A stretch of DNA of 38,936 nucleotides, taken from Planctomycetes bacterium TMED75 (GTDB lineage: Bacteria; Planctomycetota; Phycisphaerae; Phycisphaerales; SM1A02). The DNA is taken from the NCBI GenBank assembly GCA_002171655.1, contig NHEC01000034.1, positions 1-38,936 of the forward strand, read 5' to 3'. Of the stretch, positions 1-38,936 are shown piece after piece (the stretch's first letter is position 1; every line of letters begins with the position of its first letter). The position numbers and the translations under genes were made by a program. A model generated the notes under the pieces. The model searched no databases and was not told the DNA's origin. It was given only the letters and a program-made list of their open reading frames with translations.

Positions 1-65
1 AGTTTCGACACGGGGCCTGGTGGAAACAACCGCAGTCAATCCCCACACATCCACCTGGCAAGCAG

Positions 66-102
66 ACAGGGGGGCGCCCAAAGCGTCCCCCTGTTCCTTT
101 AT
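66..102 (+). terminator. Rho-independent terminator of a gene left of the window
   Basis: A 12-bp stem (66-77 with 83-94, one G-T pair) closes a CCAAA loop and is followed by TCCTTTAT. The run of T lies on the plus-strand side, so it should end a plus-strand transcript that enters from outside the window. It also separates that transcript from the photolyase gene that follows. Confidence 0.6.
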
Positions 103-128
103 CTACCGTGTACACCCGAAAGGGCCCT

Positions 129-1511
129 ATGACCTCAATCATCTGGTTTCGTGATGACCTGAGACTGAGTGACCACCGTGCGCTGGATGCCGCTCTGGCT
201 GCCGCACCCACGAACACTCGGGCGATCTTTCTAATCACCCCCAGGACATGGCTGCACCATGGATGGGGAGCACCACGCGTCGCGTACCTTTTGAAGTCGC
301 TCTCAGCCCTGCACAGCGAGCTCTACGACCGAGGGATCACCCTCGAAGTCAGGAACATTGAGTCCTACGAACAGGCCCCCGCATGCCTCAGCGAAATGGC
401 GCTCGAATACAACTGTACTGAAGTGCACGCGGGAATCGAATACGGAGTGAATGAACAACGCAGGGACCTCAATGTTCGCCAGGCCCTGGAACTGCTTGGG
501 TGCTCACTCATCCTTCACCACACCCAAACTGCAGTGCCCGTTGATCAGATCACGACTGCAACGGGTACCCCTTACAAGGTATTCACTCCATTCAAAGCAG
601 CGTGGGACAAACTGTGGGCGAGTTCGGCGCGGCCTGAGCCGACCACGCCAGAGCTGATCCCGAATTCTACGACCAGCGTTCAAAGCAGCGTGGTCCCGAA
701 GACCATCGATGGGTTTGCCGCATGGCCCCAGTTGGAGCAATGGGAAGCAGGAACCAACGCAGGCATTCGTCGACTCGAACAATTCATTGAATGTGATGTC
801 GAGCATTACCACACCAATCGAGATCGGCCGGACCTTACGGGAACCAGCACACTCTCGCCGTGGCTGGCAGTGGGCTCAATTTCAACCACAATGTGCCTCG
901 ACCTGCTCATCGAACAATACGGTCCCTCATTCGACGATTGGCCCAAGGGGCCGTTGACCTGGAAGAATGAACTTGTTTGGAGGGAGTTCTACAGACATGT
1001 AATGAACGCCTTTCCGGATGTCTCCAAGTCACGCCCGATGAAGGCATGGACCGACCACGTGCCATGGCGGGAAGATTCTGAGGAACTGACACGCTGGAAG
1101 CAGGGCCAAACCGGAATCGAGATTGTTGATGCCGCCATGAACCAACTCAGCCAGACCGGCTGGATGCACAATCGAACACGAATGATCGTCGCCATGTTTC
1201 TGACCAAGAATCTCCTTGTGAACTGGCGGCACGGCGAGCGCCACTTCAGCACACACCTGGTCGATTACGACTTTGCAAGCAACAACGGTGGCTGGCAGTG
1301 GGCCGCTTCCACAGGAACCGACGCCGCACCATACTTTCGAATCTTCAATCCCGACACCCAGGCCCTGCGCTTTGACCCAGACGGGAGCTACCGGAGGCGC
1401 TGGCTCGCGGAGACTGCCGCACTTTCTCCAGAACCGATCGTGGATCTCAAGGAGTCTCGCAAACAGGCCATAGAAATTTTCAAACAGGCTCAATCAAACG
1501 CAGATTCCTAG
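129..1511 (+). CDS. phrB: Deoxyribodipyrimidine photolyase, class I (cryptochrome/photolyase family)
   Basis: Light-driven repair of cyclobutane pyrimidine dimers by a cytoplasmic FAD enzyme. The N-terminal Rossmann-like antenna domain opens with IIWFRDDLRLSDHRALDAAL. The C-terminal FAD-binding half carries STLSPWLAVGSIS, WREFYRHVM, GWMHNRTRMIVAMFLTKNL and NNGGWQWAASTGTDAAPYF, the usual class I photolyase signatures, including the tryptophan-rich segment used for FAD photoreduction. The length of about 460 aa is normal. An in-frame GTG at 108 would add seven residues, but the ATG at 129 has AAAGGG just upstream and puts the family motif near the N-terminus, so it is preferred. The antenna cofactor cannot be told from sequence. 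A CPD photolyase is more likely than a cryptochrome-DASH by overall motif match, though this was not tested by phylogeny. Confidence 0.92.
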   Translation: MTSIIWFRDDLRLSDHRALDAALAAAPTNTRAIFLITPRTWLHHGWGAPRVAYLLKSLSALHSELYDRGITLEVRNIESYEQAPACLSEMALEYNCTEVHAGIEYGVNEQRRDLNVRQALELLGCSLILHHTQTAVPVDQITTATGTPYKVFTPFKAAWDKLWASSARPEPTTPELIPNSTTSVQSSVVPKTIDGFAAWPQLEQWEAGTNAGIRRLEQFIECDVEHYHTNRDRPDLTGTSTLSPWLAVGSISTTMCLDLLIEQYGPSFDDWPKGPLTWKNELVWREFYRHVMNAFPDVSKSRPMKAWTDHVPWREDSEELTRWKQGQTGIEIVDAAMNQLSQTGWMHNRTRMIVAMFLTKNLLVNWRHGERHFSTHLVDYDFASNNGGWQWAASTGTDAAPYFRIFNPDTQALRFDPDGSYRRRWLAETAALSPEPIVDLKESRKQAIEIFKQAQSNADS

Positions 1512-1529
1512 AATAAAACATCCGACAAT

Positions 1530-1550
1530 GCTCGGGCACTTTGCCTGAGC
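1530..1550 (+). other. Strong hairpin between phrB and tyrA
   Basis: GCTCGGGCA (1530-1538) pairs with TGCCTGAGC (1542-1550), with one G-T pair and a three-base loop. No T-run follows, so it is not a standard terminator. It ends six bases before the tyrA ATG at 1557. If translation starts instead at the TTG at 1578, the hairpin lies clear of the ribosome site. Confidence 0.4.
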
Positions 1551-1556
1551 GGACCG

Positions 1557-2747
1557 ATGAAACGACAGGAGTCACTCTTGTCGAAAACACCCGATCACAT
1601 ATCCACCCCACCGCTTCCTCAAGAACTACTTGATCTGAGAAAGCAGATCGACCGGCTCGATTCCCAGCTTCTCGAGGTGCTTGCGCAACGAAATCATGTA
1701 GTCAGTCGTGTTGCGGGAGTCAAGAAAAAGCACCAGATACCAATTCGGGACCGTGAACGAGAAACATCGATTCTTCAAGATCGCAAATCCACATGTCAGA
1801 CGTTGGGACTCTCTGATTCAGTCGTGGAAAATGTCTATCGCGTACTGCTGACCGCCAGCAGAGAACGCCAGGCGGATCTTGGAACAGAAGTCCCTGACAA
1901 CTTGAGTCAGCGCACCGTAGCCGTCATCGGCGGCCACGGGGGGATGGGAAAACTCTTTGCAAATCTCTTTGAATCTGTCGGACAGGAAGTCTTGCTCGCA
2001 GACCTCGACACCACACTGACCCCAACAGAAGCCGCTTCGCGGGCGGACGCAGTACTGATCAGCGTCCCCATGCGTGCCACCGTAGAGGTCATCAGGAAAA
2101 TCGGACCGTCCTGCCGCAAGGACGGACTGCTGTTCGATGTCACCTCTACGAAGGTCGAACCTGTGGAGGAAATGATTCAGAATTCCTGCTGTGACGTGAT
2201 CGGCACCCACCCGATGTTTGGCCCCTCCGTCAATACGCTCCAGGAACAACGCGTGGTGCTTGTCCACGGACGCCTGAGAGAGAACTCACCGTGGCCGAAC
2301 TGGCTTTCCCGCTGCCTGAAGGCACGGGGAATGCTCATTCTCGAGTCCGACGCAGAAGAGCATGACCGCTCCATGGGGATCGTACAGGTCCTCACCCACC
2401 TTTCGACGCAGGTGCTCGGGCTTGCCATGGCTCGACTGGGAGTCCCGATCACACAGACCATGCGGTTTGCCTCACCGGTCTACCTCATGGGACTGATCAT
2501 GACGGCCAGGCACTTCTGCCAAAGCTCTGAACTCTACGGCGCGATTCACATGTCAAACCCCAATCAGCCTGAGGTGGCTCGCGCATTCAGCCAAAGCCTC
2601 ACCGACTGGCTTGAATCAGTCAAAAACAAGGACCAAGAAGAATTCGACCGGCTCTTCACAGAAGCGCACAACTTCTTCGGCGACTTCAGCGATCAAGCAC
2701 TGACTCAGTCGACACACCTGATTGACCGTCTGGTCGAGCGAGGCTGA
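1557..2747 (+). CDS. tyrA: Bifunctional chorismate mutase / prephenate dehydrogenase (T-protein)
   Basis: Converts chorismate to prephenate and then to 4-hydroxyphenylpyruvate in tyrosine synthesis. A short leader is followed by an AroQ-type chorismate mutase helix bundle (LRKQIDRLDSQLLEVLAQRN, about residues 27-46, then IRDRERE). Next comes an NAD-binding dehydrogenase domain that starts near residue 120 with VAVIGGHGGMGKLFANLF and includes GTHPMFGPS. The order and the 396-aa length match the enterobacterial T-protein, an uncommon fusion outside gammaproteobacteria. Start: the ATG at 1557 has no good ribosome site, while an in-frame TTG at 1578 has AGGAG (1567-1571) six bases upstream, so the true protein may begin at MSKTPDHIS. 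The last 62 bases overlap the 3' end of the convergent glycosyltransferase gene. Confidence 0.9.
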   Translation: MKRQESLLSKTPDHISTPPLPQELLDLRKQIDRLDSQLLEVLAQRNHVVSRVAGVKKKHQIPIRDRERETSILQDRKSTCQTLGLSDSVVENVYRVLLTASRERQADLGTEVPDNLSQRTVAVIGGHGGMGKLFANLFESVGQEVLLADLDTTLTPTEAASRADAVLISVPMRATVEVIRKIGPSCRKDGLLFDVTSTKVEPVEEMIQNSCCDVIGTHPMFGPSVNTLQEQRVVLVHGRLRENSPWPNWLSRCLKARGMLILESDAEEHDRSMGIVQVLTHLSTQVLGLAMARLGVPITQTMRFASPVYLMGLIMTARHFCQSSELYGAIHMSNPNQPEVARAFSQSLTDWLESVKNKDQEEFDRLFTEAHNFFGDFSDQALTQSTHLIDRLVERG

Positions 2748-4044
2748 CCCACTTCAACGCAGTCCAGCACAACGTGAAGTACATCAACAGCAGGCACCAG
2801 ATCGGCCCCCCCTGAGCACGCCAGAACTCTCGCAAGTTCAGACCATTCCCCCACCCGCGCTCTCCCCCATCAAAGGGCAAATGGAGGCCGAGGAAAAAAA
2901 TCAGAGCGGACAGAAGCAGTGGCCACCTTGGCACACCGGGACGTCTGACCACCAGCAATTGAAACATGAAGAGCACAACCAGCATCAGGACTGCAAGATG
3001 CCGCATCTTGGTCTGCGGAGCGAATGCAATGGCGGCAACCATCAGTCCGCACCATTCAATCAGCACCAGCATCTGCTGGGAAGGATCGGTCCGACCAATC
3101 CGACCCGCCCTGCCTCGAAAAAGGGCCGATCCGGAGACTCCGTACAAACACCAGCCGATCCCAAGACACATGAGGGAAGTGAATAACAAGAGGACCTTGC
3201 CGCCCGAATCACCGAAACCCATCGCAATCGACCAGCGGGCAAAGGTACTGGTGAGAGAAATACTGTCGACCCACTCGATAGGGAAGACCATCGGCTTGTC
3301 CGAAGCCGACGATTCGATTCCAAAGAGATCCGAAACACCAGAAAAAGCACGGGCGAGGTAGTCGAGATTCAGTTCCCAGCCAATCACCAAACTTCCACTG
3401 AGAGCGGCCAACAGAACCCCAGCTATGAAACCAAGAAATGACTGCCACCATCCGCGTATCAGCAAGTAGGGTGCGAAGACCACTGTCTGATACTTGATGT
3501 TTGCCACGATTCCCAACAACACACCCGCAAGAAATGGGCGACGACGAAGAAAGACCAAAGAAAGCGTGATACCGATTAGCACCAGAAAATCGACCTGCCC
3601 CTGATCGAGCTCGGCCTTGATTCGTGAAAGAAAAAAAACGGTCGAGAGGAGCAAGACCACTGGAAGCGTCGCGACATCCAACCTTCCGTTGCAACGACGC
3701 AGTACCTCCTTGCCACCCAACCAGAGGCAACCCCAGAGGAGCACGACATTAATCACGGTCCACACCGCTGCCGCAGGCTCCAGCGGAAGGAGAGTCAAGG
3801 GGATGAAAAGGATTGCTAGAAGAGGAGGGTAGATGTACGTAAGCGGGCTTTCGGGATTCCAGGCTGCAAACATGTCCTGGCCATTTCGCAGGGCCACGGC
3901 GGCGTCGTAGTAGATACGAACATCCATGTTGGCACCCCGCAGAAAACAGTCGACCTGAATTCCACCGAAGAGCAGGATCAATCCGTACAAGAGAACCCAC
4001 GAAAAAAGCGCAAGGCGGTCTTGTGCCGAATCAAATTGCATCAT
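2686..4044 (-). CDS. GT87/DUF2029-type integral membrane glycosyltransferase
   Basis: A 452-aa polytopic membrane protein with about ten hydrophobic segments. The N-terminal region has a transmembrane helix, then MDVRIYYDAAVALRNGQDMF and SPLTYIYPPLLAILFIPL, the pattern of the DUF2029/GT87 family (GT-C fold enzymes that use polyprenyl-phosphate sugars such as mannose). The Asp in YYDAA sits where the family places its catalytic acid. Substrate and acceptor are unknown. Its ATG overlaps the stop of the upstream acyl-CoA dehydrogenase gene as ATGA, so the two are probably translationally coupled, although no joint pathway is obvious. Its 3' end runs 62 bases into tyrA on the other strand. Confidence 0.75.
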   Translation of the reverse strand: MMQFDSAQDRLALFSWVLLYGLILLFGGIQVDCFLRGANMDVRIYYDAAVALRNGQDMFAAWNPESPLTYIYPPLLAILFIPLTLLPLEPAAAVWTVINVVLLWGCLWLGGKEVLRRCNGRLDVATLPVVLLLSTVFFLSRIKAELDQGQVDFLVLIGITLSLVFLRRRPFLAGVLLGIVANIKYQTVVFAPYLLIRGWWQSFLGFIAGVLLAALSGSLVIGWELNLDYLARAFSGVSDLFGIESSASDKPMVFPIEWVDSISLTSTFARWSIAMGFGDSGGKVLLLFTSLMCLGIGWCLYGVSGSALFRGRAGRIGRTDPSQQMLVLIEWCGLMVAAIAFAPQTKMRHLAVLMLVVLFMFQLLVVRRPGVPRWPLLLSALIFFLGLHLPFDGGERGWGNGLNLREFWRAQGGPIWCLLLMYFTLCWTALKWVSLARPDGQSGVSTESVLDR

Positions 4045-5225
4045 CGGAAGGCCTGTACACCTGTGAGGTATCGCCCCAGCACAAGTCGATGGATGTCGCG
4101 GGTCCCTTCATAGGTGGCGACGCTCTCGAGATTGATCATGTGCCTGAGGGAGCAATGATCACCAAGAATCCCCACTCCACCCAACAATTCACGCGCTGAC
4201 CGAGCGATCATCTGAGCGGAATCGACGTTGGCGAACTTCGCCATGGAAATTTGTTCTGAGGTCACGCTGCCTGCCTCCATCAAATTCGCGAGATGGGAGA
4301 CCACCAGCTGGGCCTTTGTGAGCTCTGTCGCCATATCGGCAAGACTCCCCTGAACCATCTGGTAGGAAGCAAGCGGGCGATCAAACGACTCACGAACTCC
4401 AGTGTAAGCCAGAGCTTCCTCGAAGCAGGCTTGAGCCGCACCCATGACTCCCCAGGCGATTCCGTAGCGTGCAAGGTTCAGACAGGTCAACGGAGCACGA
4501 AGTCCGACCTCAGAACCAGGTAACAGGCAATCGGCTGGAACTCGAACGGAATCAAGCTCGATCATGCACGTGCGCCCACAGCGAAGCGAGTACTTGTTCT
4601 TAATTAAGGTCGCGGAAAAACCAGGCAGAGTGGTATCAACGACAAAGCCCCTGATTCCGCGCGGGTCTCCATGCTTTAAAGACTGAGCCCAGATCACTGC
4701 ATGATCAGCGATGTCTGCATTACCTATCCACTTTTTCACACCGGAAATGATCCAATCAGATCCATCCCGCACCGCCGTGGTATCCATGCCGCCAGGATTC
4801 GACCCGGCAGAAGGCTCGGTAAGGCCGAAACACCCCAGCAGTTCGCCACGGGCCATGGGGGGAAGTAGGGCCTCCCGTTGAGACTCATCACCAAACGTGT
4901 AAATTGCTTTCATCGCGAGTGAGCCCTGCACTGAAGCCAGAGTACGCAGACCCGAGTCACCTCGCTCAAGAGCCTGCATGACGACACCAGAACCACGGGC
5001 GGAGAGACCGGGACACCCATAACCGTGAATCGAGGTGCCAAGAGCACCAAGACCTCCAAGTTCACGTAAAAGCTCCCCAGGGACCGTCCCCTGATTCCAG
5101 TAGAGATCAACCTGAGGAAGAAAATGAGAACCAACCCAGGACGAGATCCGCTCCTTGAGTGACTTTTCCTGGGGAGTCAGCAGGTCATCCAACCGATAGA
5201 GGTCTGAATCAGGAATATCTGTCAT
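4041..5225 (-). CDS. Acyl-CoA dehydrogenase, glutaryl-CoA dehydrogenase subfamily
   Basis: Cytoplasmic FAD enzyme that oxidises an acyl-CoA. Sequence throughout follows glutaryl-CoA dehydrogenase: ELLGCFGLTEPSAGSNPGGM, NLARYGIAWGVMGAAQACFE, RELLGGVGILGDH and ATYEGTRDIHRLVLGRYLTG. The catalytic Glu in TYEGT is present (about residue 373), and an Arg at residue 94 lies where the mammalian enzyme binds the glutaryl carboxylate. However, the segment KKWIGN has Gly where human GCDH has Thr (KTWITN). WIGN is the form I recall for plant ACX4 short-chain oxidase, so the substrate should be left open. An ATG at 5225 (MTDIPDSD) gives the normal ~394 aa. Longer in-frame starts would run into the divergent gene. 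The stop overlaps the start of the downstream glycosyltransferase by four bases. Confidence 0.87.
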   Translation of the reverse strand: MTDIPDSDLYRLDDLLTPQEKSLKERISSWVGSHFLPQVDLYWNQGTVPGELLRELGGLGALGTSIHGYGCPGLSARGSGVVMQALERGDSGLRTLASVQGSLAMKAIYTFGDESQREALLPPMARGELLGCFGLTEPSAGSNPGGMDTTAVRDGSDWIISGVKKWIGNADIADHAVIWAQSLKHGDPRGIRGFVVDTTLPGFSATLIKNKYSLRCGRTCMIELDSVRVPADCLLPGSEVGLRAPLTCLNLARYGIAWGVMGAAQACFEEALAYTGVRESFDRPLASYQMVQGSLADMATELTKAQLVVSHLANLMEAGSVTSEQISMAKFANVDSAQMIARSARELLGGVGILGDHCSLRHMINLESVATYEGTRDIHRLVLGRYLTGVQAFR

Positions 5226-5294
5226 GCTCACATTGTAGACTTTCATCCTATGATCGTGAGGAAGAAGTGCACCCTCTCTTCCACTGGTGAATTC

Positions 5295-6059
5295 ATGAGT
5301 GAAGCGCACACCACCTACCAACCTCACCACCTGAGAAGGATCTTGACGAAGATCACAGCAGTGCTCTTGGTGATTGCTGGAATCGCCGTGATGGGGTACT
5401 TCTTCGGACAATATGTCAAGCAATTCGAAGGCTGGGTGCAATCGATCGGATTCTGGGGTCCGGTCATATTCATCATTGCGTTTCTCATCCTGACTGGACT
5501 GCAGGTCCCGGAATCCGTACTGGCGGTCGCCGCAGGGGCATCCTTCGGACTGGCAGAGGGCATCACGCTGGTGATCGTCGTCAACATCGCCGGCGCAATC
5601 ATCTGGTTCTGGGCGGCGCGACTACTTTTTTCCGGGATAGTCAACCGCTTCATGGGCAAGCACCCAAAGCTTGCCGCAATTGAACAAGCGACCGCAGACG
5701 AAGGATTCAAGCTCATGGTGCTGCTGCGCCTGGGCCCCTTCAGCTACGGCTTTCTCAACCTCGCCCTTGGCGCGAGCAAAGTTCGCTTCTGGCCATACAC
5801 TCTTGCCTTAATCGGTGTCATCCCCGGAAACTTCGCCACCGTCTACTTTGGCTCACTAGCAACCCACGTGGCAAGGAAGACCGTCAAGCAAGGCTCCGAG
5901 GATAATCTCAGCTCAGCTCACTTCTACATGATGGGCTTCGGGTTTCTGATAACACTGATCGTGGTGGTCATCATCGCGCACGTTGCACGGCATACTTTGA
6001 AGAAGTACGAACTCGAACATCCCATTGCTCCAACCCCCGAGCCGGACACTGCGAAGTAG
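5295..6059 (+). CDS. VTT-domain (TVP38/TMEM64, DedA-like) membrane protein
   Basis: About 254 aa with an N-terminal helix and several further membrane segments. The central part (GFWGPVIFIIAFLILTGLQV, then AAGASFGLAEGITLVIVVN, and later LRLGPFSYGFLNLALGAS with VIPGNFATVYFGS) follows the VTT/SNARE-associated fold. Members act as lipid scramblases or flippases, or have unassigned membrane roles. The ATG at 5295 (MSEAHTTY) has GGTGA four bases upstream. The upstream in-frame ATG at 5250 has no ribosome site. The gene is divergent from the acyl-CoA dehydrogenase, with about 70 bases between starts. Confidence 0.8.
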   Translation: MSEAHTTYQPHHLRRILTKITAVLLVIAGIAVMGYFFGQYVKQFEGWVQSIGFWGPVIFIIAFLILTGLQVPESVLAVAAGASFGLAEGITLVIVVNIAGAIIWFWAARLLFSGIVNRFMGKHPKLAAIEQATADEGFKLMVLLRLGPFSYGFLNLALGASKVRFWPYTLALIGVIPGNFATVYFGSLATHVARKTVKQGSEDNLSSAHFYMMGFGFLITLIVVVIIAHVARHTLKKYELEHPIAPTPEPDTAK

Positions 6060-6093
6060 CCGCCGAACAGGTACGTCCAACAGTACCGCGGCT
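6058..6093. other. Bulged hairpin between convergent genes
   Basis: AGCCGC (6058-6063) and GGTAC (6070-6074) can pair with GTACC (6083-6087) and GCGGCT (6088-6093), leaving a six-base bulge on one side. It lies in the 46-base gap between the VTT gene and the ThuA gene. It may end transcription from either side, but there is no T-run, so this is tentative. Confidence 0.3.
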
Positions 6094-6105
6094 GATTGCC
6101 ACTGG

Positions 6106-6960
6106 TCAGTCAGTAACCTGGTCGGTTGCTTCATCTTTCTTTGAATTGTCCTTCTCAGCTGGATCCGGTAACTGCCCGACCCAACAGAGACTTCCACGCA
6201 GATGATCTCGAAAAGCCGGCTCGACATAGGACTCGACCGTATGCCCACCACCGGTATAGAGCGATCGACCACCGAGCGTGTCATGGCACCAGGCAATTGG
6301 GTGGTCCCCACTCATCCCGCCTCCTTCAAACGATGACTCGTCGACTGTTGCCAGAACTTTGACGTGAGGTCGAGGGTTCATCCGGTAGGTATACCATTCA
6401 TCCTGCCTGCGCCAGAGCCCGGGCAGCATCCTCGTCGACCGGTGCTCTGAATCTTCCACGACTACGATCGCAGATTGAATACGGGGGTGAGACTTGAAAT
6501 AAGCCCCGACCAGTTCAGCATAAAACGGCCAGTCATATTCGGTATCAGCAGCCGCATGAACACCGAGCCACCCCCCTCCCGAACGAAACCAGGATTCAAA
6601 GACGGCCTGTTGAGCTGGATCAAGGACATCTCCAGTTGTATTGAGGAAGACAACCACCGAAACGCCATCAAGGCCCTCTTCGGTGAAGATCGCGGAATCC
6701 TCAGTGGCAACGACCTCGAAACCAAGCTCTGCTCCCAACTCCTTCATGCACTGAATTCCGGCCGGTATCGAGTTGTGCCGGAAGCCAGCAGTCTTTGAAA
6801 AGACAAGCAAACGATTGGGAGACGACTCAGCAACCAGAGGGAGAGCGGCGACCTCAGGTTCATCATCAGACTGAAGGATCGCTGTAGCCGTATCTGAGAA
6901 TGAAGAGACGGGTGCAAGGATGGCCAGCAAGCAGATACTCAGGGAAAGGAAACGAAACAT
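6106..6960 (-). CDS. Exported ThuA-domain protein
   Basis: A 284-aa protein with a clear signal peptide (MFRFLSLSICLLAILAPVSS). It has a ThuA-like fold from about residue 45: RLLVFSKTAGFRHNSI, then VVFLNTTGDVLD, GGGWLGVHAAADTEYDWPFY and DHPIAWCHDTLGGRSLYTG near the end. ThuA domains are related to class I glutamine amidotransferases and are common in planctomycetes, often in sugar-utilisation or membrane-bound dehydrogenase contexts. The catalytic function is not established. The C-terminal tail is charged and low in complexity. No ribosome site is obvious upstream of the ATG. It is preceded on the same strand by the flp1 terminator, so it is probably transcribed separately. Confidence 0.82.
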   Translation of the reverse strand: MFRFLSLSICLLAILAPVSSFSDTATAILQSDDEPEVAALPLVAESSPNRLLVFSKTAGFRHNSIPAGIQCMKELGAELGFEVVATEDSAIFTEEGLDGVSVVVFLNTTGDVLDPAQQAVFESWFRSGGGWLGVHAAADTEYDWPFYAELVGAYFKSHPRIQSAIVVVEDSEHRSTRMLPGLWRRQDEWYTYRMNPRPHVKVLATVDESSFEGGGMSGDHPIAWCHDTLGGRSLYTGGGHTVESYVEPAFRDHLRGSLCWVGQLPDPAEKDNSKKDEATDQVTD

Positions 6961-6984
6961 GGGAGCTCAATCTTCTGTTGTGAG

Positions 6985-7023
6985 TAAATAAAAATCAGCG
7001 CAGCCCGTCGGCTGCGCTGATTT
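6985..7023 (-). terminator. Rho-independent terminator of flp1
   Basis: A perfect 14-bp stem (6992-7005 with 7010-7023) closes a four-base loop (CGTC). On the minus strand it is followed by a T-rich run (TTTTTATTT). It starts about 80 bases after the flp1 stop and precedes the ThuA gene, so it ends the flp1 message. Confidence 0.8.
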
Positions 7024-7105
7024 ATGGATCTTCTCAATGGCACTTCAAGTCCGTCAACCTGAGGTCATAAGAAGGCCATCATCAGCGATGATGGGGAATT
7101 ATCGT

Positions 7106-7294
7106 TTAGCCGCCAAGTGAACCGTCAGTGTTCACGTTGAGAGCGTTCTTCATTTGATCGAACTTTTCGACCTGTCCGTCACGGACGGCCTTGACTGCAC
7201 CAACTGAGCCAGCAGCCATAACGGTACCCATGACCATGTATTCAGCGGTCTGCATTCCGCGCTCGTCACGAAGGAAGTTGATGATGGTCTTCAT
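7106..7294 (-). CDS. Flp-type Tad pilin, copy 1
   Basis: A 62-aa prepilin, structural subunit of the Tad pilus. The short leader ends at RDERG (Gly13); cleavage before Met14 gives MQTAEYMVMGTVMAAGS, with Glu at +5 and Tyr at +6 as in Flp pilins. A hydrophobic helix (MVMGTVMAAGSVGAV) follows, then a short polar tail ending NVNTDGSLGG. GGAG lies upstream of the ATG at normal spacing. It has its own promoter and terminator, so it is a single-gene unit, as expected for a subunit needed in excess. It would be processed by the TadV peptidase and assembled by TadA/B/C, all encoded nearby. Confidence 0.85.
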   Translation of the reverse strand: MKTIINFLRDERGMQTAEYMVMGTVMAAGSVGAVKAVRDGQVEKFDQMKNALNVNTDGSLGG

Positions 7295-7320
7295 TTCAGT
7301 TCTCCAATTTTAATCTGGCA

Positions 7321-7342
7321 TCGGGACTCTTTCGCCCGACAG
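7321..7342 (-). promoter_or_regulatory. Stem-loop in the flp1 5' leader, shared with flp2
   Basis: On the minus strand the leader has CTGTCGGGC followed by GAAAGAG and TCCCG. TCGGG can pair with CCCGA (7339-7335 with 7325-7321). The nine bases CTGTCGGGC are repeated exactly in the flp2 leader, also within a stem-loop, and both are followed by a similar ATGC(C)AGATT segment. This may be a cis-acting RNA element or simply a relic of gene duplication. Confidence 0.45.
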
Positions 7343-7379
7343 GTTTGATGATGGGCAGACGCAGTTGTCTGCTGAAGAC

Positions 7380-7408
7380 AAATTAAACCAAACCGAAGAC
7401 ACTGTCAA
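7380..7408 (-). promoter_or_regulatory. Sigma-70-type promoter of flp1
   Basis: TTGACA (7408-7403 on the minus strand) is followed after 17 bases by TAATTT (7385-7380). Transcription would start near 7373, giving an untranslated leader of about 80 bases that contains the shared stem-loop. Confidence 0.6.
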
Positions 7409-7549
7409 CAGGAAAGCACGATATTTTTGCCCAACAGGAATTTTGTTAATTCCCAGGGCTCGCCAACCTCAATCGCCTCTTTGGGAGGGTGAGGTGGAAT
7501 TGGTTGTGTGCGTCAGAAGGTCAAGTGACCCTGACTCCGAAAGTCAGAC

Positions 7550-7747
7550 TCAGCCACCCTCACCAACACTTCCATCAGTATCGACGTTCAGGCCGTCTGT
7601 GAGACCAGCAAACTGATCAACGATGCCGTCTCGAACCGTGCTGACTGCGCCAATAGAACCAGCGGCCATCACGGTACCGAGCACCATGTATTCACCAGTT
7701 TGCATACCACGCTCATCAGTCACAAATGCCTTGATCTTCTTGTTCAT
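7550..7747 (-). CDS. Flp-type Tad pilin, copy 2
   Basis: A 65-aa prepilin, paralogous to the one at 7106-7294. Its leader ends at TDERG (Gly14), and the mature start is MQTGEYMVLGTVMAAGS with Glu at +5. The tail ends NVDTDGSVGEGG, close to copy 1. GAGGAA lies six bases upstream of the ATG. The most marked differences from copy 1 are in the polar C-terminal half and at Gly for Ala at +4. It may be a second major subunit, a minor pilin, or one used under other conditions. The sequence does not decide. Confidence 0.83.
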   Translation of the reverse strand: MNKKIKAFVTDERGMQTGEYMVLGTVMAAGSIGAVSTVRDGIVDQFAGLTDGLNVDTDGSVGEGG

Positions 7748-7819
7748 AACAGTTTCCTCTACTTATCTTTCAAAAAACGAGTTGTTCGCTGCAGCATTCA
7801 ATCTGCATACGTTTGGCTG

Positions 7820-7837
7820 GGGCCTTCGGCCCGACAG
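7820..7837 (-). promoter_or_regulatory. Stem-loop in the flp2 5' leader, shared with flp1
   Basis: A perfect GGGCC-GAA-GGCCC hairpin (7832-7828 with 7824-7820, minus strand) preceded by CTGTC. CTGTCGGGC matches the flp1 leader exactly. Downstream, ATGCAGATTGAA resembles ATGCCAGATTAAAA of flp1, but the hairpin is about 70 bases from the flp2 ATG against about 27 in flp1. I found no convincing -10/-35 pair upstream. Confidence 0.45.
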
Positions 7838-7966
7838 AACCCACCACCAACGAAGTGGCGAATTCTCTAATACTGATCCAATTCACTCACAAGTCTCACT
7901 GACATTTTCTGAATGCCAGAGGGCCAAAAGTGAATCGAGTCGTTCATGCGACCAACGACAGTCCCG

Positions 7967-7988
7967 AAAAGCCTTTCTTTAAAGGCCT
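7967..7988 (-). terminator. Possible weak terminator downstream of the Tad operon
   Basis: On the minus strand AGGCCTTT, loop AAAG, then AAAGGCTT, running into TTTTCGG. The core stem is only 6 bp and AT-rich. It lies 26 bases past the stop of a possible 54-aa ORF and about 600 bases past the last clear Tad gene. It could end that long 3' transcript before flp2. Confidence 0.35.
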
Positions 7989-8012
7989 AAAGGAACACGC
8001 TGCCGTGGCCGC

Positions 8013-8177
8013 TCAGAAGTCAGATTGGTTCGACTGCACCTCAGTGGCTTTCAGTGACAGATCAGATCTGCCCCACACACACTCTCGAATGAACCGACTG
8101 CGCCTCCGAAAAAGAGAAGGCACAGACGGAAGGTATTCCAGTATTCGTGTCGTCACTGAGCGCACGGCCGCACTCAT
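8013..8177 (-). CDS. Doubtful 54-aa ORF downstream of the Tad operon
   Basis: The ORF begins MSAAVRSVTTRILEYLP and is arginine- and serine-rich, with no recognised domain. In its favour, AGGAGGTG lies just upstream of the ATG and a terminator-like hairpin follows 26 bases after the stop. Against it, the ribosome-site spacing is very short (about three bases from GGAGG), and the whole stretch is G/T-rich on this strand, which produces such motifs by chance. It may be spurious. Confidence 0.22.
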   Translation of the reverse strand: MSAAVRSVTTRILEYLPSVPSLFRRRSRFIRECVWGRSDLSLKATEVQSNQSDF

Positions 8178-8596
8178 GCACCTCCTCGAAAACGGTGCCA
8201 CCAGTCACTCTCGACATGCGATGAAGCCATCGCAATCAGAGGGCAGACTGAAGGACACAAAACACGTATCGAGGAACAACACGGCGCACCTCGAACTTGA
8301 AACTGGGAAGAAAAAACCTCCCCAACCTGTACATCGCACACACTGTTCAGACCTGATTTGGAATGAATCATTGAAGCGCTCCGAACACACCACCACCGAA
8401 CGCGGTGGCGATGAACACAGACAAATTGCGAGCGCCCGGAGGCGTCACGAGACACGATCCAGGCCACAGCATCGCTGGGTTGATCAGGATGATCAGACAC
8501 CCCGATTGCAAGCGTGTCCAGTCAGCATTTGAAATTTAGTGGGCAAACCATGGGTAAAAATGGCGGGAAATTATTCAAAAAAAACAGCGCCGGCGA
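8178..8596. other. Stretch without a recognisable gene
   Basis: Between the TPR gene and the possible 54-aa ORF I see no protein-like reading frame on either strand. The minus strand is unusually rich in G and T (for example GTGTGTGCG and GGTGGTGGTG runs). A T8 run lies about 12 bases after the TPR stop (minus strand), but with no proper stem before it. With the flp2 leader region, the gene-poor stretch runs from 7748 to 8596. It could carry a long 3' untranslated region or a non-coding RNA. Confidence 0.4.
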
Positions 8597-9241
8597 TCAT
8601 TTCATGATGTTTGAGGCAATCGCTCTGTCACTTTCAGCTCGTTCCAAATCGCCGCGGGCTTCAGCAAGAACCGCGACATTTCCGTGTGCTTCTGCAACTG
8701 GAATGACTTCGGAGTACAACCGAACAGACTCATCGTAATGCCCCTGGAGGGCACGAACCATGGCCAGATTCGCAGTAAAAGCCGCATCCCCCCGGTCGAG
8801 TTCGCGAGCACGGGTGAATTCATCAGCTGCGGCTGAAAAATCTTCCGTGACCACAAAGCACATACCGAGATCATTGCGAAGCAACGCACTCGTGGGCACT
8901 TCAACGACCCCCCGCTGAAGCAGGATGATGGCTTCGTTGGTTCGACTGTCCTTGAGCAGTAACTCAGCAAGCTCTGCATATCCAGGGGGGAATTTGGGAT
9001 GATCCGCAATGACGCGCCTCAGGACGTATTCAGCCTCGTCAACCCGCCCTTGGGATTTGAGGACTCGCCCGGTGAGTACAATTGTGGTCGGTTCGGGAGA
9101 ACGCAGCGAACCGCCATCGAAATACGATTTCTTTTCATCCAACTTTGACGGATCGGTTGCACACCCGATCAGCAGCAAACAGCTGACGCCAAGCGATGCG
9201 ACGCACGACAAACGGAGGAATGCAAGAAGCGAAGCTCTCAT
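8597..9241 (-). CDS. TPR lipoprotein of the Tad operon (TadD-like)
   Basis: A 214-aa protein with a lipoprotein signal peptide ending LLLIGC (lipid-modified Cys about residue 27). Tetratricopeptide repeats follow: LKSQGRVDEAEYVLRRVIAD, FPPGYAELAELLLKDSRTNE, LLRNDLGMCFVVTEDFSAAA and FTANLAMVRALQGHYDES. TadD proteins in other Tad systems are TPR lipoproteins that help place or stabilise the outer-membrane secretin, so a like role is probable. The ATG overlaps the stop of the upstream gene as TGATG. It is the last clear gene of the operon. Confidence 0.8.
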   Translation of the reverse strand: MRASLLAFLRLSCVASLGVSCLLLIGCATDPSKLDEKKSYFDGGSLRSPEPTTIVLTGRVLKSQGRVDEAEYVLRRVIADHPKFPPGYAELAELLLKDSRTNEAIILLQRGVVEVPTSALLRNDLGMCFVVTEDFSAAADEFTRARELDRGDAAFTANLAMVRALQGHYDESVRLYSEVIPVAEAHGNVAVLAEARGDLERAESDRAIASNIMK

Positions 9242-9825
9242 CAGAACCCTCCCTCAAGTGGAGTATCTATGGGACGAACGATGGTCTCACCTCCGTTGTA
9301 GGAATCATCATTTCCCAGGGAGCCAGCACCCTTGATGGAGTCTGCTCGTATCCGCCGGGCATCCGAAGAAGCCGCCCCCGACCCACCGGGATAACCATCC
9401 ACGATGGCCAACTGATCAGAGCTGATTCCTTGACCGGCCATCATCACCACAACGGCGGCGATTCTGGACTTGTAGAGCTGATCATCAGCACTGCCTTGCT
9501 TCACATTGAGCACCCAGTCAGTCCCCTTGAAATGGCGCGCAAGAATACGGGCGTCGCGCTTTCCAACGGGAGTCAGCCGTTCACTGCCTTCAACGAAATG
9601 ATAGTCATACAGAATTCGCTGACGGATCACCCCAAGCTCAACGGCATCGACCATCGGCGCCTCGACTGCCCAGGCATCGATCTTTGAAAGCTGATCACGC
9701 TGAAGAGCGGTGTCCGAGGGACCCTTTGACTTTGCTTTCTTTGCAGGACTGTCACATCCCGCCAAGAGTGCCAAGAAGCACGGAATGATCAGGACATTCG
9801 TGAGTCGAAATGGTTGCTTGAACAA
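9241..9825 (-). CDS. Tad-operon lipoprotein, tentatively CpaD/OmpA-like
   Basis: A 194-aa protein that starts at TTG (9825), with GGAG at normal spacing and only one base after the tadC stop. The signal peptide ends FLALLAGC, a good lipobox. From about residue 70, the pattern FVEGSERLTPVGKRDARILA, then WVLNVKQGSADDQLYKSRIA and GQGISSDQLAIV, resembles the CpaD pilus lipoprotein or a degenerate OmpA-like domain: a raised position for LTP, a helix, V.QGS, and a second helix before a final strand. The C-terminal 50 residues are Gly/Ser/Asp-rich. Position among Tad genes supports a pilus role. The family call needs a profile search. Confidence 0.5.
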   Translation of the reverse strand: MFKQPFRLTNVLIIPCFLALLAGCDSPAKKAKSKGPSDTALQRDQLSKIDAWAVEAPMVDAVELGVIRQRILYDYHFVEGSERLTPVGKRDARILARHFKGTDWVLNVKQGSADDQLYKSRIAAVVVMMAGQGISSDQLAIVDGYPGGSGAASSDARRIRADSIKGAGSLGNDDSYNGGETIVRPIDTPLEGGF

Positions 9826-9826
9826 G

Positions 9827-10684
9827 TCAAATCTCCGTGAAGAAGGCCCGAAGGACCACGACCATGAACGGGAATATGGTTACAAGTAACAAGGCCGGAA
9901 GCATCAGCAACGTGATGGGCAGAATGGTCTTGATACTGGACTGGTGGGCTCTTTCTTCCATGGTGCGCGCATAGTCCTGACGCATGGATTCAGCCTGAGC
10001 TCGAAAAGTCTCTGACAGGCCCGAGCCGAAGCGTTCAGATTGTGTGAGAAGAGAAGCCAGAGCTGCGGCGTCACCTACACCGGTTCGCTCAGCCATTTCC
10101 TTCAGAGCACGCTCTCGGCTCTCACCAAGACGAATCTCCAACGAGACCAGCTGCATCTCCTCAGAAAGCGCAGGACTTACGCCCAACATCTGACGCTGAA
10201 CAGAGTCCCAGGCATCATCCACCGAATGCCCGGCAGCGGTGGTCACGTCAAGCATGTCCAACATCAAGGGCATTGCGTCACCAACCTCCGAGCGGCGACT
10301 TTGCCACTTGGAATTGATGTAGATGTACGGGATCTTGGAGAAAAGAAGACCACCGGCAGCTCCAAAGGCGATCGAGGCAAAGGTATCCAGCTCGATCCAC
10401 CGAGCGGCCATGAGTCCAACGATCGCTCCAATGAAAGCCATCGAAGCAAGAAAGGTCATGTAATAAACAGCCGCATTGGCGCCAAAATAGCCGGCTGATG
10501 CCAGCCACTGCTTGATTCGAGGACCAGAAAGCCCTAACTGCTCACCCCCGACGCCACCAAACCGGTTGATACCAGATGCGGTCTTCCGTCGCTTGGAAGA
10601 ATCGGTGTTCCATACGGCGCCTATTGCAAGAAAGCAGGCGATGAAGGCGATGAACGCAGCGAGCAATTGGGTGCTGTCGGTCAT
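9827..10684 (-). CDS. tadC: Tad pilus inner-membrane platform protein TadC
   Basis: A 285-aa type II secretion F-domain protein. There is a helix at residues 8-25, a pair of membrane segments around 80-125, the cytoplasmic F domain (MPLMLDMLDVTTAAGHSVDD, LGESRERALKEMAERTGVGD, TQSERFGSGLSETFRAQAES), then hydrophobic LPITLLMLPALLLVTIFPFM at the end. TadB and TadC form the platform on which the TadA ATPase acts to build the pilus. The ATG overlaps the tadB stop as ATGA. Confidence 0.87.
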   Translation of the reverse strand: MTDSTQLLAAFIAFIACFLAIGAVWNTDSSKRRKTASGINRFGGVGGEQLGLSGPRIKQWLASAGYFGANAAVYYMTFLASMAFIGAIVGLMAARWIELDTFASIAFGAAGGLLFSKIPYIYINSKWQSRRSEVGDAMPLMLDMLDVTTAAGHSVDDAWDSVQRQMLGVSPALSEEMQLVSLEIRLGESRERALKEMAERTGVGDAAALASLLTQSERFGSGLSETFRAQAESMRQDYARTMEERAHQSSIKTILPITLLMLPALLLVTIFPFMVVVLRAFFTEI

Positions 10685-11652
10685 GTAAGCACCTCATTGT
10701 ATTGACGGTCGATTCGAGACAATCGGTTGACCGCAAGCAGGCCTGCCAGAAGCAACATCAGGGAACCGACCAGGAAGAGTCGCCCCAGAGCATCACCGAA
10801 TACAAAATCGGAATACCGCTCCGAATAGGTTGAAAAGACCAGTACACAGATGAACGGCATCAGAAGGACGAGTTGCGCACTCAGTCGCGCATCAGCGGTG
10901 AGCGCCCGACCGCGTCGACGCAGGACCATTCGTTCCACGATGGAATCGCACAAACGGTCGATCGTCTTCGTGAGGTTGCCACCAGCCTCCATCTGAACGA
11001 GCAAGGCGGTACCAAAGGCGCGCAGCTCGAGCGTTTCACTCTTGAGAAGAACATTCCGAATAGCATCGGAAAGTGGTTCACCCATCTTCTCTCGCTGAAC
11101 GATCTGTACGAAGAACTGGCCGGTCGGAGCGGGAACCCGGTCAGCGAGGACTTGAACCATCCCCGAAATCGGATGCCCTGCACGAATAGACCGACTTGCA
11201 AGTCGTAGAGAATCCACGCACTGCTTTTCCAGCAGACTTCTGCGCCGGGATGCTCGAAATCGGATGAAGAACATTACGAGAGTTGCCAGCACCGCAAGGA
11301 CGGCGACAGCAATCACCAGACTTCGACTCCACAACAGAGCAAAGACGAAGGTGAATCCAACCAACATCGCTGCCTGAGTGATGAATGCATTCGGAGAGGC
11401 CGAGCGCGAATTAGGGCTGAAAAACCCGCCGACGCCACCAGGCTGAACATCAGTCGCAGAGCTTGGGGGAAGAAGCAGCTCGACTTCCTTACCATCTATC
11501 CAGGTTCGGATCGGACGGGCGCCCCGGGGGGTACCCAGGCCGGTGCGCAGGTTTGCTGCCACCAGCACGAACAGCCAAAGGGAAGCGAGAAAACCGAAGA
11601 CGGCAAGGGGAAGAACCAACCAGTGATTTGGAAGGATGTCAGTGAGACTCAT
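10681..11652 (-). CDS. tadB: Tad pilus inner-membrane platform protein TadB
   Basis: A 323-aa paralog of TadC with one T2SS F domain (SLRLASRSIRAGHPISGMVQ, then FGTALLVQMEAGGNLTKTID) between hydrophobic pairs at the N- and C-termini. The ORF can be opened further upstream, inside tadA. The ATG at 11652 (MSLTDILPNHWL) has AAGGGGGG upstream and begins just before the first membrane helix, so it is preferred. It overlaps the end of tadA by 14 bases. Confidence 0.87.
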   Translation of the reverse strand: MSLTDILPNHWLVLPLAVFGFLASLWLFVLVAANLRTGLGTPRGARPIRTWIDGKEVELLLPPSSATDVQPGGVGGFFSPNSRSASPNAFITQAAMLVGFTFVFALLWSRSLVIAVAVLAVLATLVMFFIRFRASRRRSLLEKQCVDSLRLASRSIRAGHPISGMVQVLADRVPAPTGQFFVQIVQREKMGEPLSDAIRNVLLKSETLELRAFGTALLVQMEAGGNLTKTIDRLCDSIVERMVLRRRGRALTADARLSAQLVLLMPFICVLVFSTYSERYSDFVFGDALGRLFLVGSLMLLLAGLLAVNRLSRIDRQYNEVLT

Positions 11653-13000
11653 TCGCCCCCCCCTTTCTGAGTTCCGGGGTACGTTCAAGACGACGGGCCG
11701 CAAAGTGACCTTCAGGGAACGTGACACCGAGTGTTCGAAATCGTGACAAGAGCGTGGGCACACATCCCGTAGCCTCGTAGTAGCCAGACTGACCACTACC
11801 TGCATTACTGACAGAAGAAAGGCAGAATCGATAGATGTCCTCGATCTGCGCGGCGCCGCCTTCTATCGGGCGCACCTCGGCAACAGACATCACCTTTCTT
11901 ACACCAGACCCCAGGCGTTCAACCTGAACCACGAGGTCAATCGCCGATCCGACGTATTCACGCATGACGGAAACTGGGACTTCCATACCGGCCATGCACA
12001 GCATGCTTTCAAGCCTCCGGAATGCATCGACTGGCCCGTTGGCGTGCATAGTAGTCATGGAACCACTGTGGCCACTGTTCATCGCCTGAAGCATGTCAAA
12101 CGCTTCGGCTCCACGACACTCACCGACAAGAATCCTATCCGGGCGCATTCGAAGCGCATTCCTTACGGCATCTCGGGTGGTGATTTCACCCGCGCCCTCG
12201 ACATTGGGAGGTCGCGTTTCGAGCCTCACGACATGGTGCTGGCGAAGCTTCAACTCGGCGGCATCCTCAATGGTCACCACTCGTTCATCCGTGGGGATGC
12301 TGGAGCTCAGTGCATTGAGAAGCGTCGTCTTTCCCGCACCAGAACCGCCACTGATGATCACATTCATACGCAACTGGACGCAACATCTGAGAAAGTCGGC
12401 CATCTCGACGCAGAGCATTCCATTCGAGACAAGCTCATCGAGGGAAAAACCACGATTACGGAAGCGACGTATGCTGAGCGATGGCCCATCAAGAGCAACT
12501 GGATGTATGACGGCATTGACTCGCGATCCATCAGGAAGACGGGCATCCACCATGGGCGAGCTTTCGTCGAGTCGACGACCGGAATGGCGCACGATTCGCC
12601 TGATGACATTCAGCAGATGTTCATCGTCACGGAATCGAATTGGTACCTGCTCTATCTTGCCCTCGCGTTCAATGAAGACTTGATCGGGGCCGTTGACCAG
12701 AATGTCGGAGATCGTTTCGTCACTCATGAGACCTTGAAGAGGACCCAGACCAAACACTTCATCAAGTACTTCCTGGACAATCTGATCTTTGGCAGTTTCC
12801 GCAACCGATCCATTGAGTGAATCAATCATCTGGCGAATCCGCCGCTCGCACTCGGTCTGCAGCTCCGGCTGATCGAGCTTATTGGCTCGATTCAAGTCCA
12901 TGGACTCAAGCAGTCGATGATGGACTGCGAGTTTCAGCTCATCGTACGAATCACCTGCAGGCGTCGAATGTTGACTGCTGGGCTGTGGCTGAGACTTCAT
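11639..13000 (-). CDS. tadA: Tad pilus assembly ATPase TadA/CpaF
   Basis: A 453-aa hexameric secretion ATPase that powers assembly of the Flp pilus, and retraction in some systems, at the inner membrane. An N-terminal helical region is followed by GPLQGLMSDETISDILVNG (residues about 86-104), Walker A GGSGAGKTT (218-226), Asp box TIEDAAEL (243-250), Walker B RPDRILVGECRG (286-297) and His box NSGHSGSMTTMHA (308-320). All catalytic motifs are intact and the length is typical. It overlaps the secretin gene upstream by four bases (ATGA) and tadB downstream by 14. Confidence 0.95.
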   Translation of the reverse strand: MKSQPQPSSQHSTPAGDSYDELKLAVHHRLLESMDLNRANKLDQPELQTECERRIRQMIDSLNGSVAETAKDQIVQEVLDEVFGLGPLQGLMSDETISDILVNGPDQVFIEREGKIEQVPIRFRDDEHLLNVIRRIVRHSGRRLDESSPMVDARLPDGSRVNAVIHPVALDGPSLSIRRFRNRGFSLDELVSNGMLCVEMADFLRCCVQLRMNVIISGGSGAGKTTLLNALSSSIPTDERVVTIEDAAELKLRQHHVVRLETRPPNVEGAGEITTRDAVRNALRMRPDRILVGECRGAEAFDMLQAMNSGHSGSMTTMHANGPVDAFRRLESMLCMAGMEVPVSVMREYVGSAIDLVVQVERLGSGVRKVMSVAEVRPIEGGAAQIEDIYRFCLSSVSNAGSGQSGYYEATGCVPTLLSRFRTLGVTFPEGHFAARRLERTPELRKGGANESH

Positions 13001-14550
13001 CTTGATACCTCTTCTCCGTCAGATGATGCGGCTGCACCATCGGAAGAGACAGGAAGCGCCGGGAGAATCAGATCGGGACGAGCTGGCTCCGGAAGTTCGT
13101 CAAAACGGCGCCATGCGCCCGGACCAGTGAGCTTGTCAAGTCCCAACTTCTTAGCCTGTGCTGCCTGGGACGGAGGAAGCGGAGCAACCACCGTTCCTTC
13201 AATTCGCCCATCAACAAAGAACTGCCAGTCGTCCGGGCGCTCATGGAGAAAACCCGGAAGAGGCTCACTGCCGACCGAGTCAATTGGTTCGACCAGTTCT
13301 GCTGTAATCAGAACCACAAGCTCAGTCTGATCTTCGCGATAACGAACGCTCCTGAAGAGCGGCCCGATAAAGGGCAGTTCGCCAAGGAGAGGAATCGAGG
13401 CATTGGTCGCTTCCGTCTTGGACTCCAACAAGCCTGCCATGGCGAAGGTTTGACCGCTGCGAAGTTCCACGACGGTGCTTGAACGTCGGGTCGAGACGCC
13501 GGGGACATTGGCCCCCTGGACTGATGTGCCGTAGACATCGCTCAGTTGACTGACTTCGGGAGCAACCTGCAGTCGAACTCGATTTTCGCCCAATACCTCG
13601 GGTCGGAAACGAAGCCTGACTCCGACTTCCTTGTACTCGACACTAATCGAAGAACCGACGCCGACGGAAGTACCCTGAACCACCGGAATCGGGAACTCCC
13701 CACCCACAAGGAAGGTCGCTTCCTCACCACTGATGGCGACAAGATTTGGCTCCGCAAGAATTCGCACGTAGTTGTTCTGCTTGAGTGCTCGAATGTAGAG
13801 AGCAAGATCTGCCGCCGGGACACCCCCGAAGAGGGTGGCTGCAGATGAGACCTGATTAGCACCTTCCTGATAGACATATCGAGACGGACTGATGGCCCCA
13901 CCGGCCAGCGGCGAGATCCCCACTCCGCCAGGAGCAGAGCCCGCAGTTGCCGGGGTCTGTACCCCACCAAAGGCACTGGCACCACCCACTACGGCAGAAA
14001 AGCCCAATTCGCGAATACCGCGCCGAGCCACCTCGGCAATGCGAACCTTGAGCAGAACTTGTTGGACTCCGGGAATGCTGGTCATATCGACATAAGAATG
14101 ACCAGACGCAGACATGAAGTCTTCAAGTCGCGTTGCATCTGCAACCGTATTCACGTTGCCCTTAAGCACCAGAACCCCATCGCGGGCGTCAACGAGAATG
14201 CCACGACCAAACAACGAATCGAGCCGGTCTTGTAATCCACTGTCATCGATAAGGATGTCGATGTAGTACCGACTGCTGCTCCCGTCTTCATACTGCATGA
14301 TGACATCGGTCGATCCCAGACGCTTGCCGTACACCACAACCTGGCTTGGTGAAATCACCTCCGCATCGGCCACAGATGGATTGGCGACGATCACGCTCGA
14401 AACACGATGTTCTGAATCAACGATGTGCGACCGCCCGACGAGGAGCGAGAGTTCATGATCATCCTTGAGGAGGGGATCAGCAGACCCGGCGGGTACGACG
14501 AAACCTACCGTCAGCAGAATCAGCAGAACAAGTCGGAGTTCAGTCCTCAT
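12997..14550 (-). CDS. cpaC: Tad pilus outer-membrane secretin CpaC/RcpA
   Basis: A 517-aa secretin that forms the outer-membrane channel for the pilus. A signal peptide (MRTELRLVLLILLTVGFVVP) is followed by the pilus-type N-terminal domain (SVIVANPSVADAEVISPSQV), a BON-like segment (ILVDARDGVLVLKGNVNTVA) and the secretin domain (VQQVLLKVRIAEVARRGIRE, EPNLVAISGEEATFLVGGEF, LLGELPFIGPLFRS). Two further ATGs lie just upstream (14556 and 14559). GAGGAG at 14561-14566 serves any of them; 14550 is chosen because it begins the signal peptide cleanly. It overlaps cpaB by 11 bases. Confidence 0.92.
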   Translation of the reverse strand: MRTELRLVLLILLTVGFVVPAGSADPLLKDDHELSLLVGRSHIVDSEHRVSSVIVANPSVADAEVISPSQVVVYGKRLGSTDVIMQYEDGSSSRYYIDILIDDSGLQDRLDSLFGRGILVDARDGVLVLKGNVNTVADATRLEDFMSASGHSYVDMTSIPGVQQVLLKVRIAEVARRGIRELGFSAVVGGASAFGGVQTPATAGSAPGGVGISPLAGGAISPSRYVYQEGANQVSSAATLFGGVPAADLALYIRALKQNNYVRILAEPNLVAISGEEATFLVGGEFPIPVVQGTSVGVGSSISVEYKEVGVRLRFRPEVLGENRVRLQVAPEVSQLSDVYGTSVQGANVPGVSTRRSSTVVELRSGQTFAMAGLLESKTEATNASIPLLGELPFIGPLFRSVRYREDQTELVVLITAELVEPIDSVGSEPLPGFLHERPDDWQFFVDGRIEGTVVAPLPPSQAAQAKKLGLDKLTGPGAWRRFDELPEPARPDLILPALPVSSDGAAASSDGEEVSR

Positions 14551-15499
14551 TGTCATCATTCTCCTCAAAGGTGTAGGTCGTTCGTTTTCCACCACGAATC
14601 ACGACCGTCTGCCAATCCTCATCATCAGATTCTGGCTCGCTGGCTCCGGTCGAGGCACCACCGCTCGCAACTGGAACAACTGGGGCCTTTGCGGTGACGA
14701 CGTTTGGCACGTTGTTTGGCGAAGGAGTCGTTCGCTTGCGGGCCGCCGTAAGCTGAAGCAGCTCTTCGAGCGTGGACGCATCAGAGGGACCGGTCGGTTG
14801 TTCTTCATTCGGACGCAATGTGACCGAAACCGTGCCCAGTGACTTTGCCAGCTGGAGAATCTCGGCTTCTGATGGTTTCAAGAGAAGCGTGATGGTCGGC
14901 CCTTTGCGACTCCCAGAGCTCACGCCTCCCTCGGCCTGGCTTGCCTGAAACTGAGCCATAGCATTGGAGTAGCCTTCTACCGCGAGGACAGTCACCGCTT
15001 GCAGGACGGTGCGGGAAATGGTCTTTCCGGCATCAACGTACCCCCGAGGCACATCGAAAATGGCAATGACGTCAACCGTAGCTCCCGGATAGACGAAGGC
15101 GGCCAAACCTCGATCTGCGATCGTTATTGTTGATGCACGGCTGCCTTCTTCAAGCATGGCTTCTATTTCGGGGCCAGTGCCCAATCCTGCAATCATGTTG
15201 GACCGGATCTGCTGTCCTTCGATCGCCGGCCGAATCAGTACGCGACCTACTGCTGGTCGAATTGCGGTGATTGCACCCGTCCCCATTTCGGTCTTGAGCG
15301 TTGATTCAAGCTTGAGATCCTCCTCGGTCAGCACATGACCCGCGGAAAGTGCCTTGCTGGCGGTCACCACCTGAGCATCTGAAGGCCCCAGGGAGAGTGC
15401 TGGAATCCCTTTCGGGCCAGAGGTCAGTGCTGCGACCAGAACGGCAGCAAACATCGCGGCGAGAAGCCCCAGGATCACCGAGAGAAACAGTTTCATCAT
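14540..15499 (-). CDS. cpaB: Flp pilus assembly protein CpaB/RcpC
   Basis: A 319-aa periplasmic protein with one N-terminal membrane anchor (LFLSVILGLLAAMFAAVLVA). A SAF/antifreeze-like domain follows (VVTASKALSAGHVLTEEDLK and GRVLIRPAIEGQQIRSNMIA), then the RcpC/CpaB core (ADRGLAAFVYPGATVDVIAI, TISRTVLQAVTVLAVEGYS, TITLLLKPSEAEILQLAKSL). CpaB is thought to link or gate the secretin. The C-terminus has a disordered Thr/Pro/Val/Ser-rich tail ending in acidic residues. The double ATG at 15499/15496 overlaps the tadE stop as ATGATGA, so the much longer upstream reading frame is not used. Confidence 0.88.
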   Translation of the reverse strand: MMKLFLSVILGLLAAMFAAVLVAALTSGPKGIPALSLGPSDAQVVTASKALSAGHVLTEEDLKLESTLKTEMGTGAITAIRPAVGRVLIRPAIEGQQIRSNMIAGLGTGPEIEAMLEEGSRASTITIADRGLAAFVYPGATVDVIAIFDVPRGYVDAGKTISRTVLQAVTVLAVEGYSNAMAQFQASQAEGGVSSGSRKGPTITLLLKPSEAEILQLAKSLGTVSVTLRPNEEQPTGPSDASTLEELLQLTAARKRTTPSPNNVPNVVTAKAPVVPVASGGASTGASEPESDDEDWQTVVIRGGKRTTYTFEENDDNED

Positions 15500-15915
15500 C
15501 CACCTTCCTTGCGCATTACGGATTCGCTGGAAATTGTATCGGGCATTGGTAGCCAATCCGAAAGTCCACCGAGAGAAACTGAATCGTACTGAGCATCGAT
15601 TCGGACGGTGACCGGCTCTCCTGAACTTGCAGCAGAGGGGTCCTCTGGCGAGATGCTCAGCGTCCAAGCATCCACGGGAAATCCTGCGGAGGTCATTTGA
15701 TCGCTGACTGCCGATTCAACTTGCCCGTAATTACTGCTGTACAGGGAAGCGGCTCGAGCACCAATCCGGGCTGCGTTGGTCACTTCGACCTTCTTGGTGA
15801 AGGCCCAGGCAAATTCCAGCCCACCAATCAACAGGATCAGTAGAAGTGGCAAGATCACCACCGCTTCAAGCACCATTGAACCTCGTCGGGCATGAGTCAT
15901 ACGTGGATGAGTCAT
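15496..15915 (-). CDS. tadE: TadE-like minor pilin/pseudopilin
   Basis: A 139-aa protein with TadE pattern: RRGSMVLEAVVILPLLLILL starts at about residue 11 (Gly-Ser then a hydrophobic helix with Glu, GSMVLE), then KVEVTNAARIGARAASLYSS. The C-terminal half is a small beta-rich domain. TadE is cleaved by the prepilin peptidase and functions in early pilus assembly. ATGA overlaps join it to tadV upstream and cpaB downstream. Confidence 0.85.
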   Translation of the reverse strand: MTHPRMTHARRGSMVLEAVVILPLLLILLIGGLEFAWAFTKKVEVTNAARIGARAASLYSSNYGQVESAVSDQMTSAGFPVDAWTLSISPEDPSAASSGEPVTVRIDAQYDSVSLGGLSDWLPMPDTISSESVMRKEGG

Positions 15916-16544
15916 ATGTAGTACACCGCTCCACCCAGAAAAAGACCTACGAACATGATGGGCCCAAAGGCCCAGATGGCACTCGACTTAGTGGCATTCG
16001 CAGCAGAGCCGTCAGCAGTGGGTGATTCCGACAGCTGAGAGCCAGAATCGGATTCCGCGCCCTCAGTCGCAATTGCCGGCAAGGTCGCGTCTCCACCCTT
16101 ACGTTGCGTAATCAGGTGAAGTGACTCTGCGATGACTCCGTACCAAAGTTGTTTCAATTCACCTCGCAAAGTGGCCGCAAGAATGGCGTAACAGAATCCG
16201 AGAAACATCACCGCTGCAAGGAGATAAATTCCGAGGTCTACACCAGCCCATGCCCCAACCCCCATCATGAACTTCACATCCCCCGCACCACCGCCACCAA
16301 GTGCATAGACGATCAATAACGGCAGGCTCACTACGATGATTCCCAGAAATGAATCTCCCAAGCCACCTGTCCAACTGAGGCCCCCATGAACCAGCATGCA
16401 GAACAGCCCGGTTATCACCATCGGGAATGTCAACCAGTTGGGAATGCGACGATCCTTGATATCAGTCAGGGACGCAACGAGCCCCGCTCCCAGCAGGACG
16501 GTCCATCTCAGAATTTCAAATTTCAGGTCCAACTCAGGCATCAT
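15912..16544 (-). CDS. tadV: Prepilin peptidase TadV/CpaA (A24 family)
   Basis: A 210-aa membrane aspartic peptidase that cleaves Flp and TadE prepilins. Both catalytic motifs are present: TDIKDRRIPN (Asp about residue 28) and GAGDVKF (Asp about residue 89). Several membrane helices follow. A polar insert of about 60 residues (after LHLITQRKGGD, Ser/Ala/Glu-rich) precedes the last helix near the C-terminus and is unusual for this short family. The N-terminal methylase-like domain of PilD is absent, as usual for TadV. It is the first gene of the leftward Tad operon. Confidence 0.88.
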   Translation of the reverse strand: MMPELDLKFEILRWTVLLGAGLVASLTDIKDRRIPNWLTFPMVITGLFCMLVHGGLSWTGGLGDSFLGIIVVSLPLLIVYALGGGGAGDVKFMMGVGAWAGVDLGIYLLAAVMFLGFCYAILAATLRGELKQLWYGVIAESLHLITQRKGGDATLPAIATEGAESDSGSQLSESPTADGSAANATKSSAIWAFGPIMFVGLFLGGAVYYI

Positions 16545-16617
16545 GCAACCCGCTGATGGTTCAGCAAAGGCTCCTCATCGGTGATTCGGAAAAAAGAAGG
16601 GCTGAAGGAATCATCCC

Positions 16618-16623
16618 ATTATA
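16618..16623 (-). promoter_or_regulatory. Likely -10 element of the Tad operon
   Basis: TATAAT reads on the minus strand in the 217-base divergent gap, giving a leader of about 65 bases before tadV. I could not find a matching -35 at 16-18 bases, so an activator or another sigma factor may be needed. Confidence 0.4.
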
Positions 16624-16761
16624 TATTAAGGATGTAAGAGTGCTCTGAAAGGCCCAGTTGCCTTTATCATCTAAACTCGTCGTCCTTCCAGTCTTATTGG
16701 TTAATCGAAAGACAAGAACTTAGCCGAGTTCGAGAGCAAATCCTCTCTCCAGTGAGTTGAC

Positions 16762-18117
16762 ATGCCCTTTCAGTCCCATAAATCCTTCTTAAACCCCGTC
16801 CGAGTCGCTTGCAGAGCTGTTCCAGCCGAAACTCGCCGACGAAATGCTGCCCCCCCTGCCAGGCGTGGTCTGGCCGTGATCTGGGCCGTCGTCTTTTTCA
16901 TACTCACCTTGAGCTTTGTGGGGATGGGAGTGGAATACGCCTGGCTGGTTGAACATCAAACACGTGCTCAAAACGCTGCAGAGGCCGCAAGCCTCGCTGG
17001 GGCGCAAGCACTTGGAACTGGCAGGACCGTGGCCGCGCAATTTGCCGTCAGTACCGCCCTTCTCAACCCAGGAAGCAACGAAGGCGTCATTGTCTCAGGT
17101 TCCGATGAGAACCTCCCTGGCGACATTCGATTCGGGCATTGGGATGTTGAGAACAGAACCTTCACTCCCAACTTACTGGCGAGCAATGCGATTGAAATCA
17201 CCGTCCAGTTCAACGAGGATCACCCGAACGGCCCCGTCGCGCTGATCTTTGGGGACCTGCTGGGTGGCTCCGCGAATGTGGGGGCTCGTGCCGTTGGACA
17301 CCGACGACCTCTCATGCCGGTTCCTGACAGACTATGGGTCGTTGGACCAGCTGCTGCGTCGCTGGCCCTTCGAGAAGGCGGAGCGATTTTGACAAAGGGC
17401 GCTTGCACTATTTACTCCACAGAATCCGGAGCAGTTCTGGTCGACTCAGGAGGCGTGCTTGATGCCACATTGATCGACGTGGTAGGCACCGTATCCGTAG
17501 ATTCATTCGAAACGATCCGGGGATTTCTCAGAGAAGGCATCGATACCAGTGACCAGGAAGAGATCAGTCCGCCGCCAAGCTACGACCAGCCAGACCTCGA
17601 GGGCCTTCCAGAACGCACCGCGGTGATCGGGTTTGGAGGTGTCCGACTCAAGCCTGGATATTACCCAGAAGGCATTGTCATCAACAGCGGTGAGTACAAG
17701 CTGCAGAACGGACTGTATCGGGTAGGAAGTCCCGGAATCCAAATCAGCGGGACCGCCAGTCTTATCAGTGCGAATGCACTTATTTACCTTGATCCAGAGT
17801 CAGATTTCGTAGTTGATGGCTGCATCGCAGAACTTCAGGGGCCGGTCGTTAATCAGTTTGGGAACGACGCCCTAGACGAATGGGCAGGGGTCGCAGTGCT
17901 GACTCAAGAAACGGATCAGGGCCCTGCAATCGTCCTCAAGAACAATGCGCGACTGATGACGACCGGTGGAATCCATGCTCCGGGACGAACCATGGAAATT
18001 GATGATTCAATGGCCAACATAGGAAGCCTCGTGCTTCGCGAATTGAGTGTCAACGACTCAACCCTGACTCTGGGCGAATCTGAAGAACACCCCCACGAGC
18101 ACGTTCTGGTCCAATGA
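16762..18117 (+). CDS. TadG-like pilus-associated protein with beta-solenoid-like C-terminus
   Basis: A 451-aa protein. Residues about 35-75 (RRGLAVIWAVVFFILTLSFV, then HQTRAQNAAEAASLAGAQAL) match the TadG/TadE-like N-terminus: a basic stretch, one membrane helix, and an Ala-rich amphipathic helix. Then comes a small beta domain (PGDIRFGHWDVENRTFTPN). From about residue 205, Gly/Asp-rich segments repeat the pattern of a hydrophobic beta-strand then a turn (GAVLVDSGGVLDATLIDVVG, GYYPEGIVINSGEYKLQNGL, ISGTASLISANALIYLDPES), suggesting a beta-helix. I saw no von Willebrand factor A domain. It is divergent from the Tad operon, and its end lies 10 bases from the convergent sodN. The ribosome site is weak. 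Confidence 0.72.
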   Translation: MPFQSHKSFLNPVRVACRAVPAETRRRNAAPPARRGLAVIWAVVFFILTLSFVGMGVEYAWLVEHQTRAQNAAEAASLAGAQALGTGRTVAAQFAVSTALLNPGSNEGVIVSGSDENLPGDIRFGHWDVENRTFTPNLLASNAIEITVQFNEDHPNGPVALIFGDLLGGSANVGARAVGHRRPLMPVPDRLWVVGPAAASLALREGGAILTKGACTIYSTESGAVLVDSGGVLDATLIDVVGTVSVDSFETIRGFLREGIDTSDQEEISPPPSYDQPDLEGLPERTAVIGFGGVRLKPGYYPEGIVINSGEYKLQNGLYRVGSPGIQISGTASLISANALIYLDPESDFVVDGCIAELQGPVVNQFGNDALDEWAGVAVLTQETDQGPAIVLKNNARLMTTGGIHAPGRTMEIDDSMANIGSLVLRELSVNDSTLTLGESEEHPHEHVLVQ

Positions 18118-18127
18118 TCGGCGCAGG

Positions 18128-18727
18128 TCACCTGCCTTGCAGGGCCCTCCAAGTCTCAGTTCCATTTGCATCAGCACCCGCAGGATTTGGCGGGTACCAA
18201 GCAGATACCGCCTTGATTGAATCCGAGAGCCTTTTCTGGACCTCGGGATCGAGTGACTGAGCAGCCTTCATGGCATTGACGCTGATGGCATGGTGTGCGG
18301 CAAGCTTCTGGAGGTACTGCTGGTATCCAGGATCGGCAGCCGGGACCGCCTTGACTCGCTGCGTCACGAAATACCAAGCGTTGTTGTGCTGCAACTCTCG
18401 AGAATGCTCTTCCTTGACCAGCACCCATCGGGAAATCGTATTGAGCGATTCGGCATCAATCTTTCCCGAAAGCAACTGAATCTGAGCAGAAGCCTTGCTG
18501 ATCGTCTCTGCATCGAGAAGCATCCTTTGGACCATCGCGTGGTCATCGTAGATTCCACAGGGGATCTCACAGTGCGATGCAACTGAAGCTCCGACAACGT
18601 GGGCAATTCGATCCAGGGAAGTCGAGACCGAGTCCGGCTGAGTACCCCAACCGTAAATGGCAATGGGCATCCCCAAGATGAGGGCTGAGCAGAAGAGACA
18701 AATCCCGGGAGTGAGAGGTCGGCGCAT
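18128..18727 (-). CDS. sodN: Exported nickel superoxide dismutase
   Basis: A 199-aa protein that disproportionates superoxide. The Ni-hook HCEIPCGIY lies at residues 52-60 and matches the Ni-SOD consensus HCxxPCGxY, whose N-terminal His, the two Cys and the peptide backbone bind nickel. The four-helix body follows with VLVKEEHSRELQHNNAWYFV, corresponding to the conserved IKEQ region, and LQKLAAHHAISVNAMKA. The His must become residue 1 by proteolysis. Here it is preceded by a 51-residue leader with a hydrophobic segment (about 8-26) and GASVAS just before His52, which could be a signal-peptidase site (Val at -3, Ser at -1). No SodX-type processing protease is visible nearby. AAGGAG lies upstream of the ATG. 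A tail of about 20 residues extends past the usual end of the family. Confidence 0.88.
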   Translation of the reverse strand: MRRPLTPGICLFCSALILGMPIAIYGWGTQPDSVSTSLDRIAHVVGASVASHCEIPCGIYDDHAMVQRMLLDAETISKASAQIQLLSGKIDAESLNTISRWVLVKEEHSRELQHNNAWYFVTQRVKAVPAADPGYQQYLQKLAAHHAISVNAMKAAQSLDPEVQKRLSDSIKAVSAWYPPNPAGADANGTETWRALQGR

Positions 18728-18750
18728 GGGTAGGCTCCTTTTCTAGGAAT

Positions 18751-18770
18751 GAATCATAGGAAAATGATTC
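18751..18770. promoter_or_regulatory. Inverted repeat upstream of sodN (candidate operator)
   Basis: GAATCAT, six bases, ATGATTC: a perfect inverted repeat about 24 bases upstream of the sodN ATG in the sodN/MBL divergent gap. TATGAT, a -10-like hexamer on the minus strand, overlaps its left arm, so a bound repressor would block sodN. The AT-rich arms are compatible with a Fur-family metal regulator; a nickel regulator (Nur) controls sodN in Streptomyces. This link is inference. Confidence 0.45.
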
Positions 18771-18831
18771 CCGCTTAACGTCATGAATTACCGTTATTAT
18801 CCACCAACGACCAATTACGGAGGAGGGCCTC

Positions 18832-19731
18832 ATGATCAGCACACTGGACCTTGGATTCAGGGACCTGCCCAGAGCTGCCGGTGCATTCCTGCTGAAGTGC
18901 ACGCAGGGCCACGTACTGATCGAATGCGGCCCAGCCGCATGCTGGAAAAACCTGGTTGATGAACTCCATCGCCACGATTCATCACCAGAACAGATCAAGC
19001 ATCTGTTTGTCACACATATCCACCTGGACCACGCCGGCGCTTCGGGATTACTGGCAGAGCACGGAGCACGTGTCCATGTACACCCGCGGGGCGCACGCCA
19101 TCTCATCGACCCTACGAAATTGAACGCCAGCGCACGACGAGTCTTCGGACCGTCACTCGATACGGAGCTTGGAGTACTGACCGCTTGTCCCGAGGAGCTG
19201 GTATTTCCCATTGAAAACCGAGAGTCGATCACCATCGGCAATGTGCAGTTCACTGCACTTGAAACCACAGGGCATGCCAGCCACCATCACTGCTGGCTGA
19301 TCAAACATCCGGATGGGAATCACCTCTTCTCAGGAGACGCTGCGGGAATGAGACTCCCGGGCACACGCTTTCCGACGCTCCCGATGGTCCCACCAGAATT
19401 TGATCTCAAACAATGGATGAGAGCAATTCAGACCATTCGTGAGACCGATGCTGACACCCTCTGGATGACGCATTTCGATCGACTCACTGACTACACGTCG
19501 TTCCTCGACTCCGTTGAACAAAGCCTCCTGGATGAGACTCGACTCATATCCACATTCGCTGAAAGACCGCTTCTCGATTCCGTTCAAACGTACCGGACGT
19601 GGCACGAACAGCGCGCTGTGGAATCCGATATTGATCCAGCACTTCTGACTGCATATTGCAACGAAACACACTATCAGGCAAACATCACAGGAGTACTCAG
19701 GTGGCTTGATCGGGGAGGAAGCCTTCTATGA
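18832..19731 (+). CDS. Metallo-beta-lactamase-fold hydrolase
   Basis: A 299-aa cytoplasmic hydrolase with two likely metal ions. THIHLDHAG (His62, His64, Asp66, His67) is the metal-binding HxHxDH motif. Later ligands are His in TTGHASHHHCW and Asp in LFSGDAAG. No signal peptide is seen. The family covers lactonases, glyoxalases, phosphodiesterases and others, and the substrate is not clear. GGAGG lies just before the ATG. Its stop overlaps the start of a XylR-type regulator as ATGA, so the substrate may be connected to a sugar or sugar lactone. Confidence 0.82.
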   Translation: MISTLDLGFRDLPRAAGAFLLKCTQGHVLIECGPAACWKNLVDELHRHDSSPEQIKHLFVTHIHLDHAGASGLLAEHGARVHVHPRGARHLIDPTKLNASARRVFGPSLDTELGVLTACPEELVFPIENRESITIGNVQFTALETTGHASHHHCWLIKHPDGNHLFSGDAAGMRLPGTRFPTLPMVPPEFDLKQWMRAIQTIRETDADTLWMTHFDRLTDYTSFLDSVEQSLLDETRLISTFAERPLLDSVQTYRTWHEQRAVESDIDPALLTAYCNETHYQANITGVLRWLDRGGSLL

Positions 19732-20927
19732 ACAAGGATTCCTTCAACTCAAAGACCACGCCACCACCACATAGCCATGGCAGCAAGCGGAGAATCGCTC
19801 TGCTCATGGACAATTCCTTCGCGTACAACCGCGCGGTTCTGCGCGGGATCCACGAACACATCCTCGAAAATGCAGGGTGGTTCATCCACCAGGCACTTCC
19901 AGAGTCTCGAATACTTCCCGCACTTAGAGAATGGGCTCCCGACGGAGTCATCGCACATGCCACCGATCCTGAATTTGCGGAAGGCCTCAAGGCCTGGGGT
20001 GGCCCAGTCATCAGCACCACGAGCGCTCTTCCAGAATCCGTGTTCCCCGTGGTCGACGTTGACCATGAAGCCGCAGGCGAACTCGCTGCCCGACATTTCA
20101 TGGACCACGGGCATTCTCAATTCGCTTTCTTCGGATCGAGAACGACCGGCTTCAGTCTTGGTAGAGAACGGGGATTCTGCCAGGTACTGACTGAATCTGG
20201 GCACACCGTTCAAACGTGTCATGCCGACTCATTGCTCTCGCGATCAAGATCTGAGAGTTGGGTTCGGTCTGAAGAGGAGATCGAACGATGGCTGCTCCAA
20301 CTACCGCGGCCCTGTGCGATTTTTGTATCGAATGACGTATCGGCTCGGACCGTGACCAATGCCGCAGCTCTGCTGGGCCTTCGAGTCCCCGAAGAACTCT
20401 CCATTCTGTCTGTAGATAATGATGAATTCGAGTGCCTCTTCACGACCCCTACCCTGTCCAGCATCGAAATTCCTGGAATACAGATAGGCCGTCGCGCTGC
20501 CAGAACCCTGCAACAAGCCATGGAGGGAGGACCAGAATCCGCAACAGGAGCACTTCTCCCACCTACCCATGTGATTGAACGCCAATCGACCGACCTCGTC
20601 GCTACTGATGACCCGGCGGTTCGAAATGCAGTGGCCTTCATTCGCGCACACCATTCAGATCAACTTTCAGTTGACCAGATTGCGGAGAGCGCCGGATGCT
20701 CTCGAAGAACCCTGGAACGGCGCTTCAGGAGCGCACTGGACAGAACGGTACATGATGAACTCACCCGACAGAGACTGAAGCGTGCACGCAGATTGCTGAG
20801 AGAGACTGATCTGACCGCGGAGGCGGTGTCGGAAAAGACTGGGTTCACTGACCAGCGAAGGATGAACCTAGTCTTCAAGCAGAACTTCGGCGTGACCCCG
20901 CTGGAATTCAGACGGTCACTTCGCTGA
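19728..20927 (+). CDS. XylR-type transcriptional regulator (LacI-like sensor plus AraC HTH)
   Basis: A 399-aa regulator. Residues about 20-280 form a periplasmic-binding-protein-like sugar sensor (IALLMDNSFAYNRAVLRGIH, then EWAPDGVIAHATDPEFAEGL and LSILSVDNDEFECLFTTPTL, and HVIERQSTDLVATDDPAVRN). Residues about 290-399 are an AraC-family DNA-binding domain (VDQIAESAGCSRRTLERRF, then TGFTDQRRMNLVFKQNFGVT). Order and spacing match E. coli XylR, which binds xylose. In planctomycetes this family is common and need not respond to xylose. No sugar catabolic gene other than the coupled MBL hydrolase is next to it. The 3' end overlaps the convergent SMUG1 gene by 12 bases. Confidence 0.9.
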   Translation: MNKDSFNSKTTPPPHSHGSKRRIALLMDNSFAYNRAVLRGIHEHILENAGWFIHQALPESRILPALREWAPDGVIAHATDPEFAEGLKAWGGPVISTTSALPESVFPVVDVDHEAAGELAARHFMDHGHSQFAFFGSRTTGFSLGRERGFCQVLTESGHTVQTCHADSLLSRSRSESWVRSEEEIERWLLQLPRPCAIFVSNDVSARTVTNAAALLGLRVPEELSILSVDNDEFECLFTTPTLSSIEIPGIQIGRRAARTLQQAMEGGPESATGALLPPTHVIERQSTDLVATDDPAVRNAVAFIRAHHSDQLSVDQIAESAGCSRRTLERRFRSALDRTVHDELTRQRLKRARRLLRETDLTAEAVSEKTGFTDQRRMNLVFKQNFGVTPLEFRRSLR

Positions 20928-21653
20928 TCCAGCCGCGGCACCGCCGAGCGGCACGCCCATTGCCTGCAGCTGGGCCTCCGCCTGAGGTGCCCAACCACGA
21001 TTGGCCATTGGGGAAGCAGGACTGGGGTGGAGGATGGTATCCACCTGAATCCGACGCCCCTTGAGCGCTCTCTCAGCTCGCTTCTTGGCGTAGGCACCGA
21101 TCCCGATCACTCTCGCAGGCTCAATGCAGTCCACCACTCCACACAGAGCCGAATCACAGATCTCTTCAAGGGCTTGACGCTCCGTTGCAGGGAGCTTGTC
21201 CGGGGTTCTATTTCGCCCTGTCTCTTCAAGAAATGCCAGGGGACACCAATTCCATACGAAGAACCGATCAAAGAATTCTTCAGCGGTTTCAAACCTCGAC
21301 TCCACCCAACCCCACAGCCGGCGCCCACTCACTTCACTGCGCTGACACTGAAACCCTTCCACGGGGCGACGTGGATGCTCTGACTTCGGCCGTCCGACTG
21401 CACAGTCGATATGCAGGAACCGCCGCACATGATCAACTTCGCCAAAGGGGATCCCGGTTTGCGCCATGCCCCAGGGACCAGGATTCATACCCAGAAACAA
21501 TGCCTCGACGCCTTTTCGGGCATACTTCTCGAGATACAGGTCAACCGCTTGCGATGCGTAATCGAGTGGAGCATAAACATGAGTCACCGGAGCTGCAAAA
21601 TCGAGAGACCGAGTAGATTTCCGAAGACGATTGACAACGGTTTGTATCTTCAT
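20916..21653 (-). CDS. smug1: SMUG1-type uracil-DNA glycosylase
   Basis: A 245-aa glycosylase that removes uracil and oxidised pyrimidines from DNA. It resembles animal SMUG1 closely: EALFLGMNPGPWGMAQTGIP, RRPVEGFQCQRSEVSGRRLW, GRNRTPDKLPATERQALEEI and LHPSPASPMANRGW. Catalytic Asn in GMNPG and His in HPSP are present. Bacterial SMUG1 is known in a few groups, including some planctomycetes. The ATG at 21653 (MKIQTVVNRL) is preferred to a GTG two codons earlier. Neither has a clear ribosome site. No neighbour indicates an operon. Confidence 0.93.
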   Translation of the reverse strand: MKIQTVVNRLRKSTRSLDFAAPVTHVYAPLDYASQAVDLYLEKYARKGVEALFLGMNPGPWGMAQTGIPFGEVDHVRRFLHIDCAVGRPKSEHPRRPVEGFQCQRSEVSGRRLWGWVESRFETAEEFFDRFFVWNWCPLAFLEETGRNRTPDKLPATERQALEEICDSALCGVVDCIEPARVIGIGAYAKKRAERALKGRRIQVDTILHPSPASPMANRGWAPQAEAQLQAMGVPLGGAAAGSAK

Positions 21654-21814
21654 ACACACAGGATCTGACCAAATGGCACACAGTGCAACCTCATCCTGCG
21701 CACTCCCCGGCAGACATGATCACAGAGCTTCATGGGTGCAGTAAAAGGACATGGCTCAGCCGGGAGCCGCCCAACGAGTGTTTCAGGTGTGTTCAACTCG
21801 TGTATGCAACTGAA

Positions 21815-23032
21815 TCAGTTGCTGCATTCACCCCAGTTGGTGAGCATGTAACTCAAGTCGATTCCATTGACGAATCCGTCGCCATTCTGGTCGGCGGTGG
21901 TGTTCAACTTGCCCCAGGAAGCAAGCATGGAGGCGAGATCCCCGCCATCAACGTGACCGGACATATTCAAATCTGAAATGCAGCCCAATCCGGGGCCGAA
22001 TGCTTCTACTGTGCCATTCCCCGTGGTCAGCGCCCAAACCGAAGAGACCCGGTCGTAATCGAAGTCATAAACCCCGCCCAGCTGGCTGGCCCCCGAGGGC
22101 GGAATGGATACGACGGTGCGATTCTCGACAATGTCCCAGGCAGAGAAGATCAGTTCATTGGTGTCCGTTCTGCCCAGAGCGAGAAGCTCTGATTCCGAAG
22201 CAGTCCAGACGAGCTTACTGATCCCTCCATTTGAGATCTGACGGTCGTACAAAACCTCACCGGTTGCGACCGCCCAGACCAACGCACGCCCCTTGTCGAC
22301 CTCGCTCTTAGCGAGTCCGTCGGTTCCTGCGCCCACATAGGTGCACCCTGCTGAAATCGAGATGGACGAAAGCCCGACGGGCATCCCATCTTCCCCGGTC
22401 ACGGTGTGGTGGAAGAGCGTCTGCCCGGAGGCCATGTCCCACAGCTGGAGATCACCAGTGGTACTGCACGCTCCAACGACGCCTCCGGTTGAATCGATTG
22501 CCACATCCGAGAGCTCGCCTTCAAATTCAAATGCACGATAAAGCGAGCCACTGATCGCATCGACAAGCCTGACATAGGAGTCGAACCCGCCAATGACGAG
22601 CATTGACCCCGATGAATCGAATGCGATGCGGTCACCAACATGCTCCATACCCACGGGAAGGGAGGTGATGGTGTTCACCAGTCTGGTTCGCGTATCTCCT
22701 TGGGCGGAGAGGTAGCCGACAGCCAGGCGGTTGGAGGTCGGACTCCAGGCAACGTCTCGAGTCGAGACGGCGGGAACCGAAACCAAGGACGTGTTCTCAA
22801 GAAGCTCGCCACTCGCCACATCATGAACTGATGCAACCATCAGCCCTGGGCCGGCACTCCAGCAGACCGCAAAGGAAAGACCTTCACTGGCAGCAACAAT
22901 CTTGGTGGGTTCACCAAAGAGAGCGGTTGACCATTTAAGTTCAGGGTCATGGAACGTCTCAACCTGTGCAAAGCACGAAGCTGTTGCAGCGAGAACGAGA
23001 CCCGTGACTGTGCAGTTCACCTTGAGGCTCAT
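21815..23032 (-). CDS. Exported WD40-like propeller protein with dockerin-like tail
   Basis: A 405-aa protein with signal peptide (VNCTVTGLVLAATASCFA). The body has WD40/YVTN-like blades: STRDVAWSPTSNRLAVGYLS, IAFDSSGSMLVIGGFDSYVR, ELSDVAIDSTGGVVGACSTT and LSSISISAGCTYVGAGTDG. The C-terminal 55 residues hold two calcium-loop repeats, DLNMSGHVDGGDLASMLASW and DQNGDGFVNGIDLSYMLTNW, typical of the dockerin-like tails of Phycisphaerae. These may anchor or sort the protein at the cell surface. The ATG at 23032 has a near-perfect GGAGGTG four bases upstream, so the longer upstream frame is rejected. Confidence 0.8.
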   Translation of the reverse strand: MSLKVNCTVTGLVLAATASCFAQVETFHDPELKWSTALFGEPTKIVAASEGLSFAVCWSAGPGLMVASVHDVASGELLENTSLVSVPAVSTRDVAWSPTSNRLAVGYLSAQGDTRTRLVNTITSLPVGMEHVGDRIAFDSSGSMLVIGGFDSYVRLVDAISGSLYRAFEFEGELSDVAIDSTGGVVGACSTTGDLQLWDMASGQTLFHHTVTGEDGMPVGLSSISISAGCTYVGAGTDGLAKSEVDKGRALVWAVATGEVLYDRQISNGGISKLVWTASESELLALGRTDTNELIFSAWDIVENRTVVSIPPSGASQLGGVYDFDYDRVSSVWALTTGNGTVEAFGPGLGCISDLNMSGHVDGGDLASMLASWGKLNTTADQNGDGFVNGIDLSYMLTNWGECSN

Positions 23033-23166
23033 CAGGCACCTCCTTATTGCCGAGTATCGATCGATGAAAGACCTGCACCTGCAGATCCCTGCCATAACCC
23101 GCCCCACGCGTTTTGGGCGAGATGGCTACTCATACTGGCTAGCATAGGGTATCCTGTTAATCGCTT

Positions 23167-23808
23167 ATGGGGAATACACAAAGTTCGAATCCGTCACGCA
23201 GATACACGGTCAGAGGCGTTAAAACCCGTGAGAAGCTGGTTTTGGCTCTCTTGGAGATCGTCTCCACGGAGGGCCTTCAGGCAGCTTCAGTCCGGGCAGT
23301 GACCCGCCGTGCTGGCTGCAATGAGGCAATTCTCTACCAGCATTTCAAAAACAAGGATGAAATGCTCCGGGAGGTCTTCGCTGAAATCATGGCCTCCATG
23401 GCCCAAGACAAGGAGGGACTGGTCGAGGAACACCCCCGACTCACCGATGCCGTCACTCGATGGGTCGAGACGACGTATTCCTTTTACGACCAGCATCCAG
23501 ACGCCTTTGCCTACGTCCTCTTGGCTTCACCACCGGTCGTAAAAAGTCCCAGCCCCCTGTATGGCAGGATGACCAGACTCTTCGCAGAACTCCTGGATCG
23601 AACCGAGCCCCCCGCCGGGATGACACTTGCACGAGAACCCGTAGTGCTCAGTATGTTCCGCGGTCAGCTTCTGGGGGTTCCACGAGCCATTCACTTCGGC
23701 TCACTCCAGGGACCGGCGATGCAGTACGTGCAGCACGTGAGTAACGCGATCCTCCAGCTCATACTTCGCGCTGATGAACCTAGTTCGAGACCCGGCTCAG
23801 AACAATGA
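23167..23808 (+). CDS. TetR-family transcriptional regulator
   Basis: A 213-aa regulator with an N-terminal TetR helix-turn-helix (LVLALLEIVSTEGLQAASVR, then AVTRRAGCNEAILYQHFKNK, residues about 25-65) and an all-helical ligand domain. It starts at 23167 with no clear ribosome site, so it might be translated from a short leader. Its stop overlaps the sthA start as ATGA. The pair probably forms one transcript, which suggests that it controls the transhydrogenase and itself. The inducer is unknown. Confidence 0.88.
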   Translation: MGNTQSSNPSRRYTVRGVKTREKLVLALLEIVSTEGLQAASVRAVTRRAGCNEAILYQHFKNKDEMLREVFAEIMASMAQDKEGLVEEHPRLTDAVTRWVETTYSFYDQHPDAFAYVLLASPPVVKSPSPLYGRMTRLFAELLDRTEPPAGMTLAREPVVLSMFRGQLLGVPRAIHFGSLQGPAMQYVQHVSNAILQLILRADEPSSRPGSEQ

Positions 23809-25229
23809 ATGCAGACCAAAGCCCCATGTACGATTATGACTTGGTCGTGATCGGAAGCGGCCCCGCCGGCCAGCGCGCCGCAGTCCAGGCGGCAAAGCTC
23901 TCCGAGCGAGTGGCCATAGTCGAAAGGCTGCCCTCTCTGGGAGGGGTCTGCATATTGACCGGCACCATTCCATCAAAGACCTTCCGTGAGGCGGTCTTGA
24001 TGACGACCAACTCCTCGGCATTTCGCTTGGATCGAACCACGGGGCATTCACCAGAAATGGCGGAGGTGCTGGAGCGCGTCCAAGAAGTAATGATGGCAGA
24101 AGTACGAGTCATCAAGAACCAGATGTCACGCAACGGGGTTGAGCTGATACGAGGCACTGGACGCTTCCTATCCAGCAATGAAATTGAGATACGGTCTCTG
24201 AAGGACGTTCAAAGGATCACTTCCGAAAACTTCTTGATAGCGGTTGGCACTCGACCAAGCGCACCGGAGGGAGTACCCGTCGACGGAAGAATAGTCATGA
24301 CCTCTGATGAGGTACTTGCCATGGAGCACCTTCCACGCTCGATGGCAGTGGTCGGTGGAGGGGTGATTGGAATCGAGTACGCAACATTCTTCGCGCGGCT
24401 CGGCGTGCATGTCACTTTGATCGATCGGAACCAACGCCCCATCGGCTTCATCGACCACGAAATCGTGGATGAACTCGTGCACCAGATGCAACGTGACGGC
24501 GTCACGTTCCACTTGAATGATGGTGTCGAAGCGATCAAAGTCCTTCATGAAAAAAGCCCCTGTGCCGAGCTGCAACTGCGCTCCGGGGTTCGGTTCAAGG
24601 CAGATACGGTCCTTTATTCAATAGGCCGAACCGCCGCAACCGACACACTCGACCTGAAGACCATCGGCCTTCCGACCGACAGCCGGGGACGAGTCACTGT
24701 CAACGAGAACTATCAGACTGAAGTCGAGCATGTCTGGGCTGCGGGGGACGTGATCGGATTTCCTGCACTCGCTGCCACCAGCAGCGAACAAGGGCGAATC
24801 GCCGCCTGCCGCATGTTCGGAGTCAAAAGCGCCGACATGGGAAGAAACTACCCCTACGGAATCTACTCGATCCCCGAGATATCAATGGTCGGGACTACTG
24901 AGGACGAGTTGACCGAAAAAAAGATGGAGTACGTCGTAGGTGTGGCCCGCTACTCGGAAATCGCACGGGGCCAGATCCTGGGCGACGACACCGGGCTCTT
25001 CAAGATGATTTTCGACAAGGAGACCAGAGCGCTGCTGGGTGTGCATTGCATCGGTACGGGTGCTACTGAGCTGGTTCATGTCGGCCAGGCCGTCTTGAAA
25101 CTGGGGGGAGGGCTCGACTATTTCATGGAAACAGTATTCAACTATCCAACTCTTGCGGAATGCTACAAGGTCGCAGCCTACGACGCAGCCAACAAGCTGG
25201 GATATGTCTCGGAAGCCGAGACCGAGTGA
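23805..25229 (+). CDS. sthA: Soluble (Si-specific) NAD(P)+ transhydrogenase
   Basis: A 474-aa FAD protein that equilibrates NADPH and NADH in the cytoplasm. FAD motif VIGSGPAGQRAA (residues about 15-26), then GGVCILTGTIPSK: it keeps the first Cys but has Thr in place of the second Cys of the CxxxxC redox disulfide, the mark that separates SthA from dihydrolipoamide dehydrogenase. NAD(P) motif AVVGGGVIGIEYATFFARLG, FAD motif EHVWAAGDVIG, and a dimerisation domain with GVHCIGTGATELVHVGQAVL. The length is typical. It is coupled to the TetR gene. A degraded copy of its 3' end lies at 27246-27403. Confidence 0.92.
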   Translation: MNADQSPMYDYDLVVIGSGPAGQRAAVQAAKLSERVAIVERLPSLGGVCILTGTIPSKTFREAVLMTTNSSAFRLDRTTGHSPEMAEVLERVQEVMMAEVRVIKNQMSRNGVELIRGTGRFLSSNEIEIRSLKDVQRITSENFLIAVGTRPSAPEGVPVDGRIVMTSDEVLAMEHLPRSMAVVGGGVIGIEYATFFARLGVHVTLIDRNQRPIGFIDHEIVDELVHQMQRDGVTFHLNDGVEAIKVLHEKSPCAELQLRSGVRFKADTVLYSIGRTAATDTLDLKTIGLPTDSRGRVTVNENYQTEVEHVWAAGDVIGFPALAATSSEQGRIAACRMFGVKSADMGRNYPYGIYSIPEISMVGTTEDELTEKKMEYVVGVARYSEIARGQILGDDTGLFKMIFDKETRALLGVHCIGTGATELVHVGQAVLKLGGGLDYFMETVFNYPTLAECYKVAAYDAANKLGYVSEAETE

Positions 25230-25355
25230 ACCACGCCGCGTCGAGTGCTCTAAGCACAGGCCACAGGAAACAACGCAACCCGCTCTCACGACATCCCCGC
25301 ATGTGGTAGTCTCGCTCTGGTTCTTACCGATAGCCCAAAAATCTGGAGAAGACTG

Positions 25356-27077
25356 ATGATCAAACGCTGCCTAGGGACTTTCGTTGTTACCACCACCCTC
25401 ATCCTGGCCCTGGCACCCACTCCCGCGACGTGCAGTGACGTGGCATCTCCCGTCCCCGCCGATTTCCAGGCGTTGGTCGACAAAGATGCGAAGTTCGTGT
25501 TCTTCATCAAGGACACCGCCGAGCTGATCATCGATCTCAAGCAGATGAACATCGCGCCACCGGACCAGAAGACAACCCTGCAGGAGGCCCTCCCCCTCCA
25601 TTTCACCTCGACCAAGCCGATTCAGGCGGATCAGTTCTTTATGGGGTGGTCACAGGAGGATCCAGCGCTCTTCGAGATGCCGCTGATGCATTTCGCCACG
25701 AGGATTCCCACCGACCAGGTCGGAAAACTCAAGCCGAAAACCGGCTATGAAATCGAGTACCAAGGCGACATCGCCATCTTCTCCAGCAAGCCCAACCAGT
25801 CGTGGACCAGTCCGAATGCGACCGGCAATCCGATCTTCGGGGTGCTGCCCGACATGGCAATCGGAGGGGGAATGGATGGAAAGGGTCTTGGAACCCGCAT
25901 CGCTTCACTCTCGGGGCTGGCGACCGGGATGGCCGCAGGTGCCTTGCCCGGCGCTGCGGGCGAGGGATTGAGGAAAGCCGCCTCTGGAGCCAAGAAATAC
26001 TCGGACCCGATCGTCTACAAGGCAATCCAGGGAGTCATGAAAGACGCGGTAAAGAAAGCCGCAGAGCTCGCGAAACCGCTTGCGGGCGCGAAGTTCCTCA
26101 CCATGGGCATGGACACCGCCGACGGATCAATCACCTTCAACGCATACATTCACCTGCTGAAACCAATGCAGCGGACCGAAAGCTTCGACCAGCACCTCAT
26201 CGACGAACTCCCGCCCGGTCTGCCGATTTACATGGCGCTCAGCACGTCCGCGGCACAGTGGATGACCGGCATCGAATTCGACATCATCGAGGGCTTCCTG
26301 CTCACCAAGGCGGAGCAGGTGCCGAAATTCAATGAAATGAAGAAGCAATTCAACACGGCCGGCAATCTGATCCGCGGAGGGCTGACCATGGGTATGGGGA
26401 TCAACGGGGGCTACCAGTGGAGCAACGTGGAAGTCAGTGACGCTGCGGCATTCATGAGTGCGAACCAAGCCATCATGACCCAGCTGGGCACGCTGGGAAT
26501 CGGCATCAATACAAAACAGGTCGGCACAAACAGCTGGCGCATGGATGTCGATGGGAAAAAGATCGCCGGACTGATCGGCGGTTCCCCGGAGGCCCAGACC
26601 GAGATCGAAGATCAGTACGGAGGCTCGTTCGGAGTCACTGGGGTCGCAAGTGGCAACGTGGTCATGGGCAAGCAGTTCCCGTTCGACCGGCCGACGTTCC
26701 CGGACACGAAGCGCGACGATCCACTTCCTGCGATGCTCAACCAGTCAGCCTCCGGACAGTTGATCTGCGCGATGACGGCGGACCTCGCCTCACTCATGTA
26801 CATGGAGATGCAAAAGAGCATGAAGCGGGACAAGCGAACACGCGGCACGGTCGATGCCAAGGCCTTCGCCGCCGCGGCGCCCTCTGAACTGATCGCACTC
26901 CGGATTGCGCTGACCAGCCCCGACCCGAGCCGCCTCGTGCTCAGCGTGCACGTACCCGCCCAGAAGGCTCAGGCCTACCACCGCCAGCTGGAGAAGATCG
27001 CCTACCCTGCCGGGGCAAAGGGTCAGAAAAAGACCTCGACCACTCCGGGGCCCCTTGCGAACCCTGGAACCAACTAG
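25356..27077 (+). CDS. Exported protein of unknown family, paralog A
   Basis: A 573-aa protein with a signal peptide (CLGTFVVTTTLILALAPTP, cleavage near TCS). I do not recognise the family. Conserved with paralog B (27514-29211): KDAKFVFFIKDTAELI, ATRIPTDQVGKLKPKTGYEI, DELPPGLPIYMAL, IEFDIIEGFLLTKAEQVPKF, QWSNVEVSDAAAFMSAN and a final region before a Lys/Thr/Pro-rich tail. A Gly/Ala-rich segment (about 190-220) is specific to this copy. No metal-binding or catalytic pattern is obvious. Hydrophobic residues are spaced as in alpha/beta globular domains. GGAGAA lies upstream of the ATG. It follows sthA by 126 bases on the same strand. The sequence is more GC-rich than its neighbours. Confidence 0.8.
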   Translation: MIKRCLGTFVVTTTLILALAPTPATCSDVASPVPADFQALVDKDAKFVFFIKDTAELIIDLKQMNIAPPDQKTTLQEALPLHFTSTKPIQADQFFMGWSQEDPALFEMPLMHFATRIPTDQVGKLKPKTGYEIEYQGDIAIFSSKPNQSWTSPNATGNPIFGVLPDMAIGGGMDGKGLGTRIASLSGLATGMAAGALPGAAGEGLRKAASGAKKYSDPIVYKAIQGVMKDAVKKAAELAKPLAGAKFLTMGMDTADGSITFNAYIHLLKPMQRTESFDQHLIDELPPGLPIYMALSTSAAQWMTGIEFDIIEGFLLTKAEQVPKFNEMKKQFNTAGNLIRGGLTMGMGINGGYQWSNVEVSDAAAFMSANQAIMTQLGTLGIGINTKQVGTNSWRMDVDGKKIAGLIGGSPEAQTEIEDQYGGSFGVTGVASGNVVMGKQFPFDRPTFPDTKRDDPLPAMLNQSASGQLICAMTADLASLMYMEMQKSMKRDKRTRGTVDAKAFAAAAPSELIALRIALTSPDPSRLVLSVHVPAQKAQAYHRQLEKIAYPAGAKGQKKTSTTPGPLANPGTN

Positions 27078-27095
27078 GCGGGGGCATAGCCGTAT

Positions 27096-27245
27096 TCAAT
27101 GCTGTTTGGTGGGAAGCGGTCGGGATCCACACCGGGTTCCCGGCGGCCCCCCACCATCCACGTATCTTCTCCGGATTGCATCCTGAAGATCGACCTCGCA
27201 GATGTTCGCGATGGTGGCCAACCAGGCACGCACATCCGCGGATTC
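27096..27245 (-). pseudogene. Remnant of a second mazG-like gene (C-terminal part)
   Basis: On the minus strand from 27245 the frame reads ESADVRAWLATIANICEVDL, then QDAIRRRYVDGGGPPGT and a stop at 27096. The intact MazG-like protein at 29248-29532 reads EFADVLAWIATIANVCEIDL, then EAAITRKYVEGGGPKGT and its stop. By hand count, 70 of 95 bases (27151-27245 against 29270-29364) are identical without gaps. Most amino-acid changes are conservative. The first 56 residues, with the ExxE half of the active site, are missing, so it cannot be functional. Confidence 0.85.
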
Positions 27246-27403
27246 GCGCGCGGACCCATCTTGGGAGAAGACACCGGGCTGTTCACGATGCCTGTGACAG
27301 GCAGACTCCTCAACCGCTTGGAGTCCACTGGATCGGAACCCGGGCGACGGCGCTGGTCCATGTTGGACAGGCGGTGCTCAAACCTGGATACACCACGGAA
27401 TGA
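27246..27403 (+). pseudogene. sthA: Remnant of a second sthA gene (C-terminal part, frameshifted)
   Basis: Starting where the mazG remnant ends, one frame reads ARGPILGEDTGLFTM, matching ARGQILGDDTGLFKM of SthA (from about residue 386). After a one-base deletion, another frame reads LGVHWIGTRATALVHVGQAV, then LKPG, matching LGVHCIGTGATELVHVGQAV and LKLG. It ends at TGA 27401-27403, so the last 40 or so SthA residues are lost too. The reading frame is broken and the N-terminal domains are absent. Confidence 0.85.
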
Positions 27404-27513
27404 TGCAGCGAGCCGGGGTGCGACCCGTTGAATCCGTAGCTTCATCCAGTCCTTGATCCCGCATAGGATATGAACCTCATCTCACTCAACCCGGCCTTCA
27501 GGAGAAGAACTCA

Positions 27514-29211
27514 ATGGACCGCCTCATCGCCGCATCCCTAGTCTGGATCACGATCGCCTGCACCCCAGCAATCGCGGGGCAGAAGACCGAGTCATCTCCG
27601 GTACCAGATGAATACCAGAAGCTGATCTCCAAGGAAGCCAGATTCATCTTCTTCATGAAGAACCCCTCACAGGTGATTGCTGAAATCAAATCGCTGGCCA
27701 TCGTGAAAGAAGTCCCGCCACCAACCCTCAGCAAGGGAATGGAACTTCCGTTCACCACGAGCAAGCGAATCAAGGCAGACCAGTTTTTCATCGCCTGGGC
27801 GGATGAACTTCCGCAATTCTTCAACCAGCCCTCGATGCATGTAGCAACCAGGATTCCCGCTGACCAGGTAGGCAAGCTCAAGCCCGATCCCGGGTATTCG
27901 ATCGAATACCAGGGACAGATCGCGATCTTCACCTTGAAGAAGGGTGAGACGTGGAAAATGCCCAAAGAGGGCAACAATCCAATGCTTACCGCCCTCCCGG
28001 ACGCGGACATCGGGGCCGCACTCAATGGGAAGGAGATGGGCGAAGCCATGAGTGCGAACCTCAAGGAGCTGCTCGACACAGCCCCCCTGATGTTTGATGA
28101 GCGCATGAAGCAATCCATACGTGGCTCGGAAAAATATGGTGATACCGCCGTCAGCAATGCGATCAAAAGCGTGACCAAGGACTTCCAGAACCTGGTGGGC
28201 GAGCTTCTTCCGACCGTGCGCTCGACCAGGCTGCTCACTGCGGGAATCAACTTAGGGAAGGACTCAGTCAAGGTGGATGCGGCGCTGCACTTCAGCGAAG
28301 ACCTACCAGGGAGGGACCCATTCGATGCGCAGCTGATCGATCAACTGCCCCCCGGACTGCCGCTCTACATGGCACTCAACGGACCTGCCGCTCGCTGGGT
28401 CTCACAGATTGAATTCGATGTCCTCGAAGGGTTCCTCATCAGTGAAGCGGAACAGGTTGCCAAATTCGAAGCGCTCAAGACTCAGTGGAACAAGATGGTC
28501 GGCCTGATCGATGGCGGGATCACTGTAGGAATGACCTTGAACACCGCCTATCAATGGAGCAACGTCCAGACCACCGATGGTGTAGCGTTCATGGCTGCCT
28601 GCAACGCCGTGATGAAAGATCTCGGCGAACTCAACGTGGGAATCACGACCAAGCCAAACGGGACTGACCGCTGGACCATGGACATCGATGGCCTGAAGAT
28701 CGGCAAGCTCATGGGAGCCACGAAAGAGGCACAATTGGGGCTCGCCAACCAGTTCGGTGGCAACTACGGCACCAACGCCATTCGCAGCGGGAATCTCGTG
28801 ATGGCCAAGCAATATCCTGTCGATGCACCCAAATTTCCCATGTTTGACCAGGACCGCACGCTCTTCACTCGACTCAAGGGCCCCAATACAGACAACCTGA
28901 TTGTGGGAGTTGCTGCAGATCTTGGCCTGCTGATCCGACGCGATACCGTGAAAACGCTCGAGATGCAGGGCAAGAAGGAGAGCGCACAGGCGGTGAAACG
29001 GATCGTTCCAAATGAACCGATCGCACTGCACATCGACCTAAGTCGTGCGGGCCCCCGGCAGATCGAGCTTGGCGCCAGTTTCCCACTCAAGAGGGCGATG
29101 AACTACTTCACTAAGCTCGCAAAGCTGGAGGACGATCAACCCAAGAGGACGAAAGATGCCGCCGGCAAGTCCAAGGTGCGTACGCCAGTGAAAAGCCCCA
29201 CCACCAGGTGA
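27514..29211 (+). CDS. Exported protein of unknown family, paralog B
   Basis: A 565-aa protein with signal peptide (LIAASLVWITIACTPAIAG). It aligns along its whole length with paralog A at 25356-27077: KEARFIFFMKNPSQVIAE, ATRIPADQVGKLKPDPGYSI, DQLPPGLPLYMALNG, IEFDVLEGFLISEAEQVAKF and YQWSNVQTTDGVAFMAACN. No known family is recognised. Differences are concentrated in the middle (about 160-220) and the tail, while the motifs above are kept, which suggests that both copies are under selection. GGAGAAGAA lies upstream of the ATG. It is convergent with the intact mazG-like gene, 36 bases away. Confidence 0.8.
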   Translation: MDRLIAASLVWITIACTPAIAGQKTESSPVPDEYQKLISKEARFIFFMKNPSQVIAEIKSLAIVKEVPPPTLSKGMELPFTTSKRIKADQFFIAWADELPQFFNQPSMHVATRIPADQVGKLKPDPGYSIEYQGQIAIFTLKKGETWKMPKEGNNPMLTALPDADIGAALNGKEMGEAMSANLKELLDTAPLMFDERMKQSIRGSEKYGDTAVSNAIKSVTKDFQNLVGELLPTVRSTRLLTAGINLGKDSVKVDAALHFSEDLPGRDPFDAQLIDQLPPGLPLYMALNGPAARWVSQIEFDVLEGFLISEAEQVAKFEALKTQWNKMVGLIDGGITVGMTLNTAYQWSNVQTTDGVAFMAACNAVMKDLGELNVGITTKPNGTDRWTMDIDGLKIGKLMGATKEAQLGLANQFGGNYGTNAIRSGNLVMAKQYPVDAPKFPMFDQDRTLFTRLKGPNTDNLIVGVAADLGLLIRRDTVKTLEMQGKKESAQAVKRIVPNEPIALHIDLSRAGPRQIELGASFPLKRAMNYFTKLAKLEDDQPKRTKDAAGKSKVRTPVKSPTTR

Positions 29212-29247
29212 AGGGGCCAATCTAGACGCAGGAGCCGGGCCCTGTAA

Positions 29248-29532
29248 TCACTTGGTACCCTTCGGTCCTCCACCTTCAACGTATTTACGGGTGATCGCTG
29301 CTTCAAGATCGATTTCGCAGACGTTGGCGATGGTGGCGATCCAGGCCAGCACGTCAGCAAATTCCAGTGCAAGCGCATCGGGATCCCCCGTACCTCGCTC
29401 TCGATCGGCAAGCTCCGAAGCAAGCTCTCCCAGTTCTTCGGTGAGCCACAGGAAGGTTCCCGGAACACCACGCTCGGAGTCCGTTTCGAAGTACCGTTCA
29501 CGAATAAGTTGCTGAAAGTCTCGTATCTCCAT
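29248..29532 (-). CDS. MazG-like nucleotide pyrophosphohydrolase
   Basis: A 94-aa single-domain protein of the all-alpha NTP pyrophosphatase group, likely to cleave nucleoside triphosphates to monophosphate and pyrophosphate. The Mg-binding acids are in place: EELGEL (Glu33, Glu36) and LEFAD (Glu57, Asp60). The length is about that of a single MazG domain. The nucleotide substrate is unknown. A truncated homolog of its last 38 codons lies at 27096-27245. The next gene upstream on this strand, of unknown function, is 59 bases away. Confidence 0.83.
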   Translation of the reverse strand: MEIRDFQQLIRERYFETDSERGVPGTFLWLTEELGELASELADRERGTGDPDALALEFADVLAWIATIANVCEIDLEAAITRKYVEGGGPKGTK

Positions 29533-29591
29533 GCCCCAAAGCTACACGGAAGAGCGCATAAATGCACGCCTGCCAGTGGCGCAGAAGGACA

Positions 29592-29906
29592 TCACCCCAC
29601 CGAGGGCGGAGCCATCGGATCGATCGCCTGAATCAAACGGGACCGTTCCACGTGATCGATATCCGGGTCATGCAGACTCATCCACAGCTGAACGTCATTG
29701 AGGATTCCCATGCGCTCGGTGATTAGCCGCTCAAGAAAGCATGCGGTCGCCACTCCACTGTCGGAATACAACATCGCAAGCAACAAGGTCCTCAACCGGA
29801 GGATTCCCTCGGGGTTTGCTGAACGGTCCGATGTGATTCCCCGGTCCGCCAGCGTATTCGAAATCAATTCATCTGCGACATCTCCCCAGTCTCCTGACAA
29901 ATCCAT
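29592..29906 (-). CDS. Small protein of unknown function
   Basis: A 104-aa, mostly helical, acidic protein. The ATG at 29906 (MDLSGDWGDVADELISNTL) has GGAGAG seven bases upstream. The frame is open for 23 more codons upstream, but that part is arginine- and alanine-rich with no better start. Internal segments RLRTLLLAMLYSDSGVATAC and RLIQAIDPMAPP look protein-like. No family is recognised. It is on the same strand as the mazG-like gene and upstream of it, with 59 bases between them, so they may be co-transcribed. Confidence 0.55.
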   Translation of the reverse strand: MDLSGDWGDVADELISNTLADRGITSDRSANPEGILRLRTLLLAMLYSDSGVATACFLERLITERMGILNDVQLWMSLHDPDIDHVERSRLIQAIDPMAPPSVG

Positions 29907-30031
29907 GCACTCACTCTCCAATCCCTGAGCAACTGAAGGTAAACGGAATGCAAATGGAGCAGGTGTCGCGCGCATCCGCGTACAACAAGCGGGTGGAATC
30001 GTTGAAATGATGGATTCATTCCGGACGGCAA

Positions 30032-30105
30032 CGCCCTCGGGTGGACTCGAACCACCAACCTCTGCCTTCGGAGGGCAGCGCTCTATCCAATTGAGCTACG
30101 AGGGC
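30032..30105 (-). tRNA. tRNA-Arg (anticodon CCG)
   Basis: A 74-base cloverleaf on the minus strand. The acceptor stem is GCCCTCG with CGAGGGC, the D stem GCTC/GAGC, the anticodon stem CTGCC/GGCAG with loop CTCCGAA (anticodon CCG, reading CGG), a variable loop of five bases, and the T stem GGTGG/CCACC with TTCGAGT. The discriminator base is G. CCA is not encoded. Confidence 0.95.
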
Positions 30106-30252
30106 AGAACATCCCCTGAGAGTGATGAGCCCTGAAGCCTATGAATGCCGCGCATTCACTGCAAGCCCGCCATCAGAACAATCCCGCATTTGGGCATCGA
30201 GTAGTATGCTGAAATGGACTCCAATTACCTCAAACTGCGAGAAACTCCGACA

Positions 30253-30828
30253 ATGAGCACCAGAAACCTGATGAAGTACTTCCTGCCGCCTGCCCTTCTG
30301 ACCGCGCTCATCACAGCAACGGGCTGCCAAGCGCCCCAGGCCTACCCGGGTCCGGAGCTCTCCGCGAACCAGACCGCAACTCTGGAGATCAACCCGCCAC
30401 AGGCGAATGTCGGCTTTGAACTGACTTCGGTGAATGGACACCCATTCACTGCTGAGGAAAATGCCTCCATTCGATCCGGCAAGAACACCCTGACTCTCAA
30501 TGTCTGGCCCACCTCACAGACCACCATGCAAATGTCGGATCCGGCGTTTGCCACCATGTATTCAATGCAGGACAGTGACTACTCCCGAACCGTGACGATC
30601 ACCTTTGATGCAACCGCAGGATCGACGTACGGTTTGAACGGAAACTTCAACATGGGAGCATCCCCCTCAGATGCCAGCTATTCGGCAGAGGTGTTCAACA
30701 TGAAGACCATGGAGGTGATGGGCCGCTCGGGAAGTAACGACCCTGCCCAGCAGTCAGAACAGATCATGCAAGGGGTCGAGGAAAACCAACGCAACCGTTG
30801 GACCGTCGAGGAAGGGGCGGGTTCGTAG
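30253..30828 (+). CDS. Lipoprotein of unknown function
   Basis: A 191-aa protein with a lipoprotein signal peptide (PPALLTALITATGC, Cys about residue 25). The mature part is Ala/Thr/Asn-rich, with no recognised domain: PPQANVGFELTSVNGHPFTA and AFATMYSMQDSDYSRTVTIT suggest a beta-sandwich. The ATG at 30253 starts the signal peptide well. An upstream ATG at 30214 would add 13 polar residues. The gene is 24 bases from the MFS gene on the same strand. Confidence 0.7.
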   Translation: MSTRNLMKYFLPPALLTALITATGCQAPQAYPGPELSANQTATLEINPPQANVGFELTSVNGHPFTAEENASIRSGKNTLTLNVWPTSQTTMQMSDPAFATMYSMQDSDYSRTVTITFDATAGSTYGLNGNFNMGASPSDASYSAEVFNMKTMEVMGRSGSNDPAQQSEQIMQGVEENQRNRWTVEEGAGS

Positions 30829-30852
30829 GACCCACTGCCAACCAAGCAGATC

Positions 30853-32073
30853 ATGCAAAACGAGGTTACTTCGAGCACCGAACCGAACCGGTCCAATCCT
30901 GCTCCCATTGCCCCGCAACTGGCACTGACGTTCCTGGCCAGCATCGCAACCGCAATCATGTGGAACGGACTTGGCTTTGTGGCCAAGAACGACTACGACT
31001 TCCAGGAGTGGGAGACGTTTCTGCTGTTTGCAGCAAACGGACTTGTGTATGCTTCAGCCGCGATTCTTTCCGGAAGATTTCTTCGACGCATCGCCAAGCT
31101 TGCCACTCCTCGAGCAGTGCTTGCCCTCGTCCTGATTGCACAAGGATTGGCCGCACCGCTGGTCGGCATCGTCGATGGTGAATGGGCGCTTTGGGCAACC
31201 TCATTCCTGTTCAGCATCTGCTCGGCGGGACTCTGGTCGATTGTGGAAAGCTACATGAGCGCTGGACGCCACGGGCATTCAATGCGTTCGACCATCGGGT
31301 GGTGGAACGTCACTTGGATGTCCGCCAATGCGATCGGGCTTGCCTCTATGGCACTCTTCATCGGAAATGATGTGGGCGATGATGGTGGCAGATGGTCAAT
31401 CGGAGCCCTGGGCCCGGTCTGCCTGCTTGCTGCGACAATGCTCTATTGGTACCCCAAGCACCCGGCGCCACACCACACTACCGAAGCAGGTGTCGTTGGA
31501 ACCAACTATTCCAACATGCTCAGAACCTGTCGAATCATGCTTCCAGTCAGCTACGTGTTTGTCGGAGCACTCAGCTCCTTGATGCCATACAAGCTGGACT
31601 CATTGGGTATCGAACCTGCACTGGAGACACCACTGACCGCTACCTGGCTGGTGATCCGAGTACTGGTGGTCGCGGGAATGTGGAGACTGCTCTTCTGGCA
31701 TGGACGCTGGAGCTCACTGGCTCTGGCAGGCCTGCTGATGCTGACCGGATTCGGGCTCATTGCCATGGGCCCGAACATTACCAGCGTGCTGATCGGACTC
31801 GGCCTGGTGGGCGCAGGACAGGGAATGACCTACTACTCGGCGATCTACTACGCCTTGGCGGTTGGCAATGCAGAGGTCGATGCCGCAGGCACCCACGAAA
31901 GTCTGATCGGACTCGGCTATGCCGCCGGCCCCGCCTTCGGCTTGATCGGCATCACACTTGGTGGTGGAGCCGCCATTGGATGGGTGGTTCTGGGAGCAGC
32001 CGGGCTGGCTGCGGTACCCGCTTCTCGCCCATGGCTGAAGGATCGTAAACGACGCCAGCTTCAGGAAAGCTGA
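30853..32073 (+). CDS. MFS transporter
   Basis: A 406-aa protein with about twelve hydrophobic segments and the MFS layout of two bundles split by a polar loop near residue 210 (YPKHPAPHHTTEAGVVGTN). The motif LSGRFLRRIAKLATPRAVLA after the second helix resembles the MFS loop 2-3 signature (GxxxxRxGxR in looser form). Substrate unknown. It follows the lipoprotein gene by 24 bases, and its stop overlaps the convergent epimerase gene by 13 bases. Confidence 0.82.
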   Translation: MQNEVTSSTEPNRSNPAPIAPQLALTFLASIATAIMWNGLGFVAKNDYDFQEWETFLLFAANGLVYASAAILSGRFLRRIAKLATPRAVLALVLIAQGLAAPLVGIVDGEWALWATSFLFSICSAGLWSIVESYMSAGRHGHSMRSTIGWWNVTWMSANAIGLASMALFIGNDVGDDGGRWSIGALGPVCLLAATMLYWYPKHPAPHHTTEAGVVGTNYSNMLRTCRIMLPVSYVFVGALSSLMPYKLDSLGIEPALETPLTATWLVIRVLVVAGMWRLLFWHGRWSSLALAGLLMLTGFGLIAMGPNITSVLIGLGLVGAGQGMTYYSAIYYALAVGNAEVDAAGTHESLIGLGYAAGPAFGLIGITLGGGAAIGWVVLGAAGLAAVPASRPWLKDRKRRQLQES

Positions 32074-33446
32074 CCGAGTTCGAAGGCGAACGTCGCGCTC
32101 AGATCTTCGAACATGAATCGATACCCAAGTTCGTTCAGCCGGGCAGGTTCGGCGAAGACGCCTTCAATCAATGCTTCCTGAGCCATCTCACCGAAAGCAG
32201 CCCGTGCCATAAAGCCAGGAAGAGGCAGGAGCGTGGGGCGACGTACCACTGATCCAAGCACCCGCATGAACTCTCGATTGCTCACCGGGTTGGGCGAAAC
32301 ACAGTTGATTGGGCCCTGATATCGATCATCAACGATCGCATGCAGGATGACACCGACCAGATCATCCAGAGCAATCCAACTCATTCCCTGCCGACCGGTA
32401 CCGATGGGTCCACCGAGTCCAAGCGATACGGGGACCCGCAGCTTTGCAAGTGCTCCCCCACCCCAAGCAAGGACCACCCCGATTCGAAGATTGACCACTC
32501 TGCTGCCAGCATCAGATGCGGGCTGACAGGCCTTTTCCCATAGTTTGCAGGTTCGAGGGAGAAAACCATCTCCGGGCTCCGCCTCTTCTGTACATCGATC
32601 GGAAGGACGATTGCCGTAATAACCAACGGCTGAAGCCGAAATAAATGCTGGCTTGTCTCCAGGAAGCGAAGCAATGGACCGGGCCAGGAGCTCCGTGGAC
32701 TCAACCCGACTGCGTTCAATCAATTGCTTGCGCGCATCCGACCACCGCTTGTCTGCAATCCCGGCGCCGGACAGATTGACCACCGCATCGACGCCCTCAA
32801 AGGCCGCCAGATCGATTTCACCCGCTGCCGGATCCCAGGTAAATTCACCTTGAGCCGGATCCGCAGCACGTCGAACCAAACGGCGTACCGTACAGCCAGC
32901 AACCTCAAGTAATTCACGTAGGGATGTTCCCACCAACCCAGACCCACCAGTGACGAGTACCGTGCGAGGAACCCACCCGGTGTCTCGAAGAAGCGTGACA
33001 TCGTTGCGAGTTCTCCGATGACGCCAGAGGAACATCTTGACAAGCTGCTTCTCGGCAATTCGCCCCGCAACAAAAGACAGGGGAGGCGGCTCCCGAAACT
33101 CGTAGGTCAATGCATCCTGGATCCTGGAAGAGGCATCATCATCTCCAGGAAGCATGCTGTGCTCATGTGCCCAGCTGCGCATGGGGCCGGAGACCTGCAC
33201 ATCAGTGAAGCATCTCCCCGATTGGACGCCTTCGATACGAGAAACCCATTCCTTGCGACGAAATGGGGGCACCGGTACTTCTAATCGAACGATGGCACCA
33301 TTGACAAGCTCAGGTGGACATTCAAGCACCCTCGCTCCAGACCAAGGTGGCAAAAGCCTCCTCAGGGCAGATGACTGGAAGTGCCACCGAACGAGGTCCT
33401 CGAGAGAGGCAGAGATCAGGCTGGATTTCGTGAAGACAGGCATCAT
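32061..33446 (-). CDS. TIGR01777-type NAD-dependent epimerase with SRPBCC domain
   Basis: A 461-aa fusion. Residues about 1-155 are an SRPBCC/START-like domain (FTKSSLISASLEDLVRWHFQ, then FTDVQVSGPMRSWAHEH). Residues about 160-461 are an SDR epimerase of the YfcH/SulA group: VLVTGGSGLVGTSLRELLE, FEGVDAVVNLSGAGIADKRW, SAVGYYGNRPSD with the catalytic Tyr, and AFGEMAQEALIEGVFAEPAR. The fused form is common in bacteria. The substrate is unknown. The gene is divergent from the SIS isomerase by 53 bases. Confidence 0.88.
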   Translation of the reverse strand: MMPVFTKSSLISASLEDLVRWHFQSSALRRLLPPWSGARVLECPPELVNGAIVRLEVPVPPFRRKEWVSRIEGVQSGRCFTDVQVSGPMRSWAHEHSMLPGDDDASSRIQDALTYEFREPPPLSFVAGRIAEKQLVKMFLWRHRRTRNDVTLLRDTGWVPRTVLVTGGSGLVGTSLRELLEVAGCTVRRLVRRAADPAQGEFTWDPAAGEIDLAAFEGVDAVVNLSGAGIADKRWSDARKQLIERSRVESTELLARSIASLPGDKPAFISASAVGYYGNRPSDRCTEEAEPGDGFLPRTCKLWEKACQPASDAGSRVVNLRIGVVLAWGGGALAKLRVPVSLGLGGPIGTGRQGMSWIALDDLVGVILHAIVDDRYQGPINCVSPNPVSNREFMRVLGSVVRRPTLLPLPGFMARAAFGEMAQEALIEGVFAEPARLNELGYRFMFEDLSATFAFELGQLS

Positions 33447-33499
33447 CTAAGACTAACATGTAGAGCCTTCGAGGGCAGGCGGCGCTACACTTGAGAGAC

Positions 33500-34096
33500 A
33501 TGAGCAGACCTCCCCATACATCCAGCACCACTCAGTTTCTGGAGACCATCAGGTCCAGACTTGCCATGTCGCACTCTGCAATCAAGAAGACTCAAGACCA
33601 GGCCGAATCCATTGCGCACATTGCTGAAGTCATTGCTGGAACTTTCGCCAATGATGGCCAGCTTCTCACTTGTGGAAACGGAGGCTCTGCTGCGGAAGCC
33701 CTTCATTTCTCGGAAGAGTTGATCGGGCGATTCAAACACGATCGACCACCACTTCGTTCGATTTGCCTCAATTCCGACCCAACCGTGATGACTTGCATCG
33801 CCAACGATTACGGCTACCAGGAAGTTTTCGCTCGCCAGTGCAGAGGGCTCGGAAGGACTGGAGACTCCCTGGCGGTGTTCAGCACCTCCGGCAACAGTGA
33901 GAACATCATCCTCGCACTCAAAACTGCAGCGGAACTTGAAATCAATACGATTGGGTTCCTGGGTGGCGACGGCGGCGTCGCTGCCTCGCTTTGCTCGACC
34001 CTGTTTCTGGCCCCCGGAGGTGATTCTGCCTCGATCCAGGAAAGTCATCAAGCGGCACTCCACGCCATATGCAACTGCTTTGAGCCAACACTGTAG
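33500..34096 (+). CDS. SIS-domain isomerase, GmhA/DiaA-like
   Basis: A 198-aa protein of the sedoheptulose-7-phosphate isomerase group: LLTCGNGGSAAEALHFSEEL, SLAVFSTSGNSENIILALK, and SIQESHQAALHAICN, which keeps the Gln and His that act in GmhA catalysis. GmhA makes D-glycero-D-manno-heptose 7-phosphate for LPS core synthesis; DiaA is a related DnaA-binding protein. No other heptose gene is in the window, so the pathway is inferred only. An upstream TTG at 33491 is possible; the ATG at 33500 is taken. The next gene, coding for a membrane thioredoxin-like protein, starts eight bases after the stop. Confidence 0.8.
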   Translation: MSRPPHTSSTTQFLETIRSRLAMSHSAIKKTQDQAESIAHIAEVIAGTFANDGQLLTCGNGGSAAEALHFSEELIGRFKHDRPPLRSICLNSDPTVMTCIANDYGYQEVFARQCRGLGRTGDSLAVFSTSGNSENIILALKTAAELEINTIGFLGGDGGVAASLCSTLFLAPGGDSASIQESHQAALHAICNCFEPTL

Positions 34097-34104
34097 GAAG
34101 ATCA

Positions 34105-35214
34105 ATGGCCGACCCCACCCCCACTGAATCCTCTCCAAGCCCAACTTCCTCATCCGCCAGCAGCATGATTGGCTGGATCACCTGCCGGATAGTGGTTCCA
34201 TTGTGGGTGCTGACCGGGGCCATCTTCAAACTGAATGAACTCGATTGGAAACTGCTTCCACCTCCTGTGCGATCAACTTGCGAGTGGATTGGCTCGGGGC
34301 TTGGCCAGGATCCGGACCTCTGGCTTGGCTTCAGCATGAGATTCCTCATTGGCACCGAACTGCTGCTGGTCGGTCTCATGTTCGCGAGCACCCGGCTTGC
34401 CCGCCCCCTCGCTGCAGCGGTGCTGACCTTGTTCGTTGTGATTCTCATCACCGTGCTTGCCCAAGGGTATGACAGCGCGAAGGGACTCCAGAGCCTGATC
34501 GGCGGGGACTGCGGCTGCTTTGGAAGCGCCGGTCCCCCAGCGAGCGTGATGCTGCTCATCGATGCGTGCCTCCTGGGCTGCGTCCTCTTCTTCAAGCCGC
34601 GAGCCGGGTACGGCCACGGCCCCGGATACCTGATCGGAGCCTTCATCATTTCCGCGGTGATTGGATATGCCGTGGCCTTTGCGATCCCTGAAAAGACAAT
34701 CCAGAACACGTCTCAGGGAGAGGCCAACCCGGTACAGACAGGCGCCACTCAGTCGGCAAACACACCCCAGGTTGATGAGAATGGCTGGGTGCTGCCACCC
34801 GCCACTTTGAAACCAAACTACTACCCTCGTTTTAACAATTGGTTAGGGGAAAGATTGCAAGACCAAGAAGTGGCGCAGCTGCTTCCACGACCGATTCCAC
34901 TTGATCTCGATCAGGGCGAGAAGCTTCTCGTCTTTTACCGGGGTGACTGCGACCATTGTCAGGAACTCTTCCTCACCCACTTCTCGGATCTGGAACTCCC
35001 CATCCCAACCCTTGCGATTGATGTGATGGACTACGCCCCGGAAGGTCTCCTCGAGTTCTACTGCGATGGATGTGCCACGGCGGAACTTCCATCCGGACCC
35101 AGCTATCTGATTCAAACACCCGTCGTCGTCCGGCTCAAGGACGGAGTGGTCACCTGCATCGCTGACGGTTCAGGGTCTGACGAAGACGCCGAGCAATGCA
35201 TTTACGGCCCCTAG
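34105..35214 (+). CDS. MauE/DoxX-like membrane protein with thioredoxin-like C-terminus, copy 1
   Basis: A 369-aa protein in two parts. Residues about 20-195 are a helical membrane domain of MauE/DoxX type with GGDCGCFGS (Cys136, Cys138) in a loop, as in MauE. Residues about 225-369 are soluble, probably periplasmic, with a thioredoxin-like strand and CxxC: KLLVFYRGDCDHCQELFL (Cys282, Cys285). A second CDGC (Cys320, Cys323) and the pair Cys351/Cys365 follow. The layout suggests transfer of disulfide or reducing power across the membrane. A polar linker rich in Gln, Asn and Thr separates the parts. It is in line with the SIS isomerase gene upstream and with its own paralog downstream, 27 bases on. 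Confidence 0.68.
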   Translation: MADPTPTESSPSPTSSSASSMIGWITCRIVVPLWVLTGAIFKLNELDWKLLPPPVRSTCEWIGSGLGQDPDLWLGFSMRFLIGTELLLVGLMFASTRLARPLAAAVLTLFVVILITVLAQGYDSAKGLQSLIGGDCGCFGSAGPPASVMLLIDACLLGCVLFFKPRAGYGHGPGYLIGAFIISAVIGYAVAFAIPEKTIQNTSQGEANPVQTGATQSANTPQVDENGWVLPPATLKPNYYPRFNNWLGERLQDQEVAQLLPRPIPLDLDQGEKLLVFYRGDCDHCQELFLTHFSDLELPIPTLAIDVMDYAPEGLLEFYCDGCATAELPSGPSYLIQTPVVVRLKDGVVTCIADGSGSDEDAEQCIYGP

Positions 35215-35241
35215 ACTGACTAGCCAACTGGAGATCGGGTG

Positions 35242-36180
35242 ATGTCACTTCGATTGATTGCAGGCAGGATCCTCTGCCCACTACTGCTTCTCTTTCTGGT
35301 CGTCACGCAGCTTGCCATCGGCGGCAATGCCTTACCAACCTGGTTGGCGGTGATCGCACAGAGGATGAATCAGGATCCGCTGACGTACCTGCGAATTCTG
35401 ATCATGTTGGAATCTGCCGCAGCGTTCAGCATTCTGTTCTTCACGACCAACCGTAAGTACGTGCTGAGCCAGACCGCATTGATTCTGGTGGCATTCGTAT
35501 CACTCGCCGAGTGCGCTGCGGCCGTGCGAAGTCGAGAACTTTCGGACGTCGTGATTGCGGCCATCTTCCTGGCAATCGCACTCGCACTCGAATTCATCCT
35601 GCTGAAGCCTGATCCATCCCGACAGAACCGAATCACCCGGAAGGGATCCAGAGCACCCCTCAAAGCGGTCGGTACGGTACTGATCATTCTCATGGTCGGT
35701 ATTGCGGCCAACGCATCGATTGCGCCACGAACGCTTTCGGAGGGAGCCATTGCTCAACGCGAGGTGCCCAGTGGAGGCGGTGCCCGGGCCATCGAAATGA
35801 CACCGACCAACTGGATCGGCCGTTCTATTCGGGAAACTCCAATCGCCCAATTCGTACCCGATGTGATCGACATTCTCGGCGAGGACGGCATCCTGGTGCT
35901 CTACAACCCCCGCTGCGGAACCTGCCACGATCTGTTCGAACTCTACTTCAGTGCGGAGGAGGTAGAACTCCCGATCGTGGCGTTGGAGGTCCCCCCTGCC
36001 GACAATGCCCTGTTACTCGAGAGCGAATACGCCGATCAAGTGAACTGCCCAAGCTGTGAATTCATGAAGCTCCCTGGAGGACCCATGTGGCTGGTCGGAG
36101 TTCCGTATGTGATTCGAGTCGTGGACGAGACCATCACCTGCGTGGGCAAGGATGGACCAGAAGATTGCCTTGAAGGCTGA
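35242..36180 (+). CDS. MauE-like membrane protein with thioredoxin-like C-terminus, copy 2
   Basis: A 312-aa paralog of the preceding gene. The membrane domain (ILCPLLLLFLVVTQLAIGG, then helices to about residue 160) lacks the CGCFG loop. The soluble domain has ILVLYNPRCGTCHDLFELYF with CGTC (about 225-228), CPSC (about 269-272), and Cys in ITCVGKDGPEDC, so all six Cys of copy 1 are kept in order. GGPMWLVGVPYVIRV matches GPSYLIQTPVVVRL of copy 1. The ATG at 35242 has GGAG eight bases upstream; a GTG one codon earlier is less likely. It is convergent with tilS, 17 bases away. Confidence 0.66.
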   Translation: MSLRLIAGRILCPLLLLFLVVTQLAIGGNALPTWLAVIAQRMNQDPLTYLRILIMLESAAAFSILFFTTNRKYVLSQTALILVAFVSLAECAAAVRSRELSDVVIAAIFLAIALALEFILLKPDPSRQNRITRKGSRAPLKAVGTVLIILMVGIAANASIAPRTLSEGAIAQREVPSGGGARAIEMTPTNWIGRSIRETPIAQFVPDVIDILGEDGILVLYNPRCGTCHDLFELYFSAEEVELPIVALEVPPADNALLLESEYADQVNCPSCEFMKLPGGPMWLVGVPYVIRVVDETITCVGKDGPEDCLEG

Positions 36181-36197
36181 CGCCGTGGTATTGAAGA

Positions 36198-37259
36198 TCA
36201 GTCGGCCTGGCGAATCCTGACATCATCAGACTCCACCACGAGTTGAATGCGACCTTGGGCAAACTCGAATGTTCGGCGATGCCGGAGGTGATCGCACACC
36301 GCAAATGCAGCATCACTGAGCCGAACGGAAAACGCATTCTCTTCAGTGACGCTTGAAAGCTCAGCCCCCTTAGAAGCGACCGCCCTTCGCAGTGCAGCCA
36401 CCACTACTTCGTGATCGACTTCGCGAAAGGCAGCCCGGGTCCAATGCTCTGAGTCAGGGGGGCCAAAGCGTTCGAAAATCACCTGTTCCAAGGCGGAGGC
36501 TGCGGCGAAGAGTCGATCTGCGGCGGATGATGCACGAAATGATGCTCCTGGCCAACGCTTTTCAAGCAACGGGAGCACCTGCTGCCGGAGCATGCCTCGA
36601 GCGGTGGAGGTATCCAGATTTGTGGGATCCTCGATAACTCGAAGGGAGATTCGATCGCACAATGCGCGAAGGTCGAGCTGAGAGCAAGCGAGCAGAGGTC
36701 GAATCAATCGCTTCGTCTCCAAAGGACGCGTCCACCTGGGATGCGAAAGTCCGGACACCCCGCTCCCCCGACACAACGCGAGCAGCATGGTTTCAAAACG
36801 ATCTTCGGCATGGTGCGCTGTCGCAATGTATCCGCACCGGTGCTCCTGAGCGGCAGCAGACAATGATCGATACCGTGCGATACGGGCTTGCTCCGATAGA
36901 TTCCCAGCCGTCTCCGTCAGTTCCACTTTACGGACGTCGACCTCGATACCAAGGCGGCCACATACCTCCACGGCATGACCAGCCTCCTGGGCGGATTCAA
37001 TCCGAATCCCATGATCGACATGGACTGCAACGAGGTGGCTCAGCTGCGAATCACGCCTTTCCAGGATGGCTTGGAGAAGAACCAGCAGCGCGGTCGAATC
37101 GGCTCCACCGCTAAACCCCACGACGATTCGTGAGCCGGGAGCTACACCACAGTGGGAAGTCAACGCACGCTGCAGTCTTGCGGCAAGGGGGTCACGGCGA
37201 ACCAGAAGCTTTAATTCATCAATGCCTGCGGGCTCCGTCAGCTCGCCCGAAACACTCAA
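36198..37259 (-). CDS. tilS: tRNA(Ile)-lysidine synthetase
   Basis: A 353-aa N-type ATP pyrophosphatase that converts C34 of tRNA-Ile(CAU) to lysidine, which lets it read AUA. PP-loop VVGFSGGADSTALLVLL (SGGADS, residues 50-55), then VAVHVDHGIR and YIATAHHAEDRFETMLLALC with the conserved HHxxD pattern. The C-terminal domain is short, but the overall length is acceptable for the family. Its ATG overlaps the stop of the upstream exported protein as ATGA. Confidence 0.9.
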   Translation of the reverse strand: MSVSGELTEPAGIDELKLLVRRDPLAARLQRALTSHCGVAPGSRIVVGFSGGADSTALLVLLQAILERRDSQLSHLVAVHVDHGIRIESAQEAGHAVEVCGRLGIEVDVRKVELTETAGNLSEQARIARYRSLSAAAQEHRCGYIATAHHAEDRFETMLLALCRGSGVSGLSHPRWTRPLETKRLIRPLLACSQLDLRALCDRISLRVIEDPTNLDTSTARGMLRQQVLPLLEKRWPGASFRASSAADRLFAAASALEQVIFERFGPPDSEHWTRAAFREVDHEVVVAALRRAVASKGAELSSVTEENAFSVRLSDAAFAVCDHLRHRRTFEFAQGRIQLVVESDDVRIRQAD

Positions 37260-38758
37260 GGGCGAGGGTCCTTGCGAGGCCAGATACGCACGTTGGCCAC
37301 CAGAGTCCGTGTGTCGGGAATTTCAACACCCCATTGAATCTCACTGGATTGCCACAGAAAGTTGAACAGGAGAGCAAGCCCCACTCGGAAGGGCTCCACT
37401 CGATCCTCACTGGAAAACTCATGGGCAAGCGGGATCAACGACCGAACCATCCGCGCCGCATTCTCGGCATGAATATGCCCCGCATGAGCCGCCCGAACAC
37501 ACTGAAGCGAGCTCGAAGGACTGCTCAGCGCTTTCTGGACAGACGCGGAGAGCTGTGGACATGTGGCATACAGCTGCCAGTTGGAATCTCCCTTGGCCTG
37601 ACACCAGTTGATGCTTATCTGCCGGGAAAGAGAATTACCACCAAACACCGGTTCCATCAACGCTCGTGCGTAGACCGTTCGAGGTCCGTTCTCCGGAAGA
37701 TCCGAGAGTCTGGGTAAGTGCTGAAGTCCTGCCTTAACCCCAAGTCGGTTTCTGAGTGAATTAAGGGAAGCGAGCACCGAAACATCCTGACGAAGGCTGC
37801 TGGCTCCCGGCCCATCAGCCTCAATGGCTACCGCAATTGCGGGCACAGTAGCATCTGATTCCGCACCAGCGCGCCCCAGTACGATCAGACGCCGGGTCCA
37901 GCGCTCATCGGAACGCTCGGGCTGCATCATGTGCGGCAGAAGCTTCTCTACCAGATCAAACCCGGGGAGGAACCTGGTATCTGCGTGCTCAACGATCACC
38001 GCCACGGAATCGTCTCCAAGCCGTTCCATGATCTCAACGTCCAGCTTCCGATTACAGCATGGTGGGCTGAACGTATCCTGCTCAAACCAGCCCTCATAAT
38101 TGATATCCACGGATCCATCAGTGCGTGAAACACTCACACGCGAGACCCCCGTTTCCCCATGAGAAACGCCAAGCCCATCGGCATGACGGAAGGAAACCAC
38201 CAATGGCGCGGAGCTGATTTCATCTACCAATTCAGATGAACCGGACAGGGGATCGGAAATCGAATCCAGCGCAGCCTGCTTGAGCGCGCCTGGAGGCTCC
38301 GAAGCGAGTAACAACCCCCCATTGCATTCGGAGATTGAAATGCCAGAACTCACCAACATTCGATTGACTTGAAGGATGGGACGGAGGGCTGCAATCAGCT
38401 CTCTCGATTCTTGAGGACCGGAAGACAGCCAGGCAACCCATTCAATGTCATTGGGATCATCATCGCGAACCCGAACACCGAACACTCCGCGCCGCAGAAG
38501 CTTCTGAACTACGGAGAATTGCTTGAGGCGGCCATGAAAAGTGGGAATCTCATTCTGGTGAACCCCAAGGGTGATGGCCAGTGCGAATCCCAGCGCCTGC
38601 TCATCACCAAAGAAGTCCAAAAGCTCTGATGCACCCTGGTAGGAGATGACGCAATCACAGTCTTCCACGGGAAAGGACACCGTTGACGCAAGATCGTCTG
38701 ACGTCGCAGAATCGACGGAGGCGAGAACCAGCAGGAGAATCAGACAAAGATGATGCAC
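37256..38758 (-). CDS. Exported protein of unknown function coupled to tilS
   Basis: A 500-aa protein with signal peptide (MHHLCLILLLVLASVDSATS). No domain is recognised. It opens after the signal with SFPVEDCDCVISYQGASELL and holds several hydrophobic beta-like segments (SAPLVVSFRHADGL, SVAVIVEHADTRFLPGFDLV). The general plan, a secreted protein that starts with a compact alpha/beta motif and has long stretches with few Cys, recalls the two unknown paralogs at 25.4-29.2 kb, but I cannot align them. Its stop overlaps the tilS start by four bases, an odd pairing of an envelope protein with a tRNA-modifying enzyme. Confidence 0.75.
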   Translation of the reverse strand: MHHLCLILLLVLASVDSATSDDLASTVSFPVEDCDCVISYQGASELLDFFGDEQALGFALAITLGVHQNEIPTFHGRLKQFSVVQKLLRRGVFGVRVRDDDPNDIEWVAWLSSGPQESRELIAALRPILQVNRMLVSSGISISECNGGLLLASEPPGALKQAALDSISDPLSGSSELVDEISSAPLVVSFRHADGLGVSHGETGVSRVSVSRTDGSVDINYEGWFEQDTFSPPCCNRKLDVEIMERLGDDSVAVIVEHADTRFLPGFDLVEKLLPHMMQPERSDERWTRRLIVLGRAGAESDATVPAIAVAIEADGPGASSLRQDVSVLASLNSLRNRLGVKAGLQHLPRLSDLPENGPRTVYARALMEPVFGGNSLSRQISINWCQAKGDSNWQLYATCPQLSASVQKALSSPSSSLQCVRAAHAGHIHAENAARMVRSLIPLAHEFSSEDRVEPFRVGLALLFNFLWQSSEIQWGVEIPDTRTLVANVRIWPRKDPRP

Positions 38759-38812
38759 GAGAGGATCCCAGAGAACGCGGCCTGACCGAACCAGGAACCA
38801 AGGCGAAGAAGC

Positions 38813-38936
38813 TCAGGAATTGGGGAACGGAGCCGCAGCCTCGAGTATATCGACAGTCGTTGACGAACCCGGCTGCTGAATGGGCGAACCAAAGACATCG
38901 GATTCGCCGAGATACGATCCATTGCCTTCGATCCCG
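38813..38936 (-). CDS. 3' end of an unidentified gene (partial)
   Basis: The minus-strand frame entering from the window end at 38935 reads GIEGNGSYLGESDVFGSPIQ, then a Ser/Thr/Pro-rich stretch ending AAAPFPNS and a stop at 38813. At least 40 codons are present with no start. The sequence looks like a low-complexity protein C-terminus. It lies 54 bases upstream of the exported protein gene on the same strand. Identity cannot be told. Confidence 0.4.
   Translation of the reverse strand, partial: GIEGNGSYLGESDVFGSPIQQPGSSTTVDILEAAAPFPNS

Follow-up and report, generated by a model that had tools for sequence, protein, structure and literature searches.

What do two adjacent genes do that each join a membrane domain to a cysteine-rich, thioredoxin-like domain? 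Both are encoded on the forward strand (+), as are the features of A, of B and of the adjacent isomerase gene given below, of contig NHEC01000034.1 from Planctomycetes bacterium TMED75 (GCA_002171655.1); its whole 38,936-nucleotide stretch was analysed and is referred to as the window. An earlier note on this DNA had read the two genes, here A and B, as paralogs with a MauE-like membrane core and had proposed that they form a two-protein electron relay.

Two paralogs and the loss of the membrane site in B

Gene A (34105..35214) encodes 369 amino acids comprising a MauE-like membrane domain, a fifth transmembrane (TM) helix and a thioredoxin domain. The GTG start of gene B (35239..36180, 313 amino acids) lies 24 bases past the end of A. 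Pairwise BLASTP detected the C-terminal domain alone, and profile–profile comparison aligned the two proteins over their full length (hhalign E 1.9e-41); the paralogy proposed in the earlier note is thus certain and extends over the entire proteins.

AlphaFold2 (AF2) modelling of A, based on 62 aligned relatives (pLDDT 90.4, pTM 0.85), predicted five TM helices within residues 19-193 (34159..34683), at 19-45, 70-94, 96-121, 146-162 and 173-193. MauE (PF07291) was matched by 57/62 relatives of A (best E 3.7e-10), several of them reaching or exceeding the Pfam cut-off of 27 bits (40.6, 40.4, 37.0, 34.8, 33.5 and 27.1 bits), and the protein of the window itself scored below it (E 0.71, 10.6 bits). 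Since the PDB comparison lists for A were filled by matches to the soluble domain, the MauE-like core rests on profiles, and at this level A has a membrane core of the MauE/DoxX type, as the earlier note had suggested.

The loop between TM3 and TM4 carries a CGCFG motif (residues 136-140, 34510..34524), of which C136, G137 and C138 were found in 62/62 relatives. In the membrane part, R28, W34, K42, E85 and D153 were, like the two cysteines, unvarying in all 62, and further invariant residues were P32, G38, P52, L114, Y278, C282, H284, C285 and P339. A search pattern that included C[DE]HC supplied part of the A loci, for which reason the invariance of C282, H284 and C285 there is partly due to selection; CGC lies outside this pattern, and its invariance was therefore not produced by the search. 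The loops TM2-3 and TM4-5 contain about 2 K+R and 0 to 0.4 D+E, compared to 0.7 and 0.9, respectively, in the CGC loop. Judged from these charges, the loop with CGC probably faces the same, outer side of the membrane as the thioredoxin domain.

The model of B (pLDDT 87.3, pTM 0.65) likewise has five predicted TM helices (residues 4-158, 35248..35712), with the CGC loop deleted. Its residues 1-123 align with NACHO/TMEM35A, a DoxX-type protein (Z 7.5, 117 residues aligned, weak for a helical bundle). For the membrane part of B, Pfam gave no match of note, and none of the 32 relatives of B matched MauE at E 0.1; B is tied to MauE solely via A. The CGC motif is deleted in 30/32 of these relatives, other residues stand in place of K42, W34, G38 and D153, and only 15/32 retain E85. 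Despite the lost membrane site, the six cysteines of the thioredoxin domain are kept in 32/32. No finding speaks more strongly for a division of labour than this one-sided loss, by which B gave up the conserved membrane site and retained its thioredoxin domain. The statement of the earlier note that CGCFG was kept in the first copy and lost in the second holds, and the proposed relay is plausible.

The C-terminal domains and their three cysteine pairs

The C-terminal domains of A (residues 240-369, 34822..35211) and B (residues 186-313, 35794..36177) are predicted to adopt a thioredoxin fold of the TlpA/ResA/CcmG class. In VIA-align comparisons, the soluble domain of A matched 3gl3 (Z 9.4, 114 residues aligned, 3.4 Å), 4nmu (Z 9.4, 118 aligned, 3.6 Å) and ResA (Z 9.2), and that of B matched 4yod (Z 9.3, 111 aligned, 3.2 Å). 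Sequence profiles of known thioredoxin families gave weak matches only for both proteins. In A, a CDHC motif (residues 282-285, 34948..34959) occupies the thioredoxin active-site position, where it opens the predicted helix 283-292 after strand 272-278. In both models, as in the PDB comparison, a CxxC sits where the first helix begins, and the position of the presumed cis-proline is conserved, P339 (A) and P289 (B) being invariant in the alignment. The fold, on which the earlier note had staked its reading, is thus what structure prediction of each protein returned. Neither of the two outcomes that this note had named as contrary to it, another fold and unconserved cysteines, was observed.

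The first CxxC is universal over 133 C-terminal domains, and CxHC was present in 27/27 relatives of A retrieved by plain similarity search. In distant planctomycete families, CGCxG and CxxC are retained and the histidine of CxHC is often absent. CxHC resembles CPHC, the oxidising motif of DsbA.

Both proteins contain two more cysteine pairs, in the same order. In A, these are a second CxxC (CDGC, residues 320-323, 35062..35073), both cysteines of which occur in 108/133 C-terminal domains, and a third pair formed by C351, in a strand, and C365, in the last helix (35155..35199). In B, the CGTC of the first position (226-229) is followed by CPSC (270-273), C301 and C310. The arrangement C-x2-C ... 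C ... C and the invariance of all four extra cysteines in B would suit a single metal (zinc or Fe-S) site and a domain acting as metal sensor or carrier. The pairwise coupling of the cysteines makes this highly improbable, and the metal site was set aside: over the 133 domains, which are related sequences and not independent events, presence was coupled within the second (r 0.74) and the third pair (r 0.80) and barely across them (r -0.02 to 0.29). Moreover, pair 3 is missing from 19 domains that have pair 2, and 16 domains with pair 3 have no complete pair 2.

Since the pairs are gained and lost separately, and since both are absent in distant families, they are more likely independent disulfides, structural or tuning, that were added in part of the family. 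In one subgroup, loss of the first cysteine of pair 2 goes along with gain of a cysteine further along (r -0.43), possibly a swap of disulfide partners. All three pairs noticed earlier are thus present and ordered alike, and the extra two look like independent disulfides rather than relay steps.

Distribution, gene order and neighbouring genes

Homologs of A were detected in 34/37 genomes of the window's family and near-full-length B in 17/37; with CGC, the first CxxC and the cis-proline position invariant in A and all six cysteines invariant in B, the tandem is not a chance observation. The A family extends across Planctomycetota and includes a few members from Acidobacteriota: the named relatives are mostly Phycisphaerae/Phycisphaerales MAGs, and single A genes occur in Acidobacteria and Thermoanaerobaculia MAGs. 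B was found in none of the other families of the phylum that were sampled, where the inspected matches of the B model were A-like proteins. About half of the A carriers in the window's family have A alone, which indicates that B is dispensable for A. The B proteins group as a single clade with an SH-aLRT support of 99, in a quickly computed tree that used no more than 134 columns, and have a single origin.

At every locus where the two genes adjoin, B lies downstream of A; in one genome (G030), they are on different contigs. We distinguished loci with A alone, with A and B, with B following an A that has a doubled C-terminal domain, and with a short extra thioredoxin protein between A and B. 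A comes first in all of them. Additional thioredoxin units were gained more than once, either through a doubled domain or as a small third gene. In one lineage (L108, L118-L121), open reading frames (ORFs) of 189-241 amino acids between A and B contain the first CxxC only and no CGC. In another planctomycete family (L197:4870-6365), the gene after a MauE-thioredoxin fusion encodes a small protein that begins like a lipoprotein and has a thioredoxin domain with CEQC; this separate protein looks like an independent tandem addition.

Directly upstream of A, the window encodes a SIS-domain phosphosugar isomerase resembling GmhA/DiaA (33491..34096, start codon uncertain; PF13580, E 1.7e-25). This gene ends 8 bases before A and likely shares an operon with it; a gene of the same cluster lies directly upstream on the same strand in 23 other loci, both A-only and A+B. 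Further recurring neighbours are an M20 peptidase, TilS and a TIGR01777 oxidoreductase and, in Acidobacteria, a formiminotransferase. The window also contains a conserved ORF of 500 amino acids (37256-38758) near TilS, with a likely signal peptide, relatives in 22 loci and no Pfam match.

These neighbourhoods bear on the idea that A and B mature one dedicated exported protein encoded elsewhere, as MauE and MauD do for methylamine dehydrogenase. The MauE relationship of A speaks for it, as does the analogue MauD, a separate protein (PMC7794033). We consider it unlikely: the search for a client gene by neighbourhood yielded no recurring neighbour with conserved cysteines, the secreted proteins near A having no conserved cysteine sets, and presence in most genomes of the family fits a general function better.

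Direction of electron flow and relation to known systems

The reading that we prefer, at a probability of roughly one half, is that A acts as a membrane thiol oxidoreductase with a fused thioredoxin domain, that B is its tethered partner and that the oxidative direction is favoured. Located at the outer face of the MauE/DoxX-type helix bundle, the two CGC cysteines would trade electrons on one side with a membrane carrier, for which quinone is the probable candidate, and on the other with the CxHC site in the TlpA-class domain that A carries outside the membrane. As a duplicate minus the membrane site, B may act as a membrane-tethered thioredoxin that swaps disulfides with A and either donates them to exported proteins or accepts them from these. 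The putative path would lead from the membrane carrier via CGC and CxHC to B or a substrate, with the second and third cysteine pairs as independent disulfides outside any metal site. Together, A and B would resemble a device that works in two steps and carries electrons between the membrane and protein disulfides outside it, preferably as a supply of disulfides as in VKOR-thioredoxin fusions.

Oxidation is favoured by the CxHC motif and by the role proposed for MauE, which is to aid disulfide formation in methylamine dehydrogenase (PMC7794033). Against the preferred reading speak the frequent loss of the CxHC histidine in distant families and the search of the neighbourhoods, which revealed no client gene with conserved cysteines. 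Alternatively, A could be a reductase moving electrons outward, like DsbD/CcdA with TlpA/ResA/CcmG, and serve cytochrome c or metal-centre maturation or disulfide repair. The nearest folds belong to the reducing TlpA/ResA/CcmG class, 15 loci have a gene resembling thioredoxin reductase close to A, and the reducing DsbD/CcdA membrane domain was found in 59/61 genomes, so that such a role is possible. It is nevertheless rather unlikely in our view, as the close family has CxHC and not CxPC, the recurring neighbours included no recognised gene for cytochrome c or for metal maturation, and the literature links MauE to disulfide formation (PMC7794033).

Genome-wide co-occurrence does not decide the direction. 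Within the window's family, VKOR matches were found in 3/3 genomes without A and in 13/34 with A (p 0.07), and 16/34 A-bearing genomes have neither VKOR nor DsbB matches. This hint that A replaces VKOR/DsbB did not hold at the level of the phylum, where VKOR matches in sampled genomes were commoner in A carriers (11/24 versus 42/222 non-carriers, p 0.007; strong matches only, 7/18 versus 46/228, p 0.08). A is therefore not a simple substitute for VKOR. The VKOR matches of the window's family sit in open frames of ~600-670 amino acids (G001, G003, G004, G010, G011 and others), which suggests a large VKOR fusion protein. Neither A nor B matched the VKOR profile (Pfam), nor did anything else in genome G000.

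Among 246 sampled planctomycete genomes, many of them incomplete, a VKOR match was missing in 193 and a DsbB match in 241. For the making or handling of extracytoplasmic disulfides in most planctomycetes, the MauE-thioredoxin family is a concrete candidate, and its clear candidate active site, together with a natural partner that has no such site, identifies membrane residues worth testing. Beside DsbB and VKOR, it is conceivable, though doubtful, that this family is a third, unrelated quinone-linked disulfide generator, built on a MauE/DoxX core and divided, in one planctomycete family, between a unit with an active membrane part and a thioredoxin partner whose membrane part is dead.

The closest architectural parallel is the bacterial VKOR-thioredoxin fusion, which has a four-TM core, a fifth TM helix and a C-terminal thioredoxin-like domain, as does A, and which hands electrons to quinone (PMC4555120). 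To this plan A brings a CxC pair close to the membrane face and invariant charged residues within its helices. The core of A differs in being MauE/DoxX-like with CxC, and A/B is set apart by its second, tandem copy, in which the membrane site is dead. A shares the membrane domain of MauE (PF07291) with the MauE/MauD system, where the thioredoxin is separate and not fused; B has no membrane site, and no mau genes were recognised in the neighbourhood of A/B. The soluble domains resemble TlpA/ResA/CcmG (DsbE) in fold and in being membrane-tethered, but A/B add two cysteine pairs, have CxHC or CGxC in place of CxPC and use a MauE-type bundle as tether. In 34/62 relatives of A, part of the membrane domain matched the NCBIfam family BT_3928 (NF045576; best E 2.3e-8), the matches spanning only about positions 45-160 of the 358 of the model; in ten proteins scanned singly, the best score was 24 bits against a cut-off of 250. 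A search of a limited literature collection returned nothing on BT_3928 or on MauE/DoxX-thioredoxin fusions. Compared to these systems, A/B is a real, conserved and well-defined system, in which known parts occur in an undescribed combination and with an uncommon tandem specialisation.
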